A stretch of 40,300 nt of DNA from Holophagaceae bacterium (GTDB lineage Bacteria > Acidobacteriota > Holophagae > Holophagales > Holophagaceae): positions 1 through 40,300 of the forward strand of contig PLUC01000116.1 of the NCBI GenBank assembly GCA_003165415.1, read 5' to 3'. The notes under the pieces are model-generated. The model did not search any database. It was not told where the DNA came from and saw nothing but the letters and a program-made list of their open reading frames with translations. The position numbers were made by a program, and so were the translations under genes. Positions 1 through 40,300 of the stretch are shown piece after piece. Within the stretch, counting starts at the first letter, position 1, and each line of letters begins with the position of its first letter.

Positions 1-473
1 ACGCCAACGGCATCGTGCACGTCACCGCCAAGGACAAGGGCACCGGCAAGGACGCCAGCATCACCCTCACCGGCTCCACGGGCCTGTCCAAGGAGGACAT
101 CGACGCCAAGGTCAAGGAAGCCGAGGCGCACAAGGCCGAGGACGAGGAGCGCAAGAAGCTGCTGGAGAACAAGAACACCCTGGACCAGACCATCTACCAG
201 GTGGAGAAGCTGATCAAGGAGAACGGCGACAAGCTGCCCGAAGACGACCGCAAGGATGCCGAGGCGGCCCTGGCCGAAGGCAAGGAGGCCCTGGCCAGCC
301 TGGACAAGGCGCGGATCCAGAAGGCCCTGGAGAACATCACCGCCAAATCGCACAAGCTGGCCGAGTCCATCTACAAGGACACCAACCCGCCGACCCCGCC
401 CACCGGCGGCGCCGCTCCCGGCGGCGACACCAAGAAGGACGACGACGTCATCGACGCCGAAGTGGTGAGCTAA
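1..473 (+). CDS. dnaK: Chaperone protein DnaK, C-terminal part (gene begins upstream of window)
   Basis: Open frame from window start: NANGIVHVTAKDKGTGKDASITLTGSTGLSKEDIDAKVKEAEAHKAEDEERKK..., DnaK substrate-binding/lid region; ends DDDVIDAEVVS; followed by dnaJ and hspR. Confidence 0.96.
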   Translation, partial: ANGIVHVTAKDKGTGKDASITLTGSTGLSKEDIDAKVKEAEAHKAEDEERKKLLENKNTLDQTIYQVEKLIKENGDKLPEDDRKDAEAALAEGKEALASLDKARIQKALENITAKSHKLAESIYKDTNPPTPPTGGAAPGGDTKKDDDVIDAEVVS

Positions 474-474
474 C

Positions 475-552
475 ACCGTTGGGTCCGTTCGGGACGCAGC
501 CGCCGTCCCGGGCACAAGCAACCGTGGCGGAGCAAGCTCCGCAACGGTTGCT
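475..552 (+). repeat. Short palindromic repeat element, copy A (divergent, shorter)
   Basis: AGCAACCGTGGCGGAGC-AA-GCTCCGCAACGGTTGCT, 17-bp stem with one purine.A mismatch; left end ACCGTTG also pairs with CAACGGT. Architecture shared with 16291-16392 and 40137-40240. Confidence 0.6.
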
Positions 553-573
553 AGGTAAGGTCAGACCCAAGGC

Positions 574-603
574 AGAGCCGGGACCTGGGTTCCGGCTCTT
601 TTT
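574..603 (+). terminator. Rho-independent terminator downstream of dnaK
   Basis: AGAGCCGG gacctgggtt CCGGCTCT followed by TTTT. Confidence 0.75.
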
Positions 604-657
604 CCATCCGAAAAAAACATGAGTCCCACCAACGCAAATTCACGGTAGATTGCTGCC

Positions 658-1743
658 ATGGCCCACCCCGATTACTACAAGATCCTAGGCGTCCACAAGG
701 GGGCTTCCGAGGACGAGATCAAGAAGGCCTACCGGAAGCTCGCCCGCAAGTACCACCCGGACCTGAATCCGGGGAACAAGGATTCGGAAGCCAAGTTCAA
801 GGAGCTCACCGAGGCCAACGAGGTGCTTTCGGACTCGGAGAAGCGGAAGAACTACGATACCTACGGCGATCCTGCCGGGCCGCCGGCCCAGGCCGGGCCG
901 GGCTTCTCCTACGAGGAGTTCGACCCCGGCGGCGGCATGGGCGGCAGCTTCCAGGACCTGTTCCGGGGCTTCGGCGGCAAGGGCCGGGGACGGGGCGGGG
1001 CCAAGCCCGGCGAGGACACCCAGCACCCGGTGCGCATCGGCTTCAAGGAGGCCTTCCACGGCACCAAGCTGTCCCTCAGTCTGCAGCGCAGCGAAACCTG
1101 CCGGTCCTGCCAGGGCTCCGGGAACCTGCCGGGATCGCGTCCGAGCACCTGCGCCGACTGCGGCGGCCGGGGCTACCGGGAGGAAGGGGCCTCCTTCTTC
1201 CGCACCCGCCAGGAGTGCCCCGCCTGCGGCGGCACCGGCAAGAAGTCCCCGCCCTGCCCCGCCTGCCAGGGACGCGGCCGGATCCCCAAGGCCGAGACGG
1301 TGACCGTGGCCATTCCCGCGGGGGTGGAGGACGGCACCCGGCTGCGGGTGGCCGGCAAGGGGGAGGCCGGGCGCCGGGGCGGCGGTCCGGGCGACCTGTA
1401 CCTGCAGATCCAGGTGGAGCCGGATCCCCGGTTCGAGCGCCGCGGACCCAACCTGTACCTGGATCTCCCCATCAGCTTCGCCGAAGCGGCCCTGGGCACG
1501 AAGGTGGAGATCCCCACCCCGGAAGGCCATTCCACCATCAAGATCCCCCCCGGGACCCAGGGCAACGCCAACCTGCGCCTGAAAGGCCTGGGCATGCCCA
1601 TCCCGGGCAGCCCCCAGCGCGGCGACCTGTTCGCGCGCATCAAGGTGATGACGCCCCATATCGTGGACGAGCGCAGCAAGGAACTCCTGCGGGAACTGGC
1701 CGAGCTCAATGACGCCGAGATTCGGGCGAACGCCTGGAGGTAA
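658..1743 (+). CDS. dnaJ: Chaperone protein DnaJ
   Basis: J domain [31 protein letters not shown] with HPD motif; four CxxCxGxG motifs ([32 protein letters not shown]). Confidence 0.95.
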
Positions 1744-1746
1744 TGT

Positions 1747-2139
1747 ATGCGTCGTGATCCGAAAAGTGGCTCATTCATGATCGGAGTGGTGGCCGCCCGC
1801 TATGAAATCCACCCCCAGACCCTCCGGCTCTATGAAAGGGAAGGGCTTCTGCTCCCGTCTCGCACCGAAGGCAAGACCCGGCTCTACAGCGAGGAGGATC
1901 TGGAGCGGCTGGAGTTCATCCTCAGCCTCACCCGGGATCTGGGCGTAAACCTTGCCGGGGTTGAGGTCGTGCTCAACCTGCGGGACCGGATGAAAAATAT
2001 GCAGGAGGAAATGCAGCTGTTCGTGGAAACATATGAATCGAAAATGAAGGCAGCCGGCATTGAACCCGAAAGGGTCCGGGACGGCATTCCTTCCACAGGG
2101 CTGGTGAAACTCACGTCCCAAGGTCTGCGCAAGCGCTAA
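1747..2139 (+). CDS. hspR: MerR-family heat-shock regulator, HspR-like
   Basis: MIGVVAARYEIHPQTLRLYEREGLLLPSRTEGKTRLYSEEDLERLEFILSLTRDLGVNLAGVEVVLNLR; directly after dnaK-dnaJ. Confidence 0.85.
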   Translation: MRRDPKSGSFMIGVVAARYEIHPQTLRLYEREGLLLPSRTEGKTRLYSEEDLERLEFILSLTRDLGVNLAGVEVVLNLRDRMKNMQEEMQLFVETYESKMKAAGIEPERVRDGIPSTGLVKLTSQGLRKR

Positions 2140-2186
2140 GCTGGAGTCCCTTTTTGGTATCCTGATCCTTCCCTTGAAGGTGAAAC

Positions 2187-3050
2187 GTGCCCCAACGGCA
2201 TCTGGAAGAGCGATCACTCGACAAGTACTTTGATTCGATCCGGGATCTGCCGCTGCTGACGGCGGAGGAGGAGCGGATCAACGGGCGCCTGTGGCAGAAC
2301 GACCGCAACCCCGAAGGCCTGCGCATGCTGGTGGAGGGCAACCTGCGCTTCGTGGTGAAGGAGGCGCGGAAATTCCAGGGCATGGGCCTGGACCTGCTGG
2401 ACCTCATCTCCGAGGGCAACCTGGGCCTCATCGAAGCCGCCAAGCGCTTCGATCCGGAGCGGGAGAACAAGTTCCTCACCTACGCCTCCTGGTGGGTGCG
2501 CCAGGCCATCTTCCACGCCCTGGCCGAACACGGCAGCAAGATCCGGCTGCCGCAGAAGGTGGCGGGGCACCTGGTGCAGCTCAACCGCATCGCCCACCGC
2601 CTCGGCCAGGACCTGGGACGCACGCCCACGGTGCAGGACATCGTCGACGCCAGCCACTTCTCCTCCGAGGAGGTGGAGCGGCTGCAGCTGCTCCAGCAGA
2701 CCACGTCCACCGTCTCCACCGAGCAGGGCATGGGCGAATCGGATCTCACCCTGGGCGACAGCCTGGAGCAGACCATCGAGCCTTCGCCCATGGACACCAT
2801 GGACCAGGAATCCTTCCTGGACCAGGTCCGGCTGAGCCTGGGACTGCTGAACGAGAAGGAGCGACGGATCATCGCCCTGCACTTCGGCCTGGACGGCAGC
2901 GACCCCATGACCCTGGAACGCATCGGCCAGTCCTTCGAGCCGCCCATCAGCCGGGAGCGGGTGCGCCAGATCGAGGAACGGGCCTTCATGAAGATCCGGG
3001 ACCGGCGCAGGGTCCTGCTGGGCCAGTTCCTGAAAGGGGACCGTTCGTGA
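2187..3050 (+). CDS. Sigma-70 family RNA polymerase sigma factor (RpoD/group 2-like)
   Basis: GTG start; NLRFVVKEARKFQGMGLDLLDLISEGNLGLIEAAKRFDPERENKFLTYASWWVRQAI (region 2), C-terminal region 4 HTH PISRERVRQIEERAFMKIR. Confidence 0.93.
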   Translation: MPQRHLEERSLDKYFDSIRDLPLLTAEEERINGRLWQNDRNPEGLRMLVEGNLRFVVKEARKFQGMGLDLLDLISEGNLGLIEAAKRFDPERENKFLTYASWWVRQAIFHALAEHGSKIRLPQKVAGHLVQLNRIAHRLGQDLGRTPTVQDIVDASHFSSEEVERLQLLQQTTSTVSTEQGMGESDLTLGDSLEQTIEPSPMDTMDQESFLDQVRLSLGLLNEKERRIIALHFGLDGSDPMTLERIGQSFEPPISRERVRQIEERAFMKIRDRRRVLLGQFLKGDRS

Positions 3051-3955
3051 GAGGCAAGCCGGGCTGCCCCCTTTGCGGGGGGCTGGGCGTGGTGCTGGAC
3101 CCCGACCCGGTGCAGCCGGCCCGCCCCTGCGGCTGCAGCGGGTCGGCGGAGGCCCAGCGCATCCTGGAGGGGATTCCCAACCGCTACCGGGCGGCCACCC
3201 TGGAGGCCTTCTGGGAATGGTGGAAGCTCCAGCATCCCAAGGACAAGCTCACGGCCGCCCTGGCCGGCGCGCACCAGATCCTGGAGCACGAGGAGACCCG
3301 GCAGACCCTGCCCGTGGACCTGCGCTCCAAGCTGGACCTGATCCTGCACAAGTGCGGGCCCAAGCCCCAGCCGGAAGGCGAGCTGGGCTGGCGCGACCTG
3401 AGGCCGGCCCAGGAGCCGCAGGGCTACCGGAGCCTGTTCAACTGGACCCGCAATGACCGGGACGTTTCGGACTTCTGGTGGATCGACGGGCCCCCGGGCA
3501 GCGGGCGCAGCACCCTGGCCGCGGCCGTGCTCAAGGCCTGGTGCGAGCGCATGGAGCTGCCGGGGCTGTTCGTGTCCGTGCGCACCTTCAGCCTGGAGCT
3601 GAAGGACATCTATTACGACACCCGCAGCTTCCGCAACACCGACTTCATGGGCGAGCGGGAGCGCATGGCGCCCCTGCTCAAGGCCCCCTGCCTGGTGCTG
3701 GACGATTTCGACCGCCTGGACGCGGACATCCGGGTGGTGCGGGCCCTGGCCCAGCTCCTGGACCACCGCTACAGCATGGAGCTGCCCACCCTGATCACTG
3801 CCGGACGCTGGGCGGAGAGCCTGCAGGCCACCGACAAGGAGACCTATCCTGTGCTCCGGCTGGAGGATTCGAGCCTGCTCCGGCGCCTGGCCGCGAGCAA
3901 GCGGGTGGAGCTGCGCCCCACCCTCCTGCGGCTGCTGGACAGTCTGAATGGCTAA
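3047..3955 (+). CDS. DnaC/DnaA-like AAA+ ATPase with N-terminal Cys cluster
   Basis: GTG start overlaps sigma-factor stop; N-terminal CPLCGGLG...CGC, Walker A IDGPPGSGRSTL, Walker B LVLDDFDRL. Start chosen inside the longer ORF 2291..3955. Confidence 0.7.
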   Translation: MRGKPGCPLCGGLGVVLDPDPVQPARPCGCSGSAEAQRILEGIPNRYRAATLEAFWEWWKLQHPKDKLTAALAGAHQILEHEETRQTLPVDLRSKLDLILHKCGPKPQPEGELGWRDLRPAQEPQGYRSLFNWTRNDRDVSDFWWIDGPPGSGRSTLAAAVLKAWCERMELPGLFVSVRTFSLELKDIYYDTRSFRNTDFMGERERMAPLLKAPCLVLDDFDRLDADIRVVRALAQLLDHRYSMELPTLITAGRWAESLQATDKETYPVLRLEDSSLLRRLAASKRVELRPTLLRLLDSLNG

Positions 3956-6524
3956 CCCCTTGACGCGCATCCTGCGCGCCCTCCTGCGCCTGCACCTGCG
4001 CCGCCCCGCGGGGCTGTGGCTGGCGCTGGCCGGCCTGACCCTCGTGCTCGGCGCGGGGGTGCTTCGGGTGGAGCGCCGGCTGGATCTCATGAGCCTGCTC
4101 CCCACCGACAACCCGGTGGTGCGCGCCAGCATCGAGGCGGGCGTGGGCCAGCAGGAGCTGCTCTGGCTCGCCGCCGAAGGCACCCGCGGCGACCTGGAGG
4201 CCCGGGAGGCGTGGGCGGAGCACCTGGTGGAGAACCTGCTCAACGATTCCGGGCTGGCCCTCAACGGCCTCGACCAGGACGGGCGCATTTCGGCGCCCAT
4301 GCCGGTGCCCGAGCCCATGGGCGCCTCCCTGTGGCCCCCGCTGCTGGCGGCAGGCAGCTTCCTGGAGGGCGACGGGGCCGCGGGCCGCCTGGTGACCGAA
4401 AAGGCCTACGCCCTGGCGCCCATGCTCCTGGGCGACCGCCTGGATCCCCTCAAGGATCCGGCGGAGCTCCGCCGCCGGCTGCGGGCCACGGCCAAGGCCC
4501 TGGCTTCGCCGGACCCGGCCAAGGCCAAGCTGGCCCAGCTGGACCCGCTGCAGCTCCTGGACCTGGTTCCCCGCGGGGACGACACCCTGGCCGGCGTCAC
4601 CCGCTCCGCCAGGGGCTTTCCGCTGAAGCTGCGCACCGGCTACCTGGAGACCAAGGACGGCCGGTTCGTGCTGCTGCCGGTGGTGCTGGACTTCCCCAGC
4701 GGCGACAGCCAGGCCACCGCGCGGGTGCTGCACTGGCTCGGCTGGGGCGGCACCGGGCCCCTGCCCAAAAAGGCCGGCCATGCCCAGGTGGCCCAGGCCC
4801 TGGCCGCCCATCCCGGGCGTCCCTTCGCCATCCAGGCCACCGGCGCCCACGCCATCGCCTACTGGGAGTCCTACCGCCTCAGCCGGGAGATCCTGATGAG
4901 TCTGGGCCTGAGCTTCGTGCTCATCGGCCTGGTCTACTGGATCGGCTTCCGCACCCTGGCGGGCTACGGCTTCGTGGTGGTGCCGCTGCTGCTGGGCATG
5001 GTCTGGGCCCTGGGCCTCACCGGCTGGATCCTGGGCCGGTTGAACCTGATGGCGGCGGCGTTCGGGGCCGTGCTGCTGGGCATCGGCGACGACGTGGGGA
5101 TCATGCTGTTCAGCCGCTACCGGGATGAGCGCCAGGCCGGGAAGGGCAAGGCCCTGGCCATCCGCGCCGCCCTCCTGGGCACCGGCCCGGGGGTGGTGGC
5201 CGGCGGCCTGGCCACCGCCTTCGCCTTCCTGGCCTGCATCGCCGCGCCCTTTCCGGGCTTCCGCGACCTGGGCCTCACCGCGGGTCTGGGGCTGCTGGCC
5301 TGCATGGCCTCCAGCTTCCTGGTCCTGCCCGCGCTGCTGCTGGCCCTGGACCGGGGCACCGGCACCTTCGCGCCCCGGGCCGCGGCCGGTGCCCCGGTCG
5401 GCCGGATCCGGAGCTGGAAGCCCATGGCGGCCCTGGCCCTGGTCCTGGCCGGGCTGTGGGGCGTGCGCAGCCTGACCTGGGAAGAGGACCTGCGCCGGTT
5501 CCGGCAGCAGGGCAACCCGGCCCTGGCCCTGCAGGAGACCCTGGCCCACGCCCTGGGCGCCGGGCTGCAGCCGCTGGCCGTGCAGATCCCCCTGGACGAT
5601 CCCGACGCCCTGCCGGCCCTCTGGAACCGCATCGTGTCCCCCCTGCGGCGGGAAGGGCTGCCCATGCCCCGCTGGCAAGAGACCGCCCCGGGGCTGCGGC
5701 GGATCCTGGCCTCGGACACCTGGTACGGACGGGTGCTGGATGAGGCCGGCAAGGCCGGGCTGGACCCGGTGGCGCTGGAACGCTCCCTGTCCGCCTTCCG
5801 GGCCAGCGAGGGGGATCCCCTGGCCGTGCCCCGGTCCCTGCAGGCGCTCATGCCGCCCATCAAGCCGGTGGTGGAGCGCCACCGGTGGACCCTGTTCGCC
5901 GGCAGGCGCCAGGCGACGCCGCCGGCCAACGCGCCCCCGGACGCCTTCACCCTGCCGCTGCGCCTGGGCGAGGCCGGCCAGGAGCGGATCCAGGACGCGA
6001 TCGAGAACGCGGGCGGGCGGATGGTGGGGAACCGGCCCCTGTTCCGGGCCATCAAGTCGGTGGCCAGGCAGGCCCTGCGGGAGATCATCCTGCTGGCCCT
6101 GGCCGCGGTGCTGGCCGTGGTGGCCCTGTTCGGCCGGCGGGTCCGGTTCCTGCTTCTGGCCCTGGTGCCCCTGGCCGCCAGCCAGATCGGGGTGCTGGGC
6201 ATCCTGGGCTGGACCGGCGAGCCCCTGACCTTCCTGTCCCTGGTGGCCATTCCCATCGCCCTGGGGGTGAGCGTGGACACCGCCATGAACCTGCTGCACC
6301 GGGCCCGGCTGGAACCCCAGGCCGCCGCCAAGGTGGCCCGGGTCAACGCGGTTTGCGCCGGCACTACCCTGGCCGGCTTCGGCGGGCTGGTGTTCAGCGG
6401 CTACCGCGGCCTCCAGGGGCTTGGGCTGGCCGCCCTGGGCGGCGTGGCCCTGGCCCTGCTGGTCACCCAGTGGGTGCTGCCCTGGCTGCTGGAGCGCTGG
6501 CCCATCCTCAAGGACCGGCCGTAA
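3948..6524 (+). CDS. RND/MMPL-superfamily membrane exporter (HpnN-like)
   Basis: Two multi-TM blocks separated by large loops; ...LNLMAAAFGAVLLGIGDDVGIMLFSRYRDE... and ...LVAIPIALGVSVDTAMNLLHRA.... Confidence 0.85.
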   Translation: MANPLTRILRALLRLHLRRPAGLWLALAGLTLVLGAGVLRVERRLDLMSLLPTDNPVVRASIEAGVGQQELLWLAAEGTRGDLEAREAWAEHLVENLLNDSGLALNGLDQDGRISAPMPVPEPMGASLWPPLLAAGSFLEGDGAAGRLVTEKAYALAPMLLGDRLDPLKDPAELRRRLRATAKALASPDPAKAKLAQLDPLQLLDLVPRGDDTLAGVTRSARGFPLKLRTGYLETKDGRFVLLPVVLDFPSGDSQATARVLHWLGWGGTGPLPKKAGHAQVAQALAAHPGRPFAIQATGAHAIAYWESYRLSREILMSLGLSFVLIGLVYWIGFRTLAGYGFVVVPLLLGMVWALGLTGWILGRLNLMAAAFGAVLLGIGDDVGIMLFSRYRDERQAGKGKALAIRAALLGTGPGVVAGGLATAFAFLACIAAPFPGFRDLGLTAGLGLLACMASSFLVLPALLLALDRGTGTFAPRAAAGAPVGRIRSWKPMAALALVLAGLWGVRSLTWEEDLRRFRQQGNPALALQETLAHALGAGLQPLAVQIPLDDPDALPALWNRIVSPLRREGLPMPRWQETAPGLRRILASDTWYGRVLDEAGKAGLDPVALERSLSAFRASEGDPLAVPRSLQALMPPIKPVVERHRWTLFAGRRQATPPANAPPDAFTLPLRLGEAGQERIQDAIENAGGRMVGNRPLFRAIKSVARQALREIILLALAAVLAVVALFGRRVRFLLLALVPLAASQIGVLGILGWTGEPLTFLSLVAIPIALGVSVDTAMNLLHRARLEPQAAAKVARVNAVCAGTTLAGFGGLVFSGYRGLQGLGLAALGGVALALLVTQWVLPWLLERWPILKDRP

Positions 6525-6902
6525 ACGACCCCTCCCTGGAGGGAGGAGCTTTCCACTGCACAAGGAGGTAGGCCTCATGCGCGAATTCAGGGCGGTTTAC
6601 AACGCCCCTTGCCGGTCTGGAAAGTCCGGCAAACCTGACTATGTTCCGGCTTGCGCCGCTGTGTGTCAGGTTCCCACAGGCCCGGGCAAAGCGGAGCTGT
6701 GCCCGTTCTTCAAGGCCGACATTGACTGGCCGACTCTGCCGTTGCTCGTTGCCGGGATTAACCTTACGCCTAGGTTTGGGCGCCTGACTACCGTTGGACT
6801 GGAGACGACGGCTTTTCATGTTGAATTTTTCCACATGACCCGTATGAGTGTCAAGCATAAAATCCTCCAAGCCCTAAAGGGCGGAGTTTTCTGGACAATC
6901 CG
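6521..6902 (+). ncRNA. Candidate structured RNA / non-autonomous IS200-IS605-type element, copy 1 (HEARO / IscB omega-RNA-like)
   Basis: Shares GTAAACRACCCCT...GCACAAGG...ATGCGCGAATTCAGGRCGGTTTAC...CCCTAAAGGRCGGAGTTTYCTGGACAA with 11857-12110. Stem substitutions are compensated between copies. Ends flush with ATGA at 6903. Confidence 0.7.
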
Positions 6903-7976
6903 ATGAACCCGCTGGAAACCCTCGTCGCTTCCCATCTGGCCGCGGGCCCCATGCCGGCGGCGGAGGTGATGGAGCTCGCGCTCTACCATCCCGAAGCCGG
7001 CTATTACCGCCGGTCCCAGGGCCCCTGGGGCTTCCAGGGGGCCGACTACTACACCGCCCTGGACCTGGGCCCGCTGCTGGGGGAGGCCATGGCCTGCCGC
7101 CTGGGCCAGGCCTGGGAGCGCCTGGGCCGGCCCGACCCCTTCGTGGTCCTGGAGCCCGGCGCCGGCCGCGGCTGGCTGGGCCGGGACCTGCTCCAGGCCG
7201 CCGTCGGCCCCTTCGCCCAGGCCCTGCGCTACCTGCACCGGGACGATAATCCCGCCGCCGCCGCCGCGGCCCGGGAAGCCCTGGCGCCGTTCCTGGCCTC
7301 CGGCCAGGCCCGGCTGGTGGCCCAGGACGAACCGCTGGAACCCTTCCGTGGCGCGATCATCTCCAACGAGCTGTTCGACGCCCTGCCCGCCCAGCCCTGG
7401 CGCTGGGACGGCGGGCGCTGGAGCTACGAGGCCCTGGCCACCGGTCCGGTCTGGCTGCCGGGAGAACCTTGCGAAGCCACCGCCTGGTTCACCGCCCAGG
7501 CCGAAGGCGGGCTGGAATCCGGCGACGGCGCCCCCTGGTGCGAGGCCCTGCCCGCCCTGGTGCAGGACCTGGCCGCGACCCTGGAGGCAGGCCTGTTCCT
7601 CACCATCGACTACGGCGACACCGCCGCCCGGCTGGTGGACAAGGGCGCCGACCTGCGCCGCTTCCGGGGTCACGAAGTGGACGGCAAGTGGTGGGAGGAC
7701 CTGGGCGGCTCCGACCTCACCGCCGACGTGGACTTCACCCGCCTGGCCCTGCTGCTGGAGCGGGAAGGCCTCGCGGAGACCTCGCACCTGAGCCTGGGCC
7801 GCTGGATCCGCACCCACGCCCCCCTGGCCCGCTGGGAAACGGAGTGGCAGTCCTTGGACGCCGCGGCCCGCCTTGGCCGCATGGAGAACCTGCTGCAGCT
7901 GACCCTGCCCACCCTGATGGGCGACCGGTTCCGGGTGCTGGAGGCCTGGTGCGGCTGCGGAGAATCCCAGCTCTAA
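6903..7976 (+). CDS. Class I SAM-dependent methyltransferase, MidA/NDUFAF7 (DUF185) family
   Basis: MNPLETLVASHLAAGPMPAAEVMELALYHPEAGYYRRSQGPWGFQGADYYTALDLGPLLGEAMA...; FVVLEPGAGRGWLGRDLL SAM motif; ISNELFDALP. Confidence 0.88.
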   Translation: MNPLETLVASHLAAGPMPAAEVMELALYHPEAGYYRRSQGPWGFQGADYYTALDLGPLLGEAMACRLGQAWERLGRPDPFVVLEPGAGRGWLGRDLLQAAVGPFAQALRYLHRDDNPAAAAAAREALAPFLASGQARLVAQDEPLEPFRGAIISNELFDALPAQPWRWDGGRWSYEALATGPVWLPGEPCEATAWFTAQAEGGLESGDGAPWCEALPALVQDLAATLEAGLFLTIDYGDTAARLVDKGADLRRFRGHEVDGKWWEDLGGSDLTADVDFTRLALLLEREGLAETSHLSLGRWIRTHAPLARWETEWQSLDAAARLGRMENLLQLTLPTLMGDRFRVLEAWCGCGESQL

Positions 7977-8037
7977 TCTCCGCAAAATATCCGGTGAATA
8001 ACTTGCCCATGCGGGAATCAGGACCCATAATCACCGC

Positions 8038-9162
8038 ATGGAAAGCGGAGATTCCAAGTACCTCTGGCAAGCCAATGATTGGCCCAACTGGCGTTATGAC
8101 CTCGGGAACCTGGCCGGCCCCCTGGCGGCAGTCACCGGCGCCCAGGGCCTTCTCATGGGGCGCCTGGCCGATGTGGGCTTGGCTTTGCGAAGTCAGGCCA
8201 GCCTCATGGCGCTCACCGACGAGGTGGTCAAGACCAGCGCCATTGAAGGCGAGCACCTGAACGCCCAATCCGTCCGCTCCTCCCTGGCCCGCCGGCTCGG
8301 GGTGGACATCGGGGCTCTGGCCCCGGCGGACCGCCAGGTGGAAGGCGTCGTCGCCATGATGCTCGACGCCACGGCCAACGGCGCCGCTCCGGTCACCCGG
8401 GAGCGGCTGTTCGGTTGGCATGCCGGCCTCTTTCCCACGGGCTACTCCGACATCCAGAGGATCCGGGTCGGCGGCTGGCGCGACGATGCCGGCGGCCCCA
8501 TGCAGGTGGTGTCCGGCCCCATCGGCCGGCAGCGGGTCCATTTCCAGGCCCCTCCCGCCGATCGTCTGGAAGCCGAGACCGGGCGTTTCCTCGCCTGGAT
8601 CAATGGCGCGCCGGGCGAACTTCCGCTCATCAGGGCCGGCATCGGCCATTTGTGGTTCGTCACCCTGCATCCCTTCGACGACGGCAACGGCCGCATCGCC
8701 CGGGCCGTCGGCGACCTGCTGCTGGCCCGCGCCGACCGCAGCCCGCAGCGCTTCTACAGCCTGTCGGCGCAGATCCAGCGGGAGCGCGAGGCCTACTACG
8801 CCATCCTGGAGCGCACCCAGAAGGGCAGCGGCGAGATCACCCCGTGGCTGGCCTGGTTCCTGGGCACCCTGCACCGGGCCGTCGACCAGGCCCAGCTGAC
8901 CCTTGATGCCGTGCTGGCCAAGGCCCGAACCTGGCAGCGCCTCGGTGGCACCCCCATGAACGAGCGTCAGGTGAAGCTGGTGAACCGCCTGCTGGACGGT
9001 TTCAACGGCAAGCTTACCTCCGGCAAATGGGCGGCCATCGCCAAGTGTTCGCCGGACACGGCCCTGCGCGACATCACCGAACTGACGGCCCGGGGCGTCC
9101 TGCGCAAGTCCGCGGCAGGCGGGCGCAGCACCAGTTATGAGCTGAACCTGACCCCGGGGTAG
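8038..9162 (+). CDS. Fic family protein
   Basis: Fic motif HPFDDGNGRIARAVGDLLL; upstream TSAIEGEH matches the class II inhibitory motif (S/T)xxxE(G/N). Confidence 0.93.
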   Translation: MESGDSKYLWQANDWPNWRYDLGNLAGPLAAVTGAQGLLMGRLADVGLALRSQASLMALTDEVVKTSAIEGEHLNAQSVRSSLARRLGVDIGALAPADRQVEGVVAMMLDATANGAAPVTRERLFGWHAGLFPTGYSDIQRIRVGGWRDDAGGPMQVVSGPIGRQRVHFQAPPADRLEAETGRFLAWINGAPGELPLIRAGIGHLWFVTLHPFDDGNGRIARAVGDLLLARADRSPQRFYSLSAQIQREREAYYAILERTQKGSGEITPWLAWFLGTLHRAVDQAQLTLDAVLAKARTWQRLGGTPMNERQVKLVNRLLDGFNGKLTSGKWAAIAKCSPDTALRDITELTARGVLRKSAAGGRSTSYELNLTPG

Positions 9163-9549
9163 GCCCGTCCTGCTTACCATTGGACGGCAGGTCTGGTTAC
9201 GATTGGACGGTAGGCCATACTGGCCGGCGTAGGCCGCCTGACCGCGCGGGAACTGGAGGCAAGGTGAAATTCAAGCACAATGCACCCAATGCCGGTCCCA
9301 CGCCGCCCGTCTACCCCGGTCAACGCCATGTGGACTTCGCCATCATCGCCAGAATGGACCTTGGAGAGGTGGTCTTCGAGCCCATGCGCCCCTCCCTGCG
9401 TGAGGTCGACCCGCGGCCTTGACCGCTGGAACCACTTTTTGCCTTGCGTCTCCTGCAATGTCGTGGCAATCTGATAGGCCTTGTCTTGGGCTCCGCAAGT
9501 GCGCGCCTCTTCCCGGCTCCGCCGCCCAAGCCTCCTTCGCGAGGATGTC

Positions 9550-9861
9550 ATGTACGCAGTGATTCAAACCGGTGGCAAGCAGTACCGAGTGGCCGAAGGG
9601 GAAATCCTCCGGGTCGAACTGCTGGAAAAGGAACTCAAGGAAGCTTTCACCTTCGACCGCGTGCTCCTGGTGGACAACGAAGGCGAGCTGAAGGTCGGCA
9701 AGCCCACCCTCGAGGGCGCCACGGTGTCGGCGGAAGTGATCTGCCATGACCGCCGCAAGAAGGTATTCATCTTCAAGAAGAAGCGGACCACCACCTACCA
9801 GCGCACCCAGGGCCATCGGCAGGGCTACACCGAAGTCCGCATCACCGGGATCCAGGCTTAA
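9550..9861 (+). CDS. rplU: 50S ribosomal protein L21
   Basis: MYAVIQTGGKQYRVAEGEILRVELLEKE...KKVFIFKKKRTTTYQRTQGHRQGYTEVRITGI. Confidence 0.98.
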   Translation: MYAVIQTGGKQYRVAEGEILRVELLEKELKEAFTFDRVLLVDNEGELKVGKPTLEGATVSAEVICHDRRKKVFIFKKKRTTTYQRTQGHRQGYTEVRITGIQA

Positions 9862-9890
9862 TTCGAATCTGAACTGCAGAGAGGTTTGTC

Positions 9891-10151
9891 ATGGCTCACA
9901 AAAAAGGCGTAGGCTCAAGCCGCAACGGCCGGGATTCCAACGCTCAGCGTCTCGGGGTGAAGGCCTTCGGCGGCCAGCAGGTGACCGCCGGCTCCATCAT
10001 CGTCCGGCAGCGCGGCACCCGCTTCAAGATGGGCGTCAACGTCGGCATGGGGACCGACCACACGCTGTTCGCCAAGGTGGAAGGCAAGGTACGTTTCCAG
10101 GATAAGGGCCAGCATGGCCGTTTCATTCATGTGGATCCCCTCGAAGCTTGA
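9891..10151 (+). CDS. rpmA: 50S ribosomal protein L27
   Basis: [65 protein letters not shown]. Confidence 0.98.
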
Positions 10152-10166
10152 TCCACGCCATTCTTA

Positions 10167-10209
10167 GTGGGGGCGCGCGGCCATAGGTCTGCGCGCTCCT
10201 TCGATTTTA
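10167..10209 (+). terminator. Terminator-like hairpin between rpmA and obgE
   Basis: GGGGGCGCGCGGCC ata GGTCTGCGCGCTCC followed by ttcgATTTT. Confidence 0.6.
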
Positions 10210-10219
10210 TAGGCAGCCC

Positions 10220-11224
10220 ATGTTCCTTGACCATTTGACGCTCCACCTGGAAGCCGGCCACGGCGGCCCCGGGGCCACCAGCTTCCGGCGCGAGAAATTC
10301 GCCGAGAAGGGCGGTCCCGACGGCGGCGACGGCGGCCTGGGCGGATCCATCGCCATCCGGGCCGACCAGGGCCTGAACACCCTGAACCCCTTCCGCAACC
10401 AGCGCACCTTCTGCGCCGGGCGCGGCGGGCCCGGCGCCGGGGGCCTCTGTTCCGGCAGCGACGGTGAGAGCCTGGTGCTGGACGTGCCCCTGGGCACCGT
10501 GCTCCGGGACGCCGCCAGCGGCGAGTTCCTGGCGGAGCTGCTGGAGCCCGGCCAGACCGTCTGCGTGGCCCGGGGCGGGCGCGGCGGGCAGGGCAACAAC
10601 CACTTCAAGAGCTCCACCAACCGCACCCCCAGGCATTCCCAGCCGGGCGAGGAGGGGGAGGTCCGGGACGTGGACCTGGAGCTGAAGCTCATCGCCGACG
10701 TGGGCCTGCTGGGCTTTCCCAACGCCGGCAAATCCACCCTGGTGAGCCGCGTCTCGGCCGCCCGGCCGAAGATCGCCAACTACCCGTTCACCACCCTGGA
10801 ACCGCAATTGGGGGTGGTGGCCGTGGACGAGCTGGTGAGCTTCGTCATCGCCGACATCCCGGGGCTGATCGAGGGCGCCGCCGGCGGCGCCGGGCTGGGC
10901 ATCCAGTTCCTCCGCCACGTGGAGCGCACCCGCATGCTCCTGCACCTGGTGGATCTGGCGGATCCCATGGTGGAGCCGGAGCAGGCGGTCAAGGTCATCC
11001 AGGACGAGCTCAAGGCCTTCTCCCCGGTGCTGGCGGCCAAACCCTGCTGGCTGGTGGGCACCAAGCTGGACGCCCTGCAGGACCCCGATCGCCGGATCCG
11101 GTTCGAGGCGCTCTGCCGGGCCCGCGGGCAGGAGCCCATCCTCATCTCCGGCGTCACCGGCGAAGGGATCCGTCCGCTGGTGTTCGCCGTGGCCGACGCC
11201 CTGGCCGAGCTGCGGAAGGCATGA
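10220..11224 (+). CDS. obgE: GTPase ObgE/CgtA
   Basis: Obg fold MFLDHLTLHLEAGHGGPGATSFRREKFAEKGGPDGGDGG; G1 GFPNAGKSTLVSRVSAARPKIANYPFTTLEPQLG. Confidence 0.97.
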   Translation: MFLDHLTLHLEAGHGGPGATSFRREKFAEKGGPDGGDGGLGGSIAIRADQGLNTLNPFRNQRTFCAGRGGPGAGGLCSGSDGESLVLDVPLGTVLRDAASGEFLAELLEPGQTVCVARGGRGGQGNNHFKSSTNRTPRHSQPGEEGEVRDVDLELKLIADVGLLGFPNAGKSTLVSRVSAARPKIANYPFTTLEPQLGVVAVDELVSFVIADIPGLIEGAAGGAGLGIQFLRHVERTRMLLHLVDLADPMVEPEQAVKVIQDELKAFSPVLAAKPCWLVGTKLDALQDPDRRIRFEALCRARGQEPILISGVTGEGIRPLVFAVADALAELRKA

Positions 11225-11838
11225 AACCCATGCGCGTCGGGCTGCTGGGAGGCACCTTCAATCCACCCCATTTCGGGCACCTGAAGCTGGCGGAGATCGC
11301 CCTGGAGGAACTGGGGCTGGACCAGGTCCGCTTCATCCCCACCGCCAGCCCGCCGCACAAGCCGGTCCCCCCCGGGGATCCGGACGGCGCCGCCCGGATC
11401 CGGCTGCTGGGCACAGCCCTGGCCGCCGGCTCCCCCTTCCTGGTGGAACCCCTGGAAGTGCTGCGGGGCGGCACCAGCTTCACGGTGGACACCCTGGAGG
11501 CCCTTTCGGCCCGGGAGGCCTGCGGCTGGATCTGGCTCATGGGCAGCGACCAGCTGGCCGGGTTCCCCGCCTGGCGGCGGCCCGGGCGGATCCTCGAGCT
11601 GGCCTCCCTGGCGGTGGCGCCCCGGCCCGGGTGCCCGGGCCGGGACCTGCCGGAAATCCTCGCGGGCCGGGCGCGGGCCCGCTGGTCCGGCGGGCCGGGC
11701 GAGCTGGTCTGGCTCTCCGGCACCGGCCTGGATCTTGCATCCACGGAACTGCGGGAGGAACTGGGCCGGGGGGAGAACCCCGATGGGATTCCCCCCCAAG
11801 TTATGGCTGCGATTTTGCGCGAACGACGGTACCGTTAA
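11221..11838 (+). CDS. nadD: Nicotinate-nucleotide adenylyltransferase
   Basis: MRVGLLGGTFNPPHFGHLKLAEIALEELGLDQVRFIPTASPPHK; LMGSDQLAGFPAWRR; SSTELREEL-like C-terminus. Confidence 0.95.
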   Translation: MKPMRVGLLGGTFNPPHFGHLKLAEIALEELGLDQVRFIPTASPPHKPVPPGDPDGAARIRLLGTALAAGSPFLVEPLEVLRGGTSFTVDTLEALSAREACGWIWLMGSDQLAGFPAWRRPGRILELASLAVAPRPGCPGRDLPEILAGRARARWSGGPGELVWLSGTGLDLASTELREELGRGENPDGIPPQVMAAILRERRYR

Positions 11839-11856
11839 CCATGCATGGGAGATTCA

Positions 11857-12110
11857 GTAAACAACCCCTGCCGAATGGAAAGAGCCTTCCGCTGCACAAG
11901 GACAAACCCGATGCGCGAATTCAGGACGGTTTACGACGCCCCTTGCAGAACTGGAAAGTTCAGCAAACCTGGCTATGTTCCGACTCGCGTTCACGTCGCT
12001 GTGTGCCAGGTTCCCACAGGGTTTCATTTCGTTATTATTTCGCCAACCCGAATGGGTGTCAAGCATCCATTTCTTCCCGCCCTAAAGGACGGAGTTTCCT
12101 GGACAAGCAG
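11857..12110 (+). ncRNA. Candidate structured RNA / non-autonomous IS200-IS605-type element, copy 2 (internally shortened)
   Basis: Homologous to 6521-6902 from GTAAAC to GGACAA; compensated stems; about 128 nt shorter in the middle; ends flush with ATGA of rsfS at 12111. Confidence 0.7.
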
Positions 12111-12491
12111 ATGAACCTTGATAAACGGCTTGTGAGCGTCATTGAAGCGGCACGCTCCAAGAAGGCCTTCCGGATCCGGTTGCTGGACGTGTCGGGCATC
12201 GCCAGCTTCACCGATACCTTCGCGTTCATGTGCGGCGGCAGCGACCGCCAGAACCGGGCCGTGGCCGACGCCATCGAGGAGGCCCTCAAGTTCGCCGGGG
12301 TGCGCCCCCTCTCCACCGAGGGCGCCCAGAACGGCAACTGGATCCTGCTGGACTACGGGGACTTCATCATCCACGTCATGGACGAGGAAACGCGCAGTTT
12401 CTACAACCTGGAAGGCCTCTGGAGCGGCGGGCGCGAACTGCAGCTCCCGGTCGAGGCCGTTCCCGGCTCCACCGACAAATCCGAGAGGTAG
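12111..12491 (+). CDS. rsfS: Ribosomal silencing factor RsfS
   Basis: MNLDKRLVSVIEAARSKKAFRIRLLDVSGIASFTDTFAFMCGGSDRQNRAVADAIEEALK...GNWILLDYGDFIIHVMDEETRSFYNLEGLW. Confidence 0.95.
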   Translation: MNLDKRLVSVIEAARSKKAFRIRLLDVSGIASFTDTFAFMCGGSDRQNRAVADAIEEALKFAGVRPLSTEGAQNGNWILLDYGDFIIHVMDEETRSFYNLEGLWSGGRELQLPVEAVPGSTDKSER

Positions 12492-12495
12492 CACC

Positions 12496-13746
12496 ATGCA
12501 GAATCAGCACAGCGCCTTCGATGCCATGCAGGCCCGCCTGCGCGTGGCCGCCGGGCTCTACGGACTGGAGGACGCCCTCTTCCAGGTGTTCATCGCCCCC
12601 ACCCGGTCCATCATCGTGAGCTGTCCAGTGCACATGGACGACGGCCGATGGGAAGTGTTCACCGGCTACCGGGTGCAGCACAACATGGCCCGCGGTCCGG
12701 CCAAGGGCGGGATCCGCTACGACCCGCGCCTCACCCTGGACGAGGTCAAGGCCGGCGCCGCCTGGAACACCTGGAAGACCGCCGTGGTGGACGTCCCCTT
12801 CGGCGGCGGCAAGGGCGGCGTGGTCTGCGATCCCACCACCATGAGCGAGGGCGAGCTGGAGCGGCTCACCCGGCGCTACATCGCCGAGATCATGGACCTG
12901 CTGGGGCCCGACCGGGACGTGCCCGGCATCGACATGGGCACCAACTCCCAGGTGATGGCCTGGGTGCTGGACACCTACACCATGCACACCCGCAAGACCG
13001 AGAACGCCGTGGTCACCGGCAAGCCCATCTCCCTGGGCGGCAGCCTGGGCCGCACCGAGGCCACCGGGCGGGGCATCCTGATATCGGCCCGGGAGGCCAT
13101 GCAGCGCCTGGGCAAGCCCCTGGCCGGCGCCACCCTGGCGGTGCAGGGCTTCGGCAACGTGGGCTCCCAGAGCGCGCGCCTGCTGCACGAGGCCGGCGCC
13201 CGCATGGTGGCGGTGTCGGACCTCAAGGGGGCCATCCGCAACGACCGCGGCATCGACACCCACGCCCTGCTGAAGTACCACTCAGAGAACAAGACCGTGG
13301 TGGGGTTCAAGGGCGCCGAGGCGATGGACCCCCGGGAGCTGCTCACCATGCAGGTGGACATCCTGGTGCCCGCCGCCACCGAGAACCAGATCACCGAGGA
13401 CAACGCCGCCAAGGTGCGGGCCAAGGTGGTGGTGGAAGGGGCCAACGGCCCCACCTCGCCCGAGGCCGACCCCATCCTGCTGGACAACGGCGTGCTGGTG
13501 GTGCCCGACATCCTGGCCAACGCCGGCGGCGTCACCGTCAGCTACTTCGAGTGGGTGCAGAACCGGCTGGGCTTCTACTGGCGCGAGCGGGAAGTGAACG
13601 AGCGGCTGGTGGAGTACATGACCCACGCCTTCCAGGCGGTGTTCGCCACCACCGACAAGTTCAAGACCAACCCGCGCATCGGGGCCTACATCCTGGCCCT
13701 GGACCGGGTCAGCCAGGCCCTGCACGACCGGGGCTTCTACGCCTAG
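12496..13746 (+). CDS. Glu/Leu/Phe/Val dehydrogenase (glutamate dehydrogenase)
   Basis: GYRVQHNMARGPAKGGIRYDPRLTLDEVKAGAAWNTWKTAVVDVPFGGGKGGV; VQGFGNVGSQSA; C-terminal Rossmann domain. Confidence 0.95.
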   Translation: MQNQHSAFDAMQARLRVAAGLYGLEDALFQVFIAPTRSIIVSCPVHMDDGRWEVFTGYRVQHNMARGPAKGGIRYDPRLTLDEVKAGAAWNTWKTAVVDVPFGGGKGGVVCDPTTMSEGELERLTRRYIAEIMDLLGPDRDVPGIDMGTNSQVMAWVLDTYTMHTRKTENAVVTGKPISLGGSLGRTEATGRGILISAREAMQRLGKPLAGATLAVQGFGNVGSQSARLLHEAGARMVAVSDLKGAIRNDRGIDTHALLKYHSENKTVVGFKGAEAMDPRELLTMQVDILVPAATENQITEDNAAKVRAKVVVEGANGPTSPEADPILLDNGVLVVPDILANAGGVTVSYFEWVQNRLGFYWREREVNERLVEYMTHAFQAVFATTDKFKTNPRIGAYILALDRVSQALHDRGFYA

Positions 13747-16220
13747 AACACCCGAAGGAAGGCCACCATCCCGTTGATGGAGCGCACCCCCGGCATGTCG
13801 CTCAGCAGGCCCATGCCCAGGTCCAGGCGCACGGCGGTGAACACCCAGAACCCCGGCAGGTCCCCGGCGACGCCCAGGCCGGCATAGTCCCAGGTGCGCT
13901 GGTCGTCCAGGGTACGGAACCGGGCGCCGTCCAGGGAGAGCGTGAGCCGCATGCTCGGGCCGGAAGGGAACACCACCCCGGCCTTGGCATAGGTCAGCCG
14001 GTCGGCGTCGACGGCGTTGGTGCGCAGGCCGGCGATCCGCACATCGCCGCCGGTACCGCCAATGTTCAGGGAATTGAAGCGGTCGAAGCCCTGGCCCGCG
14101 GCCCAGCCGGTCTCCCCGTGCAGCCAGCCGCCGAGGCCCATCTGGTAGTCGTAGCCGGCGCTGCCGCCCCAGCGCTGGAAGCGGCCCTGGTCCGGCACCG
14201 CCTCCAGCGCGCCCGGGGGACCGTAGACCCCTTCAGGGCGCTGGCCCTGGCCATAATAGCCGGCGAACTGAAGTCCCGAGCCGTTCCAGGAGAGCCTGCC
14301 CCGCCATTGGCGGGTCAGCCCCGAAGGCGGGAGGGTGAAGCCTGGGGTGCGGTACTCGTTCTGCAGGGGCAGGGAGAAAATGTCCTCCTCGAAGCGCTCC
14401 GAGCCCGCGAAGCGGAACCCGGCGCCCAGGTCGTGGCCCAAAGTCAGGTTCAAGGTCCCGAACCTCCGGCCTACCCCCTGCTGGGCCTGGAGTTGGCCGT
14501 CGACGATGGGCCGCTCGGTGGCGGCCAGGAGCAGGGAGGTGCTGTTGACGGAAAAATCGAAACCACCCAGGGCTGTGGGCACCATGACCTGGACCTGGTT
14601 GTAGATGATGGCCGTGAGGATGCTGATCTGGACACCCCGGTCGAAGGCGTTGTAATCGAAGTAGGCCAGCCCCCCCAGGGGCATCACCGGAAAGGGGAGG
14701 GTGGGGTCCACCAGCAGCACGGCGGCCAGGGCCCGGCCGGAACTCTTGAGCTTTTCCTCCACCTTCCGGGTTCCGTCCGCCTGCTTGTTGAAGTAGCGGA
14801 TGCCGTCCAGCGTCTGCTGCATCATGGTGCCATCGGAACTCCGGGCCGCCTGACGGGCGGTGGCGAAGCCCGGATCGTTGGTCTGGAAATCCGAGTAGAC
14901 CAGGGTCCGCTGCACCTGGGCCACCGTGTCGCCAACCAGCCAGCGGTCGAAGCTCTTGATCTTCACCACGCGCCAGGTGCCGGCGCCGGCCTCACCGTAG
15001 GTGAGCACCCGGTCCTCGGACTTGACCATGCCCGACAAGCCGGAGCGCTTGCTGCGCTCTTCCAGGATCCGCCCGCCGGCTTCATCCACCAGCAGTTCGC
15101 CCATGGGCAGCAGCGGATTCCCGTCCACCGGCTCGAACCGGATCCGGCGCTGCCCCGGGCCGCCCGGGCCGCCGTCATGGTAGCGGTAGCGCTCGGTGAG
15201 GTTGAGGGCCACCGGCGCGGCGAGGCTGGCGCGGCTTTCCACGATCGGCAGCTGCAGCCCGGGGTGCAGCTTGGCCTTCACCCCGTTGAGGCGGATCCCT
15301 TCCTGGAGGAGCTCTTCCGGCTCTCCGGCCGCCTCGAAGAAGCGGAAGCTGAAGCCCACGTCGGCCCCGAGGCCTTGTTCCGCCTGGAGGTGCAACTCCT
15401 CCGTGAGCCTGCCCCGGCGGTTCCGGGCCAGGACCCGGTCGGCCAGCTGCCGGGCCCGCACCCGCGCCAGCAGGGCGCCCACATCGTAGGTGTCGGCGGC
15501 GGCGATCTTCACTTCATGGCGCTCGGCGGGCGGCGGCGCGGGCGTCCATTCGCTCCCCTGGAACCGCCAGCGGCGGGCCTCGCCGGTGCGGGGCCGGCGC
15601 AGGGTGAGATCGCCCAGGCCCCCTTCCACCTGGGTGAAGCCCTCGGGCAGCAGGGCCGCCAGGCGGGCTGAGGGACCCCCGGCCGGAACCACCAGGCGCC
15701 CCCCGTCGCCCATGAGCTCGGACAGGCCGGCCCCGGGATCCGCGGGCAGCCACAGGGTCCAGGGCCGGCCGGGGAACTGGGTCTGGGCCTGCAGGAGCCG
15801 GTCCCGCCAGAGGCCGGGATCGGCGCCCAGGTCTTCGGGCAGCAGGGCCCCGCCCTGGACCGCCCCCCAGGCGGACTCGTCCCAGATGGGTTCGGCCTTG
15901 GCCTCGAAGCCCAGGTACAAGGTGACCGCCGGATCCTGGGCCTTGAGCGCCTGGCTGGCCGCCAGCAGCAGCGGCAGGCGGTCGGGCCCGGCCGGCAGCA
16001 GGATGCGCACGGCTGGGACGCCCAGATCGGGCGCGACCTGGCGCGACCATTTCTGGTGCATGGCCTCCACCTGGGCCGGGTCCCGGGCGTCCCTGGGCAC
16101 CCAGTCGGCCCCGGCGGCGTCCCGCAGATCGAGCACCCGCGGTGGTTCGGTCCCCACCTGGAGCGGCGCCTGGGCCGGCAGCGCCAGGAATACGAAGGAC
16201 AGGATCATGGACCGTAGCAA
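13743..16220 (-). CDS. Uncharacterised exported protein with probable C-terminal outer-membrane beta-barrel
   Basis: Signal-peptide-like MILSFVFLALPAQA (ATG start at 16208 possible, TTG at 16220); amphipathic strand-rich C-terminal half ending ...NGMVAFLRVF with terminal Phe. Confidence 0.7.
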   Translation of the reverse strand: MLRSMILSFVFLALPAQAPLQVGTEPPRVLDLRDAAGADWVPRDARDPAQVEAMHQKWSRQVAPDLGVPAVRILLPAGPDRLPLLLAASQALKAQDPAVTLYLGFEAKAEPIWDESAWGAVQGGALLPEDLGADPGLWRDRLLQAQTQFPGRPWTLWLPADPGAGLSELMGDGGRLVVPAGGPSARLAALLPEGFTQVEGGLGDLTLRRPRTGEARRWRFQGSEWTPAPPPAERHEVKIAAADTYDVGALLARVRARQLADRVLARNRRGRLTEELHLQAEQGLGADVGFSFRFFEAAGEPEELLQEGIRLNGVKAKLHPGLQLPIVESRASLAAPVALNLTERYRYHDGGPGGPGQRRIRFEPVDGNPLLPMGELLVDEAGGRILEERSKRSGLSGMVKSEDRVLTYGEAGAGTWRVVKIKSFDRWLVGDTVAQVQRTLVYSDFQTNDPGFATARQAARSSDGTMMQQTLDGIRYFNKQADGTRKVEEKLKSSGRALAAVLLVDPTLPFPVMPLGGLAYFDYNAFDRGVQISILTAIIYNQVQVMVPTALGGFDFSVNSTSLLLAATERPIVDGQLQAQQGVGRRFGTLNLTLGHDLGAGFRFAGSERFEEDIFSLPLQNEYRTPGFTLPPSGLTRQWRGRLSWNGSGLQFAGYYGQGQRPEGVYGPPGALEAVPDQGRFQRWGGSAGYDYQMGLGGWLHGETGWAAGQGFDRFNSLNIGGTGGDVRIAGLRTNAVDADRLTYAKAGVVFPSGPSMRLTLSLDGARFRTLDDQRTWDYAGLGVAGDLPGFWVFTAVRLDLGMGLLSDMPGVRSINGMVAFLRVF

Positions 16221-16290
16221 AGAACCTCCAAGGTGCGGACAGACTCCAGTCTATCGTTTCGGGGCTTTGCTTCTTTACAGGATATCCTTA

Positions 16291-16392
16291 GGGGCCGTTG
16301 CGAAATAATCTGTGCAGTTCAGATTATTTCGCTACGGTCCTTTATGCCGGGGCCGCACTGAACTGTTCGGGCTAATTTCGGATAACGGCTTA
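16291..16392 (-). repeat. Short palindromic repeat element, copy B
   Basis: Reverse complement TAAGCCGTTATCCGAAATTAGCCCGAACAG...CGGCCCCGGCATAAAGGACCGTAGCGAAATAATCTGAACTGCACAGATTATTTCGCAACGGCC aligns along its length with 40137-40240. Confidence 0.8.
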
Positions 16393-16413
16393 CCTTTGTT
16401 CTGGAAGATCACC

Positions 16414-17601
16414 ATGCGCTACACCGTTAAATTTACAACTGTCGCCGGGGAGCTCCTGACCCGGGATTTCGAGGGCACCTCCATTCCCGAAGTGCGGGAC
16501 CGGGTCCTGGCCGAAGGCCATTTCCCCATGGAAGTGAAGCGTTCCGGGGCGGCCTTCCGCCGCCAGCGGACCATCTCGGCCGCCTCCCTGATCCTGTTCA
16601 ACCAGGAACTGCTGGCTTTGCTCAGGGCCGGCATTCCCCTGCTGCAGTCCCTGGAACTGCTGGTGGGCCACGGCAAGGACCCGCTGCTGCGCAACTCCCT
16701 GGACCGGGTGGTGGAACTGCTGAAGGAGGGCATGTCCTTCTCCGAAGCCCTGGAGCAGGTGGGCACCTTCCCCCCGGTCTACCGGGCCAACGTGGTGGCG
16801 GGCGAGCGGAGCGGCACCCTGCCGGAGGTGATCGGCCGCTGGCTGTCGTTCCAGGCCTTCGCCCAGAACAGCCGCCGGCGCATCGTCGAGGCCATGGTCT
16901 ACCCGATGTTCCTGGTGGTGGTGATGATCATCGCCCTGGCGGTGATCTTCAACGTGGTCCTGCCGCGGTTCTCCGAGATCTACTCCGGCAGCGGCATCGA
17001 GATGCCCGCGGCCACCGCGCTGCTCCTGGACATGGGCGAGTTCGTGCGCAAGACCATCTACTTCCAGGCGGCCGGCCTGGTGGTGCTGGGCTTCTTCCTG
17101 CGCTGGATGTTCACCACCGAGGCGGGCAAGCGCATCTGGGAGCAGTTCATCCTGATCATCCCCCGCATGGGGACCCTGTACCGGATGTACCACTCCTCCA
17201 TCTTCACCCGCACCCTGGGGGTGCTGCTGGCAGGGGGCATGCCCGTGCTCCAGGCCCTGGAGGTGATCCAGCGCACCACCCCCAGCGAGCGCATGCGCCT
17301 GCGCCTGCTCAACGTCACCGAGCTGGTGCGGGCCGGGTCCTCCCTGCACCTGGCCCTGGACCAGTCCAAGCTGCTGGATCCCCTGGCGGTGGAGATGACC
17401 CGGGTGGGCGAGCAGTCCTCGGCCCTGCCCGACATGCTCAACCACGTGGCCGACTTCTTCGACCAGGAAGTGGAGAAGGCCACCACCGCCGTCACCACCC
17501 TCATCGGCCCGATCCTCATCCTGGCCATGGGCGTGATGGTCCTGGGCCTCCTGCTGGCGGTCTACGTGCCCCTGTTCAACGCCGGCAGCATGGTTCACTA
17601 G
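16414..17601 (+). CDS. Type II secretion / type IV pilus inner membrane protein, GspF/PilC family
   Basis: MRYTVKFTTVAGELLTRDFEGTSIPEVRDRVLAEGHFPMEV; two T2SSF domains (LLALLRAGIPLLQSLELL; GVLLAGGMPVLQALEVI). Confidence 0.92.
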   Translation: MRYTVKFTTVAGELLTRDFEGTSIPEVRDRVLAEGHFPMEVKRSGAAFRRQRTISAASLILFNQELLALLRAGIPLLQSLELLVGHGKDPLLRNSLDRVVELLKEGMSFSEALEQVGTFPPVYRANVVAGERSGTLPEVIGRWLSFQAFAQNSRRRIVEAMVYPMFLVVVMIIALAVIFNVVLPRFSEIYSGSGIEMPAATALLLDMGEFVRKTIYFQAAGLVVLGFFLRWMFTTEAGKRIWEQFILIIPRMGTLYRMYHSSIFTRTLGVLLAGGMPVLQALEVIQRTTPSERMRLRLLNVTELVRAGSSLHLALDQSKLLDPLAVEMTRVGEQSSALPDMLNHVADFFDQEVEKATTAVTTLIGPILILAMGVMVLGLLLAVYVPLFNAGSMVH

Positions 17602-17611
17602 CCTTACTGAG

Positions 17612-18030
17612 GCGTCCGTGGTCCCGCCCGTCGTGCCTTCCTGTTTCGTTCGGGTTCCTTGGTGATGCGCCGACCCATCGGTGCGTCAGATCTTTGGAAC
17701 GTGCTCGACGGCTTCGCCGCCTGCGCGCGATCCAAAGTCTGACGCTGACCTTCCCCGCCTGAGTTCCAGGTTGCGGTTCAATGGCGGGAATAAGGGCGAA
17801 GGTGACAAAGGTCTGATCCCATAGACCCCGGGTTCCGGAATGGTTGTCGCGGATCGTCTTCCAATAACTGGTGACGTATCCAAAAAACCAGGCGGGGAAG
17901 GTCTGCGTGAACTCTTGCAGCGCCCGCAGCGCAGCGAGGACGCTTCAAGAGATTCACGCACCGGTGGGTCGGCGCATCATTCTGGGACCCGAACGAAACA
18001 GGAAGGCACGACGGGCGGGACCACGGACAC
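17612..18030. repeat. Large cruciform-capable repeat element, copy 1
   Basis: About 75-bp near-perfect inverted arms GYGTCCGTGGTCCCGCCCGTCGTGCCTTCCTGTTTCGTTCGGGTYCC...TGATGCGCCGACCCAYCGGTGCGT; core highly similar to 24972-25400; no transposase-like ORF. Confidence 0.85.
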
Positions 18031-18035
18031 CTCAA

Positions 18036-18869
18036 TTAGGACTGGGAGCAAGGGTCGGCAAGGCTGGCGGGCCGGGCCACCCGCCAGATCTCCAGGAGCT
18101 GGTCCAGCAGCGCGCCGAACTGGTCCAGGCGCAGGGCGTTGGGGCCGTCGCTGAGGGCCTTGGCAGGGTCCTCGTGCACCTCGAAGAAGAAGCCGTCCAC
18201 CGCCGTGGCCGCGGCCCGGGCCAGGGTGGGGATCATCTCCCGGGCGCCCCCGGTGGCGGAGCCCAGGGCCCCGGGCTTCTGCACGCTGTGGGTGGCGTCG
18301 AAGATCACCGGGCACCCGGTGCGGCGCAGGTGGGGGAACGCCTGGAAGTCCACCACCAGGTTGCCGTAGCCGAAGCTGGAGCCGCGCTCGGTGACCCACA
18401 CCGGGCCGTGCCCGGAAACGCTCTGGACCTTCTGCACGGCATGCTGGAGGTCCCAGGGGGCCAGGAACTGGCCTTTCTTGATGTTCACCGGGCGGCCGGT
18501 GGCCGCGGCGGCGGTGAGGAGGTCGGTCTGGCGGCACAGGAAGGCGGGAATCTGCAGCACGTCCACCGCCTCGGCCACCAACGCGCACTGGGCCGACTCA
18601 TGGACGTCCGTGAGCACCGGCACCCCGATGCGGGAGCGCACCTCGGAGAGGATGTCCAGGCCCTCGGCCATGGACGAGCCCCGGAAGCTGTTCAGGGAAG
18701 TGCGGTTAGCCTTGTCGAAACTGGCCTTGAAAATGAACGGGATGCCCCGGGCCTCGGCCAGGTCCTGGAGTTGGGCGGCCAGGAAATAGGTGTGTTCCCG
18801 GGACTCGATGACGCAAGGCCCGGCGATGAGAAAAAAACTGCGCTCGGTGAACGGGCGGATGAAATCCAT
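18036..18869 (-). CDS. kdsA: 3-deoxy-8-phosphooctulonate synthase
   Basis: FFLIAGPCVIESREHTYFLAAQLQDLA...FIFKASFDKANRTSLNSFRGSSMAEGLDIL...TERGSSFGYGNLVVDFQAF. Confidence 0.96.
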   Translation of the reverse strand: MDFIRPFTERSFFLIAGPCVIESREHTYFLAAQLQDLAEARGIPFIFKASFDKANRTSLNSFRGSSMAEGLDILSEVRSRIGVPVLTDVHESAQCALVAEAVDVLQIPAFLCRQTDLLTAAAATGRPVNIKKGQFLAPWDLQHAVQKVQSVSGHGPVWVTERGSSFGYGNLVVDFQAFPHLRRTGCPVIFDATHSVQKPGALGSATGGAREMIPTLARAAATAVDGFFFEVHEDPAKALSDGPNALRLDQFGALLDQLLEIWRVARPASLADPCSQS

Positions 18870-18983
18870 GATGTCCTCTTGACGATTGGCTGAGCTGAGG
18901 GGCGGGAACCTTTCAAGAAGTATAGGCGGCGGCGCTGGATTACCGCACATTTGTCATAATATGAAGGTTCGCGAGGCGGACCA

Positions 18984-19472
18984 ATGGTTAAGAACTTGAT
19001 GGCGGATGACCTCAATCGCCGCCTGGTGGCAGCCCTCCAGAAAGAGGGGCGGATCAGCCATGCGGAATTGGCGGAACGGCTGGGCGTGAGCCGGCCGACC
19101 ATCATCGACCGCATCAAGCGGCTGGAGGCCGAAGGCGTGCTCGGCGGCTACAGCGCCCTGGTGACCCCGGCCTCGGTCATGAAGCCGTGCGTCGCCTTTG
19201 TGGCGGTGCGCTACCAGTCCGGCAACGACGACGCCCTGGAGGAGCGCTTCATCCAGGCCCTGGAGCGGGAACCGGATGTGCTGGCGGCCTACACCATCGC
19301 CGGCGAGGACAGCCTGCTGCTGAAGATCGTGGCGGAATCCCCCATGGGCGTGCACCTGCGGCTGCGCAAGATCCGGGCGCTCGGCCCCCACGTCACCACC
19401 CGGACCATGATGATTCTCAACACCTATTTCGAGAAGACCGGCCCCTCGCCGTTCGTCGAGGAGATTCAGTAG
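18984..19472 (+). CDS. Lrp/AsnC family transcriptional regulator
   Basis: LNRRLVAALQKEGRISHAELAERLGVSRPTIIDRIKRLEAEGVLGGYSALV HTH plus RAM-like C-terminus. Confidence 0.92.
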   Translation: MVKNLMADDLNRRLVAALQKEGRISHAELAERLGVSRPTIIDRIKRLEAEGVLGGYSALVTPASVMKPCVAFVAVRYQSGNDDALEERFIQALEREPDVLAAYTIAGEDSLLLKIVAESPMGVHLRLRKIRALGPHVTTRTMMILNTYFEKTGPSPFVEEIQ

Positions 19473-19473
19473 A

Positions 19474-20028
19474 ATGTTGCCCACGAACACCGCCCTCCTC
19501 CTCATCGCCGTGCAGAGGGCATGGGACGACCCCTACTGGGGCGTGCGCAACAATCCCGGGGCGGAAGCCAACCTGGCCGACGTGCTCCAGGCCTTCCGCG
19601 GCCGCGGCCTGCGGGTGATCCATGTGCGCAATGATTCCCGCGATCCCAACTCCCCCCTGCACCCCGGCGAGCCGGGCAACGGGTTCAAGCCCGAAGCCGC
19701 CCCCCTCCCCGGGGAGACGGTGCTGGCCAAGGCCGGGCACTGCGCCTTCCACGGCACCGGCCTGGAGGCGGAACTGCGCCGGGAGGGCATCGACCGCCTG
19801 GTGATCGCCGGCTTCACCACCAGCCACGGGATTTCCAGCACCACGCGCACAGCCTGCGAGCTGGGCTTCAAGTCCGTGGTGCTCAGGGACGCCTGCGTCG
19901 CCTTCGAACTGGACGACATGGACGGCAACCGCGCCCCGGCCGAGGCCCTGCACCAGGCGGCCTTGACCGCGCTGCACGGGGAGTTCGCCATGGTGCTGCC
20001 CACCGAAGCTCTCCTGCAGCTCTTGTAG
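19474..20028 (+). CDS. Isochorismatase-like cysteine hydrolase
   Basis: TALLLIAVQRAW..., VIHVRNDSRDPNSPL, LAKAGHCAFHGTGLEAELRREGIDRLVIAGFTTSHGISSTTRTACELGFKSVVLRDAC. The usual catalytic Cys in TNxCV appears replaced (TTSHGIS), so activity is uncertain. Confidence 0.82.
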   Translation: MLPTNTALLLIAVQRAWDDPYWGVRNNPGAEANLADVLQAFRGRGLRVIHVRNDSRDPNSPLHPGEPGNGFKPEAAPLPGETVLAKAGHCAFHGTGLEAELRREGIDRLVIAGFTTSHGISSTTRTACELGFKSVVLRDACVAFELDDMDGNRAPAEALHQAALTALHGEFAMVLPTEALLQLL

Positions 20029-21488
20029 TGGACGCGCCCATCCTGCTCGCCCTGGCCCGGGCGCGACTGCGCACCGGAGAAGGGTCCGTGCAGAGCGCCT
20101 GGGCCGGTCCCCGGGCCCTGGCCCTGCTCTGGGCGCCCGACCGCCGGGCGGGCCTGGAACCCGGTTCGGCCTGGGTCTTCATCCTGAACCCCGCACCGGA
20201 ACTGTGGCTGCTGCACGAGCGCGACGAAGCCTACCTGCTGCTCAAGGCGGAGGCCCGCCAGGACCTGTCCCGCCGCTGGCTGGTGGAGCTCAAGGGCACC
20301 CGCCTCACCGAGGTGGAGGGGGATCCCAGGGAGCGCTGGCTGGGGCTGGTGCTGCGCCGGCGGGCCATCACCGGACGGGTGGAGGCCGCCCGCCTGGCGT
20401 TCCAGGCCATTCCCGGCCGGGCCGGCCTGCGCCTGGACGGCCTGGACCTGAATCCCATCCGCATGGGCCTCGGCCAGGTGTTTCCCCCCGGCGCGCCCGA
20501 GCCCGCGGCCGACCCGCCCCCCTATCTGCGCTTCCTGGAACGCTTCGGCCCCCAGGCGGACGCCGCCCTGGCCGGGGCCGTGCCGGACCTGCTGCCCGGG
20601 GAGGGTTCCCTCCTGGACCGGCACCGGGCCTGGTCCCTGGAGCGGGCCGCCAAGCTGGTGCTGGCGCCCCGCAAGGCCGGGTCCGAGCGCAGGCTCGCCG
20701 CCGAGCGCAAGCGCCTGGAGCGCTACCGGGAGGCCCTGGGCCGGGACCGGGAACGGCACACCCTGGCCCTGGGCCTGCGCGGCCGGGCCCAGGCCCTGGC
20801 CGGCGAACTCTACCGGCTCCGGGGCGCCTGCGGCCGGGCCGAACTCCTGGACGGCACCGTGATCGAACTGCCCGAGGGGCACCGGGCCGAGGACACCGTC
20901 CAGCGCTGGTTCACCGCCGTGAAGCGGGCCGAACGCGGCCTGGGCCGGGTGGCGGAACTGGAAGGGGAACTCCAGCGTCAATTCCAGGAACTGGCCGTAC
21001 GCGAGGCCCGGCGGGAAGCCGGCCTGCCGGATCCCCTGGCCAAGCCCTCCAAACCCACCCGACAGGCCCCCCGCCGCAGGAAGCCCATGGAAAAACCGGA
21101 AAAACGCAAAGACTCCCGCGCGGACGGAAAAGGCAACGCCTTCCGCAGCGTCATGGTGGAAGGATTTGAAGTCCTCATCGGCAAGGGCGACGCCGACAAC
21201 GATCAGCTCACCTTCAAAGTGGCGGCGCCATTGGACCTGTGGCTGCACGTGGCCGGGTCCCCCGGCAGCCACGTGGTGGTCAGGAACCCGGAGCGCATCG
21301 CCGAACTGCCCCGGGCGCTCATCGAGCGGGCCGCCGAGCTTGCCGCCTTCTTCAGCAAGGCCCGCGCCGGCGGCAAGGTTGAAGTCCACTACTGCCATGC
21401 GGCCGATGTGTCCAAGCCGCGGGGCTTCCCGCCGGGCAAGGTCCTGCTCAGGCAGTGGAAGAGCCTGCGGGTCTACCCCAAGGAGTAG
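20028..21488 (+). CDS. NFACT / RqcH-like RNA-binding protein
   Basis: C-terminal NFACT-R signature FRSVMVEGFEVLIGKGDADNDQLTFKVAAPLDLWLHVAGSPGSHVVVRN; coiled-coil centre; start overlaps upstream stop. Confidence 0.85.
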   Translation: MDAPILLALARARLRTGEGSVQSAWAGPRALALLWAPDRRAGLEPGSAWVFILNPAPELWLLHERDEAYLLLKAEARQDLSRRWLVELKGTRLTEVEGDPRERWLGLVLRRRAITGRVEAARLAFQAIPGRAGLRLDGLDLNPIRMGLGQVFPPGAPEPAADPPPYLRFLERFGPQADAALAGAVPDLLPGEGSLLDRHRAWSLERAAKLVLAPRKAGSERRLAAERKRLERYREALGRDRERHTLALGLRGRAQALAGELYRLRGACGRAELLDGTVIELPEGHRAEDTVQRWFTAVKRAERGLGRVAELEGELQRQFQELAVREARREAGLPDPLAKPSKPTRQAPRRRKPMEKPEKRKDSRADGKGNAFRSVMVEGFEVLIGKGDADNDQLTFKVAAPLDLWLHVAGSPGSHVVVRNPERIAELPRALIERAAELAAFFSKARAGGKVEVHYCHAADVSKPRGFPPGKVLLRQWKSLRVYPKE

Positions 21489-21490
21489 TT

Positions 21491-21766
21491 TTATTTGACT
21501 TCGATGTCCCGCAGGTCCTTGCCGGGCTTGAAGCGGATGCTCCGGCCCTTGGGGATGTCCACGCTGGCCCCGGTCTTGATATTGCGGCCCATGCCCCGCT
21601 TGCGGGGGCGCGGCTCGAACACCCCGAACCCCCGGATCTCGATCCGATGCCCGTCCAGGAGGGCCTTCTTCATGCGATCGGTCAGAAGATCCACCACCTG
21701 GAGGGCGGTTGCCTTGGAAACGGGCAGCGTCTGCATCAAGGTTCCGGCGATATCGATCTTGATCAT
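21491..21766 (-). CDS. HU/IHF family DNA-binding protein
   Basis: LLTDRMKKALLDGHRIEIRGFGVFEPRPRKRGMGRNIKTGASVDIPKGRSIRFKPGKDLR. Confidence 0.93.
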   Translation of the reverse strand: MIKIDIAGTLMQTLPVSKATALQVVDLLTDRMKKALLDGHRIEIRGFGVFEPRPRKRGMGRNIKTGASVDIPKGRSIRFKPGKDLRDIEVK

Positions 21767-22161
21767 GAATGCCTCAGCTTTTTGGAGAAGGAGAAGTGCA
21801 GCTTAGCTTTGTGGAGCAGGGAAGGGTGCAACATTAATATCAGGTGACAGATACCAAGGGAAGGTTCATTACAAAAAAGATATTTCTCACCTGGCCCGGT
21901 TCCGGCCTCGAGGGACTCCGCGGCCGGGGCCGACCGGGGCCGGTGGAAGCCGCAACTCCACCCTGGACCATCTTTCAAACTTTGTAAATACACTATTTGG
22001 TCCTGGATTGCAACCCGGGCGGCGGTCCCTTCCGGGCCCGGTGGCCAGCGCGGCGAAAGGAGAGGGGTGGCCCGGACCGCGGGATTCAGCCCGGGGTTCC
22101 CTAGGGCAAGAAATTATTTATTGTTTGCCAAAAGGGACCCCAAAATCGACCGCAGGTTGCT

Positions 22162-22635
22162 TTGCGGTATTCTTCTCCGTTGGGAGTGACGGCATTGGAA
22201 GATCTGGAACTGTTTCTGGCCAGGGCCGCGGCGGCCTTGAAGCACCCCCAGGAGAGGCTGCGCGGGGAGGCCATCCTGGCCCGCTGGTCCAGCCTGTGGC
22301 AGGGGCCCAGGCGCAACCTCACCTGCACCTTCTCCAACCACGGGGCGTTCCTTCATTTCAACCAGATGATCGGCTCCACCTGGTCCCACGTGTGCACCTT
22401 CCACGCCGCGCCCAGGCATGGCCTGTCCCTGCGGGGTCCCGACCCCGACCGGGTGCGCAAGGCCCACAAGCACCGGGACAACCCCCTGGACCGCACGGGC
22501 CTGGACGTGGTGTTCGCCGCCTGGTCCTCCCACCCGGAGGCCCGGCCGGCCGGAAATGCCGTGGAACTCTACCTGGAGGAGGCGGCGGACGAAGTGTGGG
22601 AGGCCTTCCTCCAGGCGGTGTTGCAGCTCAAATAA
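22162..22635 (+). CDS. Hypothetical protein
   Basis: Intact ORF with genome-typical codon use between HU and moaA; start may be GTG at 22186; no family recognised. Confidence 0.6.
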   Translation: MRYSSPLGVTALEDLELFLARAAAALKHPQERLRGEAILARWSSLWQGPRRNLTCTFSNHGAFLHFNQMIGSTWSHVCTFHAAPRHGLSLRGPDPDRVRKAHKHRDNPLDRTGLDVVFAAWSSHPEARPAGNAVELYLEEAADEVWEAFLQAVLQLK

Positions 22636-22638
22636 CGA

Positions 22639-23646
22639 TCATCCGCCCAGGTGGAACATCTCCGCCCGGGGCAGACCGGCGGTCTGGGCGCTGCGCAGTT
22701 CGGAATAGCGGTCGTCCCGCCGCTTCCACCGGGCCTCCAGGAGGGCCGCCAGGTCCCCGTCCGAGGCGCCGCCGCGCATGAAGGCCTTCAGGTCCATGCC
22801 CTCGGCGGCGAACAGGCAGGTGTACAGGGCGCCGTCCGCCGAAAGCCGGGCCCGGTCGCAGCCGGAGCAGAAGGGTTCGGTGACCGAGGCGATGAGGCCC
22901 AGTTCCCCGGCGCCATCCAGGTACTGCCAATGCTGGGCCACGCAGTTCGGGCCGGGTTTCCAGAACCGCTGGATGGGCCACTGCCGGGCGATGAGGGCCG
23001 CCACTTCCGCGGCCGGCACCACGGATTCCAGGCACCAGCCATTGCGGGTGCCCACATCCATGAACTCGATGAAGCGCAGGGTGTGGCCCTTGTCCCGGGC
23101 GAAAGCGGCCAGGGGCAGAATGTCTGCTTCATTAACCCCCCGCCTGAGCACGCAGTTGAGCTTGATGCCCTTGAACCCGGCGGTGCTTGCCGATTCCAGG
23201 CCGTCCAGCACCTGGTCCAGGCCCACGGTGGCATCCGTGCTGGCCCGGAACCGGTCGGGATCCATGGAATCCAGGCTCACGGTCAGGCGGTCCAGGCCCG
23301 CCTGCTTCAGCGGCAGCGCCAGGCCTGTCAGCAGGGACCCGTTGGTGGTCAGGGTGATCTCGCGCAGGCCCTCCACCTGCTTCAGCCGGGCCACCAGTTG
23401 CGGCAGGTCCTTGCGCAGCAGGGGCTCCCCGCCGGTGAGCCGGACCTTCTCCACCCCCAGGCCAGCGAAGATCCGCACCAGCCGCAAAATCTCCTCGAAG
23501 CTGAGAATTTCTTTCCGGTCCAGGAAGCGGAATCCCTCCCCGAAGTTCTCTCTTGGCATACAGTAGGGACAGCGGAAGTTGCACCGGTCGGTGACCGACA
23601 CGCGAAGGGCCTTCAACGGCCTGGAGAGGGAATCACGGGGCCCCAT
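22639..23646 (-). CDS. moaA: GTP 3',8-cyclase MoaA
   Basis: Radical SAM VTDRCNFRCPYCMPRE; C-terminal cluster FCSGCDRARLSADGALYTCLF; C-terminal GG. Confidence 0.96.
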   Translation of the reverse strand: MGPRDSLSRPLKALRVSVTDRCNFRCPYCMPRENFGEGFRFLDRKEILSFEEILRLVRIFAGLGVEKVRLTGGEPLLRKDLPQLVARLKQVEGLREITLTTNGSLLTGLALPLKQAGLDRLTVSLDSMDPDRFRASTDATVGLDQVLDGLESASTAGFKGIKLNCVLRRGVNEADILPLAAFARDKGHTLRFIEFMDVGTRNGWCLESVVPAAEVAALIARQWPIQRFWKPGPNCVAQHWQYLDGAGELGLIASVTEPFCSGCDRARLSADGALYTCLFAAEGMDLKAFMRGGASDGDLAALLEARWKRRDDRYSELRSAQTAGLPRAEMFHLGG

Positions 23647-23713
23647 GCTTATCAGATTACGGCATTCTTTCGTCGCCGTTGGGGCAAAATGAAAGTTAAC
23701 GGATGGATGAGCC

Positions 23714-24961
23714 ATGGCATTGTTTTCTCGATTTTTCACGTCCGCTGAGCGCAAACCCTTGCCCAGCCTGGAGGAGATCCTCGCGCTCCGGAACCTGCCC
23801 ATGGATCTGCCCGGGCTGGAGCCCCTCAAGGAGGAGTTCAGGCACCTGAGCGCCGAAGAGCGGGTCCAGTGGGGCGACGCGCTCCAGGACCTGGTGGCCC
23901 GCGGCTGGCCGCTCCCTCCGCTCTGGCTGGATGCCCAGTACGACCTTGCCCCGCGGCTGGTGCCGGTGTGGGTGGCGGAGCGGGACGGCTATTTCTTCCG
24001 GCCCTTCGTTGACGGGCTCGCCCTGCGCATGGTGGCCGGCGGCCAGACCCTGCCGGCCGCCTGGCTCACCCTCTGGGGCGTCACCTGGGAGGATGTCCTG
24101 GACCGGAGCCTCGAGCAGCTGCGGGAGCATTCCCGGCAAATCCCCTTCCGGCGCCAGCCCTCGGGCATCTACCGGGGCGAGTTCCCGGACGGCCAGAGCG
24201 CCTCCAGGTTCCTGCTGCCTGAACTCTGGAGCGGCCTGTTCCCGGGCCAGAACACCTTCATCGCCATTCCCGGCGAGGACGAGCTGCTGGTGGCGCCGCA
24301 GGTGCTGCTGCCGCAGCTGGTGGAGGCCATCTCCAAGTCCCTGGCCGGCCCCGCCCCCCGGCTCATGGGCACCATCTATCAGCAGGTGGGGCAGAATTTC
24401 CTCCCCGCCACCCTGCAGGATCCGCACCCCATGGCCCAGCCGCAGCGGGAGCTGAGGCAGGCGGACCTCATCGAGGCCTACAAGGCCCAGGAGGGTTGCT
24501 TCCCGCCCGAGCTGGGCCATCCCGCCCCGGCCGGAGTGGTCAGGACCAAGCAGGGGCGCTCCGTGAGCTACACCACCTGGCAGGAGGGCCGGCCGGCGCT
24601 GCTGCCCGACACCGACCTGATCGGCTTCGTGGCCGCCAACGGACGGCCCCTGGGCATCTACTTCCGCCAGACCCTGCCCCGGATCTCGGAAATCCACGGC
24701 ACTCCAGTGGACATCTGGGGACCCCGGCGGATCCGCTACGAGGCCTTTCCTACCGTCGACCAGCTGGCCCGGCTGGAGTGCTTCGCCACCGGCGAGCAGA
24801 TGACCGACATGTTCGTGGCCGCCGGGCCCGCCAAGCATAGGCCGGTGAACGCCCCCATGCAGGACCTGGCCAGTTCCGGTGCCCGCGCCGCCCAGGCGTC
24901 CAGCCCCGTGCCCGCCCACCTGCGCGGCCTCAGCCTCGGCATGCAGAGCGACGACGACTAG
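23714..24961 (+). CDS. Hypothetical protein, possibly DUF1444-like
   Basis: Intact ORF of 415 aa; WGVTWEDVLDRSLEQLREHS and FIAIPGEDELLVAPQ are reminiscent of DUF1444; not verified. Confidence 0.65.
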   Translation: MALFSRFFTSAERKPLPSLEEILALRNLPMDLPGLEPLKEEFRHLSAEERVQWGDALQDLVARGWPLPPLWLDAQYDLAPRLVPVWVAERDGYFFRPFVDGLALRMVAGGQTLPAAWLTLWGVTWEDVLDRSLEQLREHSRQIPFRRQPSGIYRGEFPDGQSASRFLLPELWSGLFPGQNTFIAIPGEDELLVAPQVLLPQLVEAISKSLAGPAPRLMGTIYQQVGQNFLPATLQDPHPMAQPQRELRQADLIEAYKAQEGCFPPELGHPAPAGVVRTKQGRSVSYTTWQEGRPALLPDTDLIGFVAANGRPLGIYFRQTLPRISEIHGTPVDIWGPRRIRYEAFPTVDQLARLECFATGEQMTDMFVAAGPAKHRPVNAPMQDLASSGARAAQASSPVPAHLRGLSLGMQSDDD

Positions 24962-24971
24962 TCAAGCCGAA

Positions 24972-25400
24972 GCGTCCGTTGTCCCGCCCGTCGCGCCTAC
25001 CTGTTTCGTTCGGGTCCCGTATCGATGCGCCGACCCACCGATGCGTCAGATCCTTGGAACGTGCTCGGCGGCTTCGCCGCCTGCGCGCGATCCAAGGTCT
25101 GACGCTGACCTTCCCCGCCTGAGTTCCAGGTTGCGGTTCAGTGGTGGCAATGACGGCAATGGCGGCAAAAGTGGCGATGGTCTGATCCCATAGGCCCCGG
25201 GTCCCGGAATGGTTGCCACGAATCGTCTTCCAATGACGGGTGACGTATCCAAAAATACCAGGCGGGGAAGGTCTGCGTGAACTCTTGCAGCGCCCGCAGC
25301 GCAGCGAGGACGCTTCAAGAGATTCACGCACCGGTGGGTCGGCGCACTGCTATGGGACCTGTACGAAACGAGAAGGCGCGACGGGCGGAACAACGGACGC
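24972..25400. repeat. Large cruciform-capable repeat element, copy 2
   Basis: Arms GCGTCCGTTGTYCCGCCCGTCGCGCC...TTTCGT...GGTCCC...TGCGCCGACCCACCGRTGCGT inverted at both ends; core near-identical to 17612-18030. Confidence 0.85.
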
Positions 25401-25416
25401 CGCAGGAGCACCAGGC

Positions 25417-26469
25417 CTACACCGGCTTCAGACCTACCTTGGCGCGGATCAGGGTCTCGATCTCATCGGCCAGCTCGGGGTTGTCGCCCAGGAGCTTCTT
25501 CACGTTGTCGGCCCCCTGGCCCAGGCGGGAATCCTTGTAGCTGTACCAGGAGCCGCTCTTCTGGATGATCTCCAGCTGGGTGCCCAGTTCCACCAGCTCG
25601 CCCAGGCGGCTGATGCCTTCGCCATACAGGATGTCGAAGGTGGCCACCTTCAGCGGGGGCGCGACCTTGTTCTTCACCACCTTCACCTTGGTCTTCTTGC
25701 CCACCACCGAGGAATCCTCGTCCTTGGCCGCCACGAGGGGATCGCCGGTGTTGCCCTTGATGCTCTGGATGCTGCGCACGTCCAGCCGGACCGAGGCGTA
25801 GAACTTGAGGGCGTTGCCGCCGCTGGTGGTTTCGGGATTGCCGAACATCACGCCGATCTTCATGCGGATCTGGTTGATGAAAACGACGCAGGTGTTGGTC
25901 TTGCTGATGGTGGCGGTCATCTTGCGCAGGGCCTGGCTCATGAGCCTGGCTTGCAGCCCCACCTGCATCTCGCCCATCTCCCCGTCGATCTCCGCCTTGG
26001 GCACCAGGGCGGCCACGGAATCGATGACGATGATGTCCAGGGCGCCGCTGCGCACGAGCTGGTCGCAGATCTCCAGGGCCTGCTCGCCGCTGTCCGGCTG
26101 GCTGATGAAGAGGTTGTCGATGTCCACCCCGAGCTTCTTGGCGTATTCGGGATCCAGGGCGTGCTCGGCGTCGATATAGGCGGCCAGGCCGCCCTTCTTC
26201 TGGGCCTGGGCCACCATGTGCAGGGCGAGGGTGGTCTTGCCGCTGGCCTCGGGGCCGTAGACTTCCACCACCCGGCCCTTGGGCACGCCGCCCACGCCCA
26301 GGGCGGAATCCAGGGAGATGGAGCCGGTGGAGATCACTTCGATCCCGTCCACGCACAGCTGCTCGCCCAGCTTCATGATCGAGCCCTTGCCGAAGGCCCG
26401 CTCGATGTCGGCCAGGGTCCGGTTCAAGACTTTCAGACGATCATCCTGTTCGTTGGTGGTGGCGGCCAT
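25417..26469 (-). CDS. recA: Recombinase RecA
   Basis: [83 protein letters not shown]; start at [13 protein letters not shown]. Confidence 0.98.
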
Positions 26470-26659
26470 GGGAACTCCGGAGGGCGAAAAGGGGGGAATG
26501 CGACTGATGCCTGTGGGGGCAGTTCCAAGGATGAGGTCAAAAAGCGAAAAAAACAAGAAACATTTTTTGCCGCTGACGATGGCCGGTACCCCGTTCGGGG
26601 CCACCGCCCGATAGTATGGAAGCAATCCGCTCCCCTGCGCAGAAAGCCTCCCAACCGCC

Positions 26660-29182
<2,523 letters not shown>

Positions 29183-29208
29183 TAGACTGAAGCCATACGC
29201 AGGAACCC

Positions 29209-30375
29209 ATGTCGCCCGAACCTCGCATCGTCGAAGACGACCTCAACATCCGGATCATCCTCCAGCGCCTGTGCCTGGCGGGGATGAAGGTGTCCCTGGC
29301 CGTGCGGGACCTGGGTTCGCCGTTCCAGATCCTGGCCCAGGAGGCTGAGCGCATCCTGGTCTCCATGCCGGTCCCGGAGCTGGTGTCCTGGGGCCTGGCC
29401 GCCGACGAAAAGGTCACCCTGAGCTTCGAGGACCGGAGCTTCAAGTACGAATCGGTGGTGGTCTTCAAGGGCTCCGCGGAGTGGGAGGGGATCCGCTGCG
29501 CCGGCTTCTCCGTGCCCCGGGTGCTGAGGCGGGCGGACGAGTTCCGGCTGGCGCAGTTCACCCCGGACACCGCCCCGAAGGTGACCTTCACCAACAGCCG
29601 CACCACGCTCCTGGACGGGCAGATCAAGGGCCTGGGCCGCGACGGGTTCGAGATGGTCATGCAGGATTCCACCCGGAAGATCCAGGAGGTGCTCCGGGTG
29701 GGGGAGGAGTCCATCCTGGACCTGGCCCTGGAGGACAACCTGCGCATCACCACCCATGCCCGGGTCGCCTATTTCGGCGCGGACTACGTGGGCATGCAGT
29801 TCACCGAGCGGGTGGAGCGCACCGCCCTGGACCAGTACCGGAACTGGCTGGACGGGCAGGAGCGGCTCCAGGCCCAGCGGGACCGGGAGAGCTTCGAATC
29901 CGGCGGCGGCCGCCAGGCCCAGAAGGATGCCCAGGGCGTGGCGCTGCCCCAGGTGCGGGTCTGGGTGGACCGGGATCCCGCCATCCTCATCCTGACCGAA
30001 CGCGAGGATTTCGCCCGGCGCATGGCCGAGGGCCTGGGCCGGAAGTTCGGGATCCTCAGCCTGGACTACATCAAGGGCAGCCTGAAGTCCTTCCTCCTCC
30101 CCCAGGAAGGCGCGGAAGGCTGGGGCAAGGCGAGGATGATCGTCATCCACAACCACCTCCGCCTGGTCAGCCCGCTGGAACTGTCCCGGCAGGTGGTGGA
30201 GCATGAGAAGTGCCCGCTCCCGGTCCTGCTCGCCGGCACCGACGAGGACGTGGACCTCAAGCGCAACCGGGCCATGGCCGCGGGCGCGGTGGACTACGTG
30301 CCGGTGGAGCCGTTCAGGATCCTGTCGGTGCTGCGCAAACTGGACGAGACCCTCAAGCTGTTCGACGGCTGCTAA
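29209..30375 (+). CDS. PilZ-domain-like protein with degenerate C-terminal receiver-like domain
   Basis: YcgR/PilZ-like central region; C-terminal block ILILTEREDFARRMAEGLGRKFGILSLDYI...AAGAVDYVPVEPF resembles a receiver fold without canonical residues. Confidence 0.65.
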   Translation: MSPEPRIVEDDLNIRIILQRLCLAGMKVSLAVRDLGSPFQILAQEAERILVSMPVPELVSWGLAADEKVTLSFEDRSFKYESVVVFKGSAEWEGIRCAGFSVPRVLRRADEFRLAQFTPDTAPKVTFTNSRTTLLDGQIKGLGRDGFEMVMQDSTRKIQEVLRVGEESILDLALEDNLRITTHARVAYFGADYVGMQFTERVERTALDQYRNWLDGQERLQAQRDRESFESGGGRQAQKDAQGVALPQVRVWVDRDPAILILTEREDFARRMAEGLGRKFGILSLDYIKGSLKSFLLPQEGAEGWGKARMIVIHNHLRLVSPLELSRQVVEHEKCPLPVLLAGTDEDVDLKRNRAMAAGAVDYVPVEPFRILSVLRKLDETLKLFDGC

Positions 30376-31532
30376 AGCTTCACGTCCCTGCCCCGCCAGT
30401 GGTTGACCCCGCGCACCCGGTCGCCGAAGGCCAGCAGGATCGCCGCGGCCACCAGCACGCCGCTGAGCGGCCACAGGGCCCAGGCCGGATCCACGGCGCG
30501 GCCGGTGTAGCGCTGGTCGACCTCGGCCAGCAGGGGCGGCACCAGCAGCCAGAGCAGGAGGCCCAGCCCGGGGTGCCCGGTCATGGCCACCAGGACGCAG
30601 CCCAGGGTCCCCAGCAGGATCAACGCCGCCAGGACGGGGGCCAGGGGAAAGAAGTAGGGGAAGGACAGCAGGTTCTTGCGGCTGCCCTGGATGATGCTCC
30701 AGCAGCCGTGGTACATCCGGATGTGCAGGCCCGGGCCGCCCAGGGCCACTCGGTTGCCGTAGCCTGCGGCCTTGACCCGGTGGGCGAGCATCATGTCGTC
30801 CACGGCTTCCATGGGCGCGCCCGCATGTCCGCCCACGGCGTCGTAGGCCACGCGCCGCACAAGGATGAAGCTGCCCACCCCGCAGCAGCACCGGCTATGG
30901 GGATCGGCCACCCGCAGCGGCGGCACCAGCCAGAGGAAGAACATGTTCGCCACCGGCAAGTACAGGCGCTCCACCCAGGCCCCGGTGTCGAGCGCCGGAA
31001 GCAGGGTGAAGAGGTCCGCGGGGTGCTCCTCCAGGAAGGCGAAGGCCAGGCGCAGCAGATCCGGGGCGGCCAGGGCATCGGCGTCGGCGAACAGCAGCCA
31101 GTCCGCCGCCAGCGCTTCCGGCTGACGGGACGCGAGATCCAGGGCGTGGTTCTTGCCCAGCCAGCCCCGGGGAAGCCGGTCGTTGCGCAGCACCCGCAGC
31201 CGGCCCGGATGGGTTCCGGCCCGCTGGGCGAGGATGGCCGGGGTCCGGTCGGTGGACCCGTCGTCCACCACCACGATGCGCAGGTCCGGGTAGTCCTGGG
31301 CCAGCCAGGAATCCAGGGCCGGGCCCAGTTCCCGCTCCTCGTTCCGGGCAGGGATGCAGAGCGTCACCGGCGGCAGCGGCGCGGTCCCGGCGGTCCCGGG
31401 CAGCCCGGGGAGATCCCGGAGCCTGGCCCGGGTGACCCAGGCCTCCAGGACCCACAGGGCGAAGAGGGGCACGGGAAGCCAGTCGGACCACGGCCAGGGG
31501 AGATGCCAAATTGGGCTCGGGTGGATGAACAT
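30372..31532 (-). CDS. Glycosyltransferase family 2 membrane protein
   Basis: VTLCIPARNEERELGPALDSWLAQDYPDLRIVVVDDGSTDRTPAIL; LLFADADALAAPDLL; C-terminal TM segments. Confidence 0.9.
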   Translation of the reverse strand: MFIHPSPIWHLPWPWSDWLPVPLFALWVLEAWVTRARLRDLPGLPGTAGTAPLPPVTLCIPARNEERELGPALDSWLAQDYPDLRIVVVDDGSTDRTPAILAQRAGTHPGRLRVLRNDRLPRGWLGKNHALDLASRQPEALAADWLLFADADALAAPDLLRLAFAFLEEHPADLFTLLPALDTGAWVERLYLPVANMFFLWLVPPLRVADPHSRCCCGVGSFILVRRVAYDAVGGHAGAPMEAVDDMMLAHRVKAAGYGNRVALGGPGLHIRMYHGCWSIIQGSRKNLLSFPYFFPLAPVLAALILLGTLGCVLVAMTGHPGLGLLLWLLVPPLLAEVDQRYTGRAVDPAWALWPLSGVLVAAAILLAFGDRVRGVNHWRGRDVKL

Positions 31533-31595
31533 ACAGGTATTCTGATGGCCCGCGGGGTTCTGGGAATCAATTGATTTTTCACACAAGGAGTCCGT

Positions 31596-32846
31596 TTGTT
31601 GGCCGCTGCCTTCAGTTCCGAGCCCATGGGCGCCACCCTGGCCCTGCTGGCCCTGCTGTGGCTGGTGGCCAAGCTGGGCGGCGAGCTGGCGCTCCGGCTG
31701 AATTTTCCGGCGGTGGCCGGCGAGCTGGCGGCCGGAATGGCGCTGGGGGCCCTGGCCCGCCACTATCCCTGGTTCCCCGCGGTGGCCGGCGACCCGCGGC
31801 TGGTGCTCCTGGGCAACCTGGGGATCGTGGTGCTGATGTTCGCGGTGGGTCTGGAATCCACCGTGCCGCAGATGGTGCGCGTGGGCCTGTCCGCCTTCCG
31901 GGTGGCCCTGCTGGGGGTGGCCGCGCCCATGGCCGCGGGGCTGCTGGCTGCCTTCCTGCTGCTGCCCGGGGGCACCCCGCTGCTGGCGGACCTGTTCATC
32001 GGCGCCTGCCTTTCCGCCACCTCCATCGGCATCTCCGCCCAGGTGCTCCGGCAATACGGCGCGGCCAAGTCCCGGGAGGGGCGGGTCATCGTCGGGGCCG
32101 CGGTGATCGACGATGTCATGGGCCTGCTGGTGCTGGGAGGCATCTCCGGCGCGGTGGCCGCCCAGGGCGGCGGCGCCGCCATGGGCTGGGGCCGACTGGC
32201 CGGAAGCCTGGCCCTGGCCCTGGGCTTCCTGGCGGTGGCCCTCACCCTGGGCCGGCGGGTCACCCCGCACCTGTTCCGTCTGGCCAACCGTTTCCGCAGC
32301 CAGCAGATCCTGCTCCCGGTGGCCCTGGCCTTCGCCTTCTTCCTGGCCTGGCTGGGCCACCTGGCCGGGCTGGCGGTCATCGTCGGCGCCTACGCCGCCG
32401 GCCTCATCCTGGAACCGGCCCACGTCCAGATCCTCGAGGAGCGGGAACTCTGCCGCCTGGAGCAGCTGGTGCAGCCCCTGGTGGTGGTGCTCTCGCCCCT
32501 GTTCTTCGTGCTCATGGGGGCGGGCATCGACCCCGGCGCCCTGCTCGACCTGCGCATCCTGGGCTTCACCCTGGCGCTCACCATCCTGGGCATCGCCGGC
32601 AAGCTGGCGTCAGGGCTCGCCGCGGGGCGGGACCTGAGGTGGGAGCTGGTGGGCTGGGGCATGGTCCCCCGGGGAGAGGTGGGTCTCATCTTCGTGGCGG
32701 CCGGCAGCCAGCTTCAGCTCGACGGCCAGCCGCTGTTCTCCGCCGGGATCCAGGCCGGGATCGTGGGCGCCCTGCTGCTCACCACCGTCGCCGGCCCCCT
32801 GGGCCTGGGCCGGGCGCTGCGCCGGGGCGGGGCGAAGGCCGGCTAG
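31596..32846 (+). CDS. Cation:proton antiporter, CPA2/KefB-like
   Basis: LALRLNFPAVAGELAAGMALGAL..., LFIGACLSATSIGISAQVLRQYGAAKSREGRVIVGAAVIDDVMGLLVL. Confidence 0.9.
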   Translation: MLAAAFSSEPMGATLALLALLWLVAKLGGELALRLNFPAVAGELAAGMALGALARHYPWFPAVAGDPRLVLLGNLGIVVLMFAVGLESTVPQMVRVGLSAFRVALLGVAAPMAAGLLAAFLLLPGGTPLLADLFIGACLSATSIGISAQVLRQYGAAKSREGRVIVGAAVIDDVMGLLVLGGISGAVAAQGGGAAMGWGRLAGSLALALGFLAVALTLGRRVTPHLFRLANRFRSQQILLPVALAFAFFLAWLGHLAGLAVIVGAYAAGLILEPAHVQILEERELCRLEQLVQPLVVVLSPLFFVLMGAGIDPGALLDLRILGFTLALTILGIAGKLASGLAAGRDLRWELVGWGMVPRGEVGLIFVAAGSQLQLDGQPLFSAGIQAGIVGALLLTTVAGPLGLGRALRRGGAKAG

Positions 32847-32847
32847 A

Positions 32848-34014
32848 CTATCTGTAGTGCACCTTCAGCCACTTGTTGGGGTCCTGGGGCTGGGTGAGGT
32901 GGCGGATCTCGAAGCCCAGGCGGGGGCCGTCCAAGGTCGCGCCCACGGAGCCCACCGGCTCGCCCTGCTTGAGGATCTGGCCCTTGGCCACCGACAGGGC
33001 CTCCAGGTGGGTGTACAGGCTGAAATAGCCGCCGCCGTGGTCCAGGATCACCATGGGCCCGAAACTCTGGTAGAGATCGGCGTAGACCACCTTGCCGTCG
33101 GCCACGGCCTGCACCGGGGCGCCCTGGTCCGCGGTGATGAGCAGGCCGCTCTGCATGGTCTTGGTCTTGAACAGGGGGTGCAGGTGCTCGCCGAAGCCCT
33201 GGACCAGGGTGCCCGGAGTGGGCTGGGGCAGCTCCCCGTGCAGGGCGGCGAAGGCGCTGGACGCCTCGTAGGCGTCGCCCCTGGGCCTGCCCAGGAGCTG
33301 GGTGAGCATCCGCTCGAGCTGCAGCGCCTCCTCGGCCAGCTCGGCCTGGATTTCCTTCTGCCGGCTCTCGTCCTGCTTGAGGCCGTCCAGGAATTGCTGC
33401 AGGCGCTCCTCGTGCTGCTGGAGGCTGGCCTGGGCCTGGGTGGAGAGCTGCTCGTCCGCGGTCAGGCGCTGCATGGCCGCCTGCAGATCCTGCTCGCGCC
33501 TGGCCAGGTCGCTCTGCAGGGTCTGGATCTGGTCCAGCCGCCTGCGCTCCTGGTTCCTCAGGTAGGCTTGGTAGCGGCCGTCCACCACGAACTCCTCGAA
33601 GCTGGACAGGCCGGAGAGGAAGCTCAGGTCGCCCAGCGGCCCCTTGGCCTGCATCCACCGCACCTGCTTGCGCAGTTCGCCGCGGAGGGTGGCGATTTCC
33701 GCCAGGATCTCCTGCTTCCGGGCGGTGATGGCCGCCACCTCCCCCTGGGCCTGGTCGCGCTTCAGCCGGGCGGCTTCCGCCTGGGCGCGCATGCGGTCGG
33801 CGTCCAGCAGGGTGGCCTGGAGCTCGACCAGGACGCCCTTGCGGCGCTTCTTCAGGTCCTCCACCTGCGCGTCCACGGTGGCCAGCCGGGCCTGGACCTC
33901 GTCCAGGCGGCGCTTGACCTGGGCCGGGTCCGGCCTGGCCGGGGCAGGGGCGGGGGGCTGCTGGGCCAGGAGGCCCAGGCAGGCTCCCAGCAGGAGGATC
34001 CGGGCTGGTTTCAA
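32848..34014 (-). CDS. Murein hydrolase activator EnvC-like, M23 family
   Basis: TTG start, signal peptide, long coiled coil, C-terminal LytM TKTMQSGLLITADQGAPVQAVADGKVVYADLYQSFGPMVILDHGGGYFSLYTHLEALSVAKGQILKQGEPVGSVG. Confidence 0.87.
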   Translation of the reverse strand: MKPARILLLGACLGLLAQQPPAPAPARPDPAQVKRRLDEVQARLATVDAQVEDLKKRRKGVLVELQATLLDADRMRAQAEAARLKRDQAQGEVAAITARKQEILAEIATLRGELRKQVRWMQAKGPLGDLSFLSGLSSFEEFVVDGRYQAYLRNQERRRLDQIQTLQSDLARREQDLQAAMQRLTADEQLSTQAQASLQQHEERLQQFLDGLKQDESRQKEIQAELAEEALQLERMLTQLLGRPRGDAYEASSAFAALHGELPQPTPGTLVQGFGEHLHPLFKTKTMQSGLLITADQGAPVQAVADGKVVYADLYQSFGPMVILDHGGGYFSLYTHLEALSVAKGQILKQGEPVGSVGATLDGPRLGFEIRHLTQPQDPNKWLKVHYR

Positions 34015-34757
34015 GCCCGGCTCCGCTTGGCGGCCTTGGCCGGGAGCAGCAGCAGGAGGGCGGCCAGGACCAGCGGGACGCCCAGGCTCAGGGGCAGGGC
34101 CGTCCAGGCCAGGGGATCCGAGGGCAGCTGGCCGCTGGGGAGGGCCTTGCCGAGCATGGCCATGGTCTTGACGATTCCCTTGGGCACGTCCAGGTCGCCC
34201 AGGAACTCGCCGCCCCAGGCCATGATCCGTCCCACTTCGGCCAGCCCGTAGGCCAGCAGCACGGCCAGCCCGCGGTTGGACCTGAGCAGCAGGCCTAGGG
34301 CGGCGGCCCACAGCAGCAGCTGTAGCCCGAGCACCACGGCGTTCATGTCGGCCAGCATGATCTGCGGCGCGAACGGGTTGCCCAGGAGCCGGTAGCTGGC
34401 GGCGAGGACCGGCAGCAGCAGGAGCTGGCCCAGGAACAGGCCGTGGATGAAGGCGAGGGCGGTGCCGGCCACCAGCCCCTGGTAGCGCTCGCCCCGCCCT
34501 CCCGCCGCCAGCCATTCGCCCAGGGGGATGAAGCCGCCCAGGAGGATCACGGCCGGCACCACGCTGTAGATGAACCGGCCCAGGTTCTGGATGACGTAGG
34601 GCTTGGGGTCCTCGAAGCCCAGCGGGATCCCGGCTCCGAACACCATGAGCTGGGTGCCGCCCTCGCCGAGCTGGACGCTGGCCAGCACCAGGCCGGCCAG
34701 CAGAAGGCAGATGCCGGCCCAGACCATGCGCAGTTTGGAACTCCCGAAACGATCCAT
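34011..34757 (-). CDS. Multi-TM membrane protein of unknown function
   Basis: MDRFGSSKLRMVWAGICLLLAGLVLASVQ... several hydrophobic segments; overlaps EnvC-like start by 4 bp. Confidence 0.7.
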   Translation of the reverse strand: MDRFGSSKLRMVWAGICLLLAGLVLASVQLGEGGTQLMVFGAGIPLGFEDPKPYVIQNLGRFIYSVVPAVILLGGFIPLGEWLAAGGRGERYQGLVAGTALAFIHGLFLGQLLLLPVLAASYRLLGNPFAPQIMLADMNAVVLGLQLLLWAAALGLLLRSNRGLAVLLAYGLAEVGRIMAWGGEFLGDLDVPKGIVKTMAMLGKALPSGQLPSDPLAWTALPLSLGVPLVLAALLLLLPAKAAKRSRA

Positions 34758-34826
34758 CTCGACTCCCCAAGGTTGCAGTAAGAGTTTAAGCTGCAACCCG
34801 GCCGGTTCGGAGGGTAAGGTTGTTCC

Positions 34827-35495
34827 ATGACTGGCGCGGCGATGAAGCTCATTATTTGGGATTTTGACGGCACCCTGGCTGACACCCGGCCGATCATCGA
34901 GGCGGGCATGGACCATACCCTCGAGATCCTGGGCCTGGATCCCGGTCTGAAGGCGCAATGGCTGGAGTGTGTCGGCCTTCCGGTGGAGGAGGGCATCCGG
35001 CGCACTTTCGGCCCACTGGGGGTGGGCCTGGATCAGGTGACCCGGGCCTACCGGAGCTTCAAGCACACCGAGCACGACCACCTGCTCAAGGGCTTCGCCG
35101 GCGTGAGCGAGCTCCTGGAGGAGCTCAGGGGGATCGGCATGCCCATGGCCATCGCCTCTTCCAAGCGCGGCGAACCGCTCCGTCGGCAGTTGAAAGTCCT
35201 GGGCTGGGAGGGCTATTTCGACCCCATGGTGACCCCCGACGAAGTCCAGGCCGGAAAGCCCGATCCCGAGAGCCTGCGCCTCTGCCTCCAGGCCCACGGC
35301 CTGGCGCCCGGGGACGCGGTGATGGTGGGGGACACCCCCTACGATCTGGACATGGCGCAGCGGGCGGGGGTTCCCAGCGTGGCGGTGGGCCATGGCTTCT
35401 CCAGCCAGTCGGCCATGGCCGCCTATGGGCCCCGTGCCTACGCCCCCGACACCGCCGCCCTGCGCGACATCCTCCTGGCCTGGAGCCGCCCATGA
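34827..35495 (+). CDS. HAD-family hydrolase (phosphoglycolate phosphatase-like)
   Basis: MKLIIWDFDGTLADTRPIIEAGMDHTLEILG; ASSKRGEPLRRQL; GDAVMVGDTPYDLDMAQRAGVPSVAV. Confidence 0.92.
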   Translation: MTGAAMKLIIWDFDGTLADTRPIIEAGMDHTLEILGLDPGLKAQWLECVGLPVEEGIRRTFGPLGVGLDQVTRAYRSFKHTEHDHLLKGFAGVSELLEELRGIGMPMAIASSKRGEPLRRQLKVLGWEGYFDPMVTPDEVQAGKPDPESLRLCLQAHGLAPGDAVMVGDTPYDLDMAQRAGVPSVAVGHGFSSQSAMAAYGPRAYAPDTAALRDILLAWSRP

Positions 35496-35986
35496 GCCTG
35501 ACCCACCTGGATCCCGAAGGCCGCCCCCGGATGGTGGACGTTTCCGCCAAGGCCGTCACCCGGCGCCGGGCGGTGGCGGCCGGCTGCCTGATCCTGGGCG
35601 AGGCGTGCGCCGCGGCCCTGGAAGCGGGCGGGGGCCCCAAGGGCGACCCCTGGAACACCGCCCGGATCGGCGCTGTGGGCGGCGCCAAGCGCGCCGGCGA
35701 CCTGATTCCGCTCGCCCACCCGCTGTCCCTGGACGCCGTCACGGTGGACCACCACTGGGATGCCGCCGGGCGCCGGGCCTGGCTGCGGGTGGAGGTGTCC
35801 GTGGAGGGCCGCACCGGGGTGGAGATGGAAGCCTTGACTGGGGTAAGCCTGGGACTCCTGGTGCTTTATGACATGCTCAAGGCGGTCAGCCACGAAATGG
35901 AACTCGGCCCGGTGCGCCTCCTGCTGAAGGAAGGCGGCCGGCGCGGGCTGGTGACCCAGGCCTGGGCCGACTGTCCTTGGAAATAA
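35492..35986 (+). CDS. moaC: Cyclic pyranopterin monophosphate synthase MoaC
   Basis: RMVDVSAKAVTRRRAVAAG...AKRAGDLIPLAHPLSLDAV...GVEMEALTGVSLGLLVLYDMLKAV. Confidence 0.96.
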   Translation: MSLTHLDPEGRPRMVDVSAKAVTRRRAVAAGCLILGEACAAALEAGGGPKGDPWNTARIGAVGGAKRAGDLIPLAHPLSLDAVTVDHHWDAAGRRAWLRVEVSVEGRTGVEMEALTGVSLGLLVLYDMLKAVSHEMELGPVRLLLKEGGRRGLVTQAWADCPWK

Positions 35987-36029
35987 TCCGATAGACTTCA
36001 CGATTTACATTTTTGTTTGATCCAACAAG

Positions 36030-36109
36030 GGTTCTTGGGATAGCATCATGGGTCCTGCTATGTCCGCCACGGGGAATGCCCCAGGAGGTTATTTAGGCAT
36101 CCATGAACC
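36030..36109 (+). promoter_or_regulatory. Possible structured 5' leader of the LysM-M23 gene
   Basis: Closing helix GGTTCtTGG/CCAtGAACC enclosing hairpins ATAGCA...TGCTAT and GGGG-AATG-CCCC, just upstream of the ATG at 36137. Confidence 0.35.
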
Positions 36110-36136
36110 ATGCAGTTTCCCGCATGAGGAGATCCC

Positions 36137-37201
36137 ATGCGCACGACCTTTTTAGCCCTTGCCATCGTCATCTCCGGCATGACCGGGAATCTCCAGGCTT
36201 CCCACCGTCCCCACCGTCCCCACAGTTCCATCCACAGGGTCCGCAAAGGGGAGACCGCCATGCGGATCGCCCAGGACAACGGGATTTCCCTCAAGGAACT
36301 TAAATCGCTCAATCCCAGGATCAACCTCGCCCGGCTGCCCGCGGGCACCCCCCTCAGGGTGGGTGAGGAAAAACGGGCCGCCCTCCCCCCGAGGAAGCCC
36401 GGACCGGTGCAGTTCCACGCCCACGGGAGGAACCCGCAGGCGGTGGCGCCCCTGCCCGGCACCCCGGCCCTGGGGCCCGCCACCCTGGTCCACCTGGAGC
36501 GCATCCTGCCGGCGGAAGGCCTGGCCCCGGCCCCGGCCGCGGTGGCCAATCCGAACCGGAGTTCCGCCGAACCTTCCGCCTCCACCCCGTCCCTGGCCGG
36601 CATGCGCCAGGTGCTGCCCGCGGAGGATGAGCCGGACGAACTGGTCGAGGTGCCCGCCCTCGCCGCCGCCCCCACCGAGTTCACCCCCGCGGACCGCGGC
36701 AACATCGATCTGCTGTGGCCGGTGCAGACCCGCACCATCAGCTCCGCCTGGGGCCCGAGGATGCGCACCCGGGTGGTGAGGATCAGGACCAGCGCCCGCA
36801 GCCGGCGGGTCACCCGGCGCTTCCTGGGCACCCACAAGGGCGTGGACCTCAGCGCGCCCAAGGGCACCGACATCTTCGCGGCCATGGACGGCCAGGTGGC
36901 TGCGGCCGGACGGCAGAAGGAGTACGGCAACTACGTGGCGGTCGACCACGGCAACGGTGTCGTGACCCTCTATGCCCACTGCAACAAGAATTTCGTCACC
37001 GTGGGCGAGATCGTCCGCCGGGGCCAGAAGATCGCCGAGGTGGGCCGCACCGGCAACGCCACCGGGCCGCACCTGCATTTCGAGCTGCGCCTGGACGGTA
37101 TTCCCCAGAATCCGCTGCCCAGGATGAACGATATGGAAGAGATCCCCGCGGACATGGTGGCCCAGAACCTGGTGGCCACCCCTCCCTCCGACCAGCGGTA
37201 A
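36137..37201 (+). CDS. LysM + M23 peptidoglycan endopeptidase
   Basis: LysM HRVRKGETAMRIAQDNGISLKELKSLNPRIN; M23 THKGVDLSAPKGTDIFAAMDGQVAAAGRQKEYGNYVAVDHGNGVVTLYAHCNKNFVTVGEIVRRGQKIAEVGRTGNATGPHLHFEL. Confidence 0.94.
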   Translation: MRTTFLALAIVISGMTGNLQASHRPHRPHSSIHRVRKGETAMRIAQDNGISLKELKSLNPRINLARLPAGTPLRVGEEKRAALPPRKPGPVQFHAHGRNPQAVAPLPGTPALGPATLVHLERILPAEGLAPAPAAVANPNRSSAEPSASTPSLAGMRQVLPAEDEPDELVEVPALAAAPTEFTPADRGNIDLLWPVQTRTISSAWGPRMRTRVVRIRTSARSRRVTRRFLGTHKGVDLSAPKGTDIFAAMDGQVAAAGRQKEYGNYVAVDHGNGVVTLYAHCNKNFVTVGEIVRRGQKIAEVGRTGNATGPHLHFELRLDGIPQNPLPRMNDMEEIPADMVAQNLVATPPSDQR

Positions 37202-37246
37202 CACCCAGGAGCCATTTGGGTGGACCCATGTTAGGCTAGGCTTTTC

Positions 37247-39310
37247 GTGGGTTTTGAGGTGAGCATGGCATTTCCTTCCTGGCTGCGCCTGTGCGCAGCG
37301 ATGATTTTCATGGCGGGGCTCCTGGGGCTCAGCGACGGTTGCCACCACGGGGCCGGGGCGGCGACGGGCACCGTCTCGCTTTCCGGCTATATCACCTTCA
37401 ACCGGACGCCGGTGCTGTACAACGCCGCGGGTCAACCCACCGGGCTGGGCGCGACTCCCGTCACCTACCCGGCCCGGGGCGTGGTCGTGCGCGCGTTCCA
37501 GCTGGACTACGACGTCGACCAGAACGGCAAATCGATCCAGGTCTGGCACATGGCCGCCACCACCTCGACCGACATCAACGGCTACTACTCCTTCACCAAC
37601 TCGGTCTACGGGGGCTACGCCACCTTCGTGGAGGTCGACAGCGTCTTCCAGCAGGCCACGGGCCACCAGTCCATCGTCCAGGTGATCGCCGACGCCAACG
37701 GCCTCTCCAGCACGGTGCCGGAGCCGCAGCGGCCCATCTACGTGTTCCGGGAGGACGTGGGCGGCACGGTGGTGACCAGCCCGGTCGCCTCGGACCCCAC
37801 CCAGCCCTTTCCCGCGAGCGGCCAGTCCAACGTAGCCGTGATCTCGGCGAGCATCTCGCCGCTGAACATCATTCTGGGCTCCACTGACAACTGGCAGATC
37901 ACCGTGCCCAACTGGTACGTGCCGGGCACCAATCCCGCTTATCCCCTGGCCCAGGCCCCCCCCACCGGCAGCGTGAGCCTGGGCAGCGAGGTGCTCGGCA
38001 TCCTCGACAGCGCCTACCTGTTCTCATTCTGGTACGGGGACCCCACGCCCTCCCAGGTGGCCGGCGGCGCGCTGGACCTGCACTACTATCCGGGCCGCAC
38101 CGAGTCCCCCGTCCGCTCCTACGTCGTCTACAACCCCTCCCTGACCCCGCTGGCCTGGGACGGCACCAAGTTCCACTACTTCGCGACCCTGGCCGGAGGC
38201 CCGGTCGTGGACGACGGCTGGGACCAGGGGGTGATCTTCCCCATGCTGGCCCGCAACTTCCTGTTCGGCCAGGGCAAGACCAGCCTCTTCCCCACCGGCC
38301 AGAGCAGCACCCTCAGCGAGGCGCCGGACCTGGCGGTGGTGGACGGCATGGCCGACGCCATGGCCGCCACCCTGCTGACCACGCCCTTCCTGACCGATAT
38401 CACCTCGTCCACCCCGCTGACGCCCCGGGACATCCGGGTCATCCCGGCCCAGCCGGGCATCGGCTCCCCCGGGACCCTGGCCGCCGTGGCCTGGCAACTG
38501 TCCCTGGTGGGCAACTACATCACCCCCCCGGGCAACTATGCCACCTGGAGCTACCCCTGGAGCACCGGGAACCCCACCGGGCTCACCTACCCCCCGGTCA
38601 TGGCCACCCTCTTCGACCTGAGCTACCCCTACACCCAGTACCTGGGGGCCAACGGCACGGTCACCGAGTCCATCGACACCTCCAGCATCTTCGCCCAGGT
38701 GGGGCGCCTGCAGGACGCCCAGGACGGGCAGCCTGAGAACCTCGCGCCGCTGTTCCCGAATCTGACCCTGCTGACCCTGCTGTCCCCGTACAACATCTCC
38801 TGGCCCCAGACCCCCCAGACCTGGCCCTACATCGCGGCCGACTGGGACTCCACCACCAACCCGACCCCCGGCCCCCTGCTGGCCACCCTGCCCAGCTTCA
38901 CCCTGTCCATGGCCAACGCCCAGCCGGTTCCCAACCAGGCCCTGGCCAACCCGGCTTACACCGGCCCGGCCACCATCTATCCCAACGTCTCCCAGGGCGA
39001 GGTCGCCTACGCCAAGCTGTCCCTGTTCCTGGACCGTGCCTTCATCATGGGCATCAGCACCAACCCGACCCTGCCCCCGGGCGCCATCCTCGAAGTGGCG
39101 GTGGATCCGGCGATCACGCCCCCCTCGGCTTCCTATCTCCAGCCCCAGGGCCCGTTCCTGTTCACGGCCAGCAACATGGCCCCGGTCGCCTTCACCCTCC
39201 TGGGCAACCCCCCGGACTACACCAACCCGATCTGGCACTACTTCCGCTTCCGCATCCTCAGCCCCACCGCCGTGCAGCCCGATGTGCAAGTCACCGTCAC
39301 CCTCCAGTGA
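37247..39310 (+). CDS. Secreted lipoprotein of unknown function
   Basis: ATG at 37265 likely (MAFPSWLRLCAAMIFMAGLLGLSDGC, lipobox-like LSDGC); carboxypeptidase-regulatory-like N-terminal segment. Confidence 0.7.
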   Translation: MGFEVSMAFPSWLRLCAAMIFMAGLLGLSDGCHHGAGAATGTVSLSGYITFNRTPVLYNAAGQPTGLGATPVTYPARGVVVRAFQLDYDVDQNGKSIQVWHMAATTSTDINGYYSFTNSVYGGYATFVEVDSVFQQATGHQSIVQVIADANGLSSTVPEPQRPIYVFREDVGGTVVTSPVASDPTQPFPASGQSNVAVISASISPLNIILGSTDNWQITVPNWYVPGTNPAYPLAQAPPTGSVSLGSEVLGILDSAYLFSFWYGDPTPSQVAGGALDLHYYPGRTESPVRSYVVYNPSLTPLAWDGTKFHYFATLAGGPVVDDGWDQGVIFPMLARNFLFGQGKTSLFPTGQSSTLSEAPDLAVVDGMADAMAATLLTTPFLTDITSSTPLTPRDIRVIPAQPGIGSPGTLAAVAWQLSLVGNYITPPGNYATWSYPWSTGNPTGLTYPPVMATLFDLSYPYTQYLGANGTVTESIDTSSIFAQVGRLQDAQDGQPENLAPLFPNLTLLTLLSPYNISWPQTPQTWPYIAADWDSTTNPTPGPLLATLPSFTLSMANAQPVPNQALANPAYTGPATIYPNVSQGEVAYAKLSLFLDRAFIMGISTNPTLPPGAILEVAVDPAITPPSASYLQPQGPFLFTASNMAPVAFTLLGNPPDYTNPIWHYFRFRILSPTAVQPDVQVTVTLQ

Positions 39311-40130
39311 CCTGCCGCCGGACCTGGGCGCCGCCCTGGCCCGGATCCGGGAACGGGCGCCGTTCGTGCCGGAATTGGCCATCGTGCTGGGCTCCGGGCT
39401 GGGCGCCCTGGCCGCCTGCCCCGAAGCCGCCGCCGGCTTCCACCTGGACTTCACCGAGCTGGGCTTCCCGGCGCAGACGGTGCCGGGGCACACGGGCCGG
39501 CTGATCTTTTGCGAACTGGAGGGGCGCCGGGTGGTGCTCCAGGCCGGCCGGTTCCACGGCTACGAAGGCCACCCCATGGCCCTGGTCACCGGGTCCATGC
39601 GGCTCTACGGGCGCCTGGGGGTCAGGGCCGTGGTGCACACCAACGCCGCCGGGGCCGTCAACGCCGGGTTCCGGGTGGGCCAGCTGATGGTGCTCACCGA
39701 CCACATCAACCTCATGGGCGGCAATCCGCTCACCGGGCCCAACCTGGAACCGGGACCCCGGTTCCCGGACATGACCGCCGCCTACGACCCTGACCTGCGC
39801 CGGCAGCTGCACGGGGCGGCCGCGGCCCTGGGGCAGACCCTCCAGGAAGGGGTGTACGTGGCCGTTCCCGGCCCCAGCTTCGAGACCCCGGCTGAGATCC
39901 GGGCCTTCCGCGTCCTGGGCGCCGACGCCGTGGGCATGAGCACGGTCCCCGAGGTGATCGTGGCCCGCCAAGAGGGCCTGCGGGTCGCGGCCATCTCCTG
40001 CCTCTGCAACATGGCCGCCGGCATGCTGCCCCAGCCGCTCAGCCACCTGGAGGTGCTGGAGGCCGGCGCCGCCGCCGCGGGGGCCTTCGAGGCCCTGATC
40101 CGGGCTTTCCTGAAGAACCTGGTCCTCTAA
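39282..40130 (+). CDS. Purine nucleoside phosphorylase
   Basis: IVLGSGLGALAA, VPGHTGRL, GRFHGYEGHPM, VVHTNAAGAVNAGFRVGQLMVLTDHINLMGGNPLTGPN, VGMSTVPEVIVARQEGLRVAAISCLCNMAAG. Start within 39036..40130 ORF inferred; overlaps upstream gene. Confidence 0.93.
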   Translation: MCKSPSPSSDLPPDLGAALARIRERAPFVPELAIVLGSGLGALAACPEAAAGFHLDFTELGFPAQTVPGHTGRLIFCELEGRRVVLQAGRFHGYEGHPMALVTGSMRLYGRLGVRAVVHTNAAGAVNAGFRVGQLMVLTDHINLMGGNPLTGPNLEPGPRFPDMTAAYDPDLRRQLHGAAAALGQTLQEGVYVAVPGPSFETPAEIRAFRVLGADAVGMSTVPEVIVARQEGLRVAAISCLCNMAAGMLPQPLSHLEVLEAGAAAAGAFEALIRAFLKNLVL

Positions 40131-40136
40131 CGGCGC

Positions 40137-40240
40137 TAAGCCGTTGTCTAGAATTAACCTGAACAGGCCGTTTCGGCCCCGGTATAAGCAGCCGTAGCGG
40201 AATAGCCTGAACTGCACAGGCTATTCCACAACGGCTGCTA
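40137..40240 (+). repeat. Short palindromic repeat element, copy C
   Basis: AGCAGCCGTAGCGGAATAGCCTG-AACTGCA-CAGGCTATTCCACAACGGCTGCT, 23-bp stem with two mismatches; homologous to minus strand of 16291-16392. Confidence 0.8.
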
Positions 40241-40250
40241 ACCTGTTGAC

Positions 40251-40300
40251 ATGGCCAAGATCCGCGTGCTCTCCGACCAGGTCGCCAACCAGATCGCCGC
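40251..40300 (+). CDS. mutL: DNA mismatch repair protein MutL, N-terminal fragment (continues beyond window)
   Basis: MAKIRVLSDQVANQIAA matches the start of MutL (I..L...V...IAAGEV). Confidence 0.8.
   Translation, partial: MAKIRVLSDQVANQIA

Follow-up and report, generated by a model that had tools for sequence, protein, structure and literature searches.

The gap between a phosphorylase gene and mutL near the end of the window analysed here (the whole 40,300-nt stretch of Holophagaceae DNA) is occupied by an imperfect palindrome, and the locus raises the question of whether such an element is an RNA structure serving its neighbours or a piece of mobile DNA and, in the latter case, to which kind of system it belongs. 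The phosphorylase gene (PNP_UDP_1, PF01048; purine nucleoside phosphorylase-type) ends at 40130, the palindromic element (copy C) begins 6 bases past its stop, and the start codon of mutL, whose MutL N-terminus is read from 40251, lies 9 bases beyond the element's end, confirming both neighbour genes named in the original prediction. Copy C spans 40137-40241 on the plus strand (105 nt; 124.6 bits, E 3e-32 against covariance model R1); the prediction had located it correctly but, in reporting 40137-40240, had stopped one base short of the true end at 40241. Copy B, at 16288-16392 on the minus strand (108.4 bits), lies upstream of gspF, a type II secretion F gene (T2SSF), and is a copy of the same element. 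The covariance-model search found just these two copies in the window, and no "copy A".

Comparison of about 105 copies from the window genome (G000) and genomes G007, G015, G017, G019 and G023 reveals a constant layout, in which a target TAA is followed by a weak hairpin 1, an ATAA linker, a strong 22-bp hairpin 2 and a terminal CTAA. For copy C, the left TAA (40137-40139) is the presumed insertion target and would lie outside the moving unit, as suggested by the variable left triplet and the empty site described below. Hairpin 1 (40140-40183), delimited by pair counts and folds, has the basal stem GCCG ... CGGT (CGGC in most copies); the linker (40184-40187) is taken from alignment A1; hairpin 2 (40188-40238), supported by covariation, the pair table and folds, comprises a 5' arm (40188-40209), a loop (40210-40216) and a 3' arm (40217-40238), with mismatches A.A at 40196/40230 and C.A at 40198/40228; and the right-end TAA of the intrinsic CTAA occupies 40239-40241, the stem being closed by C 40238. 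The corresponding parts of copy B, on the minus strand, are TAA 16392-16390, hairpin 1 16389-16346, ATAA 16345-16342, hairpin 2 16341-16291 (loop 16319-16313) and TAA 16290-16288. The stem-loops first described, GGAATAGCCTG-AACTGCA-CAGGCTATTCC in copy C and GAAATAATCTG-AACTGCA-CAGATTATTTC in copy B, proved exact; hairpin 2 had thus been seen, but hairpin 1, the ATAA linker, the CTAA end and the TAA target had been missed.

Across the family, hairpin 1 has a basal stem of 4-7 bp, GCCG...CGGC with compensated variants GTCG...CGAC, and Watson-Crick pairing holds at its four basal positions in 93-99 of 101 copies. The stem of hairpin 2 counts 22 paired positions; pair 9 is a conserved A-mismatch, pair 10 is usually a second irregular pair, and the 7-nt loop reads AAMWGCR. 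The recurrent purine.A mismatch pointed out earlier is real: among 98 unique copies, pair 9 is A.A or A.C in 75, and just 14 have a Watson-Crick pair there. The loop AACTGCA, which had been thought fixed, is present in a subset (21/98) and is followed in frequency by AAAAGCA, AAATGCA and AAAAGCG. The right end is CTAA in 91/105 copies, its C being the last base of the hairpin 2 3' arm. There is also a short form (70-78 nt) in which hairpin 1 is reduced to a minimum, and some G000 copies carry a third palindromic module of about 36 nt after ATAA, of two sequence types. Two further G000 loci, L034 and L113, are single-hairpin derivatives with the left arm fused directly to the right 3' arm, and are probably deletions between the repeated arms.

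The claim of a compensated stem was borne out on 74 right halves, where changes on both sides occur at 18 of 20 stem pairs. Paired cells amount to 93.6%, against 82% in shuffled alignments and 34-45% with partners slid, and double-sided changes affect 159 cells, the corresponding control values being 36 and 12-25, respectively; none of the controls (500 shuffles plus the slid registers) approaches the observed values. Single-strand folding (z = -5.3 to -7.0), together with the number of genome matches given below, likewise puts the element well outside chance. Additional copies, put forward at the outset as a possible refutation, keep the pairing, but many lack the loop AACTGCA. Covariation within a palindromic repeat is, however, no proof of RNA on its own. 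Stem covariation, an RNA fold of high stability (z -6.5) and positions just past stop codons are what a functional RNA or an mRNA 3'-end structure in operon gaps (a terminator, exonuclease block or small RNA) would display; against this, orientation relative to genes is random (upstream genes, 44 on the same strand vs 48 opposite; downstream, 53 vs 47), copy C has no U-tract, terminator or promoter pattern, and the element is patchy between congeners and occurs in nested and tandem copies. The non-standard pairs of hairpin 2 comprise 80 A.C and 54 G.T, which argues that the written strand has no RNA-type G.U tolerance, and a search of the whole window against Rfam yielded no match at the gathering threshold. 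We therefore regard the RNA reading as very improbable, and the small RNA suggested earlier as unlikely given the random gene orientation, the lack of promoter or terminator signals and the lack of a G.U preference. The structure may still influence mRNA ends secondarily, in the way REPs are known to.

The number and distribution of copies bear directly on mobility. In the 4.84 Mb window genome, BLAST together with a 19-copy covariance model locates the element at 47 places with scores over 50 bits; of the 98 raw matches, roughly half arose because the palindromic hairpin also matches its own opposite strand, and these were left uncounted. Among 77 Holophagaceae genomes, most of them MAGs, matches are found in 39, in a patchy pattern that covers 7 of 11 genera under stricter filters, with at least 10 matches in ten genomes, among which are all five members of one genus. 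No match came from the 16 genomes of two sister families in the same class, nor, at E <= 1e-6, from five further genomes (three closed) that belong to the genus of the window, a looser search returning one weak match in a congener. Exact hairpin matches in named records all come from Acidobacteriota, Holophagaceae or Geothrix MAGs, and the plasmid and phage records searched contained no element match. G015 and its congener G023 shared no element positions in the sample compared. The pgk-tpiA gap is occupied in two genera (L192 in G015 and L213 in G017), as an inherited insertion or a hot spot.

The window and its genome contain other repeats. Two copies of a repeat of about 440 nt, with inverted arms of 96-106 nt, lie at 17597-18040 and 24957-25405, and an intergenic pair at 6577-6909 and 11911-12117 shares 82-87% identity over blocks of 72-79 nt, the second copy having a shorter middle. 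An insertion sequence of G000 with ends CTGCAGTTTGGACTTTTCGTCC and CTGCAGTTTGGACATTCCGTCC is represented by about 60 ends, mostly at contig breaks (L157-L176, as well as L126, L129, L130 and L132); the near-perfect palindromes that both kinds of end nearly always adjoin vary in sequence and include the middle module of the element, and this insertion sequence seems to target hairpins. Shorter simple palindromes such as TAGCAGCCGTTACGGAGCTTGCTCCGTTACGGCTGCTA (L163, L166, L170 and L175 in G000) have the same outer bases as the right end of the element, and some are apparently located directly 3' of stop codons.

Direct signs of movement come from individual copies. Three copies in G015 are 100% identical at unrelated sites and several more are 96-99% identical, and two loci in G017 (L177, L178) contain head-to-tail tandem copies with one TAA in common. 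At L179, a nested copy of 103 nt lies directly 3' of GCATAA within a resident copy, and removing these 103 nt restores a complete resident element (reference L070, L086), providing a perfect empty site. The left triplet is TAA in 60/105 copies and otherwise TAG, CAA, TGA and others, so that non-TAA triplets are far more frequent on the left (45/105) than on the right (11/105; Fisher p = 1.3e-7). A variable left triplet combined with a constant right CTAA indicates that the left one is the target and the right one part of the element, a pattern that is not that of target duplication. Near-identical copies may differ in the same way, L182 and L188 having a left TAG and a right CTAA and closely matching copies with a left TAA, although single cases of left TAG could reflect later mutation of TAA. 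Local GC skew was positive at 44/105 copies in a strand-bias test, for which the contigs are too short.

TIR MITEs with a TAA/TTA duplication are of the Tourist/PIF and IS5-IS1031 type. The TAA at both flanks and the imperfect inverted repeats at the ends liken the element to them and might suggest a TIR MITE whose mover is an IS5/PIF-like DDE transposase that duplicates a 3-bp TAA target. We consider this quite improbable: a left TAG or TGA accompanies a right TAA even among near-identical copies, the left end being variable and the right constant; there is a three-base offset between the ends (GCCG vs GGGGCCG); and an internal covarying hairpin would not be expected. The element behaves instead as non-autonomous mobile DNA rather than as an RNA gene, and we take its mobility and its boundaries to be established at the level of sequence comparison.

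The boundaries so defined coincide with gene ends. Among neighbour genes, called with a simple codon-usage gene finder, 11 of the 43 upstream genes that read towards the element have the left triplet itself as their stop, and for 15 of 45 downstream genes reading in, the stop falls precisely within the terminal TTAG (TTAA or ATAG in rare cases). An element end therefore supplies the stop of a neighbour gene at one exact offset in 26 cases (p = 1e-15 and 6e-22, under a rough uniform null and with copies that are not fully independent), and start codons show no comparable offset peak. This coincidence would follow from a TAA target and selection against gene damage, because TAA is rare within GC-rich genes and common at stops, so that insertion 3' of TAA would frequently land on stop codons and leave the gene unharmed. 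Active aiming at stop codons may also take place, TAA, TAG and TGA all being seen as used stops. Insertion directly after a stop provides a mobile element with a cheap way of spreading through dense genomes.

Several candidates for the enzyme responsible were evaluated and rejected. Partial copies (L022, L025, L037) and the neighbourhood of C49 were inspected for a longer autonomous copy sharing the ends of the element, and contained no transposase; clustering of neighbour genes at 135 loci gave no recurrent transposase, only common families and frames running through the element. An IS91/helitron-like Y2 partner (PF04986) went undetected in G015, G017 and G023 and is abundant in the element-free G001, showing no parallel with the distribution of the element. 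Integron attC sites were considered as well, and by eye their motifs RYYYAAC/GTTRRRY are lacking at the element ends. The Y1 domain (PF01797) is found somewhat more often where the element is abundant (5/10 vs 6/38, p = 0.036, among the 77 family genomes searched), a weak association for a RAYT/Y1 partner, with half of the rich genomes giving no PF01797 match. Holophagaceae Y1 matches are mostly proteins of IS200 size, with IS200-type ends where inspected. Derivation from a local IS200 was likewise rejected, since terminal hairpins and motifs differ: IS200 ends in G000, G004, G007, G072, G087 and others are unlike those of the element, which therefore has no ends in common with these autonomous tnpA-bearing copies. 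One locus ORF (L121, G015:C325, 1-2565) contains a Y1/RAYT-like domain (22 bits, PF01797), apparently within a type I restriction HsdR-like protein.

These results weigh on the suggested REP/RAYT link, according to which the element would belong to a REP/REPIN family moved by RAYT/TnpA-REP, since lost or missed in some genomes. It is an imperfect extragenic palindrome with a conserved mismatch, its left end resembles the inverted right end, its right end contains the CT that TnpA-REP cleaves (PMC8266576), and Y1 is, as noted, somewhat commoner in rich genomes. The tetranucleotide GTAG is carried by 40 of the roughly 105 copies, but it varies to GTAA (25) and GCAG (17) and sits inside the stem, and thus does not constitute an invariant tag. 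Furthermore, hairpins 1 and 2 are unlike, no REPtron adjoins the copies, and Y1 went undetected in five of the ten element-richest genomes (G017, G023, G066, G069 and G089, within the limits of MAG incompleteness). Membership of the REP/RAYT system thus did not hold up as a claim, and we deem it unlikely.

The reading that we favour, and consider probable, is that of a non-autonomous mobile family of about 102 nt that inserts immediately 3' of a TAA-like trinucleotide. Y1 single-strand transposition involves contacts with hairpin mismatches and loops, insertion 3' of a short motif and a closing motif that follows the right hairpin (PMC6006769, PMC8266576). By analogy, a nicking transferase acting in trans, like TnpA of IS200/IS605 or TnpA-REP, would read the single-stranded hairpins, with the mismatch and loop as putative contacts and the ATAA linker perhaps as a guide; it would cleave 3' of TAA at both ends and join the excised strand to a new TAA. 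Because the searches for a mover came up empty, we infer this IS200/IS605-like or REP-like single-strand route, unlike mobility and boundaries, from likeness to known systems. A system of its own kind, in which a Holophagaceae-specific enzyme that is neither a recognized Y1 nor Y2 transposase reads two unlike hairpins and aims at stop triplets (TAA > TAG > TGA), is unlikely.

Comparison with known systems places the probable single-strand element close to two of them. PATE-type elements are gene-less derivatives of the IS200/IS605 family. Like members of that family, the element inserts 3' of a short motif and duplicates no target (as judged by L179 and the end asymmetry) and has subterminal imperfect hairpins at both ends and a terminal motif after the right one; unlike them, it has no tnpA or tnpB, its hairpin-to-hairpin unit measuring just about 102 nt. 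The same insertion logic is seen in Holophagaceae IS200 elements, which use TTAC or CTAG as the motif they insert behind and whose hairpin is followed by a terminal TTAC or CTTAG; their hairpin sequences are different. With REP, BIME and REPIN sequences, as portrayed in PMC3733652, PMC3116915 and PMC8266576, the element has in common short, extragenic, high-copy and imperfect palindromes with a stem mismatch and a patchy distribution; CGTC REPs, too, are described there as lacking a dedicated transposase (PMC3733652), and the phyla named for GTAG/CGTC palindromes in the available part of that source do not include Acidobacteria. Unlike REPs and REPINs, it combines two dissimilar hairpins in a unit of fixed layout, joined by ATAA and closed by CTAA, has a defined TAA target, and lacks both an invariant GTAG tag and a consistent RAYT. 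The enzyme's identity would tell whether Acidobacteriota possess a REP-like system of their own or a different hairpin-reading recombinase and, once it is found, the element would offer a compact substrate for testing, with target, boundaries and empty site all readable from sequence alone. The element appears to represent a new family of miniature mobile elements in Holophagaceae, built of two hairpins and lying beside stop codons, which fails tested defining features of both REP elements (the tag and RAYT) and IS200-derived elements (ends shared with an autonomous copy) and yet works like them.
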